This document shows positions 1-64,000 of a stretch of DNA of 64,000 bases, one piece after another; within the stretch, counting starts at the first letter, position 1; every line of letters starts with the position of its first letter. A program made the position numbers and the translations under genes. The notes beneath the pieces were generated by a model that did not search any database, was not told the origin of the DNA, and was given only the letters and a program-made list of their open reading frames with translations. The stretch is from Candidatus Syntrophocurvum alkaliphilum (GTDB lineage: Bacteria; Bacillota; Syntrophomonadia; Syntrophomonadales; Syntrophomonadaceae): the NCBI RefSeq assembly GCF_009734445.1, contig NZ_CP046457.1, positions 1 through 64,000 on the forward strand, written 5' to 3'.

Positions 1-1626
1 AGTTCAATAGAGGATGCAGTATACAGTCCGACATTTGGATTAGAAGAAATAAAAAGTGAAGTAAATGCGATAGAAGAGGCAATATATAGCCCCACATTTG
101 GGTTAGAAGAAATCAAGACCGAAGTAAGGTCGATAGAAGAAGCGGTATATAGTCCGACATTTGGATTAGAAGAAATAAAAAGTGAAGTAAATGCGATAGA
201 AGAGGCAATATATAGCCCCACATTTGGGTTAGAAGAAATCAAGACCGAAGTAAGTTCAATAGAGGATGCAGTATATAGTCCGACATTTGGATTAGAAGAA
301 ATAAAAAGTGAAGTAAATGCGATAGAAGAGGCAATATATAGCCCCACATTTGGGTTAGAAGAAATCAAGACCGAAGTAAGGTCAATAGAGGATGCAGTAT
401 ATAGTCCGACATTTGGATTAGAAGAAATAAAAAGTGAAGTAAATGCGATAGAAGAGGCAATATATAGCCCCACATTTGGGTTAGAAGAAATCAAGACCGA
501 AGTAAGGTCAATAGAGGATGCAGTATATAGTCCGACATTTGGATTAGAAGAAATAAAAAGTGAAGTAAATGCGATAGAAGAGGCAATATATAGCTCTACA
601 TTTGGGTTAGAAGAAATCAAGACAGAAGTAAGGTCGATAGAAGAAGCAGTATATAGCCCCACATTTGGATTAGAAGAAATCAAGACAGAAGTAAGGTCGA
701 TAGAAGAGGCAATATATAGCCCCACATTTGGGTTAGAAGAAATCAAGACAGAAGTAAGGTCGATAGAAGAAGCAGTATATAGTCCGACCTACGGATTAGA
801 AGAAATAAAAAGTGAAGTAAATGCAATAGAAGAGGCAATATTTAGCCCAACATTTGGATTAGAAGAAATCAAGACCGAAGTAAGTTCAATAGAGGATGCA
901 GTATACAGTCCGACATTTGGATTAGAAGAAATAAAAAGTGAAGTAAATGCGATAGAAGAGGCAATATATAGCCCCACATTTGGGTTAGAAGAAATCAAGA
1001 CCGAAGTATTTGCTATAGAGGATGCAGTGTTAAGTCCTTCTTATGGTTTATTTGAGATAAAGGCAGAGGTAATAGATATAATAAATGAACTTGAAAGCCC
1101 GATTTATGGATTGGTAGAAATAAAAACAGAAGTTTATGATATTATTGAAAGCCCAACTTATGGATTGCAAGAAATACAATCAGAAGTGGAACAAATTTGG
1201 CTTAGAATTAAATCCGAAAATTTAACTACGGGACCATTTTTTGTTGACACTAGTAATTCAACTCAACCTGCTAGTTTAATAGTAAAAGTCGTAAACAATA
1301 CTAATGTTTCTCAAGTGGTTTATATTAGAGTTTATGAGTATGGAAATCAAACGCCAAGGATTATGGTATCGCCACAGCTTCCAGTTTTAATGCCAATAAT
1401 GGTAGAGCCAAATGAGGCATTTGATGTGGAATATGAAATAACTAGATCAAATGAAACTAATAATCAAGTTGAGGTGCAGTTTTTTGGTATTGTTGATGGA
1501 TTATACTGTTGGGTTGCGATTAGGGAAGAAGGGGTAGGAACAGGATTTACTAGTGTTACGCCATTAGCTAGCAACGTATTTCGACATGCGGAGTTAGTTT
1601 ATCTTGAAACTGATTTTCCAATATAA
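1..1626 (+). CDS. Tandem-repeat surface-type protein, 5' end outside window
   Basis: The frame is open from base 1 to the TAA at 1624, so this is the C-terminal 541 residues of a longer protein. Residues 3 to about 400 are 21-residue units of the form IEDAVYSPTFGLEEIKSEV. Sixteen units keep an exact 63-bp period between 7 and 1014, followed by about three degenerate units to about 1200. Two DNA versions of the unit mostly alternate, giving a 126-bp higher-order repeat. The last ~140 residues are a non-repeated, beta-rich, Asn/Thr/Val-rich domain with no Cys pair, membrane segment or sortase motif. The unit predicts a short helix after an SPTFGL turn, possibly coiled-coil forming. I do not recognise a named family. 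The neighbouring DUF11 protein, C11 protease and glycosyltransferase suggest a surface or spore-surface role, which is inference only. Confidence 0.8.
   Translation, partial: SSIEDAVYSPTFGLEEIKSEVNAIEEAIYSPTFGLEEIKTEVRSIEEAVYSPTFGLEEIKSEVNAIEEAIYSPTFGLEEIKTEVSSIEDAVYSPTFGLEEIKSEVNAIEEAIYSPTFGLEEIKTEVRSIEDAVYSPTFGLEEIKSEVNAIEEAIYSPTFGLEEIKTEVRSIEDAVYSPTFGLEEIKSEVNAIEEAIYSSTFGLEEIKTEVRSIEEAVYSPTFGLEEIKTEVRSIEEAIYSPTFGLEEIKTEVRSIEEAVYSPTYGLEEIKSEVNAIEEAIFSPTFGLEEIKTEVSSIEDAVYSPTFGLEEIKSEVNAIEEAIYSPTFGLEEIKTEVFAIEDAVLSPSYGLFEIKAEVIDIINELESPIYGLVEIKTEVYDIIESPTYGLQEIQSEVEQIWLRIKSENLTTGPFFVDTSNSTQPASLIVKVVNNTNVSQVVYIRVYEYGNQTPRIMVSPQLPVLMPIMVEPNEAFDVEYEITRSNETNNQVEVQFFGIVDGLYCWVAIREEGVGTGFTSVTPLASNVFRHAELVYLETDFPI
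7..1200 (+). repeat. 63-bp (21-codon) tandem repeat, about 19 units
   Basis: Coding repeat. Units start every 63 bp from position 7 and are nearly identical up to 1014, after which three copies are diverged. A-type units carry ATAAAAAGTGAAGTAAATGCG and B-type units ATCAAGACCGAAGTAAGG. They alternate except near 620-780, where B types run together. Such homogeneity indicates recent expansion or gene conversion, and copy number may vary or be collapsed in assembly. Confidence 0.95.
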
Positions 1627-1634
1627 CTATAGTA

Positions 1635-1673
1635 AATATTAAAGAGGTACAGTCAATGTATCTCTTTAATATT
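1635..1673. terminator. Bidirectional terminator between convergent genes
   Basis: A 17-bp stem starting AATATTAAAGAG with one G-T pair and a 5-nt loop lies between the repeat protein stop and the stop of the convergent protease gene. The T-rich tract after it is short. Confidence 0.6.
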
Positions 1674-1696
1674 ATTATTTGTTGGACAGGTTATGC

Positions 1697-2794
1697 TTAT
1701 GAGTTGTTAATCTCTATTAGATTTAACCAATTGTTATAATAAGAGAATGATAAACTTTGATAAATATTACTAAATTTATTAAAAACTTCAGGGGTGTTAG
1801 GCAAAAACAATTTTAATCCTAGATTAGGGTCATCTTTGATAGAGTTTAATGATGGGCAGATTACAATCTGATTTATTAGAAAAGAAATACTTAAACAATT
1901 TTCTGAAAGATTAGGATATATACAAACTATTTTATCTAATAGATAAAGTAAGTTAATACAATCATTAATAATATTACTAGCCTGATATTTTTCTAAACTA
2001 TTCTTTAAAATAACATTTTCTTTTATAAGAAAATCTGCAATTTTGTCTATTAAAATTCTAAGTTTTATAAAATAATCTGCATCTAAGGTTATAGCAAAAA
2101 CATGGCTTTGTATAGGATATCTACTGTTTATAGATGATACTATAAATTTAAGTGTATCTATAAGATGATTTTTGTTTAAGTTGTTTATAATTAAGTAAAG
2201 CGGTAAACCATATAGGGGAGAATTATCTAGAGGTAAAATGGCATATTTAACTGTACCATTAGAAGTAACTATGATTTCATACCATATTTCTATCATATTC
2301 ATAAAGCAAGTATCGAAAACAAGAATATCAATTTTTTTATTAGACAATTCTTGAAAGAGCCGGAGTGCTTTAGCAAATCCATTTATCCCCATAAAGTTTT
2401 TCCCATTTTCAGTTTTGGTCTGTATTAAGCCAACAAAACCTGCACTGTGTCCAGAGATAGCTAGCATTATTGAATTAGAAGAGAATCTTTCTGTAGCCCA
2501 TAATAAGAACTCAAATAGTGTTTTTGGTTCAGCCATGTTTTTTCCACCTAAGTCTTCTATTAAATATATGTTATTATTTTTTATAATGTATCGCTGTGTA
2601 ATGACTTTAATTTTGTTGTTATGAGAGTTTTCTTCTGGTGAGGTTCTTGAGATCTGACAAATAACATTTATTTTATCTGAGTTTACTGTGTTTTTTATTA
2701 AACTTAATTCTTTTAAAATATATGGTTCTAATTCATTAATAGCAGATGCATATAATAACACAGTCCATTCTTTAGTTTTATTTATATTATGCAC
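1697..2794 (-). CDS. Clostripain-family (C11) cysteine peptidase
   Basis: 365 residues, GTG start with AAGGGG 10 nt upstream. The C11 fold is visible: a WTVLLYASA beta strand at the N-terminus, the catalytic His116 in SGHSAG (clostripain has a similar H-G-G context) and the catalytic Cys163 in FDTCFMNMIE, which matches the family FDxCLM motif. Family members cleave after Arg or Lys and many self-process. I see no signal peptide or membrane segment, so secretion is not evident, unlike clostripain itself. It lies convergent to the repeat protein and downstream of the DUF11 protein on the same strand, separated by a terminator. Processing of the neighbouring large repeat proteins is a plausible role but not shown. 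Confidence 0.8.
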   Translation of the reverse strand: MHNINKTKEWTVLLYASAINELEPYILKELSLIKNTVNSDKINVICQISRTSPEENSHNNKIKVITQRYIIKNNNIYLIEDLGGKNMAEPKTLFEFLLWATERFSSNSIMLAISGHSAGFVGLIQTKTENGKNFMGINGFAKALRLFQELSNKKIDILVFDTCFMNMIEIWYEIIVTSNGTVKYAILPLDNSPLYGLPLYLIINNLNKNHLIDTLKFIVSSINSRYPIQSHVFAITLDADYFIKLRILIDKIADFLIKENVILKNSLEKYQASNIINDCINLLYLLDKIVCIYPNLSENCLSISFLINQIVICPSLNSIKDDPNLGLKLFLPNTPEVFNKFSNIYQSLSFSYYNNWLNLIEINNS

Positions 2795-2832
2795 TTTAAT
2801 AATGCCCCTTAATTCACATATAAATATAAGCA

Positions 2833-2870
2833 GGGTTTTTAGGAGACTTTTGTTATACTCCTAAAAACCC
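2833..2870 (-). terminator. Terminator-like hairpin after DUF11 gene
   Basis: A 13-bp perfect stem (GGGTTTTTAGGAG with its complement) lies 42 bp beyond the DUF11 stop codon on the minus strand. It precedes the GTG of the protease gene, which may therefore be transcribed separately. The downstream T tract is weak. Confidence 0.55.
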
Positions 2871-2911
2871 AAGTAATTAACTAGTGATATTTACTTAATA
2901 ATTAAGACTTA

Positions 2912-5900
2912 TTAAGTGATCCGAATAACTTTTGCATTAGATAAATCTGAAAAATTAATACCTCTTACACCTGGAAGAATAATGATTTGTACAATATTTG
3001 AATTTGTAGATGGGTAAATAAATTCTAAATTTTCATTTGTATAAGAAGTAACTGTACCTGTATTAGTTAAAACTGTTCCAGGTGTTAAGTTCGTTTTAAC
3101 TCTTACTCTAAAAAACAACTGCAAAGAATTGCCGACAGCTAAAAACGGGATATTCCATTCTACTAAATTACTAGTAATGTTATAATTTGCTGTTGTTCCT
3201 GGTGGAGCTATAATCGAAAGAGGTTTAAATACTGTTCCTAAGTCTAGACCACCAAGTTGATCAATAATTTGAATATTAAAAGCATTAGCAGAACCATTAT
3301 TAGTAACTGTAAGACGATATTCAATTATCTCTCCGCCCATAGCATTAGTAGAGGTAACAAAAGAAGTTTGCCCTTGAGATACGTTTCGTTCAGCTTTAAC
3401 AATAAGAATATTTGGATTTAAAACATTAACATTTGCAGTATCGGTAATTTCTCTTGGTAGGCTACCAGGTGCAGCATTCCAATTTACTCTTCCGGTATTA
3501 GTTTGAATATCAATGTAGCTTGGAGGATTTGAAACAGCACTATTAATTTTAGCTCTAAATGAATAAATTAATGTTTGAGCTGCGTTTGTAGCATCTACAA
3601 TTGGAATAACTGGCCAAGTAATGACTTGCCCAATGACTGATTCTGGTGGAACGGGGGAAGGATCATTATCATAAGATTGTCCCGTAGGGAGTGTATCACT
3701 AATAACAACATCATAAGCTATTGTTCCAACTGGAACTGTCCATGTTATTGTGTAATTTACTGTATCATCTATAATTCGGTTATTTATATCTACTGATTTA
3801 TCTATTGAAGTTGAAGCAGTTGATAAAGTTGTTTCTGATAAACGGTCTTGATTAGGAAATTGATAAGTTCCACCTGGTTGAGAAAATGGTTTAGTAGTAC
3901 GTGCTTCATTTGTTATTTCAATATTAGGTCCTATACCTGCATCTACTGTTACATCATAAGTGACAGTTATCTCATCATCCGGTTTTAAATGATTAATTGT
4001 CATATTAATCTGGTCTGGTGCAGTAAATATTGGAGGGTTAAAATCTGGAGTTCCTGCTGTAGCTGTTGCTGATAATGTTCCGACAGTATATGTTAAGAAA
4101 TTAGGGATAATATCAGAAAAATCAACATCAAAAGCATCAACAACAGTTCCTTCGGGATTATTTTGATTTCTAATAACTACTGTATAGGTATAAGTTTGAC
4201 CTGCTTGAATTGCATTAGGTGTAGGTCCTGCGATATCTTTTTCTAAAAACATATCTGTTTCTCCGAAGTTTATCGGAACTTGATCACGGTCACTTACGCT
4301 TAAACCAGTTGTGTTAATAGTGCTAAGCTTAACTAAATTGTTTAAAAATCCAGTAAAATCAATATTGTCAACTAATATCCAAAAAGTTACGTCCCAAGTG
4401 GTACCGCCAGGAATAAAACTTCCTAAAATCCACCGGACCCCATTAGTTCCAATTGGATTAGGGCCTTGAGCAGGTACAAACGGATTATAAACTATATTAG
4501 TAATAGAGGTAGCATCTAAAGTGAAGGGAAAAAAATCATCTATAGTAGGATCTTGTTGTTCTGCATTAAATGGAGCATTATATGTTATTTTAAATTCAAT
4601 AAAATCTCCTGGTGCAACAGCATTAATTGTAGGTGGCTTAGGGGTACCATCATTATAATAAAAATTTTCCACAGTTTTGCTGATAGATGGAATTGGGGTA
4701 CTGCCAGAACTTGTGGAACTGTCTGGTGTTGGGGTCCCTGTTGTAGCGTTTATACCATCTATATAAACATCATTATATAAATCATCGCCCGAGAGAACAG
4801 GCAATCCAGTTACGAAGTACGAATCATCTATTAATGTGTGGAAAGTTATAGTAGCACTATCTGAGCTGTTCAGATTACCAATATCCCAAACAACCGTAGT
4901 TTCACCAGTTAAAGGATTTTTTGGTGATACTGAAGTTGGGGGTATGCTAGCTGAACCAACCTGATAAGTCTGTCCGTCACTAAGAATGTCAGTTATTACT
5001 ACATCATTAATATCATCATATTGATTGACTCGGTAAGTAAGACTGTAAGTAATCATAATACCAGTATCAATAGTAGTTATATTTTGACTTTTGCTAATTG
5101 TTAAGTCCATTGCTAATGTATCATCTGTATCAGACACAGGACCGGAACCATTATCCATAGTTACTGTATCTTCCATTGGTGTCTGGTGGGGTATACGGTT
5201 ACCAGTATTTTCTTCACCGTTAATAGTGAAGTTATTCCATATTCCTACTTCATAGCTAATAGTATTTATAGACCCAGTGCTTAAAGTAATATTAATCCAG
5301 TCAATTGTTACAAAATCTTGCCCACCTGGTATAGGAACAACTATTAATGGTGTTAATAGCTGTACAGCATCAGGCCCTATAGCATTTATAGGTCCTATAT
5401 ATCTTATTCCGTTATCAAGTACATCGCTAATACCAACAATTGTCGACTCACGGGTATTATTATCAATAATAATTGTGTGATCAAAAGGCCATTGAGCATC
5501 AGGTGGAATAGGTGGTATGCCTGCACCTTTTGGCTCTTTACCAGGTACAATTTTGCTTATATTATAGCGCAAAGGGATTACATCAGTTGTGTCCGTTTTA
5601 GTGTATTGAATATTTCCTGGTTCAGCATTACCACGTGGAAGTGTATCAACAGTAGCTTTAAAATCTAGAGCAGATAAGGGTATATCAAAAGGTACATCTA
5701 TTCCAGTATCACGAAAAGTTTCATCAGATTGTAATGATATTGAGAAAGTATATCCTATCTCGTTAGGTGCTAAGTCTTTAATACTTTCCCAGATAAGAGT
5801 AATAGTACTGTCTAAATTAAGTACTTGTCTTGTTGGGGGCTCATCAGCATTAGAAAAAGAAACACCATCAGGTATGGTTAGTTCAAAAGTAAGGTTATAT

Positions 5901-6019
5901 CCCCAGTCTGCCGGATTTTGGTTAGAAGCTGTAACGGTTAGAGTGTTATCTTTACCGAGTACGATATTTAATGGTTTGGGATTTATACTGACTAAAAAAA
6001 GATTAGGGTCAAAAGCCAT
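2912..6019 (-). CDS. DUF11-repeat surface protein
   Basis: I choose the ATG at 6019 (1035 residues) because GAGGA sits 7 nt upstream of it; an in-frame TTG at 6034 has no usable site. The protein is a string of about seven beta-sandwich domains of roughly 120-140 residues with DUF11 / conserved-repeat signatures, for example YTVVIRNQN, VTYDVTVDAG and YRLTVTNNGSANAFNIQIID near the C-terminus. It is acidic, Thr/Asn/Pro-rich and almost Cys-free, as extracellular adhesion proteins are. No signal peptide, LPXTG, S-layer homology or transmembrane segment is visible, so it may be a spore-surface protein assembled inside the mother cell. It is divergent from the glycosyltransferase, which may modify it. 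The family call is firm and the location is inferred. Confidence 0.85.
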   Translation of the reverse strand: MAFDPNLFLVSINPKPLNIVLGKDNTLTVTASNQNPADWGYNLTFELTIPDGVSFSNADEPPTRQVLNLDSTITLIWESIKDLAPNEIGYTFSISLQSDETFRDTGIDVPFDIPLSALDFKATVDTLPRGNAEPGNIQYTKTDTTDVIPLRYNISKIVPGKEPKGAGIPPIPPDAQWPFDHTIIIDNNTRESTIVGISDVLDNGIRYIGPINAIGPDAVQLLTPLIVVPIPGGQDFVTIDWINITLSTGSINTISYEVGIWNNFTINGEENTGNRIPHQTPMEDTVTMDNGSGPVSDTDDTLAMDLTISKSQNITTIDTGIMITYSLTYRVNQYDDINDVVITDILSDGQTYQVGSASIPPTSVSPKNPLTGETTVVWDIGNLNSSDSATITFHTLIDDSYFVTGLPVLSGDDLYNDVYIDGINATTGTPTPDSSTSSGSTPIPSISKTVENFYYNDGTPKPPTINAVAPGDFIEFKITYNAPFNAEQQDPTIDDFFPFTLDATSITNIVYNPFVPAQGPNPIGTNGVRWILGSFIPGGTTWDVTFWILVDNIDFTGFLNNLVKLSTINTTGLSVSDRDQVPINFGETDMFLEKDIAGPTPNAIQAGQTYTYTVVIRNQNNPEGTVVDAFDVDFSDIIPNFLTYTVGTLSATATAGTPDFNPPIFTAPDQINMTINHLKPDDEITVTYDVTVDAGIGPNIEITNEARTTKPFSQPGGTYQFPNQDRLSETTLSTASTSIDKSVDINNRIIDDTVNYTITWTVPVGTIAYDVVISDTLPTGQSYDNDPSPVPPESVIGQVITWPVIPIVDATNAAQTLIYSFRAKINSAVSNPPSYIDIQTNTGRVNWNAAPGSLPREITDTANVNVLNPNILIVKAERNVSQGQTSFVTSTNAMGGEIIEYRLTVTNNGSANAFNIQIIDQLGGLDLGTVFKPLSIIAPPGTTANYNITSNLVEWNIPFLAVGNSLQLFFRVRVKTNLTPGTVLTNTGTVTSYTNENLEFIYPSTNSNIVQIIILPGVRGINFSDLSNAKVIRIT

Positions 6020-6172
6020 TATTATTCCTCGCAATACAAAGTATTTACTTTAAGAATATGAATAAATATAAGCTATTGTTACCTATTAGTAAGAAAAAAC
6101 TTAATCAATCACATATTAGCAAGTAATTACATAGTATATACAATACTATTACCTGTTTTTGGGGGATAAAAA

Positions 6173-7240
6173 TTGATTACTATTAGTCTATGTATGATTG
6201 TACGTGATGAAGAAGAAACATTAGCTAGATGTCTAAATTCCATTTATGATTTAGTAGATGAAATTATTATTGTTGATACAGGCTCTGCTGATGAAACAAA
6301 AAAAATCGCAAGTAACTATACATCTAAGATATATGATTTTGAATGGTTAGATGATTTCTCAGTAGCAAGAAATTATTCTTTTTCTAAGGCGAATATGGAA
6401 TATATTTTATGGCTTGATGCTGATGATATAATTTTAGAGAAAGATAGAGAAAAATTTGAACAATTAAAAAACAAAATGACATATGATATTGATGTTGTGA
6501 TGATGAAATATGATTTAGGAGTTTCTGCTGATGGGATGCCTATATGTACTTTTTTCAGAGAACGTTTACTAAAAAGAAGCAAGCAATTTAAGTGGTATGA
6601 TCCGGTTCACGAATATTTGGATTTTAGTGGTAAAATCATTAACTCTGATATTTGTATAACCCATAAAAAAACAAAAAGTAGGTCGCGTAGAAATTTAAAT
6701 ATTTTCAAAAAAAGATTACTGGAAGGAAAAGAACTTTCTTCAAGACAACAATTTTATTATGCTAGAGAATTGTATCATCATGGTGAATATGATGAATCTA
6801 TAACTTATTTTAGTAAGTTTCTTGATACAGAGAATGGTTATTTGTCTAACTATATAGATGCATGTATTGATTTATCCAAATGTTATCTTCGTAAAAAAGA
6901 GACGAAGCTCGCTTTGCGTACATTATATAGAAGTTTTGAGTATGATACTCCGCGTGCAGAGATATGTTGTGAGATAGGAAGTTTTTTTAAATTCAATAAA
7001 GAATACAATAAAGCAATATATTGGTATAAGCTTGCTACTACTATTATAAAACCAGAGCATCGATGGGGTTCTATAACGCATGATTGCTACGATTATATAC
7101 CTTATATGGAAATATGTGCTTGTTACTATAGATTAGGTAATATAGAAAAAGCTATTATTTATAGCTATAAAGCAGCAGAAGCTAAACCAAATGACCAAAA
7201 AGCTCAACATAATATAAGTTTTCTTAAATCTATAAAATAA
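6173..7240 (+). CDS. Family 2 glycosyltransferase with TPR C-terminus
   Basis: 355 residues from a TTG start, preceded by GGGGG 7 nt upstream. The family's first beta strand (ISLCMIVRDEE) begins right at this codon, so the TTG is preferred to the ATG 7 codons later. GT-A features: VDTGSADET at 34-42 for nucleotide-sugar binding and the DxD-type LDADD at 81-85. Residues ~195-355 carry tetratricopeptide-like repeats (YHHGEYDESITYFSKF, YNKAIYWYKLA, GNIEKAIIYSYKAAEAKP). This GT2-TPR layout resembles SunS-type and other protein glycosyltransferases. It is transcribed divergently from the DUF11 gene across a 150-bp AT-rich gap. The acceptor is unknown; a surface repeat protein is a reasonable guess. 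Confidence 0.85.
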   Translation: MITISLCMIVRDEEETLARCLNSIYDLVDEIIIVDTGSADETKKIASNYTSKIYDFEWLDDFSVARNYSFSKANMEYILWLDADDIILEKDREKFEQLKNKMTYDIDVVMMKYDLGVSADGMPICTFFRERLLKRSKQFKWYDPVHEYLDFSGKIINSDICITHKKTKSRSRRNLNIFKKRLLEGKELSSRQQFYYARELYHHGEYDESITYFSKFLDTENGYLSNYIDACIDLSKCYLRKKETKLALRTLYRSFEYDTPRAEICCEIGSFFKFNKEYNKAIYWYKLATTIIKPEHRWGSITHDCYDYIPYMEICACYYRLGNIEKAIIYSYKAAEAKPNDQKAQHNISFLKSIK

Positions 7241-7327
7241 AGCCATATCAAAGAACTGGTGCTATTTCGGGATTTGTCTTCAAGGAAGCGGTGCGTAAAG
7301 CTTTTGCTATTTTAATGTAGTTTTTTA

Positions 7328-7356
7328 AAAAGGGGGTAATAAAATTACCCCCTTTT
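7328..7356 (+). terminator. Terminator-like hairpin
   Basis: Perfect 13-bp stem AAAAGGGGGTAAT with an AAA loop, 87 bp after the glycosyltransferase stop and 20 bp before the next ribosome binding site. Confidence 0.6.
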
Positions 7357-7388
7357 AAGGTTTATAAAGACGACGAAAGGAGTAAATA

Positions 7389-7553
7389 ATGTTTAGTGAA
7401 GAATTTCAACAAACAATAATTAAATTAGGCGAAGAAAATCTTGAATTTGAGGAATTATTATTGATATTTCAAACCTTTATTTTGAGGGACGACATTAATG
7501 ATATCATGGAACTCGTAGAAGAATATAAAGCGACAAAAAATTCTAGCACTTAA
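7389..7553 (+). CDS. Small acidic hypothetical protein (54 aa)
   Basis: An ATG with AAAGGAG six nt upstream opens a 54-residue frame starting MFSEEFQQTIIKLGEENLEF and ending at TAA 7551. It is acidic (many Glu/Asp), predicted all-helical, and has no Cys or membrane segment. The strong ribosome binding site and its position right after a terminator hairpin support a real, separately expressed gene. I do not recognise the family. Confidence 0.6.
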   Translation: MFSEEFQQTIIKLGEENLEFEELLLIFQTFILRDDINDIMELVEEYKATKNSST

Positions 7554-7604
7554 TTAAAAATAACAACTTATATTTATTGCAAGATTTATAATATTTATGT
7601 TTTG

Positions 7605-8153
7605 TTATTTTATTGTTTTATATTCTGGAATATTTTCATTTATAAGCATTTGAAAATTTTTTATATCCTCATTTGAGTAAAAAAATCTTTTAGGAATTAT
7701 AACTGCACTTCTGTGGGATATATATAAAAAAAATAAATTTTTATATTCCTCAGCAGAAACAAAATCATCCCATGTGAAAAAAGATTTTGATTTTGAATTT
7801 CTTGTACTGCTTAAATCTATGCCTTCGTTGTTTATAATACACTTAAATTCTTCTTGTAAAAGTTTATCACTATAGTAATCTTTTTTAATATAAGAATTTA
7901 GTGCTATTAATCCCGTAATATAAATAATAACAGCACCAATCAAAGAAATATATAACGCTGATGATACAGAGAAACTAAAATGTGGACTCATTATAACTAA
8001 TAAGGTATAAACTACGAAAACAAGTAAAAATGCCAGTAAAGAAGAAGTACAAAAAAATTTTTTTGTTTTGTGAAAACGAAAGCTTTTAAGATCATCAATT
8101 GTTAACGTACCCTTGCATTCAATATGTATTTCCGAATGCCTGTGGTCAGTCAT
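7605..8153 (-). CDS. YcxB-like membrane protein
   Basis: 182 residues with AAGGGGG 9 nt before the ATG. Two transmembrane helices (about residues 35-55 and 66-86) are followed by a soluble C-terminal domain with the YcxB-like pattern: a hydrophobic strand around FKCIINNEGIDL, then FFTWDDFVSAEEYKNLFFLY and AVIIPKRFF. The Trp-Asp-Asp and PKRFF motifs are typical of that family, whose function is unknown. It is the first recognisable gene of a minus-strand group of small membrane proteins. Confidence 0.65.
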   Translation of the reverse strand: MTDHRHSEIHIECKGTLTIDDLKSFRFHKTKKFFCTSSLLAFLLVFVVYTLLVIMSPHFSFSVSSALYISLIGAVIIYITGLIALNSYIKKDYYSDKLLQEEFKCIINNEGIDLSSTRNSKSKSFFTWDDFVSAEEYKNLFFLYISHRSAVIIPKRFFYSNEDIKNFQMLINENIPEYKTIK

Positions 8154-8201
8154 TAGATGTAATCCCCCTTTATTTTTTTCTAATTTATGTCTTACAGTTT
8201 T

Positions 8202-8429
8202 TTAATCTAAATTTGAACGTATATTTTTTATTTCTTTTAAAATTTCTCTTTTTACCTCTAAATCTTTTTCCCAGCTTCCTTTATAATCTTTTGGTATAGA
8301 TTCGGCTTTGGTTATTAATTCTTTGTTAAGTTTTTTTAATTTTAAATATGATAGAAAAATTGCACTAGCCATAACTAACACAAAGAATGCATATATCTCC
8401 ATTGAATATTGATCTATTATAATAATCAT
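8202..8429 (-). CDS. Small single-pass coiled-coil membrane protein (75 aa)
   Basis: The ATG at 8429 has AGGGGAGAG just upstream and overlaps the stop of the preceding small gene in an ATGA junction, so the two are translationally coupled. One transmembrane helix (about residues 9-28) is followed by a Lys/Glu-rich helix ending DLEVKREILKEIKNIRSNLD, a likely short coiled coil facing the cytoplasm. No family recognised. It shares this build (one N-terminal helix, charged coiled-coil tail) with the gene directly upstream and with the broken one at 9034-9147. Confidence 0.55.
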   Translation of the reverse strand: MIIIIDQYSMEIYAFFVLVMASAIFLSYLKLKKLNKELITKAESIPKDYKGSWEKDLEVKREILKEIKNIRSNLD

Positions 8430-8683
8430 TTATCTCTCTCCCCTTTTAAATAATTTGTTTCAGTCTTTAATTTTTGCAGTTCTTTATTAATGCTTTTAAT
8501 TAAGTTAATATTTTCCTCAACATATTTTTTGTGATTTTCATTTTGTTGCTCAAAAACTTTATTAAAAAAATTAGCCATATATATTGATTTATAATTTAAA
8601 AATAATAAAAAGACACAAAAAAATAAACCTAAAACAATTAAAAGATTGAGTTCAGTATTTGTAAAAATTAATATTTCCCTCAC
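8426..8683 (-). CDS. Small single-pass coiled-coil membrane protein (85 aa)
   Basis: 85 residues read from a GTG at 8683. The purine-rich run (GGGGTGAGGG) overlaps this codon, so the true initiator is uncertain and a non-standard codon a few positions later is possible. One transmembrane helix at about 13-31 is followed by a long amphipathic helix rich in Asn/Lys/Glu (VEENINLIKSINKELQKLK), likely a coiled coil. It overlaps the next gene by ATGA. The build recalls holin-like UviB/BhlA proteins, but no motif proves that. Confidence 0.5.
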   Translation of the reverse strand: MREILIFTNTELNLLIVLGLFFCVFLLFLNYKSIYMANFFNKVFEQQNENHKKYVEENINLIKSINKELQKLKTETNYLKGERDK

Positions 8684-8927
8684 CCCTATTTAAAAATTAT
8701 ATAACTAGGTTGAAAATGTATTAATAATTACCTTCTTTTAGAGTAAGACGTTTGACTTTGAGAGAACCGACGATTTTGATGTAAATTTAAACCTTTTTTG
8801 GCCTGCTTTTGCATTTGTTTGTGTTTTATATATTATTGTTCTTATTGTAACATTGGGAAAAGCCGCACCTGTAACAGCACCTGCTTTGGCAAGAATAATA
8901 GCAAGAGCTTTATAATTTAACTTAGAT

Positions 8928-8965
8928 AAAAGCAAATTAGGTTGTTAATACCTAATTTGCTTTTT
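8928..8965. terminator. Bidirectional terminator
   Basis: 15-bp perfect stem AAAAGCAAATTAGGT with a 7-nt loop and T runs on both sides. On the minus strand it lies at the end of the damaged small gene at 9034-9147. Confidence 0.75.
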
Positions 8966-9033
8966 AATGTTGTTTAATTCATCTGTGATATCATTTAATA
9001 AAGATATATTTTTTTTTCATAGGTTTTGTTTTT

Positions 9034-9147
9034 TAATATTGTTTGTTGTAATTCTTCAATTTGTAGTTTAATGTTTTTTTTGTGGCTATATAGAACAAAT
9101 AATGTCCCAATGCCTAAAAAAAAAGTCATTATAAACACTAATAGCAT
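9034..9147 (-). pseudogene. Frameshifted small membrane coiled-coil gene
   Basis: ATG at 9147 with an ideal AAAGGAG seven nt upstream encodes a 37-residue peptide: one transmembrane helix (MLLVFIMTFFLGIGTLFVLY) then KNIKLQ, after which the frame runs into a stop at 9034. Shifting by one base at about 9060 continues instead into a heptad-like helix beginning IEELQQTILKN and ending at a TAA at 8945, inside the terminator. The second frame looks like the natural continuation, so either one base was lost or the sequence has a 1-bp error. It resembles the two intact small genes downstream. Confidence 0.5.
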
Positions 9148-9205
9148 TAAATATTCTCCTTTGCTACTATATAAAACACTCAGTAATCGTCATTAATATT
9201 TTTAT

Positions 9206-9409
9206 TTAAAATATTATATTTAAACTCCTCTGGATTTCATAAGTAGTCAGTAAATAGTAGTAACTAAATAATAAGATTAGGGATATTAATATATAAACTG
9301 CCTCTAACTTAAATTCGCTTATAGATAGCTTCACTGAACTCCAAATAGTAATTGTTATAATTAAAATTATCCATGCAATTAATATTACCTGTAATGGATC
9401 AAAGTTCAT
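9206..9409 (-). CDS. Small two-helix membrane protein (67 aa)
   Basis: 67 residues from ATG 9409 with two predicted transmembrane helices (about 7-24 and 36-54). The only upstream purine stretch (AAAGG) is 13 nt away, so translation would be weak. No family recognised. It is the promoter-most member of the minus-strand small membrane gene group. It could also be a chance AT-rich hydrophobic frame, so confidence is modest. Confidence 0.35.
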   Translation of the reverse strand: MNFDPLQVILIAWIILIITITIWSSVKLSISEFKLEAVYILISLILLFSYYYLLTTYEIQRSLNIIF

Positions 9410-9608
9410 TTCTATATTGCATACCTTTCTGTGTAATCCTGTTAATTTTGATATTCTTTATTTTTCATTTATACACCACGTTTTTTCTTTTTTAGTAGAA
9501 TTTCTTCTTCATTGGCAATATAATACATACACTAGAAATTATTTGTACTATAATTATTGCAATCTCTACAGCAACAGGAATAATTTATTATATAAAAAAA
9601 GACAAAGA

Positions 9609-10670
9609 CTAAAAATCCATTTGCTCTTTTATATTAATTATTTTTTCACTGAACTTATCGTTCTCTTTTAAAAAAGGGGTATGGGAAGAATGATTAAATA
9701 TTATTAAATCCTTTTGAGGAGCTTTAATCATTTCAAGATATTCTTCGACTAATACTAAAGGAGTATTATAATCGTTTTTACCATTAAAGAAAAAAATGGG
9801 GATTTCAACAGAGGGTATTTCCTTAATAGTATTTATGCTTAACATTTCACCGTTTTGATGTAGTGGTGCTCCGCCTCTATTCATACCATTAATGAGATGA
9901 TAATAGTCTAAAAAAGTATATTCTGGAGCTTTAACAGAAATTAGAGCTAGTTTTGACAAATGTATATCAAGGTTACCTCCATATAGATTTACGAGTTGAG
10001 CAAAGTCTCTATATTGGCTGTGACTATATGGCGGCACACCTATTTTTGCTAATTTATTCAAACTTGTTTGATCATTATTATGTTGGATTTCTTCTAAAAG
10101 CCAATCATAAGCTATTTTAACACCCCTGTGACTATCTACCACCTGACTTACGCCAATATAGGCATAAAAGTATTCTGGGGAATCATTTACTAGTTCAATT
10201 CCAAGTTGAGATCCCCAAGAATGTCCTAACAAATAAATTTTGTCCTTATTTAAACGCTTTTGTAAGTATTTTATTAAATCAATAGCATCATTTTTAAACT
10301 GATTTACTGTCATTGTTTGGTCATCAAAATCACTATGATTTGACTTTCCTGCCCCACGTTGGTCCCAGTGTACTACTATAAATTCCTCTTCTAACTTTCC
10401 ATCTAACTCATGAGCAAGAGACATTTGAGGGGAACCAGGCCCACCATGAAGCCATAAGAGTACAGGGTTAGATGTATCTTTTCCTCTAATCGTAATCCAT
10501 TGCTTCATATTGCCTAGCTCTACCTCTTCTATAATTGCTATACTTTCTTCAATGATATTACCATCTGCATCTTTAAATTGCTCGGTTGTTGGTTTAAACC
10601 CTAGAAGTAAAATTGTAACAATAATTGCTAAAGCAATAATGATTATTAATATAGTAAAATTTTTTTTCAT
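9609..10670 (-). CDS. Membrane-anchored alpha/beta hydrolase, proline iminopeptidase-like
   Basis: 353 residues, ATG with AAAGGA 8 nt upstream. An N-terminal transmembrane anchor (residues 5-24) puts the enzyme outside the membrane. The alpha/beta hydrolase core follows: oxyanion-hole HGGPGS at 75-80, VVHWDQRGAGKS at 99-110 and the nucleophile elbow GHSWG with Ser151. Likely acid and base are the Asp in NGKNDYNTP and the His in NHSSHTPF. HGGPG plus WDQRG is the signature of proline iminopeptidase / peptidase S33 relatives, which remove N-terminal proline or act on small esters. The substrate is not predictable. It stands alone, with a REP-like repeat upstream. Confidence 0.75.
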   Translation of the reverse strand: MKKNFTILIIIIALAIIVTILLLGFKPTTEQFKDADGNIIEESIAIIEEVELGNMKQWITIRGKDTSNPVLLWLHGGPGSPQMSLAHELDGKLEEEFIVVHWDQRGAGKSNHSDFDDQTMTVNQFKNDAIDLIKYLQKRLNKDKIYLLGHSWGSQLGIELVNDSPEYFYAYIGVSQVVDSHRGVKIAYDWLLEEIQHNNDQTSLNKLAKIGVPPYSHSQYRDFAQLVNLYGGNLDIHLSKLALISVKAPEYTFLDYYHLINGMNRGGAPLHQNGEMLSINTIKEIPSVEIPIFFFNGKNDYNTPLVLVEEYLEMIKAPQKDLIIFNHSSHTPFLKENDKFSEKIINIKEQMDF

Positions 10671-10707
10671 TTAGAAAATCCTTTCCATCTATATATCAAA
10701 GATTAGA

Positions 10708-10750
10708 GAGTCAAAAGGGACGAGTCAAAAGGGACGGTTCCTTTTGACTC
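10708..10750. repeat. REP-like element, GACTC subtype
   Basis: Palindromic element ending GAGTC/GACTC with a GGGACGG core; the left half (AGTCAAAAGGGACG) is duplicated in tandem. Intergenic. Confidence 0.8.
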
Positions 10751-10902
10751 ATGAACTGATTAGCTAAATTAATTGTTATTCTTTTTTAGAAATGGAAAAT
10801 AGGCAAAACCCAAGACTTTTTACTAGAATAGGAATTTTTAGCCTTTCAAATTTCAATTATAACACCTAAGGCAGCTGCAGGCATGCTAGGAAATAGGCTT
10901 TT

Positions 10903-11517
10903 CTATATGTTTTTATAATATGTTTCAAACCCATTATTAACGATAGTAGCTCCTTTGGGAACTTGAAATATAATTAATACAGCATTTAGAAAGTCAACTG
11001 AAGACGCAATGGCATTAAGCAATATTAGAAAAGCTAATAAACCGTTTAACAAATCTAATAATCCTAAAACTATAGGTAGAATAACAGATAAAATTAAAAA
11101 AGGAGCTAAACTTATTAAGAGAAATCTATTTTTTTCTAACTTTTCAGTAGTGTAAACAAAACCACCCCATGGGCGAATACCAAAGTATGTTTTTTCAGAT
11201 TGCATAAAATTAGGTATGAATACTGCGTGTAGCAATTCATGTAACAAAACTGTTAGATAAATAAAAAGAATATATTCTAGCTTTATTGTTACTGAAAATG
11301 ACCCTGTATAGAAAGTAGTTCTGATAGCATCCGCAAAAGGTGGGTTAAAGAAGCTTATAATATAAAATGATATTAAACCAGTTAATAACATAAATGGTAT
11401 AGATAAAAGAGTAGCTACAATAAAATTTGATGGCTCTTTTATTTTTGTCCACCCTTCTTTTATTAGTTGCTTACTTAAGTTTTTGTCTGTTGGGGGGATA
11501 TTTTTTGCGTACTTCAT
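10903..11517 (-). CDS. DUF3267 putative zincin membrane metalloprotease
   Basis: 204 residues; GGAG lies 8 nt before the ATG. Four to five hydrophobic helices surround a zinc-binding HELLH motif at residues 93-97 (LLHELLHAVF), characteristic of DUF3267 (YugP/YvaZ-like putative zincin peptidases). A later SVDFLNA, about 75 residues on, could supply the third metal ligand. The active site would lie in or near the membrane. Substrate unknown. No operon partner; flanked by REP-like DNA. Confidence 0.75.
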   Translation of the reverse strand: MKYAKNIPPTDKNLSKQLIKEGWTKIKEPSNFIVATLLSIPFMLLTGLISFYIISFFNPPFADAIRTTFYTGSFSVTIKLEYILFIYLTVLLHELLHAVFIPNFMQSEKTYFGIRPWGGFVYTTEKLEKNRFLLISLAPFLILSVILPIVLGLLDLLNGLLAFLILLNAIASSVDFLNAVLIIFQVPKGATIVNNGFETYYKNI

Positions 11518-11737
11518 TTATATAACTCCAACATAAAAAAAGTAGATAATTGTATGCTTAGTTTATTTCCTTAACATTAATATATTACCACTTTAATCAC
11601 TAGTATGTACATTTTATATACTAATTGTGGTTATTCAGGAAATTTAACAGGAATACATGGAATGAAAAAGAAAGTATTCTTTAATGAAAAATGAACCTTT
11701 AAAGAAAGACAGAATAAGAAGTTAGTTAATATTATAG

Positions 11738-12226
11738 GAGATTAAAGAAAAAAAGAAGGGAAGATTTAAAATTAAAAGTTTTATTACTACTACTGAAAAC
11801 ATTAAAGTATTACTACTAATATTCGTACCACTAATTTTAGGTTATTTAATTAACAGTCCACTACTTGGTTATCAATTCTCATTTTTATTTGCACTCATAT
11901 TTCTTGGCTTTTGGTTTTGGGTGGGAATGAAATTTGCTAAGTTAAACATAGGGAAATTTTATAGTTGGCTTATAGGCAATAGTTTAAATTTAATATCGTT
12001 TGTTTTATTTATATGGTTATTTTTCATAATGTCAGATGCAAATAGAAATATTATTTTAGCTGGCTTTTCTCAAATGTATGCTTTACCTACTATTTCAATT
12101 AGTGCTGTAATTTATCGTTTTACTAATCCAGAGGTAATTACAAATGAATATGTAATAATATCTTACATATTAATGACTTTAATATTTACTTTAGGTTTTT
12201 TCTTTGAACACAAAAAAATATTTTAA
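11738..12226 (+). pseudogene. Hypothetical multi-pass membrane protein lacking a start codon
   Basis: The frame is open from just after a TAG at 11735 to TAA at 12224 (162 codons) and encodes four or five hydrophobic helices. The first ATG/GTG/TTG in frame is the GTG at 11921, in the middle of a helix, which would give only 101 residues and has no ribosome binding site. A good AGGAG sits at 11736-11740, directly before ATTAAAGAA, so either an ATT start is used or the original start was mutated. No family recognised. The 162-codon version looks like the intact protein architecture. Confidence 0.45.
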
Positions 12227-12363
12227 ATTGATTATAGGGTGAAACAAGGGATGGTTTGGAGTGAATTCTATATAGTTTTCTAGTCTTCGATAGTGAAAAA
12301 GGACAGGAGAAATGTCCCATGTCCTTGAGAAAACATATTACTTAAATAAGTTATATACAAAGT

Positions 12364-12398
12364 GAGTCAAAAGGAACCGTCCCCTTTGACTCTTTTTT
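12364..12398. repeat. REP-like element, GACTC subtype, with T run
   Basis: GAGTCAAAAGGAACCGTCCCC followed by TTTGACTC and six T. The palindrome plus T run could also terminate plus-strand transcription from the gene ending at 12226. Confidence 0.8.
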
Positions 12399-12403
12399 AT
12401 TTA

Positions 12404-13477
12404 TCAATCAATTTTAATACTAATTTTTTCATTACAATGTACAAGATAAGTCATCCTGTTAATATTTAATTCTAATTCTTCAGCTACACCAGGGAATCTG
12501 AGTGTTAGTGTATGAGTTATTTCATTATGTTTTTTATCATATTCACTTTGTATAGTTTCTTTTAAACTTACTTTCTCACCATCCATTAGCAAATATACAT
12601 CTGTTAACACTACACTTTCTTCAGTAGTTATTGTTATAAATGTATCTCCATTAGATTCATATATTTTATTAATTTCTATTTCTTGGCCTAAAACATTAGT
12701 AGTTACATTATTTGCCCCTTTTTTTAACTCAATTTTAGCGTCAACATCATAGCCTGCACTAAAACTCATTAATTTAATATCTAATGTTTCTAAGTCACTA
12801 GGTAGTGCATCAAATTCATGGTAAAACTTGATTCCATGCACATTAGTTCTCATCCCACTACCGTGATGCTTAACTTTTTCACCATTAGCTAATAGTTCCA
12901 CATTTACACTATGTGGAAAAGTACGTTCTCCAAGAAAATGATCCCTAGCTAATTCAATACTATTTTGAATAGTACCATTAATAACTGTAGTGGTAGCAGA
13001 AGCTGATATAGAGTCAAATCTTATTTCATTATTATCAACCTTTATAGTCTCATTTAAATTCTTCTTTAAAGTATTACCCATTGCTGTACTTCGATTTAAT
13101 TCAAATGAAATCTCAGCCTTTTCTTTATCATAATAAGGATCCAAAGGATTGCCATAAACAAATGTAAGCTGCTTTGCAAGAAAGAACGGTGGCTTAAAAC
13201 TAGCCATATAGTGTGCTTCTGTCATGTCCTCATTCATTTCCCCTTGTGCCCATCTCATATGTTCTTTTCCAAATGTAGTTTCAATATATAAACTTGGACC
13301 CACATTTATCTTATCAACATTCCCTTCTGGATCAGAAAATGTGAAAAAAGCAAGTAATTGATTATCATCAAGTAATATTGCATCTAGAGTTAAAGTTATG
13401 CCATTTGCAAGTTTATAGCTTTCACCTATAATTTGACCTTTTCCTAATTCATTTAGCTCTTTTAAAGTATCAGTCAT
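12404..13477 (-). pseudogene. DUF4179/DUF5643-type protein, N-terminally truncated
   Basis: 357 residues with the extracellular beta-rich architecture of DUF4179 proteins: an ELGKGQIIGESYKLANGITLTLD opening strand pair, an LDAILLDDNQLLAFFTF strand and a second Ig-like half ending LELNINRMTYLV. Family members normally begin with a cytoplasmic anti-sigma-like segment and a transmembrane helix, and both are absent here. The ATG has no Shine-Dalgarno. Going upstream, the frame runs through a REP-like element into a stop 14 codons beyond the element (about 13569). The simplest reading is loss of the 5' end of the gene at or near the REP insertion, leaving an unexpressed remnant with an intact C-terminal frame. 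Confidence 0.6.
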
Positions 13478-13483
13478 AAAATA

Positions 13484-13507
13484 AAACAGGGGACGGTTCT
13501 TTGTTCT
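13484..13507. repeat. REP-like element, GTTCT subtype
   Basis: AAAACAGGGGACGGTTCT followed by TTGTTCT, 6 bp upstream of the ATG of the truncated DUF4179 gene. Confidence 0.8.
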
Positions 13508-13629
13508 ATTTGTTTTCCAGTATCTTAAGGAGCTTAGTTATAATATTAAATAGCGTAGCAGCTGCTGTTACCTGACTTACAGTTCTAACAAGAATCAGTT
13601 CCTAGTTTAAAAAAGTGATAGTCAAAATA

Positions 13630-13660
13630 AAAATACTCCTGTTTCTAATAGGAGTATTTT
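13630..13660 (-). terminator. Terminator of the 30-residue peptide gene
   Basis: 11-bp perfect stem AAAATACTCCT with a 9-nt loop. On the minus strand it starts right at the stop codon of the small peptide gene and is followed by T-rich DNA. Confidence 0.75.
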
Positions 13661-13752
13661 TAGCAAGCAACAAAATTGATAGAAGTTTGACCTTCCGTAC
13701 TTAGAGTATCTACATTTACTGGTTCAGCCCTTTGTATAGAAGTAACTGACAT
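13660..13752 (-). CDS. Candidate 30-residue peptide
   Basis: ATG at 13752 opens a 30-residue frame starting MSVTSIQRAEPVNVDTLSTE and ending NFVAC, closed by a TAA that is also the base of a strong terminator hairpin. It is polar with a single C-terminal Cys. The nearest purine stretch (AAAAAGG) is 11 nt upstream, a weak site; a better AAGAAGGAG lies about 29 nt upstream but serves no start in this frame. It follows the acetyltransferase gene by 76 bp on the same strand. The tight gene-terminator packing argues for a real peptide (signal, toxin or modified-peptide precursor), but the function is unknown. Confidence 0.4.
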   Translation of the reverse strand: MSVTSIQRAEPVNVDTLSTEGQTSINFVAC

Positions 13753-13828
13753 TTCTCTATCAACCTTTTTATCACGACTCCTTCTTTAATCCTTAGATAT
13801 TCAAAAATAGAAATGATATTATATATAG

Positions 13829-14332
13829 CTATGAATCTAAATCTTTCATCCGTTTCGCAGGGACACCTACATATAATCCGTTAGGCTCGCAATTCATATT
13901 AACCACTGCACCAGCCCCTATTATGCATCCATCACCTATAACGACACCTGGCAAAATAGTTGAATTGGCTCCAATCCAGCAACCTTTACCTATTTCAATT
14001 GGTTTTGCTAATATTTTACCAGCTCTACATTCACTAGTTCCTATTTCATGTGTAGATGTACAAAACAATACGTGCATAGCAACCCAAGTATTATCACCTA
14101 TAGTTATAGGTGATGTAGGGTTATGAAAACAACAACTATGATTTATAAATACGTTGTGTCCTATGGTAATGTTTTTACTAGCGAAATAACATTTACTTGC
14201 TATCTTATTTGATTTAATTTGCATTCCAAAAGTTTTATAAATATAGCATCTTATCTTTCTAGGCATTAAATAAGATGCTGCTAAAATATCAATACTTATT
14301 ACTTTTTTTAGTCTTTTAAACCTGCTTAGCAT
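13829..14332 (-). CDS. Hexapeptide-repeat O-acetyltransferase (WbbJ-like)
   Basis: 167 residues from ATG 14332, chosen because AGAGG lies 9 nt upstream; the longer frame to a TTG at 14386 has no ribosome binding site. The C-terminal two thirds form a left-handed beta helix of hexapeptide repeats (ITIGHNVFINHSC, ITIGDNTWVAM, IEIGKGCWIGANSTI, VVIGDGCIIGAGAVV) ending in the family signature YVGVPAKRMK. The catalytic His is likely the one in CTSTHEIG. Members transfer acetyl groups to sugars of surface polysaccharides. There is no sugar-biosynthesis partner nearby, so the substrate is open. Confidence 0.8.
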   Translation of the reverse strand: MLSRFKRLKKVISIDILAASYLMPRKIRCYIYKTFGMQIKSNKIASKCYFASKNITIGHNVFINHSCCFHNPTSPITIGDNTWVAMHVLFCTSTHEIGTSECRAGKILAKPIEIGKGCWIGANSTILPGVVIGDGCIIGAGAVVNMNCEPNGLYVGVPAKRMKDLDS

Positions 14333-14490
14333 ATACACGTACCTCTTTATAATTATTTTTAATAAAACTATCTTTTTAAAGCGCAATTTTATAAGTAGTG
14401 CATATCTATAAAAGTACCATTATATTGTTTGTTACCTAAAATATTTTGATGCGTATTTGTTCTTCCTTATGATGGTATATAAGCTGAAGC

Positions 14491-14517
14491 AGAACAAAGA
14501 ACCGTCCCCTGTTCTGC
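14491..14517. repeat. REP-like element, GTTCT subtype
   Basis: Palindrome CAGAACAAAGAACCGTCCCC plus TGTTCTG, just upstream of the promoter of the tup riboswitch. Confidence 0.85.
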
Positions 14518-14531
14518 CTTGTGAATTTTTG

Positions 14532-14563
14532 TTGAAAAAATTTGTAAGGGTTGTTATTATAAT
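14532..14563 (+). promoter_or_regulatory. Promoter of riboswitch-tupABC
   Basis: TTGAAA at 14532-14537, 17 bp spacer, TATTAT at 14555-14560 (overlapping TATAAT at 14558-14563). Transcription would start about 10 bp before the riboswitch P1 stem. Confidence 0.6.
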
Positions 14564-14575
14564 AAGAAATAAAAC

Positions 14576-14680
14576 ACTTATCTCCGAGTGGCTTTGTCTA
14601 AGGTATATGCTACTATGATGATGCTACCGATGGGTTTTTAGTAGAAATGCTTAAGCCTCCCGTATTTGGAAAGGAGAGTG
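14576..14680 (+). ncRNA. Molybdenum/tungsten cofactor (Moco RNA) riboswitch
   Basis: An outer stem TCTCC (14581-14585) / GGAGA (14673-14677) encloses about 90 nt that end with the conserved block GCCTCCCGTATTTGGAAAGG. As I recall it, this block is nearly the same as in the E. coli moaA leader that defines the Moco RNA motif. The RNA binds molybdenum or tungsten cofactor. It lies directly upstream of a tungstate importer, so a tungsten-cofactor (Tuco) variant is likely. A second copy in this window (24712-24811) keeps the same motif but has a covarying outer stem, which supports the structure. Confidence 0.85.
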
Positions 14681-14698
14681 AAATGATATCCAGAATAT

Positions 14699-14737
14699 AA
14701 CCTGGACGCTTTTACTTTCTTTGCGTCTAGGTTTTTT
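14699..14737 (+). terminator. Attenuator terminator of the tup riboswitch
   Basis: 11-bp stem AACCTGGACGC with one G-T pair and six T, 19 nt after the riboswitch P1 and 74 nt before tupA. This is a transcription-termination expression platform, expected to shut off tup genes when cofactor is plentiful. Confidence 0.85.
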
Positions 14738-14811
14738 GTTATGGGGATTTATCATGAATTTACTTAAAAACTGGATTATGTTTACTATAAACTTTAAGAT
14801 TAGGAGATAAA

Positions 14812-15636
14812 ATGATGATTAAAAAAAGCTTTGTTATTTTAGTGATATTTATTTTTATGTTTGTTTCGTTTGGCTGTGGACAAGCAGATAGAGATAGGTT
14901 AATAAAACTTGCTACAACAACTAGTACTGAAGATTCAGGTCTTTTAAATGTATTGCTACCAGAATTCACAGCAGATACTGGTTACTCTATTGATGTTATA
15001 GCGGTAGGAACAGGTCAAGCTATAAACATGGGCGAAAAAGGCGATGTTGATGTTATATTAGTACATGCTAGAGATGCAGAAGACGAGTTTGTTGATGAAG
15101 GATATGGTGTTAATAGAAAAGATGTAATGTATAATGACTTTTTAATAATAGGGCCTGAGGAAGATCCAGCTGAAATTAAAGGAGAAAATGATGTTATAGT
15201 AGCAATGGAGCAAATAGCAGAAACTGAATCAACTTTTGTTTCTAGAGGTGATCAATCAGGAACTCATATGAAAGAACTATCTATATGGGAAGCTTCAGGT
15301 ATTAAGCCTCAAGGAGAATGGTATAAAGAAGTAGGTCAAGGTATGGGAGATACTTATCGTGTTGGTAATGTAATGGATGGTTATGTATTTATAGACCGGG
15401 CTACATTTTTGTTTAATCGTGATAACTATGAATTAGTAGAAATGGTGGAAGGCGACGAACTTCTAGTAAATCATTATGGGATCATTGCAGTAAATCCTGA
15501 ATTATATTCCCATGTTAATTATGAAGGTGTTATGACTTTAATTGAATGGATAACTTCAGAAAAAGGGCAGGATATAATTGAGGTCTATGGTGTAGATCAG
15601 TTTGGTCAGCCATTATTTGTACCTAATGCTAAATAA
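14812..15636 (+). CDS. tupA: Tungstate ABC transporter substrate-binding lipoprotein
   Basis: 274 residues; AGGAG lies 5 nt upstream of the ATG. A lipoprotein signal peptide ends at SFGC with the lipid-bearing Cys22, so the protein is anchored outside the membrane. The mature part opens with LATTTSTEDSGLL, the TTTS oxyanion-binding loop of TupA, and has GDVDVILVHARDAE and SRGDQSGTHMKE, the other conserved ligand-contacting segments. The length matches the family. It is first in tupABC and is preceded by a cofactor riboswitch. A weak hairpin (15700-15727) in the 137-bp gap to tupB may raise tupA output over the membrane genes. Confidence 0.92.
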   Translation: MMIKKSFVILVIFIFMFVSFGCGQADRDRLIKLATTTSTEDSGLLNVLLPEFTADTGYSIDVIAVGTGQAINMGEKGDVDVILVHARDAEDEFVDEGYGVNRKDVMYNDFLIIGPEEDPAEIKGENDVIVAMEQIAETESTFVSRGDQSGTHMKELSIWEASGIKPQGEWYKEVGQGMGDTYRVGNVMDGYVFIDRATFLFNRDNYELVEMVEGDELLVNHYGIIAVNPELYSHVNYEGVMTLIEWITSEKGQDIIEVYGVDQFGQPLFVPNAK

Positions 15637-15773
15637 AAATATAGTTATAAAAAATAAAATTTACTTGTTGAAGACACTATTTTATTCTTTAATTAAACAA
15701 ATGTAGGGAGCTCAGCTTTCCTACATTATTTAAAACAAAACCTAAACTTGAATTAATTTAAATGGAGATAGCT

Positions 15774-16493
15774 ATGGAAATAATACTACAAGGAATCAAA
15801 GAAGGAATATTACTACTTTGGTCTATGGAACCAGAGATTATGCAAATTACACTATTAACATTACAGGTATCTTTGACTGCATTGTTTTTAGCAACACTTA
15901 TAGGGATACCTTTAGGAGCATTACTGGCTTTAAAAGAAATTCCAGGTAAAAGACTATTTCTTAATACTGTTTATACATTAATGGGTTTACCACCAGTTCT
16001 AGCAGGATTGTTGGTATATTTATTTTTAACTAGCCAAGGCCCACTTGGACACTACCAATTACTTTTTACTCCTACCGCAATGATAATTGCCCAATTTATT
16101 CTTGCTCTTCCTATAGTAACAGGTTTAACAGCACGTGCAGTAATGGCCCAAAAACAAGAGGTATATGATACGGCTGTTACATTAGGTGCAACAAGAGTAC
16201 AAGCTATTAACTCTATAATTCGTGAGGCTAGGCTAGGTATAGCTGCAGGAATTACTACAGCATTTGGTAGAGTTATAGCTGAAGTGGGTGCAGTAATGAT
16301 GGTTGGTGGAAATATAAAAGAGACTACTAGGGTATTAACAACTTCCATAGTACTTGAAACTAGAGTGGGGAATGATAGTATGGCTATTGCTTTAGGTCTA
16401 ATATTATTATTATTAGCGTTTTTGGTTAATTTAGTGATAATTTTGCTGGAAAGAAGGTCATTTAAAAATGAAACCACAATTAAAATTATTTAA
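15774..16493 (+). CDS. tupB: Tungstate ABC transporter permease
   Basis: 239 residues from ATG 15774, which has GGAG 6 nt upstream; the in-frame ATG at 15762 has none. Five or six transmembrane helices. The BPD_transp EAA loop is visible as AVTLGATRVQAINSIIREA, the contact point for the ATPase, and AFGRVIAEVGAVMMVGGN follows as in TupB/ModB-type permeases. It overlaps tupC by 26 bp, indicating translational coupling. It forms the membrane channel for tungstate delivered by TupA. Confidence 0.9.
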   Translation: MEIILQGIKEGILLLWSMEPEIMQITLLTLQVSLTALFLATLIGIPLGALLALKEIPGKRLFLNTVYTLMGLPPVLAGLLVYLFLTSQGPLGHYQLLFTPTAMIIAQFILALPIVTGLTARAVMAQKQEVYDTAVTLGATRVQAINSIIREARLGIAAGITTAFGRVIAEVGAVMMVGGNIKETTRVLTTSIVLETRVGNDSMAIALGLILLLLAFLVNLVIILLERRSFKNETTIKII

Positions 16494-17202
16494 TATAGCA
16501 AAAAAATATGGCGACCGAGAAGTTGTTAATATAGATAATTTAGAAATATTTCCTGCACAAAAACATGTTATTTTAGGTCCTAATGGGTCAGGAAAAACTA
16601 CACTTATGCGGATAATGTCTTTACTAACAATAAACGATAGAGGGGAACTAATGGTTTTTGATGAAAAGGTCAACTGGTCTAAAAGTCAACTACTTCACTT
16701 ACGGAGACAAATGGCCATGGTTACACAAACCTCTTTTCTATTTGAAGGAAATGTAATATACAATGTAGCTTATGGTTTAAAAGCTAGAAAAAAATCTTCG
16801 GATTACATAAAAAAAGAAGTGGATAAAGCCCTTGAGACTGTTGGCATGTCTAGCTTTGCTAAAAGTGATGCCAGAACTCTTTCTGGTGGTGAACGTCAAA
16901 AAGTTGCTATTGCTCGTGCTTTAGTTTTAAGACCAAAAGTTTTATTTTTAGATGAACCTACATCAAATATTGCTCCCAATAGTGCAACCGAAATAGAAAA
17001 ATATATAAAACATATAAATAATGAATATAAGACAACTATTATTTTAGTAACCCATAATTTGTTTCAGGCTAAAAGATTAGCTGATAAAGTATTTATGATG
17101 TGGGATGGGAAAATAATTGAAAGAGCAACTCCTGATGAAATATTTACAAATCCACAAGACGAGAGAACAAAATCATTTTTAAGTGGAGAAGCTGTATTTT
17201 AA
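16468..17202 (+). CDS. tupC: Tungstate ABC transporter ATP-binding protein
   Basis: 244 residues. Walker A GPNGSGKT at 37-44, signature LSGGERQ at 138-144, Walker B VLFLDEP at 158-164 and the switch His in VTHNLFQAKRL. The start lies inside tupB with GAAGG 10 nt upstream. It is the last gene of the operon. No molybdate/tungstate-sensing C-terminal domain (as in ModC) is present, consistent with regulation by the riboswitch instead. It powers import of tungstate, probably for the aldehyde ferredoxin oxidoreductase encoded at 26.9 kb. Confidence 0.9.
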   Translation: MKPQLKLFNIAKKYGDREVVNIDNLEIFPAQKHVILGPNGSGKTTLMRIMSLLTINDRGELMVFDEKVNWSKSQLLHLRRQMAMVTQTSFLFEGNVIYNVAYGLKARKKSSDYIKKEVDKALETVGMSSFAKSDARTLSGGERQKVAIARALVLRPKVLFLDEPTSNIAPNSATEIEKYIKHINNEYKTTIILVTHNLFQAKRLADKVFMMWDGKIIERATPDEIFTNPQDERTKSFLSGEAVF

Positions 17203-17234
17203 GTTTTTGTGTAACTACTTTTTGCAGTAGAACT
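17201..17234. repeat. Fragment related to the 229-bp MITE arm
   Basis: AAGTTTTTGTGTAACTACTT followed by TTTGCAGTAGAA resembles the right arm of the element at 51890-52118 (AAGTTTGTTG, TTACTTTTTGCAGCAGAA). It begins at the tupC stop codon and is likely a decayed solo arm. Confidence 0.45.
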
Positions 17235-17320
17235 AAAGTTTAATATTGAAATCATTTTAATGTTTGTTATATTAGATAAGAAACAAATATTAATTGTTGA
17301 AAGAGCAGGGAATGTAGAAC

Positions 17321-18004
17321 ATGAAAACTAAACATATGGTTTTAACCTCTTTATTTTTTTTAATTACTTTTATTTGTATTACATTTTTATCTTTTTATAA
17401 GGAAGGTTTTATTTTTGATGAGGCAATTATTTTATGGGCTAATACTGTAAATAGTCCATTGCTTGTACAAATCTTAGAAACTATAACCAAAATAGGTAGT
17501 AGTGAAATAATTGTGTTATTAACATTATTAATTATTTTGGTATTAATATATAAAAAAGATTGGTTCAACAGTTTGTTTTTTTTAACACTCTCATTTGGAG
17601 GAGTATTTCTAAACTTTTTATTAAAAATATTGTTTCAAAGAGAAAGACCTGGTGACTCAAGTTATATTGAAGTTTTCAATTATTCTTTAGAAATAGTTTC
17701 TTATAGCTTTCCTAGTGGTCATACTATGAGGAGTGTTATACTTTTTATTTTTGTAATATATTTAAGCAATCTATTATTTAAAACAAAACCTTTAAGATAT
17801 CTTTCTTATTCTGTTAGCTTACTTGTTATTTTTGGAGTTTCATTAAGTCGAATTGTTCTTGATGTACATTATTTTTCTGATGTCATAGCTGCTGTTAGTA
17901 TTTCAATAGCTTGGTTTTGTTTTTGCATGTACTTATTTGTGAAAAATGCTAATTACTTTGAAAAGGACCAAAAATCTTTGCAAAAGGAAAAGCAATTATC
18001 TTAA
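17321..18004 (+). CDS. PAP2-family membrane phosphatase
   Basis: 227 residues with about six transmembrane helices. The three PAP2 motifs are present: K102 to RERP (107-110), PSGH at 131-134 and S-R177 with H183 and D187 (SRIVLDVHYFSDV). Such enzymes dephosphorylate undecaprenyl pyrophosphate or phosphatidic acid at the outer face of the membrane. AGGGA sits 10 nt before the ATG. Monocistronic: a terminator follows and the previous operon ends 118 bp before. UppP-like or lipid phosphatase activity cannot be separated from sequence alone. Confidence 0.85.
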   Translation: MKTKHMVLTSLFFLITFICITFLSFYKEGFIFDEAIILWANTVNSPLLVQILETITKIGSSEIIVLLTLLIILVLIYKKDWFNSLFFLTLSFGGVFLNFLLKILFQRERPGDSSYIEVFNYSLEIVSYSFPSGHTMRSVILFIFVIYLSNLLFKTKPLRYLSYSVSLLVIFGVSLSRIVLDVHYFSDVIAAVSISIAWFCFCMYLFVKNANYFEKDQKSLQKEKQLS

Positions 18005-18020
18005 ACTAAAAATAATTTTA

Positions 18021-18054
18021 AAAAAGCCTTAAGATTATAATTCTAAGGCTTTTT
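18021..18054 (+). terminator. Terminator after PAP2 gene
   Basis: Stem AAAAGCCTTA / TAAGGCTTTT with a 12-nt loop and a trailing T run. Confidence 0.8.
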
Positions 18055-18113
18055 AATTATACTTATTATTAAGTATGATTGTATTATATGTATTTTAAGG
18101 GGAGGCGAACATA

Positions 18114-18803
18114 ATGTGTTTTTCGGATAAAACAAGTAAAAATAAGACTGTTGTGATAAAAGATGCATTTAATGTAACTGAGAAGATGCTTTCTATACAT
18201 GAATCAATTGTTGGGAAAAATGTATTAGAGATTGGTTGTGGAGATGGCTATATGACAGAAATGTTACAAAAATATACTCAAAGTATTATCGGGATTGACC
18301 CATGTGCATCGGCTATTGAGGATGCACGAAAAGCAGTTGCTGATGCTGAATTTTTTGTGCAATCTGGTGAAGCCCTTTCCTTCACGGATAATATGTTTGA
18401 TACTGTATTGTTTTCTTTATCCCTACATCATCATGATGATCCTTCTGCAGCATTTAGAGAAGCAAAGCGAGTGGTTTGTCCCGAAGGTATGATTGTTGTT
18501 ATTGAACCCGCTAATAACTCTGAATTGATGAAGGTGTGTGCACCATTTGATTTAGAGGAAAGAGATCGATTACAGCGAGCGGATGATGTACTAAATAAGT
18601 ATACATATAAGGAAAAGCACATTTTATATCCGGTGTGGCGGTTTGCAGATGTTACTAAACTTCATGCGTGGTTGGCAGAATACTTTGTAGAAACGGCAAG
18701 CTCTAAAAGCCATGAACAGGCAGATGCAATTATTGCATATAAACGCAATGAAACTCCACTGGATATAAATTATGAATTGCGTGTAATGGTGTTTAATGGT
18801 TAA
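18114..18803 (+). CDS. Class I SAM-dependent methyltransferase
   Basis: 229 residues; GGGGAGG lies upstream of the ATG. Motif I is VLEIGCGDG (37-45), the acidic loop after strand 2 is IIGIDPCASA, and the post-II region carries FDTVLFSLSLHHHDDPSAAF, placing it in the Methyltransf_11 group. The C-terminal half is shorter than in UbiE. The substrate is unknown. It precedes an MFS exporter by 90 bp on the same strand, so it may modify a compound that the exporter handles; that link is inference from position only. Confidence 0.75.
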   Translation: MCFSDKTSKNKTVVIKDAFNVTEKMLSIHESIVGKNVLEIGCGDGYMTEMLQKYTQSIIGIDPCASAIEDARKAVADAEFFVQSGEALSFTDNMFDTVLFSLSLHHHDDPSAAFREAKRVVCPEGMIVVIEPANNSELMKVCAPFDLEERDRLQRADDVLNKYTYKEKHILYPVWRFADVTKLHAWLAEYFVETASSKSHEQADAIIAYKRNETPLDINYELRVMVFNG

Positions 18804-18810
18804 GGGGGTC

Positions 18811-18886
18811 TCCTTGATATATTGCCTTCCTTGATATACTCCTGATACACCTACCTCCATCTCCTCCCTTGATATGCAAAAAGGAG
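18811..18886 (+). promoter_or_regulatory. Pyrimidine-rich leader with three CCTTGATAT repeats
   Basis: CCTTGATAT occurs at 18812, 18829 and 18867 between the methyltransferase stop and the exporter's AAGGAG (18881-18886). The stretch also contains CTACCTCCATCTCCTCCC, which is complementary to Shine-Dalgarno sequence and could pair with the exporter's ribosome binding site. Confidence 0.35.
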
Positions 18887-18893
18887 CATAAAT

Positions 18894-20483
18894 ATGGTTG
18901 ATGTACAAACAACAAATCAAATTACAGGAAATCGTAAGTGGTGGGCGTTGGCTACTGTTATGGTAACCATGTTTTTTGCTTCTATGAACCAAACCATTGT
19001 TTCTACAGCAATCCCAACTATTGTTGGAGATTTACAGGGATTTACTCTTTATGCTTGGATATTTAGTGCTTATATGATGACTACAGCGATTACTGTTCCT
19101 ATTTATGGGAAGCTATCAGATGTGTATGGGCGAAAACCTTTTTATATTTTTGGGCTAATTGTTTTTGGGGTAGGGTCTGTAATATGTGGACAGGTAAATA
19201 CTATGCAAGAATTGATACTAGCACGAGGTTTGCAAGGAATTGGGGCTGGTGCTTTAATAAGTATGCCGCGAGCAACAATAGGTGATATTTTTAACCCTAG
19301 AGAGCGTGGTCGCTGGATGGGAATGGTAGGCGCAGTATTTGGATTATCAAGTATTGCTGGTCCTGTTATAGGTGGTTGGATTACCGAAACCTTCTCTTGG
19401 CATTGGATTTTTTATATAAGTCTACCCTTTGTATTAATTGCACTTATTGGAGTGATGCTCTTTTTGCCTAAAGTTAAGGCAAGCAAAGAAGTAAAGGTTG
19501 ATTGGATAGGATCGGCGTTATTAATTATTGGACTAATACCAATATTAATGGGATTTACTTTGGCTGGATCAGAGTATGGTTGGACTTCTCCTTTTATAAT
19601 AGCTATGTTCGTAATTGGTGTGATTGTATTAATGCTATTTATTAAATATGAGCGTAACATATCTGATCCAATCATAACTCCAGTTTTATTTAAAAATCGC
19701 ATTTTTTCCACTTCACTTATCCTAGGGATTCTATTATCAATGGCTATGTTTGGCAGTGTGATGTTTTTACCTTTATTTATTCAGGGGGTTATTGGTCTTA
19801 ATCCTACAGACAGCGGACTTGTTATGTCTTCCATGATGATAAGCTTTATTGTAGGGAGTGTTATTTCTGGACAGATTATGACAAGAACAGGAAAATATCG
19901 CTTGCTTTCTCATATAAGTGCAGCAGCTATTGTTTTAAGTACATCTTTATTCATGACCATGGATATTAATACTGGCTATCCTACTGTTATAAAATATTTG
20001 ATAATATTAGGTCTAGGAGTTGGCTGCATGATGCCATTGCTAAATATTGCAGTACAAAATGCTTTTCCCTATCGGATAATGGGAACAGTCAACGCCACTC
20101 AACAGTTTGTATCGTCCTTAGGGGGAGTGATTGCTGCACCAATCTTTGGATCGATTTTAAATTGGGGATTTGATACTCGTTTAAGTTATGTTTTGTCAGA
20201 AAAAACTAGAAAATTAATAGGTTCTATATCCGAGCTTGACCCTCAAACTTTATTAACAGATCACGCCCAACAAGCAATTGCTGAACGATTTATTCAGCTT
20301 GGCCCCGCTGGAGAGGTAATGTATATTGAGCTGTTACAGGCTGTAAAGGTGTCTCTTACAGCTGGTATCAGTTATTTATTTACATTAGGACTTGTATTTG
20401 CGGTTCTTTGTTTTATTGGCACTTTCTTTTTACCAGAGCGTACACTTCAAGGTGATGAGTACTATAGTGATTCTACGGAATAA
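18894..20483 (+). CDS. MFS exporter, DHA2 (EmrB/QacA) family, 14 TM
   Basis: 529 residues with AAGGAG 7 nt upstream. The hydropathy pattern suits 14 transmembrane helices. The N-terminal helix shows SMNQTIVSTAIPTIVGDL (DHA2 motif D1), motif A is GKLSDVYGRKPFY between helices 2 and 3, and motif C-like GLSSIAGPVIGGW marks a proton-driven antiporter. The family exports drugs, dyes and bile salts. It follows a methyltransferase and a possible attenuator leader, so inducible expression is plausible. The substrate cannot be told. Confidence 0.85.
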   Translation: MVDVQTTNQITGNRKWWALATVMVTMFFASMNQTIVSTAIPTIVGDLQGFTLYAWIFSAYMMTTAITVPIYGKLSDVYGRKPFYIFGLIVFGVGSVICGQVNTMQELILARGLQGIGAGALISMPRATIGDIFNPRERGRWMGMVGAVFGLSSIAGPVIGGWITETFSWHWIFYISLPFVLIALIGVMLFLPKVKASKEVKVDWIGSALLIIGLIPILMGFTLAGSEYGWTSPFIIAMFVIGVIVLMLFIKYERNISDPIITPVLFKNRIFSTSLILGILLSMAMFGSVMFLPLFIQGVIGLNPTDSGLVMSSMMISFIVGSVISGQIMTRTGKYRLLSHISAAAIVLSTSLFMTMDINTGYPTVIKYLIILGLGVGCMMPLLNIAVQNAFPYRIMGTVNATQQFVSSLGGVIAAPIFGSILNWGFDTRLSYVLSEKTRKLIGSISELDPQTLLTDHAQQAIAERFIQLGPAGEVMYIELLQAVKVSLTAGISYLFTLGLVFAVLCFIGTFFLPERTLQGDEYYSDSTE

Positions 20484-20634
20484 TGTTTTACAATGAAAAT
20501 ACTTTCTTCTAACATATCGATTCTTTCATTTCGTAGGGGGTTAATTTAATTATTAAAAAATACCAGGATATTTACCAGATATTTGATAAAGCTAAGTAAA
20601 GATTCATTTTATTTACTAAAAGGAGCAAGTTAGA

Positions 20635-21843
20635 TTGAAAGCTGATAGTAAATTAAAAGTAGGAATACTTAGTTTATCAAACTTTATAACAGTTCTGGTA
20701 AATACCATATTATTTCCTGTTTTTCCTGCCATGGCTAGGGACCTTGATGTTAGTTTAACAGATTTGGCTATATTGGTAGGGATTGTTTCTTTTCCAGCTG
20801 CAATTGTAAACCTATTTGGTGGGATTTTGGCTGATAGGTTTGGCAAAAAATTGGTCATGGTAGTTTCTTTAATTATATATGGGTTAGGTGGACTACTAGC
20901 AGGACTAGCTATTCTTTTTATGGATGATCCTTACACTATGATTTTAATAGGAAGATTTTTTCAGGGTCTAGGCTCAGCTACTCCTATGTTTTTAAGTATT
21001 GCATTAGTTGGAGATATTTTTAAAAGTATAGAAAGAACAAAAGCAGTAGGATTTTTGGAAACGGCTAATGGCTTAGGGAAGGTTTCAAGTCCTGTTATTG
21101 GTGGAGCTATTGGGCTAATATCTTGGAGTGCAATATTTTTTGTATATCCATTAGTAGCAGTTCCAGTAGCATTAGCAACGTGGATATATATCAAAGAGCC
21201 TGAGCAGGATAAGGAAGTAGACTGGCAAAAACATAAAGAAGCATTTTTACTATTTAAAAATGGTTCTCGTATGCTAAGTCTTATTTCAGCATTTATTGTT
21301 ATATTTATTCTTATAGGTACAATGTTTTGGATGAGTGATTTCTTAGCTGCAAAGCTAGATATTAATAAGTTGCTTAGAGGAGCAATTATTGCTCTACCGG
21401 CTGTGGCGATGATGTTAACTGCTTTAATGGCAGGAATAATATCGAAGAAATTACATCCACAAATCATTATTACTACTGGGTTATTTATTATGGCTGCAAG
21501 TGCTATTACCTTAGGTTTCACTGCTAATACTCTTTTATTTTGGCCACTTATTTTACTGATTGGTATTGGGGCAGGAACAACGTTGCCTGCTATTGGCACT
21601 GTAAGTACATCTGTTCAAGATAAGCATATTAGAGGTTTAACTACGACTATTTATGGTAGTGCAAGATCTTTGGGAGCTGCACTCTCACCAATTACGTTTT
21701 CTTTTCTTCTACATTATGGACTTAAGGTCACTTTTATCACTATAGGTATTGCAGGTATAATATTTGCCGTAATTTTTTACTTCATATTTAAAGAAAAAGA
21801 TGTCTTACCAGATGAACTATTACCTGAGAATTCAGCAGAATAG
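20635..21843 (+). CDS. MFS transporter, 12 TM, drug-efflux type
   Basis: 402 residues from a TTG start with AAGGAG 9 nt upstream. Twelve predicted helices. Motif A is GILADRFGKKLVMV, and VSSPVIGGAIGLISW is the motif C region of drug:H+ antiporters (DHA1). A C-terminal acidic tail (DVLPDELLPENSAE) lies in the cytoplasm. It is separated by 151 bp from the preceding DHA2 exporter, and a REP-like terminator follows directly. Sugar or metabolite efflux cannot be excluded. Confidence 0.8.
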   Translation: MKADSKLKVGILSLSNFITVLVNTILFPVFPAMARDLDVSLTDLAILVGIVSFPAAIVNLFGGILADRFGKKLVMVVSLIIYGLGGLLAGLAILFMDDPYTMILIGRFFQGLGSATPMFLSIALVGDIFKSIERTKAVGFLETANGLGKVSSPVIGGAIGLISWSAIFFVYPLVAVPVALATWIYIKEPEQDKEVDWQKHKEAFLLFKNGSRMLSLISAFIVIFILIGTMFWMSDFLAAKLDINKLLRGAIIALPAVAMMLTALMAGIISKKLHPQIIITTGLFIMAASAITLGFTANTLLFWPLILLIGIGAGTTLPAIGTVSTSVQDKHIRGLTTTIYGSARSLGAALSPITFSFLLHYGLKVTFITIGIAGIIFAVIFYFIFKEKDVLPDELLPENSAE

Positions 21844-21844
21844 C

Positions 21845-21903
21845 AAAAAGGGGACGTTTTATTTGTCTAAATTTACTAATAGACAAAAAACGTCCCCATT
21901 TTA
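21845..21903. repeat. REP-like palindrome acting as terminator
   Basis: AAAAAGGGGACGTTTTATTTG and its near-complement around an AATTTACTAA loop, ending in ATTTT. This is a longer-armed variant of the GGGGACG family, 2 bp after the MFS stop. Confidence 0.75.
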
Positions 21904-21922
21904 GATGTTTGATGTTATTGAG

Positions 21923-22084
21923 TTACCTTGATTTTCCTTTAGGCATAAAAGTTTCACATGCGGTATCGTCAGTATTGCTAACCATATGGTCTTTCACTCT
22001 AGATTTTACTTCAATTGTGGAAGCTAGGCACCATTCACTTTGATTATAATGACATTCCTCTACTTTGCATTTGATTTCTGACAT
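21923..22084 (-). CDS. DUF1540 protein (53 aa)
   Basis: ATG at 22084 with GGAGG 7 nt upstream encodes 53 residues starting MSEIKCKVEECHYNQSEWCL. Four Cys are spaced C-x4-C-x7-C-x22-C, and the C-terminal CETF matches the DUF1540 pattern (C-x4-C-x-YN, then C, an A-x-x-I strand and CETF). DUF1540 proteins are small, probably metal-binding, and common in spore-forming Firmicutes; their role is unknown. It is convergent to the MFS gene. I am confident of the family. Confidence 0.8.
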   Translation of the reverse strand: MSEIKCKVEECHYNQSEWCLASTIEVKSRVKDHMVSNTDDTACETFMPKGKSR

Positions 22085-22161
22085 TTTTTCACCTCCGTTT
22101 TTTGCATTCTATATTAATTTTTTCAAAAAATATAATATTATACTAAAAATTATGATAAATA

Positions 22162-22213
22162 TTTTTGCTCAGCCGATTCAATAGTCTAAGTTTAGCTTTT
22201 TGCAGTGAAATCA
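22162..22213. repeat. Solo arm of the 229-bp MITE-like element
   Basis: TTTTTGCTCAGCCGATTCAA through AGTTTAGCTTTTTGCAGTG is almost the reverse complement of the left arm of the element at 51890-51952, with only a few changes. The rest of the element is absent. Confidence 0.75.
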
Positions 22214-22286
22214 ATTAAAAATTCTAGCCATCATAGGTTAATAACTTGTATAATTAACAAAAATACTAGTAAATTAGGAGGTTTTT

Positions 22287-23060
22287 ATGTATCAAGAAAT
22301 AATCAACTTGACAAAACAATTTACCTTGACTAGTCCTTTAAATAGAGTTGAAGATTTAAATAATATGCGTATTTATGATCCGCCACTTATTGCAGTAGCT
22401 GATGCTAATGACCCTTTATTTGTACAATTAAAAAATGATGATATAGTTGGGAATGATCATAAATCGCCTTTTGAATGGCAAAGAGAAGCTAAAAGTGTTA
22501 TAGCTTATTTTTTGCCATATACTGAGAAGGTTCGAGTAACTAATAGAGGTGATACAATGCCTTCAATGGAATGGTTATATGGCAGATTTGAAGGTGAAGA
22601 ATTTAATAAAGCATTAAGTCAATATCTAGTGAATGAATTGACAAAAAAAGGAATGAAAGTAGTTAGTCCGTTTTTAGATCCTAGTTTTAAAATAAATAAT
22701 AGAAAAAGTAATTGGTCGGAAAGACATGTAGCTTTTATTGCTGGATTAGGAACATTCAGTCTTTCTAAATCTCTCATAACGGCTAAAGGAGCAGCAGGTC
22801 GATTGGGTAGTGTTATAGTAGATACTGAGCTTAGCGTAACTAATCGGCCTTATACACACCTTGAAGAATATTGTATATTTTGTGAATTGTGCATTGATCG
22901 CTGTCCACCAGAGGCTATAACTTCAGAAAGTAAAGACCATCTTATTTGTGCAGATTTTATAGATAATAAAATAAGGCCAAAATACAAGCCTAGATATGGG
23001 TGTGGCAAATGTCAAACAGCAGTACCCTGTGAATCAAAAATTCCAGTCAATGTAAAATAA
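22287..23060 (+). CDS. QueG-related 4Fe-4S protein
   Basis: 257 residues, TAGGAGG 6 nt upstream. The C-terminal part has an 8Fe-type arrangement: CIFCELCIDRCPPEAI at about 200-215, then CGKCQTAVPCE near the end. The N-terminal region (AYFLPYTEKV, ERHVAFIAGLGTFSLS) matches the epoxyqueuosine reductase fold. It is shorter than true QueG (about 380 residues) and lacks the HEAT-repeat tail, so it belongs with the reductive-dehalogenase-like or QueG-like ferredoxins of unknown substrate. Cobalamin dependence cannot be judged. A terminator follows. Confidence 0.7.
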   Translation: MYQEIINLTKQFTLTSPLNRVEDLNNMRIYDPPLIAVADANDPLFVQLKNDDIVGNDHKSPFEWQREAKSVIAYFLPYTEKVRVTNRGDTMPSMEWLYGRFEGEEFNKALSQYLVNELTKKGMKVVSPFLDPSFKINNRKSNWSERHVAFIAGLGTFSLSKSLITAKGAAGRLGSVIVDTELSVTNRPYTHLEEYCIFCELCIDRCPPEAITSESKDHLICADFIDNKIRPKYKPRYGCGKCQTAVPCESKIPVNVK

Positions 23061-23080
23061 CAGAATAAGACATAGTAAAT

Positions 23081-23114
23081 AAGACAGAGGTTTTTTTGCA
23101 AGCACCTCTGTCTT
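23081..23114 (+). terminator. Terminator after QueG-like gene
   Basis: 11-bp stem AAGACAGAGGT / ACCTCTGTCTT, with T-rich loop and AT-rich tail. Confidence 0.65.
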
Positions 23115-23282
23115 ATATAATATAAAATATCTTTTGAACTTACTTAAGAAGGGTAACAATATATATGTTAAAAAATAAGTTTATATTTAATTTTAATCAT
23201 TATTATATTATAGTTTTTATAAATACTAAGAAAGATATGTTATTTTTGCAAAGTTTTTTATTAATAACATTTAGGAGAAACC

Positions 23283-23789
23283 ATGGATACGTACCTTTTT
23301 AATTACATACAAGTATTGTTAGAAGAAGCCCATATTATAACATTATTTGCAACCTTAGTTTTTACTTTAACAGTAGCACCAATAAACAAAGAAACGGTTG
23401 TAATAACTTTAGCTATAATGTCAGGGACAGGATTAATAAGTCCATTTTTTGGCTTTAGTGCTCTTGTATTAGCTAATTACATTAGTTATTTTTTGTTCTT
23501 TTTTATTGGTCGTTTTTCTAAGGCATTACAAAAATTAATTTTAAATGATAGAACCTCTGCTAAAATGGAAAAACGAATTGATAGAAGCAATCAATTTATA
23601 GAAAAATATGGTGCGATGTCTATCATATTTGGATATTTTGTACCTGGGATCAGACAGGTTTTACCTTTAATAATGGGTATAAGTACTTTTAAGGCATTAA
23701 GGTTTATGTGGATTGCTTTTTGGGGATCAATTATTTGGACAGGAGTTTATTATTTTGTGGTTTTATCACTTACAGATTTATGGATATAG
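23283..23789 (+). CDS. DedA/VTT-family membrane protein
   Basis: 168 residues, TAGGAGAAACC before the ATG. Four to five hydrophobic helices with the DedA/SNARE-associated (VTT) pattern: re-entrant FTLTVAPINKETVVI near the N-terminus, then EKYGAMSIIFGYFVPGIRQVLPLIMGIS, the family's conserved F-x-R-x-x-P-G-x-R-type region, here with GYFVPGIRQ. Members act as lipid (undecaprenyl phosphate or phosphatidylethanolamine) flippases or support membrane potential. It ends 25 bp before the TrmO gene, so they may be co-transcribed. Confidence 0.8.
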   Translation: MDTYLFNYIQVLLEEAHIITLFATLVFTLTVAPINKETVVITLAIMSGTGLISPFFGFSALVLANYISYFLFFFIGRFSKALQKLILNDRTSAKMEKRIDRSNQFIEKYGAMSIIFGYFVPGIRQVLPLIMGISTFKALRFMWIAFWGSIIWTGVYYFVVLSLTDLWI

Positions 23790-23814
23790 ATTATAGAAAT
23801 ATAGGAGATTATTA

Positions 23815-24621
23815 ATGAATCAAATTACACTAAATCCTGTAGGAAAAGTAATATCTGAACGTAATAGTCCAGACACTATGCCTTTAGGAGGCACTGATTC
23901 TATTATAGAAATATTTGAAGAATATAGTGATGCACTATTGCGAATTGAAGAAAACTCCCACTTGTGGGTTCTTTCTTGGTTTCACGAATCACCTAGAAAG
24001 TCCTTAAGGGTTAACCCCAAACGGCTTAATCCAGATTTAGAAGAATTTGGTGTATTTGCTTTAAGAGCATTTGATAGACCTAACCCTATTGGGTTATCAC
24101 TTGTGAAACTTGAGAAGGTGGAGAGAAGTTTTTTATATGTTCAAGGGTTAGATGCAATAAATAACACACCTGTATTAGATGTTAAACCCTATTTTGAAAA
24201 TGATGTTATTTTTTCTCCAAAAACACCATATATACGTAGGAAAAACAGAGAAATGCGCCAACAATTAATCTTAAAACGAGGCTTTGCCTACCATCAAGAA
24301 AAATGTTTAGATTTATTATTAGCCGTTAGAATGGCAGTAATAGCGGAAGAAAAATTAGGGCACTTGCAAAATGATGATTTAGTAATAAATGCAAAAGGAA
24401 CTACCTGTTTTATAGATGCTTTGCAAGGTATAACTCACGCACGCTTAGCTAATCCACCACGATTAAGTTACTCTATCGAAGCATCAATCTCGGAATCTAT
24501 ATGGACTAAAGACGACAAGCAATTGGTTATTAAAACTAAAAATACTAATTATACTGAGGAAAACTTGTTAAACATGGCAGATGAAGATCTATTTATGATT
24601 GATTTATATTTTGGTATCTAA
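23815..24621 (+). CDS. TrmO-type tRNA methyltransferase domain fused to FmdE-like domain
   Basis: 268 residues. Residues 1-145 are the TsaA/TrmO (YaeB) beta-barrel: NPVGKV, SHLWVLSWFHE, GVFALRAFDRPNPIGLSLVKL and LDVKPYF are the SAM-binding signature strings of the enzyme that N6-methylates t6A37 in tRNA-Thr. Residues ~155-268 look like an FmdE domain: CLDLLLAVRMAVIAEEKLG and then GTTCFIDALQGITHA, which matches the family's C-x-x-DAIQ-x-x-TG motif except that the G is replaced. FmdE partners formylmethanofuran dehydrogenase, a Mo/W enzyme. A Mo/W cofactor riboswitch lies 90 bp downstream. The TrmO part is solid; the FmdE match is by eye. Confidence 0.75.
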   Translation: MNQITLNPVGKVISERNSPDTMPLGGTDSIIEIFEEYSDALLRIEENSHLWVLSWFHESPRKSLRVNPKRLNPDLEEFGVFALRAFDRPNPIGLSLVKLEKVERSFLYVQGLDAINNTPVLDVKPYFENDVIFSPKTPYIRRKNREMRQQLILKRGFAYHQEKCLDLLLAVRMAVIAEEKLGHLQNDDLVINAKGTTCFIDALQGITHARLANPPRLSYSIEASISESIWTKDDKQLVIKTKNTNYTEENLLNMADEDLFMIDLYFGI

Positions 24622-24691
24622 AATATTGTTGCATTATTATAAAAAATTTAATTAATAAAAAAGGAAAAAGATAATAAATATAGAATAACTA

Positions 24692-24697
24692 TATAAT
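24692..24697 (+). promoter_or_regulatory. -10 box before orphan riboswitch
   Basis: TATAAT 15 bp before the riboswitch outer stem. A good -35 box is not visible at normal spacing, so read-through from the TrmO gene is also possible. Confidence 0.4.
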
Positions 24698-24711
24698 ATA
24701 AAGGAATATTG

Positions 24712-24811
24712 GTCTTCGAGCTATTGAGTCTAAAGATTTATATCCATGACTTTTTAGCCGCTGGGTTAGCACAAGAAATTGGTTAGCCTCCCTGTGATTT
24801 GGAAAGAAGAC
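24712..24811 (+). ncRNA. Second Mo/W cofactor riboswitch, no gene downstream
   Basis: Outer stem GTCTTC (24712-24717) / GAAGAC (24806-24811) encloses the same conserved parts as the tup riboswitch: CGAG after the 5' strand and GCCTCCCTGTGATTTGGAAA before the 3' strand. The stem bases differ from the tup copy but stay paired, which is covariation. The nearest plus-strand gene downstream is the aor ferredoxin, 1.7 kb away, beyond three terminators and an opposed gene. Confidence 0.8.
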
Positions 24812-24843
24812 GTGTACATAAAGCATAATTTTATGGTTTAATT

Positions 24844-24865
24844 AGGCACGGTTTCGTGTCTTTTT
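24844..24865 (+). terminator. First terminator after orphan riboswitch
   Basis: Stem GGCACG / CGTGTC with GTTT loop and five T, 32 nt after P1. This is the spacing expected of a riboswitch attenuator. Confidence 0.8.
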
Positions 24866-24889
24866 CATTTAAATGTTTTATGTGCCCAG

Positions 24890-24913
24890 GCACAGGTAGA
24901 CTGTGCTTTTTTT
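24890..24913 (+). terminator. Second terminator after orphan riboswitch
   Basis: Stem GCACAG / CTGTGC with GTAGA loop and seven T. Part of its 5' side could pair alternatively with the preceding GGCACG hairpin. Confidence 0.8.
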
Positions 24914-24972
24914 ATTTTTGAAAAATAGAATTACTCTCTTTCCCCGGGAGTAGTTAGTTTTCTTCTATAATT

Positions 24973-25003
24973 AGCTGTTAACTTATGTTAGCAGCTTTTT
25001 TTT
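24973..25003 (+). terminator. Third terminator after orphan riboswitch
   Basis: 10-bp stem AGCTGTTAAC / GTTAGCAGCT with a TTAT loop and eight T. Confidence 0.8.
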
Positions 25004-25112
25004 CAATATTGGTTTAAATATTGATTCTTTTTATGAAAAGTGGATTATTATTTTATTTTTTTTATGTATCTAAAATTAGAAAAATATACAAAATCGCTTC
25101 TGTGTTTAGTTG

Positions 25113-26066
25113 TTAATTTCTAATTACTATAAAAATGATATACCCAATATATGTTAAAGTTAAGATAATACCTTCTATTCTGTCTATTTTTCTACCTGTA
25201 ATTGCAAATATATAGGTTATAGTTGTTATGATAAGTAATATTGAAAAATCTACATATAGTTTACTGTCTACTTCAATAGGATTGATAACTGCTGAAATTC
25301 CTAAAACAAATAATATATTAAAAAGTCCCGAACCTATTATGTTACCCATAGCTATATCAATTTTCTCTTTTATTGATGCTATTGCAGCTATAACAAGCTC
25401 TGGCAATGATGTTCCTAATGAGACTATTGTAAGTCCAACTAAAGTTTCACTTATTCCCCAAGCTAAAGCTATGTTTGTAGCTGATTTAACTACTAAGTCC
25501 CCGCCTAAGATAATCGCTACCAAACCAATTATAAAAAAAAGAATACTTTTTGGTAGTGTCATTGTCTTTATTTCATCTACTTCTTCTTCTGTTTCCTTGG
25601 ACATGAATGCTAGTTCTACAAGATAAAATATAAATATACCTAGTCCTAATAGCAGTATCAAGCCGTCTGCTCTTGATATAAGATTTTGGGGTTGTCCACC
25701 TAAGTAAACATCTAAAGACAAGAGAAACATTAAAGCGGTGGCATATATAGATAATGGGAATTCTTTTATAACTGTTGTTTTTTTAATTTTAATTGCCCTT
25801 ATAGTAGACGCTACACCTACAGCAAGAAGAAGGTTAAACATATTTGAACCTATTACATTTCCTAAAACAAGGTCACCAGAACCTTGTAGCGAAGCATTTA
25901 TGCATATGGCGGCTTCTGGTGCACTAGTGCCGAAAGCTACAATGGTAAGCCCAATTAATAGAGGAGGTACATTAGTTATTTTAGCTATTGAAGATGCACC
26001 ATCAACAAAAATATCCGCTCCTTTAATTAAAAGAACAAACCCTATAATTAATAAAATATAGTCCAT
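25113..26066 (-). CDS. CaCA-family Na+/Ca2+ (or K+/Ca2+) antiporter
   Basis: 317 residues with about ten transmembrane helices in two inverted halves. The alpha-repeats carry the ion-coordinating motifs GLTIVAFGTSAPEAAI (about 40-55) and GLTIVSLGTSLPELVI (about 205-220), with GNVIGSNMFN and GNIIGSGLFN following each. The family (YrbG-like) exchanges Ca2+ for Na+ or H+ across the membrane. AAAGGTGA lies about 9 nt before the ATG. Transcription runs toward the terminator-rich DNA of the orphan riboswitch, so the two are convergent. No partner gene. Confidence 0.88.
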   Translation of the reverse strand: MDYILLIIGFVLLIKGADIFVDGASSIAKITNVPPLLIGLTIVAFGTSAPEAAICINASLQGSGDLVLGNVIGSNMFNLLLAVGVASTIRAIKIKKTTVIKEFPLSIYATALMFLLSLDVYLGGQPQNLISRADGLILLLGLGIFIFYLVELAFMSKETEEEVDEIKTMTLPKSILFFIIGLVAIILGGDLVVKSATNIALAWGISETLVGLTIVSLGTSLPELVIAAIASIKEKIDIAMGNIIGSGLFNILFVLGISAVINPIEVDSKLYVDFSILLIITTITYIFAITGRKIDRIEGIILTLTYIGYIIFIVIRN

Positions 26067-26346
26067 TTATTTATTTCACCTTTATAAATTATTTGCAATG
26101 TTGCTATAGGGGTTATAACAATAGGGCTTAGATTAGGCACTATTATTTAAAGCCTATATACTATTGTGCATGCTTTTCTTTATAATCATGTATAAATTTT
26201 TTATTTCTGCTGACTTTAGATTATTATCTTATTTTTTTATGTATTTACTATAAATTTAAAGCTTACCAGCAATTACACAATAAAAAAAATCTTTCAATAA
26301 CTACAGGTATTTACCTAATAAACTTATAAGAAAAAAATAGTAAAAG

Positions 26347-26377
26347 GCGCAACTACTAATAGTTGCGCTATCTTTTT
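26347..26377 (+). terminator. Terminator upstream of aor operon
   Basis: 9-bp stem GCGCAACTA / TAGTTGCGC and a TCTTTTT tail. There is no plus-strand gene before it for 1.7 kb, so it either insulates the aor promoter or ends an unannotated plus-strand transcript. Confidence 0.75.
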
Positions 26378-26383
26378 GATTTA

Positions 26384-26452
26384 TTGTCCCACTGGGACAA
26401 CTTATAATCGCCCATGTACATACTTGTCCCGAAACAAAAAAGTTATTATTAT
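26384..26452 (+). promoter_or_regulatory. aor promoter with TTGTCCC operator-like repeats
   Basis: TTGTCCC at 26384 and its inverse GGGACAA at 26394 form a 7-3-7 palindrome; a third TTGTCCC at 26424 provides the -35 (TTGTCC), followed 17 bp later by TATTAT (26447-26452). The repeats are 40 bp apart, about four helical turns. A repressor or activator site is likely. The leader to the ferredoxin is about 70 nt. Confidence 0.5.
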
Positions 26453-26529
26453 ATGAACTAAAGAAATTAAAAAGTCAATTGAAGTTATTGGTTTATTAAT
26501 TATTGGACTAATTGTTGGAGGGAATTTTA

Positions 26530-26937
26530 ATGGCTAAAGTATTGAAAACCCAGGAAATGGAGAGGTGTATTGCATGTTATTCGTGTATGCAGGCATGTGC
26601 AAGGGAAGTTAAGAAAAGCTTTTCACTGCAATATGCTGCTATACGTATTAAAACTAGAGGAGGACTACAAAGTAAGCTTATAGCAGATATTTGTAGAGGA
26701 TGTACTAATCCGCCATGTGCTGAAAGCTGTAGTTTTCAAGCTTTAGTACCACGGAAAGGTGGAGGAGTTAAGCTTATAGAGGATAAATGTACAGGATGTG
26801 AAAAGTGTATTCCTGCTTGTCCTATTGGATACATAAAACTAGATCCTACAAGTGAGAAAATTATTATGTGTATTCATTGTGGTATATGTGCTAAGTATTG
26901 TCCACATGAAATTATTAAACTTAAGGAAGTGAGATAA
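26530..26937 (+). CDS. Polyferredoxin partner of AOR (four 4Fe-4S clusters)
   Basis: 135 residues from ATG 26530, preceded by GGAGGG at 7 nt; an upstream TTG frame start is not needed. Sixteen Cys fall in four groups: CIACYSCMQAC, CRGCTNPPCAESC, CTGCEKCIPAC and CIHCGICAKYC, as in HycB/FdhB-type electron-transfer subunits. It ends directly at the aor ATG with no gap, so the pair is translationally coupled, and it is the likely electron carrier subunit between AOR and ferredoxin or another acceptor. Cytoplasmic; no Tat or Sec signal. Confidence 0.88.
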   Translation: MAKVLKTQEMERCIACYSCMQACAREVKKSFSLQYAAIRIKTRGGLQSKLIADICRGCTNPPCAESCSFQALVPRKGGGVKLIEDKCTGCEKCIPACPIGYIKLDPTSEKIIMCIHCGICAKYCPHEIIKLKEVR

Positions 26938-28698
26938 ATGTTTAATCGAGAATATATACGAGTTTTATATATAGATCTTAGTACTAGAACTTTTGACATC
27001 AAAGATAGAGCTGATCTTTCATTGTATTTAGGTGGAGTGGGAATAGCTTCCAAACTATTAGATGAAGAACTACAGTATGATCTAAGTCCATTGGATGTAG
27101 AACAGCCCATTATTTTTGCTATTGGTGCTTTATCTACTATATATCCAGTAGTAACAAAAACTGTATGTATGTTTAGGTCACCTTTGACAGGTAATTTAGG
27201 TGAAAGTTATGCTGGCGGTCGTTTAGCTATGTCTATGCTCTATTCAGGTTATGATGCCATTGTTATAAAAGGTCAAGCTAATCGTCCCGTTTATCTTTCT
27301 ATAGGATCACGCCATGTAGAAATAAAAAATGCAGACCCAATTTGGGGTACCACTACTGAAGAATCAGCGCGATATCTCCGAGAAATGGAAGAAGGTAGGG
27401 GGTTAAGGTCCATTGTTAGAATAGGTCAAGCAGGAGAAAGCCAAATTCGATTTGCTAACCTAAATGTAGATACTTATAGACACTTTGGCAGACTAGGAGC
27501 TGGTGCAGTATTTGGAAGCAAAAACTTAAAAGCACTGGTGATAAATGGAGAAAATAATTATCCTATTCCTAAAGAAAACTTTAAGAATTATCGTAAGATG
27601 TATAAGGAAATCTATGACAAAGTAGTTAATACTGAAATTATGGAAAAGTATCATGACTTAGGAACTCCTGTGAATGTAAAACAACTAAATGATAAACAAG
27701 GATTACCAACACGCAATCTTACTTCAGGTAGTTTTGAATATGCAGATGAATTATCAGGTGAATCGTTTGCTAAAGAGCGTTTAGTACGAAAGCTAGCATG
27801 TGTAGCATGTCCGGTTGGATGTATTCACATAGGGCAGTATAGGCGTATGTTTGCAGATCGTAGCCATGAATATGAAACATTAAATGTAAGTTATGATTAT
27901 GAATTGATTTTTGCTCTAGGAAGTTTTATAGGTATTAGCAGTAAAGATGAGTTTTTTGAATTGCTAGAAAAAGTAGAGGCATATGGTATGGATGTTATTA
28001 CTATGGGAGTACTATTAGGTTGGCTAACTGAAGCTTATAAAAATGGCTTAATAAAAGAAGAAGATTTAGGAACACATTTAGAGTTTGGTTATACTGAAGG
28101 ATATTCAAAGGTTTTAGAAGGCCTAATTAGTGCTCGTAATGAATTGTATCAAACCCTAGCATTAGGAACTGAAGCAGCAGCAGATGAGTATGGTGGTAAA
28201 GAGTATGCGATGACTTTAGGAAAACACGAAATGACCGGCTACCATACTGGTTATGGGGCGGTTTTAGGACAAGCAGTCGGGACACGTCATTCTCACCTAG
28301 ATAATGCTGGTTATGCAGTAGATCAGACAGTTGATGTTAAAGAAAAAGATAAGTTTGTAGATGCAATTTTTCAAGAAGAAATTACAAGATGTCTATCTAA
28401 TAGCTTGGTGATATGCCTTTTTGCTCGAAATGTATATGATTTAGAAACAACAGTTAGAGCATTTAATGCTATAGGAATTAATAAAAGTGAGGATGAGCTA
28501 AAAGATATCGCTGAAAGGATTTATGCTTTAAAACTAGAAATTAAACGAAAAATGGGATTTGATTTTAAGTCACTTCGCTTCCCTAAAAGATTTTTCGAAA
28601 CACCTTATAGATATGGAAAAATGGATGAAGAAGTTATGCAAGATCTCTTATCTAGATATATAGCAAAAGTGGAAAGTTTAGTGGCAAAAAACGCTTAA
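26938..28698 (+). CDS. aor: Tungsten aldehyde ferredoxin oxidoreductase
   Basis: 586 residues. AOR family signatures run through the protein: the N-terminal domain binding the bis-tungstopterin (SPLTGNLGESYAGGRLA, YSGYDAIVIKG, HFGRLGAGAVFGSKNLKA) and the domain holding a single 4Fe-4S cluster with C288, C291, C295 (CVACPVGC) and C493. The enzyme interconverts aldehydes and carboxylic acids with low-potential electrons; related family members act on other aldehydes or on aromatic rings (benzoyl-CoA reductase BamB). Coupling to a four-cluster ferredoxin resembles the AOR/BamBC style. The tungsten would come through tupABC. A strong terminator follows. Confidence 0.9.
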   Translation: MFNREYIRVLYIDLSTRTFDIKDRADLSLYLGGVGIASKLLDEELQYDLSPLDVEQPIIFAIGALSTIYPVVTKTVCMFRSPLTGNLGESYAGGRLAMSMLYSGYDAIVIKGQANRPVYLSIGSRHVEIKNADPIWGTTTEESARYLREMEEGRGLRSIVRIGQAGESQIRFANLNVDTYRHFGRLGAGAVFGSKNLKALVINGENNYPIPKENFKNYRKMYKEIYDKVVNTEIMEKYHDLGTPVNVKQLNDKQGLPTRNLTSGSFEYADELSGESFAKERLVRKLACVACPVGCIHIGQYRRMFADRSHEYETLNVSYDYELIFALGSFIGISSKDEFFELLEKVEAYGMDVITMGVLLGWLTEAYKNGLIKEEDLGTHLEFGYTEGYSKVLEGLISARNELYQTLALGTEAAADEYGGKEYAMTLGKHEMTGYHTGYGAVLGQAVGTRHSHLDNAGYAVDQTVDVKEKDKFVDAIFQEEITRCLSNSLVICLFARNVYDLETTVRAFNAIGINKSEDELKDIAERIYALKLEIKRKMGFDFKSLRFPKRFFETPYRYGKMDEEVMQDLLSRYIAKVESLVAKNA

Positions 28699-28723
28699 TT
28701 CTAGGAAGCTGAAAGCTTGTTAT

Positions 28724-28766
28724 CTCCGCTATCAGTAATTATGCTGATAGCGGAGCTTTATTTTTT
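28724..28766. terminator. Bidirectional terminator between aor and catalase
   Basis: 12-bp perfect stem CTCCGCTATCAG with its complement and a T run, between convergent genes. Confidence 0.85.
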
Positions 28767-28777
28767 AAAAGGATTAT

Positions 28778-30916
28778 CTAAGCTGGTACCATTTCATTTT
28801 CAACTTCGCGTGTCCAATGACGATGTTCTGCGATGGAGTTTACAAACTCTTGACTAAAGTTAGTCATATCATTTTCATTGCGAATAGTTACCACACCAAG
28901 GTGTGTTACTAATTCTCCTTCAGTATCAGGACCAGCTATCTTTGTACTTTGAATTTGTGAAGCTACAAGTAAATCAACTCCTTCATTAGTTGCACCTATT
29001 GCTTTGCAATGCTTATATGCTTCATTAATAAAATTAAGTGCATCACCGTGAGTTAGCAAAGTCTCAATACTTTGTTGTCCTCCTCCAACATATACTGCAT
29101 CGTACATAATTGACCCAGTTGTAAGATAGTTTTTATCAACTTCTATTGCATTGCCATTTGAACATGTAATCGTTCCTTGATATTTGCTAACTATTTCAGA
29201 ATTTACTCCTGCTTTTTTTAATTCCTCTATAACTTGAATTATTTCTGAATAGTTAAAACCGTTCTCTACTAAAATGCCAACCCACCGAGTTTGTGGACTC
29301 TTAACAGTATTTTCTTGACTAACAGCAGGTGATGAATCGGTTACATCACTACCTGAGGAAAGAGGCGGTGCAGTTACCCCAACACCTTCAGCTATTTGTG
29401 CAGCTAAATTTTCATTTACATTGCTAAACATATTAACTACTAGTTGCCTAATCTGCTTATTTTTAACCCCACCAATTTCGAAGTGAAATGCATCTACAAT
29501 ATGCTGTTTTTCTGCATCTGACATACTGTTCCAAAAAAGTTTTGCTTGGCTATAATGATCATTAAAGCTCTTATTTCGTTCTCGAATTTTTCGTCCATCA
29601 ACTTTTTCTGTATAATGCACATAACCGTTTTCCTCATCTGGTGTAGGGTGTGGTGCATTAGATTGTAAAAAGTTTGGTGAATAACTTACGGGGCCTTTAT
29701 CTATAGTCATACGGTGATAACCATCTCGTTGATTATTGTGTACTTGTGCAAGTGAACGATTGATAGGAATTTCATGAAAATTAGGACCACCTAAACGAAT
29801 TAATTGGGTATCTAAATAAGAAAATAGCCGCCCTTGCAATAATGGATCATTTGTAAAGTCAATTCCGGGTACTACATGGCCCGCATGGAAAGCTACTTGT
29901 TCAGTTTCAGCAAAAAAGTTATCAACATTTCGGTTTAATGTCATTTTGCCTATACGTTTAACAGGGACAATTTCCTCAGGCCAAAACTTAGTAGCATCAA
30001 GAATATCAAAATCAAATTCAAATTCGTCCTCTTCTTCTATCATTTGTACACCAAGTTCAAATTCAGGATATTCACCCATTTCTATTGCTCTCCAAAGATC
30101 ACGACGATGAAAGTCGGGGTCTTTACCACCTAGTTTTTGTGCCTCATCCCATACAAGTGAATGCACACCAAGCAAAGGCTTCCAATGAAATTTTACAAAA
30201 CGTCCTTTACCTTGTTCATTAACAAATCTAAATGTGTTTACTCCAAAACCCTCCATCATGCGGAAACTTCTTGGAATAGCCCTATCTGATAATAACCACA
30301 TAACCATATGAGCTAATTCAGGTGTACTAACTACGAAATCCCAAAAAGTATCATGGGCTGCTGATGCTTGGGGTATTTCATTATTGGGTTCTGGCTTGAT
30401 AGAGTGCACTACATCAGGAAACTTAATTGCATCTTGTATAAAAAATATAGGAATATTATTAGCAACTAAGTCATAATTGCCATCTTCAGTATAAAATTTA
30501 GTAGCAAAACCACGCACATCGCGTACTGTATCAGCTGAGCCACGAGAACCAACTACTGTGGAAAAGCGTACAAATACAGGAGTTTTTACTGAAGGGTCTT
30601 GAAGAAACTTTGCCTTAGTAAATTCATTCATAGGTTCATACACTTGAAAATATCCATGAGCACCAGATCCTCGTGCATGAACAACTCGCTCAGGAATCCT
30701 TTCATGATCAAAATGAGTCATTTTTTCACGAAAATGAAAATCCTCCATTAATGTTGGGCCACGATTTCCTGCTTTAAGTGAGTCATCCGTATTTGATACA
30801 CGTACTCCGTGATTAGTCGTAAGTTTTTGATCTTTGTGATCAACACGAAAATTATCGAGTTGCTCATCTTTTTTACCATCTTTAGCGGCTTTATTTTGTT
30901 TTTGAATTGAATCCAA
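28778..30916 (-). CDS. katE: Large-subunit catalase (HPII type) with DJ-1/PfpI-like C-terminus
   Basis: 712 residues from a TTG with AAAGGA about 10 nt upstream. Clade 2 catalase: distal His80 in [12 protein letters not shown], Asn154 in [11 protein letters not shown], and proximal heme-ligand Tyr368 in [15 protein letters not shown]. After the helical domain (to about 500) a linker leads to a flavodoxin-like DJ-1/PfpI domain (about 545-700: [26 protein letters not shown]). It destroys hydrogen peroxide in the cytoplasm. It is a heme enzyme in what looks like a strict anaerobe and stands alone, so horizontal gain is plausible. An ATTATAAGTGTAATTA stretch upstream vaguely resembles a PerR box. 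Confidence 0.9.
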
Positions 30917-31229
30917 TTTATCTTCATCCTTTCCAAATTATAAGTGTAATTAGTATTTCCTACTTTAGATAAAGTCATTAACGTACTTACTATTTTTTTT
31001 TGATATGGGCGAATCTTTGTTAATTAAAATTTTTAGTTTTAGATAGTGATTATTTATAAAATAACATCCTAAATCGTTATTTATATTGACAAAAAGAAAA
31101 AGTAATATAGTAGGAAAGTTTTGGGGCATTAGTTAAATAAAACGTTTAGAACTAAAAACAACCATGAACTTTTCATACCTTGAAATATTGGGATTAGCTT
31201 TAAATAACATTATATTTTATTAATTTATT

Positions 31230-31276
31230 AACCATGGTACTTACCAGGACAAAACTGGAAAAACCATGGTTTTTTT
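31230..31276 (+). terminator. Orphan plus-strand terminator in a 577-bp gap
   Basis: AACCATGGT at 31230 pairs with ACCATGGTT ending at 31272, followed by T's to 31276. There is no plus-strand gene before it. The gap 30917-31493 otherwise shows no convincing frame; the divergent promoters of katE and the M15 gene must lie here. Confidence 0.5.
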
Positions 31277-31493
31277 AATGAAAAAGTTTATTGTAATAGG
31301 CTTGTACTCTTTGATTTAGAAGCAAAACTTTAAAAAGCAACTTATCAATTTCCATTTATAAACCTACCTATAATTACCTTTGACCCCCATTTGGCGCAAT
31401 ATATAAAATAGTAGATACATTATATTAAGAAAGGAGTGAAACCAGAAACAGCAAATATTTCCAAGTCCAAGCGCTGTAGGGGAGAAAAAAATT

Positions 31494-32786
31494 ATGAGTG
31501 AGGATTTTGTTTTGATAAAGTTGATTAAAAAGTATTATAAGTTAGCAATTATAGCACCTATTATATTATTATTGTTTTTTACTATTGGTTTCTTTTATAT
31601 GGGTGATATACCGACTGTTAAAACTCAAGAAGTTAATGTTGAAAGAACAAGTGCTACCTTAAATGGCATGATAGTAGATGATGGTGGCAAAGAAATAACT
31701 CAATATGGGTTCAGATGGGGGACAAGCAGTGATAATTTACAAGGCAATGAAACTATTAGTGGTAAAATTACCACAGATTCAATCTTTAATGTAAATTTAT
31801 ATGGTTTACAGCCTGGAAATACATACTATTATAAGGCATATGCAGTAAACTCAAAAGGCTCTGGAAATGGAGAAGTAAAGAGCTTTATTGTCCCCGGAAA
31901 TAATCCCCCTGAAGTTTCAATAGACAAGCCGTATGATGGCTACACTGTTACTGAGGGAGATTTAGTTAATATAGCGGCAACAGCTAAAGATGAGTATGAA
32001 ATAGAAGCTATTGAGTTATTTATAAATGATGAATCTAAACTTAAGGAAGAAAGTGATGCTTTATCTTATTCTTGGGATACAAGCGATTTTGAACCTGGAA
32101 CATATAGCATAAAGGTTACTGCTTTTGATGGATTAGATTCTGGTGAAAAAGCTGTAGAAATAATAGTTGAAGAAAAGCCAGTTGTGGAAGAACCAAAACC
32201 AAGTGAACAAACTTCACAATCTAGTAGTAATAATACAAGTAGTTCAACTAGTAGGGAAGCTACATCAACAGTTTCAAGAGGCACAACTGATTATAGTACA
32301 TATAGTCAGGCAAGTAGAGTGAATGGAGCTTTTGGTCAGTTTCATTACCGACACATTGGTGGAGGTAGAATAGAAATAGACCCTGTATGGGTTCAAGAAA
32401 ATATAGTTACAATAACACTACCAGGGCTAAACAGACAAGTTCAAGTTCATAAAGATGCTGCAGACAACTTTATTTATGCATTTACATTAATTAAAAATGG
32501 CACTGCAAACATAAACGGTAGACAAGTACCCCTTCTAAGTCTCATTGACACAATGGATGGGACATGGGTGCCTAGACATGTTAACTGGAATCCTTCAAGA
32601 GGCCTAAGTAATCATTCTTGGGGAACTGCAATTGATATTAATGCAGCGGGCAATTTTAGATATGTTTGTCCAATAAATGAGCCAAATCATCCTAATTTAA
32701 TTTTATGGGAAAAAGCCTTCAAACCAGCTGGATTTAGTTGGGGCAACCGTTTCAATGATGCTATGCATTATGAAATAATTAGATAA
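31494..32786 (+). CDS. Membrane-anchored M15 peptidase with FN3/Ig-like domains
   Basis: 430 residues, AGGGGAG 9 nt before the ATG. A signal anchor (residues 18-36) is followed by a fibronectin-III-like domain (about 40-130), an Ig/cadherin-like domain (about 137-225: NNPPEVSIDKPYDGYTV), a Ser/Thr/Pro-rich wall-spanning linker (230-270) and a C-terminal M15 (VanY-like) domain. Zinc ligands are His374 and Asp381 in LSNHSWGTAIDIN and His425 in AMHYEI. The family cleaves D-Ala-containing peptidoglycan peptides. It acts outside the membrane, held close to the wall by its extended stalk. Terminator and REP copy follow. Confidence 0.85.
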   Translation: MSEDFVLIKLIKKYYKLAIIAPIILLLFFTIGFFYMGDIPTVKTQEVNVERTSATLNGMIVDDGGKEITQYGFRWGTSSDNLQGNETISGKITTDSIFNVNLYGLQPGNTYYYKAYAVNSKGSGNGEVKSFIVPGNNPPEVSIDKPYDGYTVTEGDLVNIAATAKDEYEIEAIELFINDESKLKEESDALSYSWDTSDFEPGTYSIKVTAFDGLDSGEKAVEIIVEEKPVVEEPKPSEQTSQSSSNNTSSSTSREATSTVSRGTTDYSTYSQASRVNGAFGQFHYRHIGGGRIEIDPVWVQENIVTITLPGLNRQVQVHKDAADNFIYAFTLIKNGTANINGRQVPLLSLIDTMDGTWVPRHVNWNPSRGLSNHSWGTAIDINAAGNFRYVCPINEPNHPNLILWEKAFKPAGFSWGNRFNDAMHYEIIR

Positions 32787-32804
32787 AAATCGCAAAACAG
32801 GGCC

Positions 32805-32830
32805 AAAACAGGGGACGGTTCTCTGTTCTA
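32805..32830. repeat. REP-like element, GTTCT subtype
   Basis: AAAACAGGGGACGGTTCT followed by CTGTTCTA, 19 bp after the M15 peptidase stop. Confidence 0.8.
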
Positions 32831-32833
32831 AAA

Positions 32834-32873
32834 AACACTTCGCCGTTAATTGCTAGCAGTGGAGTGTTTTTTT
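32834..32873 (+). terminator. Terminator after M15 peptidase
   Basis: AACACTTCGCC pairs imperfectly with the segment ending GTGGAGTGTT and leads into a T7 run. The remaining DNA to 33100 has no convincing gene; a 26-codon frame at 32874 lacks a ribosome binding site. Confidence 0.6.
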
Positions 32874-33100
32874 ATGCCAAGAGTATTGAAAAGTAAAATT
32901 GTAACTAAAATTCTTAAAGAGAAAAAAATTAGCTTAAGAAAAAATATTTACTAGGAGATAAGGCATTTTCAATGTTATAAATATTAGAATTAGCTTTACA
33001 TCAAAAGATAAAACTACAGTAAAGATGTTAATATATAAAAAGAACCAAAAGATAGTATGCATTTATTAAACAAAATTAGCGTAAATAGATTTATAAGACA

Positions 33101-33127
33101 TAGAACAAAGAACCGTCCCCTGTTCTA
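33101..33127. repeat. REP-like element, GTTCT subtype
   Basis: Perfect-ended palindrome TAGAACAAAGAACCGTCCCC plus TGTTCTA, immediately before the ribosome binding site of the YgiQ-family gene. Confidence 0.85.
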
Positions 33128-33144
33128 TTGATAAAGGAGAAACA

Positions 33145-34944
33145 ATGACTTTTTTACCTATAAATAAGGATGACATGAAAAAACGAGGATGGGATGAACT
33201 AGACATCATTATAGTTAGTGGTGATGCCTATGTTGATCATCCTGCTTGGGCAGCAGCTGTGCTTGGACGGTTTTTAGAAAGTAAAGGATATAAAGTAGGT
33301 ATTATTGCACAGCCTGATTGGACAAGTACTGATGACTTTATGAAGTTAGGAAGACCACGATTATTTTTTGCGGTTACAGCAGGAAATGTGGATTCAATGG
33401 TTAGCCATTATACTGCAGATAAAAAAAAGAGAAATAATGATGTATATTCTCCTGGGGGGGAAGCTGAAAAGCGTCCAGATCGAACCACTATTGTTTATTG
33501 TAACCGGCTACGTGAAGCTTATTCTGGAGTATCAATAGTTATTGGTGGTATAGAAGCAAGTTTAAGAAGATTAGCCCATTATGACTATTGGAGTGATAAA
33601 GTTAGAGGATCTATTTTATTTGATAGCCGTGCTGACCTTTTGGTTTATGGTATGGGTGAATACATATTACTAGATATTGCTAATAGGGTAAATGTAGGAG
33701 AAAAACTATCTAAAATAACCGATATAAAGGGAACATGTTACGGTGCAAAAGAACCACCTGAAAATAGCGCTATTCTTCCTTCACTTGAACAGGTTAAAAA
33801 AAGTACTAAAGCATTTGTTGAAATGACAAAGACTATTTATCACAATACAAACCCATATAATTCTGAAACTTTAGCTCAAGAACATTCAAATCGTTACCTG
33901 ATTCAAAATCCACCTGCTTATCCACTAACTACAGAGCAGTTAGATGCAGTTTATGAATTACCATATCAAAGACTAGGACATCCTATATATGATAATGATG
34001 GTGGAGTTCCAGCACTTGAAAGTGTACAGTTTTCCATAGTTACTCATAGAGGATGCTTTGGTGGATGTGCATTTTGTACTTTAGCATTACACCAAGGAAA
34101 GATAATTCAAAACCGAAGCCCAGAATCTATTATTCGTGAAGCGCAAAGCTTTACTAAACATCCAGACTTTAAAGGTACTATTTCAGACGTAGGTGGTCCT
34201 TCTGCTAATATGTATGGACTTAAAGGAAGAGAAACAAAAAAATGTGAGTCATGTAAACGCCCAAGCTGTATTTATCCAACAGCATGTAAAAATTTAGATA
34301 CAGACCATACCTCTTCAGTTAGCCTTTGGCGTCAGCTCCGAGAAGTAGAACAAATTAATAATATATTTGTAGCATCAGGAATTCGTTATGATTTGCTTTT
34401 AGAAGACAGTTCAAAAAAATACTTATATGACCTATGTGAGCATCATGTAGGTGGTCAGTTGAAAATAGCTCCAGAGCATATAAATAACTATGTTGCATCA
34501 CTTATGCATAAGCCGGGAAAATCAAAGTATTATAAGTTTATGAAGGAGTTTAAAAAGGTAAATAAAGAGCTTGGTAAAAAACAATATTTAATACCATATT
34601 TTATAGCGGCACACCCTGGCTGCAGCAGTAAAGACATGGTGGAACTAGCCGAATTTATAAGAGACCATCTACAATACTATCCCGAACAGGTGCAAAACTT
34701 TACCCCAACACCTATGTCAGTTTCCACCTGTATGTATTACACAGGAATAAACCCCTTAAATGGAAAAAAAGTATCAGTACCAAAAGGTCAAAGAATAAGA
34801 GACAAACAGCGTGCTCTTTTACAATACAAAAACCCAGAAAACTATAAGCTTGTAAAAGAAGCACTACAAGAAATAAAAAGAACAGACTTAATAGGCCCAG
34901 GAAAAAAGGCTTTAATTAGTAAGAAAAGGAACCGTCCCCGTTGA
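33145..34944 (+). CDS. YgiQ-family (UPF0313) radical SAM protein
   Basis: 599 residues, AAAGGAG just upstream. The N-terminal part (IIVSGDAYVDHPAWAAAVLG, YKVGIIAQPDW) is the cobalamin-binding-like region of YgiQ; the radical SAM cluster is C304, C308, C311 (CFGGCAFC), followed by GGPSANMYGL and the extra Cys set CESCKRPSC typical of this family. Its reaction is not established. Length is usual for the family, but the last residues KKRNRPR are encoded by a REP-like element that overlaps the stop, so the natural C-terminus has been replaced or trimmed. Confidence 0.88.
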   Translation: MTFLPINKDDMKKRGWDELDIIIVSGDAYVDHPAWAAAVLGRFLESKGYKVGIIAQPDWTSTDDFMKLGRPRLFFAVTAGNVDSMVSHYTADKKKRNNDVYSPGGEAEKRPDRTTIVYCNRLREAYSGVSIVIGGIEASLRRLAHYDYWSDKVRGSILFDSRADLLVYGMGEYILLDIANRVNVGEKLSKITDIKGTCYGAKEPPENSAILPSLEQVKKSTKAFVEMTKTIYHNTNPYNSETLAQEHSNRYLIQNPPAYPLTTEQLDAVYELPYQRLGHPIYDNDGGVPALESVQFSIVTHRGCFGGCAFCTLALHQGKIIQNRSPESIIREAQSFTKHPDFKGTISDVGGPSANMYGLKGRETKKCESCKRPSCIYPTACKNLDTDHTSSVSLWRQLREVEQINNIFVASGIRYDLLLEDSSKKYLYDLCEHHVGGQLKIAPEHINNYVASLMHKPGKSKYYKFMKEFKKVNKELGKKQYLIPYFIAAHPGCSSKDMVELAEFIRDHLQYYPEQVQNFTPTPMSVSTCMYYTGINPLNGKKVSVPKGQRIRDKQRALLQYKNPENYKLVKEALQEIKRTDLIGPGKKALISKKRNRPR

Positions 34945-34947
34945 CTC
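34923..34947. repeat. REP-like element overlapping the YgiQ stop codon
   Basis: GAAAAGGAACCGTCCCCG plus TTGACTC; its TGA is the stop of the upstream gene. Confidence 0.8.
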
Positions 34948-34966
34948 ATAAATTTTTTGTATTTAT

Positions 34967-34995
34967 TTGATAAAAATGTTTATAATTTATACTAT
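34967..34995 (+). promoter_or_regulatory. Promoter of hemolysin III-like gene
   Basis: TTGATA, 17-bp spacer, TACTAT, about 30 bp before the start codon. Confidence 0.5.
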
Positions 34996-35026
34996 ATAGA
35001 CTTACTATTAAGAAAGGATTAATAAA

Positions 35027-35674
35027 TTGTTTAGTAAACTACGTGAACCGGTTAGTGGACTTACTCATTTGGTAGGTGCATTACTTTCAGTTCTAGGAGC
35101 AATTATATTAATTTACGGTGCTGTTAATGAGGCAACAGTTTGGCATGTAATAGCTTTCTCAATATTTGGGGCTAGTTTATTCTTACTCTATACTGCTAGT
35201 ACTCTTTATCATCTATTACCACTTTCAGAAAAAGGTATTACAGTTTTAAGACGTATAGATCATATGATGATATATGTTCTTATCGCTGGAACATATACAC
35301 CAATTTGCTTGGTAACTTTACATGGAGTATGGGGTTGGACTCTCTTTGGAGTAATTTGGACAATAGCACTAATAGGTTTTGCTTTAAAACTATATTGGTT
35401 TCATGCTCCCCGATGGTTTTCTACACTATTCTATGTTTTAATGGGATTAGTTATTGTTGCATTTCTACCACTTTTATTACAAGAGCTTTCCTCTGGTGCT
35501 TTAGCTTGGATTATAGCCGGTGGAATTATGTATATTATTGGAGCTATAATATATGGTACAAAACTACCTGCATTAAACCTTTCTAAGTGGTTTGGTTTTC
35601 ATGAAGTATTTCATCTCTTTGTTCTTGCCGGTAGTTTTTGCCACTACTGGTTCATGTATTCGTATATACTTTAG
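35027..35674 (+). CDS. Hemolysin III / PAQR-family membrane protein
   Basis: 215 residues from TTG with AAAGGA 8 nt upstream. Seven transmembrane helices and the PAQR (HlyIII) motifs: REPVSGLTHLVGALLS at the N-terminus, STLYHLLPLS, LRRIDHMMIYVLIAGTYTP and FHEVFHLFVLAGSFCHYW near the C-terminus, whose His residues probably bind a metal as in adiponectin receptors. Bacterial function is not settled (lipid or ceramidase-like hydrolysis has been proposed for relatives). It stands alone between two REP-like elements. Confidence 0.88.
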   Translation: MFSKLREPVSGLTHLVGALLSVLGAIILIYGAVNEATVWHVIAFSIFGASLFLLYTASTLYHLLPLSEKGITVLRRIDHMMIYVLIAGTYTPICLVTLHGVWGWTLFGVIWTIALIGFALKLYWFHAPRWFSTLFYVLMGLVIVAFLPLLLQELSSGALAWIIAGGIMYIIGAIIYGTKLPALNLSKWFGFHEVFHLFVLAGSFCHYWFMYSYIL

Positions 35675-35702
35675 AGTCAAAGGGGACGGTTCCTTTTGAC
35701 TC
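35674..35702. repeat. REP-like element, GACTC subtype
   Basis: GAGTCAAAGGGGACGGTTCC plus TTTTGACTC, beginning at the last base of the hemolysin III stop codon. Confidence 0.85.
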
Positions 35703-35742
35703 ACCTGTTAAGAAAAATTTTTGATTATCATATTTATTAATC

Positions 35743-35816
35743 CCGTCTTATTATTTTTTAAAATAGACGCACACTTGAGGGGTGTATGCGTTACTGGGTG
35801 GGGGTTTAAGCAGACC
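35743..35816. repeat. Diverged ~80-bp repeat, copy 1
   Basis: CGTCTTATT, then TTTAAAATAGA, then TTGAGGGGTG and ACTGGGTGGGGGTTTAAG: the same block order as at 38497-38580 with about 70% identity by eye. It includes a local stem ACGCACAC / GTGTATGCGT not kept in copy 2. Lies in the 342-bp gap before the methyltransferase, which otherwise holds nothing recognisable. Confidence 0.6.
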
Positions 35817-36016
35817 TTATTTTTTTTATTTTAGTGGGTTTTAAATCTCTATATTTTTCATATTAATAATTCGGTTTTTCTAATTCGTTGTTTTATCAAG
35901 CGTTAGTGTGGAAATAGGAGTAGCAGTTTAATTACACAATTTTCTATCAATATAAAAAGCTTTATTAATTATGGAGTTATTCTTAACTAATAGAGGGCTT
36001 GAAAAGGAGAGGGTTT

Positions 36017-36676
36017 ATGTTTAGACAAAAGGGGTATAGAGGCATAGGAATGGAAGGCTTTATAGCTAAGTTTTATAATAAAACTGCTCAAAAGAGTAGT
36101 GATGATTATAAAAACCATGCATTAGAGATTTCTAAATATGTTAATGAAGGGGATTTAATTCTTGAAGTAGCACCTGGCCCAGGCTACTCCGCTATAGAAC
36201 TAGCGAAATTAGGTAATTATAATATAACAGGAATAGATATTAGCAAATCCTTACTGGAACTAGCAAAAGATAATATTAAAAATGAGGGGCAAAATATTAA
36301 CTTTATACTAGGAGATGCAGCTTATATGCCATTCGAAGATAATACTTTTGACTTAATCTATTGTAGAGCAGCTTTTAAAAATTTTTCAGAACCTGTAAAG
36401 TCATTAAATGAAATGTACAGAGTACTTAAACCTAGAAAGAATGTAATTATAAATGACTTGAGTAAAGATATTACTAATCATTATATAGACAAGCACATTA
36501 ATAGTATGAATCTAAATATAATTGATACATTTATTACTAAAGTTATTTTTAAAAAGATGTTACGGAGACGTGCATATACAAAAAAACAGTTTGAAAACTT
36601 TATTAAGAAATCTAGTTTTTCAAAACATGAAATAATTGAAAAACAACTAGACTATGACATTTGGTTAGAAAAATAA
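36017..36676 (+). CDS. Class I SAM-dependent methyltransferase
   Basis: 219 residues from ATG 36017, which has AAGGAG at 7 nt; a TTG six codons earlier lies before that site. Motif I is LILEVAPGPGYSAIEL (D/E-x-x-P-G-P-G form), followed by ITGIDISKSLLELA and FEDNTFDLIYCRAAFKNFSEP, a Methyltransf_11/25 pattern. The C-terminal region after VLKPRKNVIINDL is Lys-rich. No substrate clue; isolated gene between REP-like elements and the lipoprotein gene. Confidence 0.8.
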   Translation: MFRQKGYRGIGMEGFIAKFYNKTAQKSSDDYKNHALEISKYVNEGDLILEVAPGPGYSAIELAKLGNYNITGIDISKSLLELAKDNIKNEGQNINFILGDAAYMPFEDNTFDLIYCRAAFKNFSEPVKSLNEMYRVLKPRKNVIINDLSKDITNHYIDKHINSMNLNIIDTFITKVIFKKMLRRRAYTKKQFENFIKKSSFSKHEIIEKQLDYDIWLEK

Positions 36677-36696
36677 ATTACATAGTGAGTGAAAAT

Positions 36697-36725
36697 GAGT
36701 CAAAAGGAACCGTCCCTTTTGACTC
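36697..36725. repeat. REP-like element, GACTC subtype
   Basis: GAGTCAAAAGGAACCGTCCC plus TTTTGACTC, 20 bp after the methyltransferase stop. Confidence 0.85.
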
Positions 36726-36780
36726 TAACATAGTATATAGAACAAAGATATAGTTGTTTCAATGCGAGGAGGTAATTTAA

Positions 36781-38310
36781 GTGTCTAAAATAAAGATGCT
36801 AATATATTCAGGTTTCATTTTAATTATAATTTTGTCAGCTATTTTTACCGCTGGCTGCACGGCTGATTATAATATCACCCTAGAAGCCAAACCAGAGAAA
36901 GCAGGTAAACTAACAGGGGAAGGAACCTATAAGGAAGGTCAAAAGGCGACCTTAACAGCCGAAGCAGAAGAGGGTTATGAATTTGTAATGTGGACAGCTA
37001 ATGGTGAAAAAGTAAGTACAGATAAAACCTTTCAGCTTATGGTTGAAGGTGATAAAAAATTAAACGCTATATTTTACCCTTATGGGTTTCAAGAAGAAGT
37101 ATTGAAACTATCTGAAGAAGCCTTTTCTGTTTACTTAGGTTATGGTAATCCATCTATATTTACTTCAAGTGCTAAGCAGGAATTGGAAAAAGGCAACTTA
37201 AATATAGATTATCCTGCAGTTAATAATTTTAGGGATGATATTGAAATTGACCTGGACATGGAATTTAAAAATGAAGAAAAAATAGAAGTTAAAGCATTAA
37301 TTAAATACCCACATATAGATGAAAATAAGTTTGATAAATTTAAAGAAAAAATAACAGAAAAGATTATCTCTAAAGCAAATGAAGGGACTATTAATCTTTC
37401 TGAAGTATACTCTCAGGTGCTCAAAGACCAAAGTCTTTCTAGTAAAGAAACCAGTAAAAATATGACAATAAAAAAAGTAGAAGATGAATTACAAGTTATT
37501 AATATGGATCCACCGGGTGAAATTTTATTATCTTTTGATGAATTTTATCAATATGCAGTTGCTGATCAAATTGATGAAGTACTTGTGAATATTGATAAAG
37601 ACAATGTATTTGGTGGAGATGGAGTAAAAGAAGCAGCAACTGCAAGGTTTTCAGGTATTCAAATAAACATAGTTGGCCCTGCAATAGACCCTAATTACTT
37701 GCTAAACGAAACTAGCATTATTTTAGCAGATACATCTATAATTCCCCTAAATACTATATGGGAACAATTAGTACAACAAGTAGATTATGAGCCTTTCTTA
37801 AACTTTGGACCTGAAAATTATTTTAATAGAATTGAGTTTAGAAAAGTGCCTGACCACGACAAAAAATCTATTTATCTAACAAGACCATATGCTGTTCTTA
37901 CAATGGATAGTGTAATTGGCTATGTTGATGAAGAAATGAAAAAAATTAATTTATTTAATAAAATTTCGGGACCAGGTAATATGGTAAGCGATTTTTTCTG
38001 GGCTCCTAATGGTGATTTTTTAGCTTATTCCTATACAGAGAGTGGATCAGGATTTGTTAATTTAGATGTATATGATATAAAAGAAGATAAAGTTATACAA
38101 ATAACTAATTTAAATGATTTCAAAGAACATTATGATATTAAACATGGTTTTATAGGAAAGTTTAGCAATTTTAAATGGTCCGAAACTGGAAATATTTTTT
38201 ATTTTAACGTTAAAGAGGTTGATTATAGCAATGGTGAAGAAGACACAGCAAAAGAATCTATATCTTGGAGATTTAATGTTGAAGATAAAAAGCTAAAGGT
38301 AAATGGTTAA
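36781..38310 (+). CDS. Lipoprotein with InlB B-repeat-like domain and beta-propeller-like C-terminus
   Basis: 509 residues from GTG with GAGGAGG 8 nt upstream. A lipoprotein signal ends at TAGC, so the protein is anchored outside. Residues ~20-97 form a divergent InlB-type B-repeat (YEFVMWTANGEKVSTDKTFQ). The middle region (110-260) is helical/acidic and has a DUF-like sheet. Residues ~400-460 (DFFWAPNGDFLAYSYTESG, VNLDVYDIKEDKVIQIT) resemble TolB/WD40 strands, but only one or two blades are present. Function unknown. The gene ends 8 bp before a large REP palindrome. Confidence 0.65.
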   Translation: MSKIKMLIYSGFILIIILSAIFTAGCTADYNITLEAKPEKAGKLTGEGTYKEGQKATLTAEAEEGYEFVMWTANGEKVSTDKTFQLMVEGDKKLNAIFYPYGFQEEVLKLSEEAFSVYLGYGNPSIFTSSAKQELEKGNLNIDYPAVNNFRDDIEIDLDMEFKNEEKIEVKALIKYPHIDENKFDKFKEKITEKIISKANEGTINLSEVYSQVLKDQSLSSKETSKNMTIKKVEDELQVINMDPPGEILLSFDEFYQYAVADQIDEVLVNIDKDNVFGGDGVKEAATARFSGIQINIVGPAIDPNYLLNETSIILADTSIIPLNTIWEQLVQQVDYEPFLNFGPENYFNRIEFRKVPDHDKKSIYLTRPYAVLTMDSVIGYVDEEMKKINLFNKISGPGNMVSDFFWAPNGDFLAYSYTESGSGFVNLDVYDIKEDKVIQITNLNDFKEHYDIKHGFIGKFSNFKWSETGNIFYFNVKEVDYSNGEEDTAKESISWRFNVEDKKLKVNG

Positions 38311-38317
38311 ATGAAAT

Positions 38318-38406
38318 GAACAGGGGACGAATAGAACAGGGGACGGTCCTTTGTTCTATTAGAGATAGAACAAAGGACCGTCCCCTGTTCTATTCGTCTC
38401 CTGTTC
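38318..38406. repeat. Nested REP-like palindrome, 89 bp
   Basis: GAACAGGGGACGAATAGAAC and a full GGGGACGGTCC unit are followed by their almost exact inverse: about 40-bp arms around a 7-nt loop (TTAGAGA). Two REP-like units lie head to head, each arm carrying an extra partial unit. Confidence 0.9.
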
Positions 38407-38440
38407 TACATAAATTTAATTAAAAAAATGGGGGGAAAAT

Positions 38441-38469
38441 TAGGACGTGGGGACGTTTCTCCTGTCCTA
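38441..38469. repeat. REP-like element, TAGGAC variant
   Basis: TAGGACGTGGGGACGTTTCT plus CCTGTCCTA, a variant of the family with GTCCTA ends. It is preceded by AAAAAAATGGGGGGAAAATTA, identical to the ribosome binding region at 40781-40801. Confidence 0.7.
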
Positions 38470-38496
38470 CTTTAAATATCACCTTTATCAACCATC

Positions 38497-38590
38497 GTCT
38501 TATTTATTATAAGTTTTTAAAATAGATATATCAGTTAAGGGGTACATCCGTAACTGGGGGCGGGTTCAAGTCCTGCCTTCGAACCAATTT
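38497..38590 (+). other. Diverged repeat copy 2 ending in a tRNA T-arm-like sequence
   Basis: Matches the block order of 35743-35816 and continues into GCGGG-TTCAAGT-CCTGC, a complete T stem and T loop with canonical TTCAA, then CTTCGAACCA. No matching 5' acceptor strand, D arm or anticodon arm is present, so it is not a functional tRNA. It is followed by a terminator as tRNA genes often are. A decayed tRNA 3' end or an old attachment site are both possible. Confidence 0.35.
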
Positions 38591-38597
38591 AAATATT

Positions 38598-38626
38598 AAA
38601 AGCCATGTATTATTGCATGGCTTTTT
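38598..38626 (+). terminator. Terminator after tRNA-like fragment
   Basis: 10-bp stem AAAAGCCATG / CATGGCTTTT with a T-rich tail. Confidence 0.75.
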
Positions 38627-38849
38627 CGTATTTCTGAGTCTTTAAAAAAACGGAAAAATTTGTAATAAAAATCCAAGAATTTAATTTTTTTATGTTATAA
38701 TTTGAAACATATTTTGGCAATTTCCTTGACTATAAAAATTATTATAATATTACGGTTTCGATATTATTAGAAGAACACCAAGATTCTTTTAGTTTATTTT
38801 ATTAACAAGAAAAACAAAATTTGCTAATTTTTTATGGGGAGAGTAGGGG

Positions 38850-40577
38850 ATGAAAGATAGATTAAAATCATTCTTATTTTTTATATGTTTAGGATTAACA
38901 TTGATAGCTATTTATTTTAATTATTTCTTAAATATTAATATTATTTATACACATTTATTTTATATTGTAATTGTTATAACAGGTGTTCTGTTTTATAGAT
39001 ATGTTATATATGTCGCACTTTATTTAGGTTTGTTGCATATTTGTCTTGACTATCTAAGTAGTGGATTATTATCACTTTCTACTTTATTAAGAGCAATAAT
39101 AATGTTAATTGTTGCTATAATCCTATACAAACTAATAGAAAAGTTAAAAAGAGAAAAAAAAGAACTAGGAAAAGTTGATGACCTAACTAATAAGCTAATT
39201 CTTTCAAATAAGATGAAAGTGTTATTTTTATTATTTATTTGTTTAGGAATAACAGTATTAAGCATATATTTTAATTATTTTTTAAATATTAATATTGTTT
39301 ATACACATTTATTTTATGTTGTTATTGCTGTATGTGGTATTTGGTTTTATAGATACGTTATATATGTAGCAGCTTATCTTGGGTTCTTACATATTTTAGT
39401 TGCTTATTTAAGTAGTGGCGCTTTATCTGTAGATGCATTATATCGCTCAATAATTATTTTGTTTGTTGCTATGGTAATATACAAATTATTTTATGAAATA
39501 GAAATTAAAAATAAATCACTAGAAAATATGAAGACGACTCTTCAGTTAGTTTTTGATAACTTACAAGAAATAGTTACTTATATTGATAAAGATTTTAACA
39601 TTGTTTGGGTTAATAAATCGGCAAGTAAATTCTTTAATATAAATCCTGAACAATCCATTGGGGAAAAATGTTATGCAGTTTTATTAGGTAGAGATAAGCC
39701 ATGCGAAGATTGTCCTGCTTCTTATTCAATTAGCACAGGTGAACCAATTACCAAAGAGCGTAATATGAAAAATAATGATTTTATGATATCTATAACACCA
39801 ATAACTCAATATAATGGAGAGGTTGTTGGTGTTATTAAATCACATTTAAATATATCGGATTACAAAGACAATCAAAAGAAATTAGTTAAAATGCAAAACC
39901 TAAACTTAATTGGGAGTATGGCTGCAGGAATTGCTCATGAAATAAGGAACCCTATGACAACAATTAGAGGATTTTTACAGCTATTGGAAAACAATGAAAA
40001 TAGTGAAACAATTAAACTTATGATCGAAGAATTGGATAGTGCAAATAAAATTATAAAAGATTTTTTGTTATTGTCTAAAGCAAATTCTTTTAAACTTTTA
40101 AAACAAGATTTGAATGATTTAATTATTTCTTTATATCCTTTAATTATCTCTAATGCAGATTACTATAATATTAATGTGGAATTAGAATTGAAAGAGATTC
40201 CAAATTTATCATTAGATGAAATTCAAATACGTAAACTAATAATTAACCTTATTCAAAATTCTATAGAGTCGATGCAAGGTGAAGGAAAAATAATTATTAA
40301 AACCTATATGGATATTAATAATGTTACTTTATGTATTAAGGATGAAGGACATGGTATTGATAGTAGTATAAAAGATATGGTGGATATTCCTTTTTTTACT
40401 ACTAAAGATGATAAAATTGGCCTTGGGTTATCTATCTGTTACTATATAGCTAAAAATCATAATGCTGAATTAACTTTTGACTCTAATAATTTAGGCACGA
40501 ATTTTTATTTAAAATTTAAGGAAACAGAAAGTACAATCCATAACTCTGCAAATACACAAGAAATACTTTTGACTTAA
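38850..40577 (+). CDS. PAS sensor histidine kinase with duplicated membrane module
   Basis: 575 residues, GGGGAG 7 nt before the ATG. The N-terminus is two near-identical membrane modules of about 90 residues, 118 residues apart (for example IYFNYFLNINIIYTHLFY at 21 and IYFNYFLNINIVYTHLFY at 139), joined by a charged linker. A PAS domain follows (about 230-345) with the Cys motif CYAVLLGRDKPCEDCP, then HisKA with phospho-acceptor His363 (AAGIAHEIRNP) and HATPase_c with NLIQNSIES, DEGHGID and GLGLSI boxes. No response regulator is adjacent, as with orphan kinases feeding the Spo0A phosphorelay. The signal is unknown; the PAS Cys cluster suggests redox or metal sensing. Confidence 0.88.
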   Translation: MKDRLKSFLFFICLGLTLIAIYFNYFLNINIIYTHLFYIVIVITGVLFYRYVIYVALYLGLLHICLDYLSSGLLSLSTLLRAIIMLIVAIILYKLIEKLKREKKELGKVDDLTNKLILSNKMKVLFLLFICLGITVLSIYFNYFLNINIVYTHLFYVVIAVCGIWFYRYVIYVAAYLGFLHILVAYLSSGALSVDALYRSIIILFVAMVIYKLFYEIEIKNKSLENMKTTLQLVFDNLQEIVTYIDKDFNIVWVNKSASKFFNINPEQSIGEKCYAVLLGRDKPCEDCPASYSISTGEPITKERNMKNNDFMISITPITQYNGEVVGVIKSHLNISDYKDNQKKLVKMQNLNLIGSMAAGIAHEIRNPMTTIRGFLQLLENNENSETIKLMIEELDSANKIIKDFLLLSKANSFKLLKQDLNDLIISLYPLIISNADYYNINVELELKEIPNLSLDEIQIRKLIINLIQNSIESMQGEGKIIIKTYMDINNVTLCIKDEGHGIDSSIKDMVDIPFFTTKDDKIGLGLSICYYIAKNHNAELTFDSNNLGTNFYLKFKETESTIHNSANTQEILLT

Positions 40578-40584
40578 ACAAAAA

Positions 40585-40610
40585 TAGAACAGGGGACGGT
40601 TCTTTGTTCT
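40585..40610. repeat. REP-like element, GTTCT subtype (inverted pair, left)
   Basis: TAGAACAGGGGACGGTTCTT plus TGTTCT, 8 bp after the kinase stop; the opposite-orientation copy lies at 40635. Confidence 0.85.
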
Positions 40611-40634
40611 GTGGCTTATGCTGTGTTTAGTTGT

Positions 40635-40660
40635 AAAACAAAGAACCGTCCCCTGTTCTA
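40635..40660. repeat. REP-like element, GTTCT subtype (inverted pair, right)
   Basis: AAAACAAAGAACCGTCCCCT plus GTTCTA; with the left copy it can form a long hairpin after the kinase gene. Confidence 0.85.
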
Positions 40661-40673
40661 CGCTGTTCTAATT

Positions 40674-40701
40674 TTGAAAAGTATTTCATAATTGATATGA
40701 T
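40674..40701 (+). promoter_or_regulatory. Promoter of the Met-rich protein gene
   Basis: TTGAAA, 16-bp spacer, TATGAT, about 100 bp before the start codon. Confidence 0.5.
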
Positions 40702-40800
40702 ATTATTATTATTTGCTCTAATATTATTGTTTTTATTAATAATATTAGTTGCAGGTTATGCCTTGAGGGAATATTTAAATAAAAAAATGGGGGGAAAATT

Positions 40801-41058
40801 ATGCAGGAAGTTAAAAAGCAGTTTGATAATTTATCAGATGAAGAGAAAAAGGAATTTTTAAAAAGTATAAGTCCTGAATTAGCTAAAATTTGCAAAGAAA
40901 ATCCCATGGAGATGATGGAGAATTTTATGCCTGTCTTTATGGATATGATGCCTGAAATGATGACTATGTGCATGCAAATGATGCAAGACTCGAAAATGGA
41001 TATGTCACAAATGATGTCAATGATGATGAACATGAATAATAAAAAAGAAAATGATTAA
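40801..41058 (+). CDS. Small methionine-rich protein (85 aa)
   Basis: ATG with GGGGGG 6 nt upstream. After an acidic, helical N-terminus (FDNLSDEEKKEFLKSISPEL) the C-terminal half is dominated by Met: about 22 of 85 residues, in runs such as MMTMCMQMMQ and MSQMMSMMM, many spaced M-x-x-M, plus two Cys. No signal peptide. Met-rich clusters bind Cu(I) or Ag(I) in other proteins, or form hydrophobic helix bundles; neither is proven here. A terminator follows directly, so it is monocistronic. No named family recognised. Confidence 0.75.
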   Translation: MQEVKKQFDNLSDEEKKEFLKSISPELAKICKENPMEMMENFMPVFMDMMPEMMTMCMQMMQDSKMDMSQMMSMMMNMNNKKEND

Positions 41059-41081
41059 GTAATTTATGTTTAAAGAAATTT

Positions 41082-41113
41082 AAAGCCCCGCATTATATTA
41101 ATGTGGGGTTTTT
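41082..41113 (+). terminator. Terminator after Met-rich gene
   Basis: Stem AAAGCCCCGCAT / ATGTGGGGTTTTT with a 7-nt loop. Confidence 0.85.
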
Positions 41114-41236
41114 GCATGGGCTGAGTAAACGAAGCTTATAGAATGAATAATTACCTAAATATTCTCTTATGAGTTAACTCAATTTATGTTATTGTATAAA
41201 TTGTAGTTTTGGCAGGTTGAAAAAAGGAGTAGTAAC

Positions 41237-41704
41237 ATGGGTTGGTTAATTTCTATATGGGAGTATGTTTTAGTATTTGTGTTAGCAGCAATACCTTGGA
41301 TTGAAATATTAGTAGTTATACCTATAGCTATTATTCAAGGGTTAAACCCTATACTAGTTGCGGTAATGTCTTTTTCAGGAAATTTTCTGACGGTTTTTAT
41401 ATTAATTGTATTATTTGAAAAATATCAAAAATGGCGAAGCAAGAAAAAAGATATAACCGAACAAGACAAAAAACCATCAAAAAGAACTGAGAGAGCAAAG
41501 GATATATGGTATAAATATGGAGTACCTGGCTTATCTTTTGCTGGTCCAATAATAACTGGAAGCCATGTAGCAGTAATAATTGGTATGGTATTAGGTGCTA
41601 AGAAATACTCTATGACTACATGGATGACTATTAGTTTAGGTATTTGGACATTAGCTATTACAGTAGTATCATACTATGGATTAGATTTTTTTAACCTTAT
41701 TTAA
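41237..41704 (+). CDS. Small multidrug export protein family (PF06695-like)
   Basis: 155 residues, AAGGAG 8 nt upstream. Four hydrophobic helices; the family's conserved strings are AAIPWIEILVVIPIAI near the N-terminus and YGVPGLSFAGPIITGSHVAVIIGMVLGA in the second half, separated by a Lys-rich loop. Annotated as putative small multidrug export proteins, but the activity is not well tested. Its stop lies about 20 bp before a hairpin that contains the next gene's ribosome binding site. Confidence 0.8.
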   Translation: MGWLISIWEYVLVFVLAAIPWIEILVVIPIAIIQGLNPILVAVMSFSGNFLTVFILIVLFEKYQKWRSKKKDITEQDKKPSKRTERAKDIWYKYGVPGLSFAGPIITGSHVAVIIGMVLGAKKYSMTTWMTISLGIWTLAITVVSYYGLDFFNLI

Positions 41705-41725
41705 TAAAATATGTAAAGTCTAAAA

Positions 41726-41763
41726 AACCACCTTTCTCATAAATTTAAGTGAGAGGTGGTTTT
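41726..41763 (+). promoter_or_regulatory. Hairpin covering the ribosome binding site of the next gene
   Basis: AAACCACCTTTCTC (41726) pairs with GAGAGGTGGTTTT (41751), and the 3' arm is the Shine-Dalgarno of the GTG at 41766. It either ends the upstream transcript or blocks translation of read-through mRNA. Confidence 0.55.
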
Positions 41764-41765
41764 CT

Positions 41766-42809
41766 GTGATTTTACTAACCAAAAATATTTTAAAACTATT
41801 TATATCGGCTATGTTTATTATTTTGCTAGCATTTTTATTAATAGATAAAACTGGTTCTTATGATAGCAACTTTAAACTTGGTGGCTATATTCACGATGTA
41901 AATTATAAAGAGGAAGATATTGATACTCCTGTTTTTACAGCAGAAGATTTGCTTTATGATATCGAAAGATTCCAACGCCCATCAAAAGAGTCACAGTTAG
42001 AATTAAAGTATACTTTTGATATAGATGATTTTGAGGATAAAGAGCCTTATATCCCAAAAGATTATCCTAAAAAATTCAAATCATCTCAAGATGTAATTCA
42101 TGCTTATTATTCTATTTTAAAAGAAGCATCTTATATGGAAGGATATCATGGTGGATGTGGAACAATTGGCTGGGATAAGATACCTTATCCATATGCTTAT
42201 GAACTTTTAAGTGAAGAAACAAAAAATACAATCTCCTTTAAAAAATTCAAGAATTCTTTCAAGGGAACAGGTCATATAACTGCATTAAAATTATACCCAG
42301 CATATAATCCAAGGAATAATGATAAAAATATTGATTATAACTTTGTAGAAGTTGAAGTAATCACGGGTCCTCCGTACTCAACAAAATCAAATAAAAAGCC
42401 CAGCTACTTTGCTTACTATTATGGAATAGTAACAACTGAATATAATAAATCTACTGGATGGAAAATAAGTGCTATTGACTATATTGCTGAAGATTTTTTA
42501 TGTGCTCCCTATCATTTTTGGCACTGGGATAGTAAGGAGTTTACGAAGGCAGTATATGGGGGATGGTATAGTTTAATAAATGAAATCGATAATATAGAAA
42601 TAAAAGATCCACTTATTTCTATTTATGCTAGTAAAAAAGATAAAAAATATAAATTTCACTTTGTTAGACTAACCAATGGGGAAGACATATTGCTTAATGA
42701 ATATATTTATAAAGATGAAAAATGGGAAGAAGTAAATTTATTAAATCCTGAACATCAGTTATATAAAATGTCTATTCTTAAATTTGAACAAAAAATACTA
42801 ACAAAATAG
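41766..42809 (+). CDS. Hypothetical membrane-anchored extracytoplasmic protein
   Basis: 347 residues from GTG with AGAGGTGG 6 nt upstream. One N-terminal transmembrane helix (about 8-26) and then a soluble, Tyr/Lys-rich alpha/beta domain, presumably outside the cell. Segments such as AYYSILKEASYMEGYHGGCGTIGW and WHWDSKEFTKAVYGGWY recur in clostridial hypothetical proteins, but I do not recognise a named family. Two Cys could form a disulfide. No operon partner is evident downstream (155 bp gap to the nitrilase). Confidence 0.6.
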   Translation: MILLTKNILKLFISAMFIILLAFLLIDKTGSYDSNFKLGGYIHDVNYKEEDIDTPVFTAEDLLYDIERFQRPSKESQLELKYTFDIDDFEDKEPYIPKDYPKKFKSSQDVIHAYYSILKEASYMEGYHGGCGTIGWDKIPYPYAYELLSEETKNTISFKKFKNSFKGTGHITALKLYPAYNPRNNDKNIDYNFVEVEVITGPPYSTKSNKKPSYFAYYYGIVTTEYNKSTGWKISAIDYIAEDFLCAPYHFWHWDSKEFTKAVYGGWYSLINEIDNIEIKDPLISIYASKKDKKYKFHFVRLTNGEDILLNEYIYKDEKWEEVNLLNPEHQLYKMSILKFEQKILTK

Positions 42810-42963
42810 AAAGCATTGGCAAACTTGTTCTAACTATCCGTGGTTTCTGGCAAATTTTTTCCGTAAAATAGCAAGTGCTTTAACAGAAAAAAATTACCAC
42901 CTTGTCAATCACCGTATTTCCCCGTAGAATTAGTGAAGTAAAACTGTTGGGGATGTGATATAT

Positions 42964-43770
42964 ATGTTACAAGTAGCTGCTATTCAAATGACTCCTATAA
43001 TGAATAATGTAGATGCTAACTTAAAGCGTGGAATATATTTTGTTAACTCTATAAATGATGAAGTAGATCTAATTGTTTTTCCTGAACTTTGGACTACTGG
43101 CTATTACCTTTCTAAAGAAGCATTTTTAGATCTTGCAGAGCCACGTGATGGTAAAACTATTTCAACTATTCAGGAAGTTGCTCTGAAAAATAATGCTGCT
43201 ATAGTTTGTCCTTTTGTAGAAAGAGATGAAGATAAAATATTTATTTCAGCTGCAATTATTGCTGAAGATGGTGAACTTAGGGGGGTTACAAGGAAAAGTT
43301 TACTATGGGGAAGGGAAGCCCAAATTTTTGAAAAAGGTGACATTACTTATCCTATATATGATTCAAAGGCTGGTAAAATAGGAGTTTTAATTTGCTATGA
43401 GATGGAGTTCCCAGAGACTAGTAGGCTATTGGCTTTAAAGGGAGCAGAAATAATTGTTTGTCCATCCGTATGGAGTTTGAGTGCACTAAGAAGATGGGAT
43501 GTTCAGCTACCGGCTAGGGCGCTTGATAATACATTATATGTACTTGGAGTTAATACAGTTGGAAATAACAGCTGTGGTAAAAGTAAATTAGTTAGCCCCT
43601 TAGGTGATATACTAGCTGAGGCTTCTGATAGCAAGGAAGAAACATTAATTAGAGCGATAGATAAAGAGGCTTTATATTGGGCTAGGGATGAAGTTCCTTA
43701 CCTAGAAGACTACCGTCGCAGATTAACACCTGGTGGAACTACCTCTACGATACCTACACCAGTTTATTAA
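42964..43770 (+). CDS. Carbon-nitrogen hydrolase (nitrilase superfamily)
   Basis: 268 residues from ATG 42964; GGGG lies about 9 nt upstream, whereas the in-frame GTG at 42955 is too close to it. The Glu-Lys-Cys catalytic triad is Glu41 (FPELWTTGYYL), Lys111 (TRKSLLW) and Cys144 (VLICYEMEFPE). The layout matches amidase branches such as omega-amidase/YafV or N-carbamoylputrescine amidase relatives; the substrate cannot be fixed. Cytoplasmic. A bidirectional terminator follows. Confidence 0.85.
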   Translation: MLQVAAIQMTPIMNNVDANLKRGIYFVNSINDEVDLIVFPELWTTGYYLSKEAFLDLAEPRDGKTISTIQEVALKNNAAIVCPFVERDEDKIFISAAIIAEDGELRGVTRKSLLWGREAQIFEKGDITYPIYDSKAGKIGVLICYEMEFPETSRLLALKGAEIIVCPSVWSLSALRRWDVQLPARALDNTLYVLGVNTVGNNSCGKSKLVSPLGDILAEASDSKEETLIRAIDKEALYWARDEVPYLEDYRRRLTPGGTTSTIPTPVY

Positions 43771-43773
43771 TAA

Positions 43774-43800
43774 AAAAAAGAGAGCGTTTGCTCTCTTTTT
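43774..43800. terminator. Bidirectional terminator
   Basis: Stem AAAAGAGAGC / GCTCTCTTTTT with a short loop between the convergent nitrilase and zinc-ribbon genes. Confidence 0.85.
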
Positions 43801-43805
43801 CATAA

Positions 43806-44006
43806 CTAGAAGTTTCTGTTTCCTGTTGCATAATTTTGCCCGTAGCCGCCGCCTCGGTTGTTTCGCTGTTGCTTTTTGGCTTTTCTGCAACCAGGACATC
43901 TTTGAGGATCGTTTTCGAATCCTTTTTCTTTGTAAAACTCTTGTTCACCTACAGTAAATACAAAGTCAGAATTACAGTCTTTACATGTGATGCTTTTGTC
44001 AGTCAT
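43806..44006 (-). CDS. Zinc-ribbon protein with RGG-rich tail (66 aa)
   Basis: AAGGAGG precedes the ATG. Two Cys pairs, CKDC near residue 8 and CPGC near 38, with FEND-x-QRCPGCRKA between and after them, match the probable zinc-ribbon family common in Clostridia. The tail NNRGGGYGQNYATGNRNF is Arg/Gly/Asn-rich, like RNA-binding low-complexity tails. Likely a nucleic acid binding accessory protein; function not established. Divergent from the MFS gene by 234 bp in which only promoters are expected. Confidence 0.8.
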   Translation of the reverse strand: MTDKSITCKDCNSDFVFTVGEQEFYKEKGFENDPQRCPGCRKAKKQQRNNRGGGYGQNYATGNRNF

Positions 44007-44240
44007 TATGAACTTACCTCCTTAAAATGGATTTAACTGCCTCTTTGACTCCTGCTCCAATTTAAGGAGAGTATTGTCTAAGCACATATTAAATCTTATA
44101 TTTATTATTGTACTTTAAACTGTTAATTTATACAAAACATTAATAAAAGTTTTATTTAAATTTTATTTTTAAAATAAAATTGAGTAGTATTGTAGCAAAA
44201 TTTACAGTTAATGATATCTATTTAGGAAGGTCGACTTATA

Positions 44241-45515
44241 ATGTTCAAAAAAACTATTAAAAACCAGGAGGTCCCTGTTCAAGGGGGCTTTTATTATGGT
44301 TGGGTAATTGTAGTTTTTTCAGCAGTTGCCTTTTTTTTATCTGGGCCAGGTCAAACATATTCTATATCGATTTTTATTGATTCATATATAGAACAATTCG
44401 GTTGGAGTCGTTCAACTGTTTCTACCTACTATTCTTTAGCTACTTTAGCAGCTGGATTATTGATTGGCTTTTTAGGGCGATTTTTAGATATTTATGGACA
44501 TCGCTATGTGACAAGTATTGTATTATTTTTATTAGCTCTAACCTGTTTTTTTAATAGTTTAGTTGCAGGTCCAATAATGCTATTTATAGGTTTTTTTATG
44601 CTAAGGCTTTTAGGACAAAGCTCGCTTACCGTTATTCCTAATACATTAGTACCACAGTGGTTTATTACTAAAAGAGGAAGAGCATTTAGCTTTTTAGCTA
44701 TAGGAAGCTTTGTAAGCTCAGCTATGTTTCCTATAATTAACGTATATCTAATTCAGAATTATGACTGGCAAATAGCTTGGATTTTTTGGGGGCTATTTGT
44801 TTTAGCTTTCCTACCTTTATGGTTTTATTTTGTTCGTAATAAACCGGAAGATATTGGTTTATTACCGGACAATGCAACTAATTCTAATGAAACTAGTTCC
44901 GCTGATAAGGTGGAAAAAGTAATTAAGGAAGTAAATTGGACATTAAAGGAAGCTATTAAAACTCGTGCTTTTTGGCTACTTCTCTTTTGTGCTAGTATTC
45001 CTCCACTCATTAATACAGGAATAACATTTCACTTTATATCAATATTAAGTGAAAAAGGTATAACTGCTCAAAGTGCAGCATTTATTTTAAGTTTAATGTC
45101 ACTTGTTGGTTTTCCTGTTTCAATAGCCGCTGGTTTTATTGCAGAAAAAATTAAAGTTCATTTTATGTTAGTATTTGTGTTTTTTATGGAATTTTTAGTG
45201 ATTTCAACCTTAGTTTTTACCAATTCCTTGAACATGGCAATAGTTTTTGCTATAGTCTGGGGTATTTCTGTAGGATTTGAACGAATAGTTTTAAATATAA
45301 TTTGGCCTAATTACTTTGGGCGTGAAAACTTAGGAAGTATAAGAGGTATAGCTATGAGTGCAACCGTTATAGGTGCAGCTTTAGGTCCTTTACCTTTTGC
45401 AATTGCTTATGATTACGTATTTGGTGGCTATACAGAATTCTTAATAATGCTACTTACATTACCAGTTATTGGTATGATCTGTGCGTTCTTAGCACCACGT
45501 CCTAAGAAAAATTAA
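44241..45515 (+). CDS. MFS transporter, OFA/monocarboxylate type
   Basis: 424 residues with 12 predicted helices in two halves split by an acidic loop (about 205-225). The opening FYYGWVIVVFSAVAFFLSGPGQTYS and later LIGFLGRFLDIYGHRY fit the oxalate/formate antiporter and monocarboxylate porter branch. AGGAAGG is somewhat distant (about 11 nt). A small carboxylate is the likely substrate, but the specific acid cannot be told. Monocistronic; a gene remnant and a terminator follow. Confidence 0.78.
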   Translation: MFKKTIKNQEVPVQGGFYYGWVIVVFSAVAFFLSGPGQTYSISIFIDSYIEQFGWSRSTVSTYYSLATLAAGLLIGFLGRFLDIYGHRYVTSIVLFLLALTCFFNSLVAGPIMLFIGFFMLRLLGQSSLTVIPNTLVPQWFITKRGRAFSFLAIGSFVSSAMFPIINVYLIQNYDWQIAWIFWGLFVLAFLPLWFYFVRNKPEDIGLLPDNATNSNETSSADKVEKVIKEVNWTLKEAIKTRAFWLLLFCASIPPLINTGITFHFISILSEKGITAQSAAFILSLMSLVGFPVSIAAGFIAEKIKVHFMLVFVFFMEFLVISTLVFTNSLNMAIVFAIVWGISVGFERIVLNIIWPNYFGRENLGSIRGIAMSATVIGAALGPLPFAIAYDYVFGGYTEFLIMLLTLPVIGMICAFLAPRPKKN

Positions 45516-45555
45516 TATAAAAAGCATTAATCTTTATTTTGTATTCGTGTCTTAA

Positions 45556-45621
45556 TATGTACAATTAGGTATAGTTGTTCCTGAATATGTTCCAATAAAT
45601 TCTATGGAAGAATTAAAATAG
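45556..45621 (+). pseudogene. Short remnant resembling a glycine betaine-binding protein
   Basis: A 21-codon open stretch reads QLGIVVPEYVPINSMEELK and ends in TAG. This string resembles a conserved segment of OpuAC/ProX-type substrate-binding proteins (VVPEY...INSIEDL). Nothing before or after continues the homology, so it would be a decayed leftover. The evidence is short. Confidence 0.3.
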
Positions 45622-45630
45622 ATTATTATG

Positions 45631-45662
45631 TATGAGCACAGGATTCTGTGCTCATATTATTT
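45631..45662. terminator. Bidirectional terminator
   Basis: Perfect stem ATGAGCACAG / CTGTGCTCAT with GATT loop between the convergent MFS gene and ABC permease gene. Confidence 0.8.
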
Positions 45663-45678
45663 TAATTTAACAAATCTA

Positions 45679-46479
45679 TTAAACTGTAATATCTCTTTTA
45701 TTGTATAGAACATAGGTAATTAAGAGAACTAATAAACAAACTGCTAAGAGTACTAATATATTAAAAATATCAATTCCTTCATTCACTACTATATCTACAG
45801 CATTTATATAGTAAAAAGGAGATAAGCACCTTAAAAATTCTGCTTGTTCGGTTAATGTAGCTATAAGGTCAAAAAAGTAGAGTACTAAAACTAGTCCTAT
45901 ACTTGCAGAGTAAGCTGATTTTTTACCAGCAAAGAACAAGGCTAATAAAAAAGCAATACTAGCAAAGGTTAAATGAGCAAAAAATGGTCCAGAAAGTAAA
46001 TACAAAAGTAGTAATTGTGAATATTCGGTGGTAACAAAAACTTCAAAAGAAGCAAAGGTTACTATATCTATAATTATATTAAAAAGAGCTATATATAAAA
46101 TGAAGCAGATAATTTTTTCGGTTAATATTCTACTTCTAGTTATAGGCTTTGCTAATAAGAATTCTATAGTTTTATCGTCTTCTTCCTTTGATAGCAAAGT
46201 TGAACCTAAAATAGCTGCAAAAATACCGCCAAATAAAACAATCATAAAATAAGCTTCAGTAGCATAAAAACCTATTGGGTCAGCTAAGCTTAATACATCT
46301 AAGCCAAATGCTCTTAGAAAACCTTCAGGGTACATTTTAATTAAAGAATCTAGAGCTTCTGCATCTTCTGCAAAGGCTGGAAAAAGTGCCATCATTAAAA
46401 TGTTTAAGCCCGATAGTGCAGCAGTCCATATTATTAAAGTTTTTCTATTGGCTCTTAATTCACGACGAAGGAGATTCAT
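45679..46479 (-). CDS. ABC-2 type transporter permease
   Basis: 266 residues from ATG 46479, which has GGAGG 6 nt upstream and lies inside the ATPase gene end; the longer frame to 46497 is not needed. Six predicted helices. The N-terminal LLRRELRANRKTLIIWT and the cytoplasmic TLLSKEEDDKTIEFLLAKPITRSRIL segment are hallmarks of ABC-2 permeases of the EcsB/NatB/ABC2_membrane_2 kind. It pairs with the overlapping ATPase as an exporter of unknown substrate (often lipids, peptides, drugs or Na+). Confidence 0.85.
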   Translation of the reverse strand: MNLLRRELRANRKTLIIWTAALSGLNILMMALFPAFAEDAEALDSLIKMYPEGFLRAFGLDVLSLADPIGFYATEAYFMIVLFGGIFAAILGSTLLSKEEDDKTIEFLLAKPITRSRILTEKIICFILYIALFNIIIDIVTFASFEVFVTTEYSQLLLLYLLSGPFFAHLTFASIAFLLALFFAGKKSAYSASIGLVLVLYFFDLIATLTEQAEFLRCLSPFYYINAVDIVVNEGIDIFNILVLLAVCLLVLLITYVLYNKRDITV

Positions 46480-47368
46480 AATTTTCCTCCACTTCATAGT
46501 AGTGCATAAAAACTTCTTCTAAAGTAGGTTCCTCAAGCCAAAGGCTTTCTAAGTTATACTGTGAAAGAGCCCTTACTAAGTCATTAATATCTCCGTTGTA
46601 AAAAAGTCTAAGTGAGTGATTATCATAGTATGAATTTATTATGCCTTCAATATCTAAGTGTGGTACTGTTTCGTTATTCTTAAAATTAATAAATACTTTG
46701 CGAAATTCACCTTTTCTTAACTCTTCCACTCTTTCTATTTGTAAAATTACACCATTTTTAATTATTGCTACTCTTTCACAAAATTTTTGTACTTCATTTA
46801 AAACATGAGAGGAGAAAAATATAGTAGTTCCTTTTTCGTTTTCTTCTTTTAGGACTTCAAAAAAACGTTTTTGCATAAGAGGGTCTAATCCACTAGTTGG
46901 CTCATCAAGTATTAATAATTTCGGATTGTGCAAGAGTGCCTGGATTATACCAACCTTTTTCTTATTACCTAAAGATAATGTTTTAATTTTTTTTCTTAAA
47001 TTAAGCTCAAAAATGTCACTTAATTCTTCAATACGCTTAGTAGCTCCTAACTCATAAAACCTAGCAGAATAATCCAAAAGTTCATTAACAGTCATATCAT
47101 CATAATAGTCTATTTCTCCTGCTAAATATCCAACATGTTTTTTTATTTGTTTAGTATCTTTAACTATATCCATTCCTAATATAGTAGCAAAGCCACTAGT
47201 AGGAAAGATAAAGTTTAGCAGTGTTCGTATGGTGGTAGATTTACCAGCACCATTAGGGCCAATAAAACCAAATATTTCTCCTTTTTTAATTTGTAGACTT
47301 ATATCAACTATACCAAGTGTATTTCCATAGTATTTTGTAAGATTTTTTGTTTCAATAACAATAGACAA
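46460..47368 (-). CDS. ABC transporter ATP-binding protein
   Basis: 302 residues from a TTG; GGAGG is about 11 nt upstream. Walker A GPNGAGKST near residue 38, signature LSLGNKKKVGIIQ (a degenerate LSxGxxxK form usual in ABC-2 exporters) near 133, Walker B LLILDEPTSGLDPL near 151 and the switch His in FFSSHVLNEV. The C-terminal ~75 residues form the extra domain of CcmA/NatA-type ATPases. It overlaps the permease by 20 bp, so the two are coupled. Confidence 0.88.
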   Translation of the reverse strand: MSIVIETKNLTKYYGNTLGIVDISLQIKKGEIFGFIGPNGAGKSTTIRTLLNFIFPTSGFATILGMDIVKDTKQIKKHVGYLAGEIDYYDDMTVNELLDYSARFYELGATKRIEELSDIFELNLRKKIKTLSLGNKKKVGIIQALLHNPKLLILDEPTSGLDPLMQKRFFEVLKEENEKGTTIFFSSHVLNEVQKFCERVAIIKNGVILQIERVEELRKGEFRKVFINFKNNETVPHLDIEGIINSYYDNHSLRLFYNGDINDLVRALSQYNLESLWLEEPTLEEVFMHYYEVEENYESPSS

Positions 47369-47484
47369 TTTAAATATTACCTCCGATTAATTTAACCTAA
47401 TTATAGTTTGCATAAAGTAGAAATAAAAAATTCTTAAATTTAAATTATAGGTTAAACTGGTGTTTATTCTATAATGCTATAATA

Positions 47485-47514
47485 TTGACATTAAAAGTTA
47501 TGTTGCCTTACTAT
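47485..47514 (+). promoter_or_regulatory. Promoter of the PHA operon
   Basis: TTGACA, 18-bp spacer, TACTAT, about 90 bp before the phasin-like gene. Confidence 0.6.
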
Positions 47515-47603
47515 TAAAATAGGATAACAAATAAAACAATGTCGATTTATAGTAGCAATTTGTCAATCAAAGATGATAAAACTAATAAAGGGGGTATAAT
47601 AAT

Positions 47604-47951
47604 ATGTTTAAACATGACCAGTTTGAAAAATCTTTTAATACCGCAAATAAGATATTCGATAACTATTGGCAAATGTTTAAAGTTTCTATGGAAAACATGG
47701 CTTTTAACCAAGAGAAAACTAAAGATTTTTTTAATAAGTATATGGAACAAAGCAAGAAAGTAGCTGACGAGCAAAAAGAAGTGTTTAATGTAATGGCTAA
47801 CCAAGCCAAAAAGAATCAAGAGCAAATGAAAAACATAATGAAGGAAACTATTCGTATAGGGCAAGAGAATTTACAAGAAAGTCTAACCAAAAAACCCTTT
47901 AATATGTTTAATTACACTAAGCAAAATTCTAATGAAGACGATAGCAAATAG
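47604..47951 (+). CDS. Phasin-like PHA granule protein
   Basis: 115 residues, AAGGGGG 9 nt before the ATG. All-helical, Lys/Gln/Asn/Glu-rich, without Cys: a phasin-like pattern (MFKVSMENMAFNQEKTKDFF, KKVADEQKEVFNVMANQAKKNQEQ) with amphipathic heptads. Sequence alone is weak, but it is the first gene of an operon with an acyl-CoA ligase and a PhaC-like synthase, the usual place for a phasin or for the PhaE/PhaR partner of class III/IV synthases. Either role is possible; size favours phasin or PhaR over PhaE. Confidence 0.6.
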   Translation: MFKHDQFEKSFNTANKIFDNYWQMFKVSMENMAFNQEKTKDFFNKYMEQSKKVADEQKEVFNVMANQAKKNQEQMKNIMKETIRIGQENLQESLTKKPFNMFNYTKQNSNEDDSK

Positions 47952-47965
47952 GTTGGAGGCAAAGT

Positions 47966-49717
47966 ATGTCAGATTCAAAAAGATATGTTGAGTTTTTAGA
48001 TGGTTTAAAAAGAGATTTTAAGAACTCGTTGGGTTATAGGATTGAAAAATTAGCAATCGAAAAGCCGAACGATATAGCTTTAATATACCAGGATAGTCAG
48101 GTTACTTATGAACAGTTAAATCAGCTGTCAAACCGCTACGCCTGGTATTTTTCATCTACAGGCTATAATCGAGGTGATGTTATAGCTTTACTAATGGACA
48201 ATTCAATAGACTATATAGCTATTATTATTGGACTTAGTAAGCTAGGTGTTATAACATCATTAATAAATACTGAGCTTCGAAGTGAAAGCCTAGCAGAAGA
48301 TATTAATCTTTGTGATGCTCGAGCTATTATTAGTAGTGATAAATATATGGGAATCATATATGATGCTAAATATTTTATTAGATTAAGAGCACCAGGAGAT
48401 ATTTATATTCATAATGAAGAAGATATAAAAAAATTTGATGGAATAAAGGTTTTAAATGATTTATTACCTACTAAAAAGGAAAACCCTGATCTAACTAAAG
48501 ATATTAATAGTTTCGAATCACTTGTATATATATATACTTCTGGTAGTGGTGGGCACAGAAAGGCAATCCCAATAACTCATCAAAAGTGGCTGATGCTTGG
48601 GAAAGCTACAGAGGTTTTTACTGCAATAAATGAAAATAGCATTCAATATTTATGTTTGCCATTACATTTAAACACCGGTTTTAATGCTTGTTTTTCAAGT
48701 ATGATTGCTACTGGTAGTACAATGGTTATAAAAAGTGGGTTTTCTGTAACAAATTTCTGGAATGACATAAGAAAGTATAAAGCAGATTATTGTGTCGGTG
48801 TAGGAGAAATGTTTAGATATCTTTATAACCAACAACCATTGCCCGATGATAAAAACCATAGTTTAAAGGCGATGATTAGTAATGGTATGAATAAAGATCT
48901 TGTTCAACCTTTTAAAGAGAGGTTTGGTGTTGATAGCATTGTTGAAATATATGGCACAACTGAAAATGTGGGTATATTTATTAATACTGAAGAAGTTCCG
49001 GGTATGTGCGGTAACTTGAACTTAGCTGGAATCAGACAGGGTGAACTTGTTAAATATGATATTATTAATGATAAGATAGTTACAGATGATGAAGGAAAAG
49101 CTATAAAGTGCTCGATAGGGGAAGTTGGATTATTATTAGGTGAAATTAATGAACTTAACAATTTTGAAGGCTATATTAATGATCCTAATGAAAGTGAGTC
49201 AAGAATTCTAAATAATGTTTTTGTACCAGGAGATAAATACTTTAACACAGGCGACTTAATGCAGTTACATGAAAATGATTATATTTCCTTTGTGCGAAGG
49301 ATGGGAGATATTTATCGTTGGAAAGGAAGAACTATTTCAGCTCATAGAGTAGCTGATGTTATAAAGAAATTTTTTGGAGCTATTGATGATGCCTACGTAT
49401 TTGGTAAATCTTTGCCGGGGTTTGAGGGGCGATGCGGTATGGCTGTAATTACTTTACTAGAAGGAGAAAAACTTAATTGGAAAGAGTTTAATGATTATAT
49501 AAAAAGAAAGCTTCCACCTCATGAAAGGCCAGTATTTATTCGAATAAGTAAAGAAGTGAATTTAAATAAAGAATTAAAAAAGAAATATCAAAAAGAAGGG
49601 GCGAATCCACAACTAGTACCTGAGCAACTATATTATTATGACATTAAATTAGAGGAGTATTCTGCATTAAATTTAGAAACATATGAAAATATTTTAGCTC
49701 ACAAAGTAATTATTTAG
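47966..49717 (+). CDS. AMP-forming acyl-CoA synthetase
   Basis: 583 residues starting 14 bp after the phasin-like gene. ANL superfamily: phosphate loop YTSGSGGHRKAIP at about 191-203, IVEIYGTTENVGIF (A5 motif), YFNTGDLMQL (A7 motif with the ribose-binding Asp) and FVRRMGDIYRWKGR (A8 hinge). The catalytic A10 Lys is likely in NKELKKKYQ near the end. The layout fits fatty-acid transport-like (FATP) very-long-chain synthetases. In this operon it probably activates a hydroxy acid or fatty acid to the CoA thioester for polymer synthesis or reuse. Confidence 0.8.
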   Translation: MSDSKRYVEFLDGLKRDFKNSLGYRIEKLAIEKPNDIALIYQDSQVTYEQLNQLSNRYAWYFSSTGYNRGDVIALLMDNSIDYIAIIIGLSKLGVITSLINTELRSESLAEDINLCDARAIISSDKYMGIIYDAKYFIRLRAPGDIYIHNEEDIKKFDGIKVLNDLLPTKKENPDLTKDINSFESLVYIYTSGSGGHRKAIPITHQKWLMLGKATEVFTAINENSIQYLCLPLHLNTGFNACFSSMIATGSTMVIKSGFSVTNFWNDIRKYKADYCVGVGEMFRYLYNQQPLPDDKNHSLKAMISNGMNKDLVQPFKERFGVDSIVEIYGTTENVGIFINTEEVPGMCGNLNLAGIRQGELVKYDIINDKIVTDDEGKAIKCSIGEVGLLLGEINELNNFEGYINDPNESESRILNNVFVPGDKYFNTGDLMQLHENDYISFVRRMGDIYRWKGRTISAHRVADVIKKFFGAIDDAYVFGKSLPGFEGRCGMAVITLLEGEKLNWKEFNDYIKRKLPPHERPVFIRISKEVNLNKELKKKYQKEGANPQLVPEQLYYYDIKLEEYSALNLETYENILAHKVII

Positions 49718-49751
49718 CGGATATATCCCTTTTCAAAAGGAGGGTATCATT

Positions 49752-50861
49752 ATGTTGTTTAATCAATTTAATAATAGAGAAGAACTACTTAAAATGTTTA
49801 TACCACCAGATATGTTAGCTCAACAAAAAAAAACGAAGAGATATTGGAGTATATTAAATGAATTAAAAAACCCTAAAACTACTTGGTGTACACCCAACAA
49901 TATTATCTATGAGCATCAAACATTGCGTTTGAGGCATTTTCCTAATAGAGATGATACTACAGCAAGAAGGCCAGTATTAATTCTACCACCTCAGGCTGGA
50001 CACCATTCAAACTTGGCTGATTATTCACCTGCGCAAAGCTTAGTTAGGGTATTCCATAGGTATGGTTATGATGTATATGTTACACAATGGCTTTCGGCAA
50101 CTCCTGAATACAAAAATTTGGGAATAAGTGATTATATCCGTCTTACTGATGAAGCGGTAGAAGAGGTTCGTAGAAGAACGGGAATATTTAAAATTCACTT
50201 AGTGGGTCAATGTCAAGGAGGTTGGCAAGCTACAATATACACTTGTTTATATCAAGATAAAATTGCAACCTTAATAAAAGCTGCTGCTCCAATTGATATG
50301 CAGGCAGCACCTTCTCCAATTGTTGATGATGCACAACTTCCTATGAGTTTCTTTGAATACTTAGTTGCACGTGGGAATGGCTTAATGGACGGTAAATATA
50401 TTCTTATGGGTTTTAAAAATATGCAAGCAGAAGAACATTATGTGCGTAAGTACCAAAGATTATGGAAGTGGATACAAGAAGATGATGAAGATAATATTAA
50501 AAGGTTTATTCGATTTGAAAATTGGTATGAATATACCCAGATGCTTCCGGGTAAGTTTTATTTAGAAATAATAAAGAATATTTTCAAAGAAAACAACCTA
50601 ACTAAACCAGGAGCAATGAAAATTGATGGTAAGCCAGTTGACTTAAGAAACATAAATTGTCCCGTTATAATAATGGCAGGAGCTAAAGATCATATAACAC
50701 CACCCCCACAAGCATTTGCACTTAAAAATTATATAAGTACACCTGAGGAAAATGTTATAGAAATATTAACAGAAGGTGGACATATAGGTACGCTAATGGG
50801 AACAGAATCATTAAGAGAAGATTGGAGTAGAGTTAATGAAGTTCTAAAATTAGTTATATAG
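49752..50861 (+). CDS. PhaC-like polyhydroxyalkanoate synthase / alpha/beta hydrolase
   Basis: 369 residues, AAAGGAGG 9 nt upstream. Instead of a serine lipase box it has GQCQGG with nucleophile Cys154, the hallmark of PHA synthases (G-x-C-x-G-G). Asp in AGAKDHITPP and His in EGGHIGTLMG complete the triad, and the length is that of class III/IV PhaC. PILILPPQAGHHSNLADY replaces the usual N-terminal core strings, so it is a diverged branch; a PhaZ-like depolymerase cannot be fully excluded. It polymerises 3-hydroxyacyl-CoA on granules. Last gene before the operon terminator. Confidence 0.75.
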   Translation: MLFNQFNNREELLKMFIPPDMLAQQKKTKRYWSILNELKNPKTTWCTPNNIIYEHQTLRLRHFPNRDDTTARRPVLILPPQAGHHSNLADYSPAQSLVRVFHRYGYDVYVTQWLSATPEYKNLGISDYIRLTDEAVEEVRRRTGIFKIHLVGQCQGGWQATIYTCLYQDKIATLIKAAAPIDMQAAPSPIVDDAQLPMSFFEYLVARGNGLMDGKYILMGFKNMQAEEHYVRKYQRLWKWIQEDDEDNIKRFIRFENWYEYTQMLPGKFYLEIIKNIFKENNLTKPGAMKIDGKPVDLRNINCPVIIMAGAKDHITPPPQAFALKNYISTPEENVIEILTEGGHIGTLMGTESLREDWSRVNEVLKLVI

Positions 50862-50919
50862 TAATCTTAACTAATGAGCTTAAACAACCCATAGCAAAAT
50901 CAAAAATTAATAATAATTT

Positions 50920-50964
50920 TAAAGGCGGTTAAAAATAACTTTAATCCGTCTTTATTTTTTTTTT
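50920..50964 (+). terminator. Terminator of PHA operon
   Basis: 14-bp imperfect stem TAAAGGCGGTTAAA / TTTAATCCGTCTTTA followed by eight T. Confidence 0.85.
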
Positions 50965-51016
50965 GCAACTAAAGAATTTTGTACTAGTCGTGTTTCAAGT
51001 AAAGGATGTGTATTTA

Positions 51017-51388
51017 TTGACAGTACTTTACGTAGCTGTAGGAGGAGCAATTGGAGCAGTTTTACGCTATTTGTTAGCGTCATATGTTAGTATGAGGTGG
51101 CTTTCTGCATTTCCTTGGGGAACATTAATTGTTAATATGTCGGGTTGCTTTGTTGTTGGATATTTAATTTTAAAAGGATTAGAAACAGGTTTAGTGAGTA
51201 GTAACTGGAAACTTTTTTTAGTTATTGGAATAGGGGGAGCGTTTACCACTTTTTCATCCTTTTCTGTTGAAACTTTAATGCTTTTTAGAGATGGATTATA
51301 TTTAAAAGGCATTTTAAACATACTTACTAATATAGTTTTATGTTTAATTGCAACTAGTGCAGGTTTTGTAATTGCTAAAGTTACCTGA
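51017..51388 (+). CDS. crcB: CrcB/Fluc fluoride channel
   Basis: 123 residues from TTG 51017, with AAAGGA 10 nt upstream; the longer frame starts in a T-rich terminator tail and adds a non-family N-terminus. Four transmembrane helices and the Fluc signatures GGAIGAVLRYLL (residues 7-18), WGTLIVNMSGCFVVGYL with the pore Asn, and GIGGAFTTFSSFSVET with the Phe-box TTFS motif. It works as a dual-topology dimer letting fluoride out. Followed 16 bp later by a DUF190 protein, its common partner. I see no fluoride riboswitch upstream. Confidence 0.9.
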   Translation: MTVLYVAVGGAIGAVLRYLLASYVSMRWLSAFPWGTLIVNMSGCFVVGYLILKGLETGLVSSNWKLFLVIGIGGAFTTFSSFSVETLMLFRDGLYLKGILNILTNIVLCLIATSAGFVIAKVT

Positions 51389-51404
51389 TTGGAGGTATTA
51401 GAAA

Positions 51405-51785
51405 ATGGGTAAATTTAAATTTTCTGGTCCTGCTAAAAGGTTAAGAATATATATAGGAGAGCAGGCAAAGTATAAAGGGATATCTCTTTATCATGCTCTT
51501 GTGTTAAAAGCTAAAGAAATGGATATGGCAGGGATAACAGTAATAAAAGGTATTGAGGGTTTTGGAGCTAATGTAAGAATTCAAACTAGTCGTTTGGTAG
51601 AGTTATCTTCAGATTTACCAATAATTGTAGAAGTAGTAGATAGCACAGATTACATAGATAACTACATATTAGCTATAGAACACCTTATAGAAGATGGACT
51701 AGTAACCATAGATGATGTTGAAATTATAAAGTATTCAAGCTATTTAGGTGGACGCTTAAAACGTTTACAGAGAGAAAATGAATAA
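51405..51785 (+). CDS. DUF190 family protein
   Basis: 126 residues, GGAGG 10 nt before the ATG. A small ferredoxin-fold (GlnB/CutA-like) protein: AKRLRIYIGEQAKYKGISLYHALVLKAKE, then AGITVIKGIEGFGA and LPIIVEVVDSTDYI are the DUF190 strings. It is nearly always encoded next to crcB and probably assists or regulates the fluoride channel, though its mechanism is not known. Cytoplasmic. Terminator follows. Confidence 0.88.
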   Translation: MGKFKFSGPAKRLRIYIGEQAKYKGISLYHALVLKAKEMDMAGITVIKGIEGFGANVRIQTSRLVELSSDLPIIVEVVDSTDYIDNYILAIEHLIEDGLVTIDDVEIIKYSSYLGGRLKRLQRENE

Positions 51786-51800
51786 ATAGAAAAAGCCTTA

Positions 51801-51829
51801 AAAACCTGGTGTTTATTGCCAGGTTTTTT
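51801..51829 (+). terminator. Terminator of crcB-DUF190
   Basis: 9-bp stem AAAACCTGG / CCAGGTTTTTT. Confidence 0.85.
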
Positions 51830-51889
51830 GCTTTGAAAATATTAATAAATAATATAACCGGGGGTTATGAAAAATTTAGTTTATATATT

Positions 51890-52118
51890 TGATTCCACTG
51901 CAAAAAGCTAAACTTAGAGTATGGAATCGGCTGAGCAAACATGTTTATCACGCCACTCATCGGTCTTTACCTTCATTTTAGCTTAGCACTTATTATCTAA
52001 AATGATTTTTTATTTATACTTAGCCGTGATCTATGCACCACGCCTTGCTATTCGGGACTTAGATAAACATGTTTGCTCAGCCTTAAGTTTGTTGTAGTTA
52101 CTTTTTGCAGCAGAATCA
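51890..52118. mobile_element. MITE-like element with long imperfect inverted repeats
   Basis: About 58-bp inverted repeats flank ~110 bp of unique DNA. The outer ends are TGATTCCACTGCAAAAAG and CTTTTTGCAGCAGAATCA, and the inner ends GGCTGAGCAAACATGTTTATC and its exact inverse at 52062-52082. No coding frame. Related solo pieces are at 22162-22213 and 17201-17234. No cognate transposase is in the window. Confidence 0.7.
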
Positions 52119-52244
52119 TATTTATGAATTAATTTAATAATGCATATAAAACCTATTATAAAGCGCCAATTATAACAAAAAGTTATTTTTACTATAACCA
52201 AAACTATGGTAGCATTATAAAAAATACGAGGGGAGAGTACGGCC

Positions 52245-53378
52245 TTGAAAAGTTCAGTTGATGATTTTACTAAGATAAGAGAAGTTAATGTTATGAGAAT
52301 TAAAGAAGGCAAAGAAAATGGTATGAAGGTTGTTGGAAAGTATTGTACATATTTTCCTGAAGAACTAGTAGTTGCAGCAGGAGCTATTCCAGTAGGATTA
52401 TGTGGAACAAAAGAAGAGCCTATTCCAGTAGCAGAGGAAGTGCTGCCACGAAACCTTTGTCCTTTAATAAAATCCTCTTATGGTTTTGCAACTAGTGATA
52501 CCTGTCCTTTCTTTTATTTTTCCGATTTAGTTGTAGGGGAAACCACATGTGATGGCAAAAAGAAAATGTTTGAAATTATGGAAGAGACAAAGCCGGTTCA
52601 TGTAATGCAATTACCTTATAAAACAGAAGGTAAAGAATCTTTTGATTTATGGGTAAGGGAAGTTAGAGCATTACGTACTAGGTTAGAAGAAGAATTTGAT
52701 GTTGAAATTACTGATGAGGCTATTTGGAAGGCTATAGATACAATTAACATAGAAACAGAAGCCATAAAGTCTATATGTGACCTAAATAAAATGGACCCTC
52801 CCCCCCTTAGTGGTATAGATTTGCTGACCGTTTCGTGGTCTAGGGGGTTTAATATAGATAAAGTTGAAGTTATAGATATGCTTAATGGTTTTACTGAAGC
52901 TGCAGCAGCAAGTGTAGATGTAAAATCTAAGAACAGACCAAGAGTTTTAATTACTGGTTGTCCTATTGGTTTAGGTAGTGAAAAAGTAATAAGTATTACA
53001 GAAGAGGTTGGTGGAGCAGTAGTTGCTTTAGAAAATTGTACTGGTTATAAGACACTAGAACTACAGGCTAACAAGGAACATAGTGACCCAATCGTAGCAC
53101 TTGCAGAAAAATATCTGCAAATACCATGTTCTTGCATGAGTCCGAATCCTTATAGAATGGAACTTTTAGAAAAAATGGTAGAAGAATTTAAAGTCGATGC
53201 GGTAATAGATTTAACGTGGCAGGCTTGTCATACCTATAATATAGAGTCTTATGAAGTAGAAAAAGTAATAAAAAATAAAGACTTACCTTATTTACACTTA
53301 GAGACTGATTATTCAAATTCAGATACGGAAAGCTTAAAGGTGCGAATAGAAGCAATGTTGGAGATGGTTGAGAAATGA
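52245..53378 (+). CDS. Double-cubane cluster / 2-hydroxyacyl-CoA dehydratase-type protein (YjiM-like)
   Basis: 377 residues from TTG with GGGGAG about 10 nt upstream. It belongs to the HgdB/FldB/BcrC superfamily: GKYCTYFPEELVVAAGAIPVGL at the N-terminus, LPRNLCPLIKSSYG, then ETTCDGKKKMFEIM and a second half starting RVLITGCPIGLG with ENCTGYKTLEL and LEKMVEEFKVDAVID. A single subunit with its activase downstream is the arrangement of double-cubane cluster proteins (YjiM/DCCP, an [8Fe-9S] ATP-dependent reductase) rather than two-subunit dehydratases. It overlaps the activase by ATGA. It leads a cluster with an ABC importer and S/Se-handling genes. Substrate unknown. Confidence 0.8.
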   Translation: MKSSVDDFTKIREVNVMRIKEGKENGMKVVGKYCTYFPEELVVAAGAIPVGLCGTKEEPIPVAEEVLPRNLCPLIKSSYGFATSDTCPFFYFSDLVVGETTCDGKKKMFEIMEETKPVHVMQLPYKTEGKESFDLWVREVRALRTRLEEEFDVEITDEAIWKAIDTINIETEAIKSICDLNKMDPPPLSGIDLLTVSWSRGFNIDKVEVIDMLNGFTEAAAASVDVKSKNRPRVLITGCPIGLGSEKVISITEEVGGAVVALENCTGYKTLELQANKEHSDPIVALAEKYLQIPCSCMSPNPYRMELLEKMVEEFKVDAVIDLTWQACHTYNIESYEVEKVIKNKDLPYLHLETDYSNSDTESLKVRIEAMLEMVEK

Positions 53379-54139
53379 TTACTATAGGAATTGATATAGG
53401 CTCTGTTGCTGCAAAAGGTGTTATTGTAACTAATAATGCACAGCACAGAGCAATCATTCCTACTGGGTGGAGTCCCCGAGATGCAGGTGGTCAGCTAGTA
53501 GATATTTTAGTTGAAAAAGCAAAAATATCTTCCTTTGATATTGATAATATTACAGTCACTGGCTATGGAAGAGTTGCATTAGATATAGCTGATAAAAAAT
53601 TTACTGAGATAAGCTGTCATGCCAGAGGGGTTGCTGAACTATGTCCTAAAGTTCGCACTATTGTTGATATTGGTGGACAAGACAGTAAAGTTATTCATAT
53701 AGACAGTAAGGGTAAGGTATTAGACTTTGCTATGAATGATAAATGTGCGGCAGGTACAGGGAAATTTTTACAAGTCATGGCTACTGCCATGAGTATTGAT
53801 GTAAGCGATTTAGGTGATTTTGAAAACCAAGCAGAATTAGTTCCTATTAATAATATGTGCACAGTATTTGCAGAATCAGAAATTATAGGACTAATGGCAA
53901 AGGGATCATCTAAAAGCGGAATTATTGCTGGATTACATCAATCAGTTGCTAAAAGAACAGCAGCTATGACAAAAAGAATGGGTATAAAAGGTGAAGTTGC
54001 ACTAACAGGGGGGGTGGCACTAAACAAAGGAGTACAATTAGCACTAATACAAGAATTGGGGTGTGAAGTAATAATTCCTGAATTATGTCAATACACAGGA
54101 GCATTAGGAGCTGCATTACTAGGGCGTAATGTTAGTTAA
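53375..54139 (+). CDS. BcrAD/BadFG-type activator ATPase (HgdC/YjiL-like)
   Basis: 254 residues, starting inside the previous stop (ATGA). ASKHA ATPase fold: GIDIGSVAAKGVIV phosphate-1 loop, VDIGGQDSKVI phosphate-2 loop, and the two Cys that hold the [4Fe-4S] cluster at the dimer interface, in NDKCAAGTGKF and NNMCTVFAESEI. ALTGGVALNKGV closes the nucleotide site. The protein fires single low-potential electrons into its partner with ATP hydrolysis. Its pairing with one YjiM-like subunit supports a double-cubane reductase system. Confidence 0.9.
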   Translation: MITIGIDIGSVAAKGVIVTNNAQHRAIIPTGWSPRDAGGQLVDILVEKAKISSFDIDNITVTGYGRVALDIADKKFTEISCHARGVAELCPKVRTIVDIGGQDSKVIHIDSKGKVLDFAMNDKCAAGTGKFLQVMATAMSIDVSDLGDFENQAELVPINNMCTVFAESEIIGLMAKGSSKSGIIAGLHQSVAKRTAAMTKRMGIKGEVALTGGVALNKGVQLALIQELGCEVIIPELCQYTGALGAALLGRNVS

Positions 54140-54163
54140 ATTTAAAAAAGAGAGAGGGAAAAT

Positions 54164-55297
54164 TTGATGAAAAAAAGAGGCTTTATTTATTTTAGTGTTA
54201 TCTTAATGATATCTGCAATGTTTATGTTGGGTGGATGTGGAACTAGTGAAACAGGAAAAACGGGTGAAGAGTTACCTTTAATACAGGTTGGATATGTTCA
54301 TGTTGACCACCAATCTCCGCTATTTGTAGCTGCAAAAAAAGGAGAAGATATTAGCGAAAATGGACCTTTTTTACAAACTGTAATTGACAAAGAAGAATAT
54401 AAACTAATTTCAGATGGTGAAGCTATAGCAGATGTAGAACTAATAGCAACTAAAAGTGGATCAGAAGCTGCAACACTTTTTGCACAAAATCATATAGACA
54501 TGGCCTTATTTTCAATTACTGCTGCCATGACAGGCATAGATAATGGAACACCATTTAAAATACTTGGGCCAATACATACAGAAGGTTTAGGTTTAGTATT
54601 TCCTCAAGGAAGCGGTGTGAAAGGTTGGGGCGAATTTTTAGCATATGTAGAAGAGCAAGACGAACCTGTGAAAATTGGTTATCACTCACCTACAAGTGCT
54701 CCTAAAATAGTTTTTGAAGGAGCATTACATAGAGAAGGAATAGATTTTACAGCTGATATAAATGATTTAACTGCAGATATATTAATGGTTGATTTAAGAG
54801 CGACTTCAAACTTTATTCCTGCTATGAATAGTAACCAAGTGGATGCTTGGGTAGGGCCTTCACCACATCCTCAAGTAGCAACTACTACTGGTGTAGGTGA
54901 ACTAGTTTTAGACTTGCGTGATTTGCCACCAGAAGGTTACTGGCATGACTTTCCTTGTTGTATTGTAGCTGCTACAGAGGCTTTACTAACAGATGATGTT
55001 AAAGTAGCAGAACAATTTATGCAAGTAATGACAGATGCATCTAGTTATTGTAATGAAAACAGAGATATACTCGCTGAAGTAACAGCTGATTGGATTGGCA
55101 TTCCTCAAGATGCTGCTCAAAAGTCAACTGTAGTTTATACTACTGATCCCTCAGAAAATTGGGTGAGAGGTGCTGGAATTTATTTAGATGTTTTAAATGA
55201 TATGGGTAATTTCACAGGTGCACTACAAGATAAAGAATTAGAAGAAGTGGATGAATTTTTGTTTAACTTTGATATTGTGGAAAAGACTTTGCAATAA
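54164..55297 (+). CDS. NitT/TauT-type ABC transporter substrate-binding lipoprotein
   Basis: 377 residues, 24 bp after the activase. The signal peptide ends at LGGCG (lipobox Cys at about 25). The fold is SsuA/TauA/ThiY-like: QVGYVHVDHQSPLFVAAKKGE, LIATKSGSEAATLFAQNHIDMALFS and VDAWVGPSPHPQVATT. Family members bind sulfonates, nitrate, taurine, thiamine precursors or other small anions. CCIVAATEALLTDD is the conserved hinge strand. The bound compound is unknown, but the position directly after a low-potential reductase pair suggests it is that enzyme's substrate or a precursor of its cofactor. Confidence 0.82.
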   Translation: MMKKRGFIYFSVILMISAMFMLGGCGTSETGKTGEELPLIQVGYVHVDHQSPLFVAAKKGEDISENGPFLQTVIDKEEYKLISDGEAIADVELIATKSGSEAATLFAQNHIDMALFSITAAMTGIDNGTPFKILGPIHTEGLGLVFPQGSGVKGWGEFLAYVEEQDEPVKIGYHSPTSAPKIVFEGALHREGIDFTADINDLTADILMVDLRATSNFIPAMNSNQVDAWVGPSPHPQVATTTGVGELVLDLRDLPPEGYWHDFPCCIVAATEALLTDDVKVAEQFMQVMTDASSYCNENRDILAEVTADWIGIPQDAAQKSTVVYTTDPSENWVRGAGIYLDVLNDMGNFTGALQDKELEEVDEFLFNFDIVEKTLQ

Positions 55298-55318
55298 TCA
55301 AATAATTTTTAATTATAT

Positions 55319-55351
55319 GTTTGTGATATAGTAGTTTACTGTATCACAAAC
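55319..55351 (+). promoter_or_regulatory. Intra-operon hairpin
   Basis: 10-bp perfect stem GTTTGTGATA / TATCACAAAC in the gap between binding protein and permease. There is no T run, so it is more likely an mRNA-stability element, raising binding-protein output, than a terminator. Confidence 0.5.
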
Positions 55352-55378
55352 ATCACAATAAAACTATTAAAGAAAGAG

Positions 55379-56281
55379 ATGGGGAAAGTGAACAACAGTT
55401 CTCAAAACATTGAATTAGAAACTAATTTAGAAACACCAATATATGATTATAAAAAAATATTTAACTATATAATTCCTATTTTTGTTCCAATTGCATTTTT
55501 AGGTATATGGCAATTATTATCAATAATAATTGATAATCCGATGATATTACCATCAGTTACAAGTGTAGTTATTATTTTAGCAAATCCTACTTTTCCTATT
55601 TTAAGTATGGGATCATTAGTAGACAATATTGCTATTAGTCTTTTTAGAGTTTTAACCGGATACTGTTTAGCAGTAATAATCGCAATACCTCTTGGTATTA
55701 TGATGGGATATAAAAGTATAGTTTTTAATTTATTAAACAATTTTATTGGTCTTTTTCGTCCAATACCACCTTTAGCTTGGGTTCCTTTAGTATTAGCATG
55801 GTTTGGAGTTACTAGTTTAGCTACTATATTTCCTATAGACAGTGGACAAATATATTTGTTTTTAAGAAATATTCAAATATCAATGATATTTATAATATTT
55901 ATAGGAGCGTTTTTCCCAATCATAACCAGTACGATTTATGGAGTCCAAAGTGTTAGAAAAACCATGGTAGACTCTGCTCGTACTTTGGGAGCTAGTGATT
56001 GGGATATATTAAAAAAAGTTTTAATACCTGCGGCGGCACCATCAATAGTAACTGGAATGAGGATAGGTTTAGGGGTAGCTTGGATGTGTTTGGTATCAGC
56101 AGAAATGTTGCCGGGAAGTGTTTCCGGAGTTGGATACCTTATAACACATGCTTATACAGTAGCACGTACAGATGTAGTAATTGCCGGCATGGTATCGATA
56201 GGTGTTGTTGGTGCAATATTAGATTTTGTATTTAGAAAGTTTGAAACCAAAAAATTTGCTTGGCAAAAGCTATCTAGATAA
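55379..56281 (+). CDS. NitT/TauT-type ABC transporter permease
   Basis: 300 residues. Six to seven transmembrane helices with the SsuC/TauC layout: IAFLGIWQLLSIIIDNPMILPS, then ITGYCLAVIIAIPLGIMMGY-like helices and the EAA loop VDSARTLGASDWDILKKVLIPAAAPSI that contacts the ATPase. An unusual feature is an insertion of about 20-25 residues (TIFPIDSGQIYLFLRNIQIS) between the RPIPPLAWVPLVLAWFG segment and the next helix. The stop is followed by IS110 DNA, which separates it from its ATPase gene. Confidence 0.85.
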   Translation: MGKVNNSSQNIELETNLETPIYDYKKIFNYIIPIFVPIAFLGIWQLLSIIIDNPMILPSVTSVVIILANPTFPILSMGSLVDNIAISLFRVLTGYCLAVIIAIPLGIMMGYKSIVFNLLNNFIGLFRPIPPLAWVPLVLAWFGVTSLATIFPIDSGQIYLFLRNIQISMIFIIFIGAFFPIITSTIYGVQSVRKTMVDSARTLGASDWDILKKVLIPAAAPSIVTGMRIGLGVAWMCLVSAEMLPGSVSGVGYLITHAYTVARTDVVIAGMVSIGVVGAILDFVFRKFETKKFAWQKLSR

Positions 56282-56405
56282 GCAATCTGGTAATATGTCA
56301 AGACACAAATTTTAAAGAAAACTAATCGTTTATTTAAAAAAGGGCAACACAAATTAAACCTATCGTTTTGCAACAAAAAAAATAGGTTAGGAAGGAAGAT
56401 TTTAA

Positions 56406-57680
56406 TTAAACTTCTCCAACTTTATTGCTGGAGTAAATTTGATTTTTAGTCAGCAAGCCAAAAATCAGACGTACTAATTTACGCGATGTAAGTGCGAGTG
56501 CTCTTTTGTGTTGGTGAGTAGTTACTTCACTATATTTTTTAAGGTAAAAATCTTTGTATTCAGGCACATGGTTCTTAACGCTATTTGCAGCCTCGATTAA
56601 GTAATACCTTAGATATTTATTACCAGTTTTAGTCATACGAGTATCATCAGCAGAATAGTTTCCAGATTGGTTTACTCTCCAGGTAAGACCAGCATATTTA
56701 GCAAAAGCATCGTGAGAGTCAAAGGAAGAAATAGTACCTATTTCGGCAAGAATACCGCTAGCAAGCACTGGTCCGATGCCTGGAACTGAAATAAGAGATT
56801 GATACTCTGTAGTATTAAGACCTTTAATAGTTTTTGTAATAGCTTTATCAATAGTTTTTATTTCATCTTCGAAGGCCTTAATTATATTAAAGGAAGAAGC
56901 AATTGAGGTGTTTAAAGGCTCATATAACATTTTATCTAAACGATAAGAATCTCTAGCTGCTTTTTGCAGTAGCTTAGCGGTCTCATAAGGATTAGCAAAA
57001 CGATTCTTACCCTTAGCAGACACAAAAGCTACAAGATCATCAATAGAAGAATAAGTAATATCGTCTAGAGATAAAAATTCAGTTAAAACAGCAGCAGAAG
57101 TAGTGCCATAGGTATTAGAAAAAGGCTTGTTATCTTTATCCAAAACAGCCAACTCACTAAACTTTAAATAAATATTAGAAACCATATACGCTTTTTCTCT
57201 GGTAATACATTCAACCAAATGAAGTCTATGCCTAGAAAGTCTTTGCAAAGCAAGAAACTGAGCGCCGCGCCAAGGTTTGCAAGTAATTCGACCAACTCTA
57301 GCGAAGTCGGCAATTACAAAAGCATCTAACGGATCGGTCTTATTCATATCAACAAAAGATTTTCTGTAATTAGCAACAGACTTAGGGTTAAGACAGTAGA
57401 CTAGAGGCTTAAAAAACAATAAGTCTTGGTTAGAGGAAAGAAAATTAGCAATATGAGTACTATAAAATGAGGTTGATTCTAAAGCTATAACCACATATTT
57501 TAAGCCATTGGAATTTAAACAAGTAACAATACTATCTAAAATAGCTTCAGCACCTGGTTGATTATTTTGAGTCTTTAAACTTAGGAGTTTATTACCTTGA
57601 AAATCAAGAGCACACAAAACATTGGTTTTTGAACTAACATCAATACCAACGAATAAAGTTGATAGAACATTGTTCTTCAT
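56406..57680 (-). CDS. IS110-family transposase (DEDD type)
   Basis: 424 residues from ATG 57680, with GGTGGTG just upstream; the 13-codon extension to a TTG is unneeded. The N-terminal RuvC-like DEDD domain has Asp14 (VGIDVSSKTN), Glu68 (ALESTS) and Asp116/Asp119 (KTDPLDAF). The C-terminal Transposase_20 domain has SVPGIGPVLASGILAEIG and the catalytic-serine region WRVNQSGNYSADD. The frame is intact, so the element may be active. IS110 recombinases use a structured RNA from the element's noncoding end to choose target and donor. Inserted in an ABC transporter operon, opposite strand. Confidence 0.92.
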   Translation of the reverse strand: MKNNVLSTLFVGIDVSSKTNVLCALDFQGNKLLSLKTQNNQPGAEAILDSIVTCLNSNGLKYVVIALESTSFYSTHIANFLSSNQDLLFFKPLVYCLNPKSVANYRKSFVDMNKTDPLDAFVIADFARVGRITCKPWRGAQFLALQRLSRHRLHLVECITREKAYMVSNIYLKFSELAVLDKDNKPFSNTYGTTSAAVLTEFLSLDDITYSSIDDLVAFVSAKGKNRFANPYETAKLLQKAARDSYRLDKMLYEPLNTSIASSFNIIKAFEDEIKTIDKAITKTIKGLNTTEYQSLISVPGIGPVLASGILAEIGTISSFDSHDAFAKYAGLTWRVNQSGNYSADDTRMTKTGNKYLRYYLIEAANSVKNHVPEYKDFYLKKYSEVTTHQHKRALALTSRKLVRLIFGLLTKNQIYSSNKVGEV

Positions 57681-57730
57681 CAAATCACCACCTTTCATAG
57701 GAAGATAATGGTGGAACAATTATTAAAGGA

Positions 57731-57955
57731 GATATCCCAATCTTAGAAGCTGACTGCAACCTCGCATTATTAGCATTCACCTTTGAAAAATACCTTGCTG
57801 CTGGCTAGTCAAAGGGATGCAGCATCTGAGTAAGCAGAATATGGCAACTAAGTCAGGAAGCACGCTTTATTGGCAATAACCGTTTAGGTTTTGCAAGGAG
57901 AGGAAGAATTTTCCTTCGCCAATCGTTCTTATGAATAGATTAGCACTGGGATATC
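57731..57955 (-). ncRNA. Candidate IS110 bridge/seek RNA region
   Basis: The noncoding DNA upstream of the transposase start is bounded by GATATCCCA at 57731 and its inverse TGGGATATC at 57947. The ~200 bp between are GC-richer than the surroundings and contain several short inverted repeats (for example GAAGGAAAATTCTTCC). This is where IS110 elements encode their guide RNA. No experiment or covariation model backs it here. Confidence 0.45.
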
Positions 57956-57971
57956 TTAAATAAAATAAAAA

Positions 57972-58011
57972 AATATGTTTAGGCCATTTCAAAAGTGGAA
58001 CTAAACATATT
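57972..58011 (+). promoter_or_regulatory. Leader hairpin before the ABC ATPase gene
   Basis: AATATGTTTAG / CTAAACATATT stem with a 17-18-nt interior, ending 6 nt before the GAGGAGGG ribosome binding site. It may be the remaining original permease-ATPase spacer. Confidence 0.4.
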
Positions 58012-58028
58012 ATACGAGGAGGGTTTTT

Positions 58029-58811
58029 GTGAAAACTGTTCTACAAATAAAGGAAGTAATAAAAAGATACATTACAGAAAAAAAGCAAATTATTCATGCA
58101 TTAGATAATATAAATTTAGAAATAAACCATAATGACTTTGTATGTTTATTAGGACCATCTGGTTGCGGAAAATCTACACTACTTAGAATGGTTGCTGGCT
58201 TAGAGAGTATTACTGGCGGTGAAATAGTTTACCAAGGACGTAAAATACAAAAAACGAATAGAGATATAGGTATGGTTTTTCAAGAGTATTCCCTATTTCC
58301 TTGGCGTAGTGTAATGGAAAATGTAACTGTAGGTTTAGAATTTGCTGGTATTAAAAAAGCTGAACGGCAACAGATCGGAGAAAATTATTTAGACTTAGTA
58401 GGGCTTAGCGATTTTAGCAATAGCTACCCTTATGAATTATCAGGAGGAATGCAACAAAGGGTTGCAATAGCTCGTTCTCTTGCAACTGATCCTGATTTAC
58501 TACTTATGGACGAACCATTTGGGGCACTAGATGCCCATACTAGAATTCTATTACAGCAAGAGCTGCTTAATATTTGGGAGAAAAACAAAAAAACTATTAT
58601 TTTTGTTACTCATAGTGTTGATGAAGCAGTTTATCTAGCAGATAAAATAGTTGTTATGACACATGGGCCAGGAAAGATTAAGGATATTATAAACGTTGAT
58701 ATGACACGCCCTAGAAATAGAGCAAACCCTAGATATGCTCAATTAACTGCTAATTTGCTAGATATGTTGAATTACAAGGCACCTCAGCAGGATAAAGTTG
58801 TTAATTTATAA
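58029..58811 (+). CDS. NitT/TauT-type ABC transporter ATP-binding protein
   Basis: 260 residues from GTG with GAGGAGGG 7 nt upstream. Walker A GPSGCGKST near 42, the family-specific IGMVFQEYSLFPWRSVMENV Q-loop, signature LSGGMQQR near 139, Walker B LLLMDEPFGALD near 159 and switch His in FVTHSVDEAVYLAD. SsuB/TauB class. It completes the transporter begun at 54164; the IS110 element now lies between it and the permease, so its expression may depend on read-through or a new promoter. Confidence 0.9.
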   Translation: MKTVLQIKEVIKRYITEKKQIIHALDNINLEINHNDFVCLLGPSGCGKSTLLRMVAGLESITGGEIVYQGRKIQKTNRDIGMVFQEYSLFPWRSVMENVTVGLEFAGIKKAERQQIGENYLDLVGLSDFSNSYPYELSGGMQQRVAIARSLATDPDLLLMDEPFGALDAHTRILLQQELLNIWEKNKKTIIFVTHSVDEAVYLADKIVVMTHGPGKIKDIINVDMTRPRNRANPRYAQLTANLLDMLNYKAPQQDKVVNL

Positions 58812-58828
58812 AAACAAGGGTGATTATT

Positions 58829-59032
58829 ATGGATTTAAGTAAAGAAAAATTACTAGATATAGTTGATAAGCATCCTAAAACAATACGGTTGTTTAAAGAG
58901 TATGAGAACAAAACAGGAAATTGTATTTTATGTAATGATTTGTTTTTAACTTTAGAGGATATGTCTAGAGTTAATAATCTTAATCTAGATGAAGTTTTAG
59001 TTGATTTAAAGGGTCATATAAACAGGAGGTAG
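58829..59032 (+). CDS. DUF1858-like small protein (67 aa)
   Basis: 67 residues from ATG 58829, chosen over the GTG at 58820 because AAGGGTG lies 6 nt upstream. The pattern LLDIVDKHPKTIRLFKEYENK, then NCILC and TLEDMSRVNNLNLDEVLVDL, fits DUF1858 (helical, with a C-x-x-C and an LEDAA-type motif), found at the N-terminus of hybrid-cluster-related and ScdA-like proteins. It may bind a metal or handle sulfur. Located 8 bp after the ATPase stop and 10 bp before yedF. Confidence 0.6.
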   Translation: MDLSKEKLLDIVDKHPKTIRLFKEYENKTGNCILCNDLFLTLEDMSRVNNLNLDEVLVDLKGHINRR

Positions 59033-59042
59033 TACTGATATT

Positions 59043-59621
59043 ATGAAAAAAGTTATTGATGCTAGGGGGCTTGATTGTCCTGAACCTGTTATCTTAACTA
59101 AAAAGGCTATGGATAGTGGTGATGTATCAGATTTGATAGCGATTGTTGATAGAACAGTTGCTTTAGAAAATGTCACTAGATTAGCAAAAAGCCAAGGTTA
59201 TAGTGTTGATGTAAAAGAAGAAAATGGTTCATATTATATACATATGAATAAAGATAAGCAGGAGCTAGTGACTAGTAAAAAGAATGATGATATTGCTATC
59301 TTAATAACTAGTAATCTATTTGGAGAAGGTGAAAAAGAGTTAGGGAAAGTATTAATGAAAAGCTTTCTTTATAGTTTGAAGGAAATAGAAGGTAACTTAA
59401 CACACTTAATATTTATGAATAGTGGAGTATTTTTAACTACTAAAGGGTCTGAAGTAATCGATAACCTTAAAGCATTGGAAAATGACAATGTAGAAATACT
59501 TTCTTGTGGAACTTGTCTTGATTTTTATGGAATAAAAGAAAGTTTAGAAGTAGGTAAAGTAACTAATATGTATACTGCTTTAGAGACATTAACTTTAACT
59601 AAAAAGAGTATAACTGTATAA
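59043..59621 (+). CDS. yedF: Sulfurtransferase-like selenium metabolism protein YedF
   Basis: 192 residues, ribosome binding site AGGAGG. Residues 1-75 are a TusA/SirA domain with the thiol carrier Cys in DARGLDCPEPVILTKKAM; residues ~85-190 are a DsrE-like domain with IAILITSNLFGEGEKELGKVLM and the second Cys pair in LSCGTCLDFYG. This fusion defines YedF, linked by genome context to selenium (selenophosphate-dependent) metabolism, probably carrying S or Se as a persulfide or selenosulfide. Here it sits between a transporter and a NifS-like enzyme that can supply the chalcogen. Confidence 0.88.
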   Translation: MKKVIDARGLDCPEPVILTKKAMDSGDVSDLIAIVDRTVALENVTRLAKSQGYSVDVKEENGSYYIHMNKDKQELVTSKKNDDIAILITSNLFGEGEKELGKVLMKSFLYSLKEIEGNLTHLIFMNSGVFLTTKGSEVIDNLKALENDNVEILSCGTCLDFYGIKESLEVGKVTNMYTALETLTLTKKSITV

Positions 59622-59659
59622 TAATAGTTAGTAATGGGCAAAAGGCTAGGAGGTTTTAT

Positions 59660-60808
59660 ATGAATACTATCTATATGGATAATGCAGCAACTACATATCC
59701 TAAACCAGAGAGTGTATATGAAGCAATCGATTATTTCAATAGACATATGGGAGGTAATCCCGGTAGAGGAAGTAACCAGCGTAGCTTAAAATCAGGGTCA
59801 ATAGTTGTGGAAGCTAGGGATGCTTTAGCTAGACTGTTTAATATAGAAGATAGTTCCCAAATAGCTTTTACCCAGAATATTACTGAATCTTTAAATATAG
59901 TGCTAAAAGGTCTACTTAAACAAGGAGATCATGTTATAACTACTAGCATGGAGCATAACTCTGTTGCTAGACCTTTAAATATTATGTCTCGTGAAGGAAT
60001 TGAATGGACGCAAGTTAAATGTGAGGATGATGGTAGTTTAAATCCTGAAGATATTAAAAAAGCTATTAAAAATAATACTAAACTAATCTGTATACTTCAT
60101 GCCTCAAATCTTACTGGTACAATTATGCCTGTTGAAGATATAGGAAAAATAGCACGAGAAAATAATGTTCTATTTGCTATTGATTCAGCACAAACAGCAG
60201 GAGTATTACCAGTAGATGTTGTAAAACAAAACATAGATATTTTAACCTTTACGGGTCATAAAGGGCTTCTTGGGCCTCAGGGAACAGGTGGTTTGTATAT
60301 TAAACCAGGTTTGGTAATAAATCCTTTAAAAGTAGGAGGAACGGGTTCCTTATCAGAGTCTTTAGAGCATCCAGATTTGATGCCTGATTGCTTCGAAAGT
60401 GGAACACTAAATACCCCTGGAATAGCCGGATTACTAGCTGGAGTAGAATTTATAGAGAAGACTGGATTAGTAAATATACAAAAGCACGAACAGATTGTTA
60501 CAGATATGTTAATTGGTGGTTTAAAAGAAATAAAAAGTGTAAATATTTACGGACCTCAAGCTAGTAATAAACAAACAGCAGTTGTTGCTTTTAACATAGA
60601 AGGCATGGATTGTGGGGAACTAAGTATGAGCTTAGACATGGAGTTTGGAGTTATAAACAGGTCTGGTTTGCACTGTACCCCACTAGCACATCAAACTATA
60701 GGGACATATGAAATTGGTGCATGTCGCTTAAGTCCAGGGTTTTTTACCACCGAAGATGAAATAGCTAAAGTAATTAAAGCGGTTAATGAGATAAGTAAAA
60801 GAGTTTAA
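59660..60808 (+). CDS. Cysteine desulfurase-like class V aminotransferase
   Basis: 382 residues, AGGAGG 7 nt before the ATG. PLP enzyme: MDNAATTYPKPESVYEAI opening, His in HVITTSMEHNSVARPL that stacks on PLP, the Asp in FAIDSAQTAG and the Schiff-base Lys in FTGHKGLLGPQGTGG. The catalytic Cys loop is NRSGLHCTPLAH. This is the subgroup (EF2568-like cysteine desulfurase family proteins) found with yedF in selenium contexts, as distinct from IscS and SufS. It would release sulfur or selenium from cysteine or selenocysteine. Last gene before a terminator. Confidence 0.85.
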   Translation: MNTIYMDNAATTYPKPESVYEAIDYFNRHMGGNPGRGSNQRSLKSGSIVVEARDALARLFNIEDSSQIAFTQNITESLNIVLKGLLKQGDHVITTSMEHNSVARPLNIMSREGIEWTQVKCEDDGSLNPEDIKKAIKNNTKLICILHASNLTGTIMPVEDIGKIARENNVLFAIDSAQTAGVLPVDVVKQNIDILTFTGHKGLLGPQGTGGLYIKPGLVINPLKVGGTGSLSESLEHPDLMPDCFESGTLNTPGIAGLLAGVEFIEKTGLVNIQKHEQIVTDMLIGGLKEIKSVNIYGPQASNKQTAVVAFNIEGMDCGELSMSLDMEFGVINRSGLHCTPLAHQTIGTYEIGACRLSPGFFTTEDEIAKVIKAVNEISKRV

Positions 60809-60845
60809 ATAAATATTATAGTAACTTTTTAATAATTAACAATAT

Positions 60846-60877
60846 AAAACTCCTGTCCTATATATGGCAGGAGTTTT
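60846..60877 (+). terminator. Terminator of the DCCP-YedF cluster
   Basis: Perfect 10-bp stem AAAACTCCTG / CAGGAGTTTT. Confidence 0.85.
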
Positions 60878-61233
60878 ATGTTTTTAGGGATTATTTGAAT
60901 TTTAATAGCATAACTGATAGGAATTAAGAGAATAAAGATTCGAATTTATTTTCTATTTAAGATAAAAAGACACAAATAAAACATAATTAGCAAAAAAATT
61001 TATTTTATATATAATAATGACTTTAAATAACTAGGAATTAAATGCATTGGCGCATTATTCCCTATTTGTACAAGGGAATTTTTCTATATTATGTAAAAAT
61101 ATGTCATATTTTAAATATTAAAATTGTTGTTATCAATCTTCCCCTCTCAATACGCAATTTAACTATTTATCTAGCAGCAACCATTTACCTATTATAACAC
61201 CTGCAGATGGCAATGCACGTCCGCATTGAATGC

Positions 61234-61272
61234 AATGCATGCTCGCATTAAAGTTTAATGCGAGCATGCATT
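61234..61272. repeat. 19-bp perfect palindrome
   Basis: AATGCATGCTCGCATTAAA, one central G, then its exact complement. It lies in the 1034-bp gap before hbd; related GCATT/AATGC pieces surround it (61039-61060, 61211-61233). No T run, so not a terminator. The rest of the gap (60878-61842) shows no convincing gene, only a second hairpin at 61483-61559. Confidence 0.7.
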
Positions 61273-61482
61273 AAACGACTCAAATCCTTTGCCAAACAAC
61301 ATGGAGAAAATTAAAAAACCCCTATTTAGGCTATTTTCAACAGTTTAGCTTTGTATTTATGTTTGGCATGCTAATTGCAAATTAACATATTAAGAATTTA
61401 TATATTTGTTTATTTCATATAAGCAAACTTAATAAATGCTAATATACGCTAGTATGTATGTTTTGGTTGATTATTGAATTAC

Positions 61483-61559
61483 TACTGCTCTATGGTAGTG
61501 GAATTGAATGCCACTTTTCCATTTAAGCATAATGTTTTATAAAACATCATGGAGCAGTG
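61483..61559. repeat. Long-armed imperfect hairpin upstream of hbd
   Basis: ACTGCTCTATG near the left end pairs with CATGGAGCAGT near the right, enclosing the perfect inner palindrome ATGTTTTATAAAACAT. AGTGGAAT is also directly repeated at both sides. No frame inside. Confidence 0.5.
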
Positions 61560-61842
61560 GAATCCTTTTTTATAAAATGCGAAGCATTATATTAATTGTT
61601 TCATGTTGTATAGATTCTATCTTAGCTATTTGACGGTATGCTAAAAAATTTAACTATATCCTATAAAAATATAAATTTTTGAAAAAAGGGGGGAAATGAT
61701 GAAGATATTAAGCATGTGAAGGGGGTATAACACTTTAAAGTAAAAGATTGGCGGGGTTATGATTTTTAAAAACAGAAAACCAGAGCGATAAAACTTAAGA
61801 GAGACGTGCTTAAAGATAATTTTAAGAGGAGGTATAGATAAA

Positions 61843-62694
61843 ATGGCTATAAACAAGGTTGGAGTTTTAGGTGCTGGAACTATGGGGGCTGGCATTGCCC
61901 AAGTTTGTGTTGAAGCTGGATATACAGTTGTTTTGGTTGATATAGAGCAAAGTATGGTTGACCAAGGGCTGAAAGGGATATTTAAAAACTGGGACAAAGC
62001 AGTTTCTAAAGGTAAGAAAACTGAGGAAGATGTTGGCAAGTTTAAAGGTTTATTAACCAGTGCTACAGATAATAGTAATTTTAAAGATTGTGATATTGTA
62101 ATCGAAGCAATTATAGAAAATATTGATATTAAGAAAAAAGTGATGAAAGGATTAGACGAGTTATGTAAAGCTGATACCATTTTGGCGACAAATACATCAG
62201 CTCTAAGTATAACGGAAATTGCGGCCTCAACTAATCGCCCTGATAAAGTTGTCGGTATGCACTTCTTTAATCCGGTTACAGCTATGAAATTAGTTGAAGT
62301 TATACCTGGTGCAGAAACTTCTGAAGCAGTTGTTAATACAGTTGTTGAATTAAGCAACAACATTCGCAAAGAACCAGTGCCGGTTCAAGAATCACCTGGA
62401 TTTATAGTTAATAGAGTATTAATTCCTTATATAAATGAAGCTGCAATTCTTTATCAAGAAGGTGCTGCTTCTGCTGAAGAAATTGATAAGGCGATGAAAT
62501 TAGGAGCTAACATGCCTATGGGACCACTAGCTTTAGCAGACTTAATTGGTATAGATGTATGTTTGATGATTATGAACTATTTCTGGAATGAATTTGGTGA
62601 CTCTAAATATCGTCCTGCATTGTCACTTAAGCAAAAAGAAAGAGCTGGTCATTTAGGTAGAAAAACAGGCAAAGGATTCTTTGATTATAAATAA
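61843..62694 (+). CDS. hbd: 3-hydroxybutyryl-CoA dehydrogenase
   Basis: 283 residues, GAGGAGG 10 nt upstream. NAD-binding Rossmann motif GAGTMG at 10-15 (VGVLGAGTMGAGIAQV), followed by VVLVDIEQS. Catalytic His in VGMHFFNPV with the Glu and Asn partners (VEAIIENI-type helix; NTSALSITEI). Typical clostridial Hbd length. It reduces acetoacetyl-CoA to 3-hydroxybutyryl-CoA or the reverse in fatty-acid oxidation. First gene of hbd-thl-acd. Its product could also feed the PHA operon 11 kb upstream. The leader is long (about 160 nt with no clear frame). Confidence 0.92.
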   Translation: MAINKVGVLGAGTMGAGIAQVCVEAGYTVVLVDIEQSMVDQGLKGIFKNWDKAVSKGKKTEEDVGKFKGLLTSATDNSNFKDCDIVIEAIIENIDIKKKVMKGLDELCKADTILATNTSALSITEIAASTNRPDKVVGMHFFNPVTAMKLVEVIPGAETSEAVVNTVVELSNNIRKEPVPVQESPGFIVNRVLIPYINEAAILYQEGAASAEEIDKAMKLGANMPMGPLALADLIGIDVCLMIMNYFWNEFGDSKYRPALSLKQKERAGHLGRKTGKGFFDYK

Positions 62695-62735
62695 CGTTTA
62701 TATCGAGAGAAATTTAAAGAGGGGGATGTGAGAAT

Positions 62736-63917
62736 ATGACTAAAGAAGTAGTTTTGGTTGGTGCATGTAGAACACCTGTAGGATCATTTGGGGGCACATT
62801 AAAAGACGTAAGTGCTGTAGAACTAGGAAAAGTAGTAATGGAAGACAGTTTAAAACGAGTTGGATTAAAACCAGATCAATTAGATGAAGTAATATTCGGA
62901 TGTGTATTACAAGCTGGTCAAGGTCAGAACGTGGCTCGTCAAGCCTCTATTCATGCTGGTATACCGGAAACCGTTCCAGCATATACAATCAATAAAGTTT
63001 GTGGTTCAGGACTAAAGTCAATTAGTATAGCTGCACAAGCTATAAAAGCAGGTGATGCAGATGTTATTCTTGCAGGTGGAACTGAGAATATGTCACTTGC
63101 TCCTTATGCACTAGAAAAGGCACGTTATGGATATAGAATGGGACCTGGAAAAATAGAAGACTTAATGATAAAAGATGGTTTATGGGAAGCTTTTAATAAT
63201 TATCATATGGGAATAACTGCAGAAAATATAGTAGACGAGTGGAATATATCTCGTGAAGAACAAGATGCTTTTGCTTTTAGAAGTCAAGATCTTGCTGCTA
63301 AAGCGATAGAGGAAGATAAATTTAAAGATGAAATAGTACCAGTGGTAATTAAGACTAGAAAAGGTGAAACAGTTTTTGACAAAGATGAACATCCTAACTT
63401 AGCACCACAGGAGAAGTTAGCCAAAATGAGACCAGCCTTTAAAAAAGATGGTTCTGTTACAGCTGGAAATGCCTCTGGAATAAACGATGGTGCAGCAGCA
63501 GTAATAGTTATGTCTAAAGAAAAAGCAGACGAACTTGGCTTAGAGCCTTTAGCTACAATTTCAAGTTATGCATCAGGTGGTATTGATCCTAAGATTATGG
63601 GTATTGGACCTGTTCCTGCTACTAAAAAGGCTTTAGATAAAGCAGGATTAAATATAGAAGATATAGACCTTATAGAAGCTAACGAAGCATTTGCAGCACA
63701 GTCTTTAGGAGTATCAAAAGAACTTGGTTTAGAAAAGGTTATGGATAGAGTAAATGTAAATGGTGGGGCAATAGCAATTGGTCATCCAATTGGAGCGTCT
63801 GGTACAAGAATATTAGTCACACTGCTTTATGAAATGCAAAAGCGTGATTCTAAAACAGGTTTAGCTACTCTCTGTATTGGTGGAGGACAGGGTATAGCTA
63901 TGGTAGTTTCTAGATAA
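62736..63917 (+). CDS. thl: Acetyl-CoA acetyltransferase (thiolase)
   Basis: 393 residues, AGAGGGGGA upstream. Catalytic residues: Cys89 (NKVCGSGLK), His350 ([11 protein letters not shown]) and Cys380 (LCIGGGQG). Length and sequence fit biosynthetic tetrameric thiolase II (PhaA/ThlA). It condenses two acetyl-CoA or cleaves acetoacetyl-CoA. 41 bp after hbd, 23 bp before the acyl-CoA dehydrogenase, so one operon. Confidence 0.93.
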
Positions 63918-63940
63918 ACAAAAAATGAGGAGGATTTTTA

Positions 63941-64000
63941 ATGAATTTTAGATTATCAGAAGAACATGAAATGTTTAGAAAAACATTTAGAGATTTTGCA
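63941..64000 (+). CDS. Acyl-CoA dehydrogenase, 3' part outside window
   Basis: GAGGAGG 7 nt upstream of the ATG. The 20 codons present read MNFRLSEEHEMFRKTFRDFA, the usual beginning of butyryl/acyl-CoA dehydrogenases (F-x-L-x-E-E-H-x-M-x-R-x-x-x-R-x-F-A). It follows thiolase by 23 bp in the butyrate/beta-oxidation operon. The rest is not seen. Confidence 0.8.
   Translation, partial: MNFRLSEEHEMFRKTFRDFA

Follow-up and report, generated by a model that had tools for sequence, protein, structure and literature searches.

When a metal becomes scarce, RyhB-type small RNAs (sRNAs) turn off the enzymes that depend on it; RyhB itself is controlled by the Fur protein. The RNA that we propose in the following would act by a similar logic, but its control would come from a riboswitch within its own transcript rather than from Fur.

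This riboswitch belongs to the Moco/Tuco class (RF01055; PMC2408646), with which it shares the sequence and fold of the aptamer, the P3-less type associated with tungsten use and the presence of transcription attenuators. Members of the class occur as tandem copies in Syntrophomonas wolfei (PMC2408646), and forms without the P3 stem correlate with the use of a tungsten cofactor, Tuco (Regulski et al., 2008; PMC2408646). The class was described as controlling adjacent genes in cis, whereas we predict a trans-acting antisense RNA; the terms 'antisense' and 'formate dehydrogenase' are absent from that description (PMC2408646). In the section of a review that deals with them, tandem Wco riboswitches upstream of hydrogenases, i.e. 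the same riboswitch class as discussed here, are listed as preceding genes unrelated to cofactor synthesis, and this section makes no mention of an anti-fdhA segment in such leaders (PMC9481103).

Riboswitch-controlled regulatory RNAs are known from Listeria (PMC8079631). AspocR, an antisense RNA controlled by a B12 riboswitch, is likewise turned off by the cofactor; if the latter is absent, the read-through form reduces the use of a pathway that depends on it. AspocR is, however, 1.4 kb long and antisense to pocR, the regulator gene next to it, whereas the RNA proposed here is about 300 nt long and would use 41 nt against an enzyme mRNA encoded 476 kb away. Rli55 is also made without the cofactor and prevents the synthesis of cofactor-dependent enzymes, but does so by sequestering the protein EutV instead of base-pairing with an mRNA. 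Finally, SreA pairs in trans with the 5' region of an mRNA, but is active in its terminated, ligand-bound form and not, as predicted here, in the read-through form. We found no paper that combines the Moco riboswitch, an sRNA and formate dehydrogenase.

A riboswitch of proposed tungsten type without a same-strand gene nearby

The locus lies in a stretch of 64,000 nucleotides from Candidatus Syntrophocurvum alkaliphilum, hereafter the window; its features are collected in Table 1. The complete 2.36-Mb genome contains three Moco RNAs, of which the one at 24702-24825 is the second. Its match to the covariance model RF01055 (69.1 bits; gathering score 36; E 1.4e-14) bears out the preliminary description of this locus, which had recognized a second Moco-type riboswitch from the sequence. 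The covarying outer stem reported there is equally real: P1 (GUCUUC 24712-24717 / GAAGAC 24806-24811) features CUUC/GAAG where the consensus has CUCC/GGAG, a compensatory change. The P3 stem is missing, its positions being deleted in the RF01055 alignment, and by the rule of Regulski et al. we propose that the aptamer is of the tungsten-cofactor type. The remaining two Moco RNAs are found upstream of the tungstate-transporter gene tupA and of moaA; the tupA copy presumably senses the same signal. Directly before the aptamer, the sequence offers a possible, weak candidate for a promoter.

As had been noted, the riboswitch is followed by a gene in the opposite direction, a CaCA-type antiporter gene reading from 26066 to 25113, and has no gene on its own strand for 1.7 kb. 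The next + strand genes, for a 4Fe-4S protein (26512 or 26530) and an aldehyde:ferredoxin oxidoreductase (AOR; 26938), lie behind this opposed gene.

Table 1. Features of the riboswitch locus and related elements in the window
Feature	Position	Strand	Details
Possible -10 box TATAAT	24692..24697	+	Sequence; transcription start near 24703; weak -35
Moco/Tuco riboswitch aptamer, P3-less	24702..24825	+	RF01055 69.1 bits; own model R1 87.9 bits
Hairpin T1 with U tract, first possible attenuator	24844..24866	+	-8.2 kcal/mol
Hairpin T2 with U tract, likely main attenuator	24888..24918	+	-11.0 kcal/mol
Antisense segment (T3 and the stretch after T3)	24929..24969	+	Complementary to G000:C1:501183-501223
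Terminator T4, end of the proposed sRNA	24973..25003	+	-13.2 kcal/mol; 10 pairs, 8 U
CaCA-type calcium/sodium antiporter gene	25113..26066	-	Convergent neighbour; outside the system
Another P3-less Moco/Tuco RNA	14570..14694	+	5' of tungstate transporter gene tupA (14812)

Hairpins and alternative folds

Three terminators had been described after the aptamer. These hairpins exist, but a scan lists four terminator-like sites on the + strand (24844-24861, 24888-24908, 24929-24955 and 24973-24996), the third of which (T3) has a poor U tract and forms the beginning of the 41-nt antisense segment 24929-24969 described below. The region 22000-28000 holds 10 such sites, compared to 2.7 +/- 1.8 in shuffled sequences. 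T1 starts at 24844, 32 nt past P1, at the distance originally given for the first attenuator.

Folding of growing transcripts points to T2 as the likely regulated element. Nucleotides 24886-24896, on the 5' side of T2, can be bound by the aptamer core (24791-24802), which would create an antiterminator. In a transcript reaching nt 24898, this antiterminator fold is favoured over the P1 fold (-58.8 vs -54.0), while at nt 24912, with T2 complete, the P1 + T2 fold prevails (-65.5 vs -62.2). In this model, the mutually exclusive folds around T2 look like a kinetically controlled OFF switch. We also considered T1, with the 3' strand of P1 and the 3' arm of T1 as antiterminator; nine pairs are possible, but at nt 24866 this alternative is less stable by 8.5 kcal/mol, and T2 is therefore preferred. 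No same-strand open reading frame of at least 60 aa was found between the aptamer and T4, and the read-through product, as judged from its sequence, would be non-coding and terminated.

The predicted read-through RNA is complementary to the fdhA ribosome-binding site

When the tail of the riboswitch (24826-25004) is compared with its own genome, the best non-self match is the ribosome-binding site (RBS) of fdhA, at 501183-501223 and on the correct (antisense) strand, 476 kb from the riboswitch. The matching segment starts 103 nt after the Moco RNA and would be aimed at a formate dehydrogenase mRNA. It covers positions -43 to -3 relative to the fdhA start codon, an interval that takes in the final part of a nuoF-like gene as well as the Shine-Dalgarno (SD) region of the following fdhA, including the SD sequence itself. 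In this duplex, 37 of the 41 positions are paired, 22 of them contiguously, with an energy of -44.6 kcal/mol; the longest perfect run comprises 19 Watson-Crick pairs with nuoF codons upstream of the SD. With the internal structure paid for, the gain on dimerization amounts to -26.4 kcal/mol.

The target operon has the order nuoE-nuoF-fdhA and encodes the alpha subunit of an NAD-type formate dehydrogenase, a molybdopterin oxidoreductase with an in-frame UGA at codon 354 (in DHCARLUHS; selenocysteine). No Moco RNA was found at the fdh locus of this genome, and several relatives carry one just 5' of the same NAD-type fdhA (L014, L018, L024, L096 and L102). The RNA 24702-25003 may, we infer, replace a cis riboswitch by one acting in trans; if so, it would exemplify regulation that has moved from cis in the relatives to trans here. 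The segment 24929-24969 was seen in one genome, the comparison including no other from the same genus; a search of genome contigs for a sister species returned only two distant TrmO-FmdE matches.

Could this complementarity have arisen by chance? The ungapped antisense score is 64, whereas the maxima in 40 composition-matched simulated genomes (order-3 Markov model, trained on 113 kb of this genome) average 49.0 +/- 2.3 and reach at most 54. Extrapolation with a Gumbel estimate places the chance of such a score at about 1e-4, and additional weight, beyond this figure, comes from the identity of the best site: it belongs to a formate dehydrogenase RBS, and this is the enzyme that the relatives had led us to predict. 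The simulation replaced the BLAST E-value as evidence because the latter is weak here, with the reversed query scoring similarly (1.9e-4) to the antisense match (6.7e-4). When duplex energies were ranked for about 113 kb of this genome, the fdhA site came first among non-self sites by a moderate margin (-44.6 vs -37.9 for the next), and the RBS regions of four other Mo/W genes reach scores of 18-30. For the sequence before 24929, the fdh locus contains no match worth noting. Neither do the tails of the other Moco RNAs show anything comparable there, except for one match with a score of 48: 37 GU-rich nt of the tupA leader tail (14695-14811) are antisense to an FdhE-like coding region (L153 4094-4130), which is probably a chance match. 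By these comparisons, the fdhA RBS appears to be the specific target of the read-through part, and translational repression would be the expected consequence.

Conserved anti-fdhA segments in relatives

A recurrent segment, CCCANUCUUUUUCUUCCC, stands upstream of a terminator in Moco RNA tails from related genomes. As a search pattern, it is present in 39 of 61 genomes, with almost no matches for the reversed control, and its sites fall mainly into two classes. At sites of the first class, the opposite strand encodes the motif KWEEKDWDWM of the formate dehydrogenase alpha subunit; an example from the present genome is L153:6443-9523, identified by Pfam as a molybdopterin oxidoreductase. Sites of the second class have a terminator after the segment; among the 24 copies aligned, 17 are located 68-187 nt after one or more Moco RNAs. 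The arrangement of Moco RNAs followed at this distance by a conserved CCCAAUCUUUUUCUUCCC segment and a terminator is found in 17 genomes. The segment is nearly invariant in the alignment while its flanks vary and, where both sequences were available, it is complementary over 16-28 nt to an fdhA of the same genome, one of the other formate dehydrogenase type. A search of 398 genomes from the phylum returned an exact form in 7, all of them members of the same order, and the segment matches no Rfam family at gathering scores.

The window RNA has the layout and the enzyme in common with these RNAs, and its spacing of 103 nt falls within their range, but the antisense sequence, the type of the target gene and the exact site differ. 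The UCCCAAUCUUUUUCUUCCC segment with its terminator (the family of alignment A3) is absent after the window RNA, and with up to one mismatch allowed, the pattern occurs in this genome only inside the fdnG-type fdhA. The window RNA would instead be directed against the fdhA type not targeted in the relatives, and against its RBS.

Regarding their context, five copies of the second class are stand-alone elements before an opposed gene, as in the window, and eight are found in leaders of apparent periplasmic [FeFe]-hydrogenase operons, where one or two Moco RNAs precede the anti-fdhA segment and terminator (L133, L134, L143, L158, L164, L096, L094 and L101). The hydrogenase operon was checked with Pfam for L101 (Fe_hyd_lg_C, Fe_hyd_SSU and cytochrome b561) and assigned by visible similarity for the others. 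It is possible that these leader copies couple the control of both enzymes, hydrogenase on and formate dehydrogenase off, which could be a reason for tungsten-cofactor riboswitches 5' of hydrogenases. A purely cis role of the element is also possible in these 8 of the 17 relatives. Across the order, we lean slightly towards a scenario in which W/Mo-cofactor riboswitches feed a network of anti-formate-dehydrogenase RNAs, either stand-alone or in hydrogenase leaders: at low cofactor, a single transcript would yield hydrogenase and silence formate dehydrogenase, switching the exported electron carrier from formate to hydrogen. For anaerobes whose life depends on electron export, the choice between these two carriers is a central issue.

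Some copies of the segment lie apart from any Moco RNA. In five cases (L145, L150, L151, L156 and L157), the segment and a terminator are located at the 3' end of formate dehydrogenase operons, after an FdhE-like gene and before the gene of an HTH-PBP regulator; these might constitute an autoregulating 3'-end sRNA. In two further cases, the segment adjoins NiFe-hydrogenase small-subunit genes (L165 1691-1708 and L166 1858-1875).

A proposed mechanism

From the computed aptamer, hairpins, alternative folds, complementarity and comparative pattern, we infer, with a probability of roughly three in four, that a riboswitch turned off by its cofactor controls a trans-acting sRNA which represses fdhA when the cofactor is scarce. 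A stand-alone transcript would start near 24703. With plentiful tungsten (or molybdenum) cofactor, the predicted ligand, the aptamer would close, T1/T2 would form and an RNA of about 160-215 nt would be released. With scarce cofactor, the aptamer core would pair with the 5' arm of T2, the polymerase would read on and an sRNA of about 300 nt, ending at T4, would result. Its segment 24929-24969 would then pair with the final part of the nuoF-like gene, together with the SD region of fdhA, and block fdhA translation. Through the other two Moco RNAs, the same low-cofactor signal would increase the uptake of tungstate (tup) and the synthesis of molybdopterin (moaA); with these raised and fdhA lowered, supply would therefore go up and use would go down. 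Counting against this sRNA are the weak promoter, the two attenuator-like hairpins, both of which would have to be passed, and the fact that its antisense sequence, target gene and site are not those of the relatives.

The proposed mechanism gives the 'orphan' riboswitch a purpose. If true, it would represent a base-pairing sRNA under riboswitch control that silences an enzyme using the riboswitch's ligand and so spares this ligand. Methods for a direct test of the prediction already exist, and a similar screen can be applied to other orphan riboswitches.

Alternative explanations

The riboswitch was previously suggested to be the leftover of a deleted W/Mo gene, which would make the hairpins remnants of cis attenuators. 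The loop of T3, CUCUUUCC, is indeed of the type that pairs with the aptamer sequence GGAAAG in other Moco leaders, so that T3 resembles an ordinary Moco attenuator loop, and an SD-like GGAAAGGAG in the aptamer accounts for part of the complementarity to the SD. However, the 19-pair run lies in the nuoF codons upstream of the SD, beyond what this motif explains, and the antisense score clearly surpasses its simulated range. Moreover, P1 has been maintained through compensatory change, and relatives show the same layout with a conserved antisense segment. We therefore consider this origin unlikely; the orphan riboswitch is probably not a relic.

A short, stand-alone cofactor-binding RNA, i.e. 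the terminated form acting by itself as a sponge, a reservoir or an SreA-like trans actor, comes closest among the three functions suggested at the outset. The stand-alone transcript with its early terminators fits this proposal, and the stand-alone nature is retained in our reading, but the RNA carries a segment against the fdhA RBS and would thus be more than a binder. As an account of the locus, the short form is very improbable: it leaves this segment and the fourth strong terminator without a reason, and the part before 24929 shows no notable match to the fdh locus.

There is also little to recommend the riboswitch as the former leader of the tungsten AOR operon (26512-28698), from which an inserted CaCA gene would have cut it off. 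This operon of a tungsten enzyme does lie 1.7 kb downstream on the same strand, and the CaCA gene has no close homologue in most family members. Yet T2, T4 and a further terminator at 26346 intervene, and such a split is unlikely because no Moco RNA is present in the available flank upstream of the closest AOR homologues (43-70% identical; L050-L057); a missing downstream gene was rejected on the same grounds.

The initial suggestion that the riboswitch regulates antisense transcripts running into the CaCA gene has the convergent geometry in its favour and is scarcely credible, given that about 110 nt separate the end of T4 from the CaCA stop codon and that no sequence links W/Mo to this antiporter.

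Neighbouring genes and further observations

A TrmO-FmdE fusion-like protein, common in this family, is encoded at 23815-24621 of the window. Its gene had been put forward as a clue to the riboswitch, but a Moco RNA lies within several kb in only 8 of 31 loci of relatives, in varied orientations, and no functional link to the window RNA emerged. In one genome (G025; L063 1514-2518), a TrmO-FmdE-like gene is located directly 3' of a Moco RNA, which suggests a role of this protein in Mo/W metabolism. Elsewhere in the window, a transposase-like gene, of the IS110 type by eye, (56406-57719) separates the gene of an ABC permease from that of its ATPase. Finally, one locus of a relative (L096 64-4147; G017) contains seven Moco RNAs in about 4 kb: two lead into a hydrogenase and an anti-fdhA element on one strand, four into fdhA on the other, and one is situated further on.
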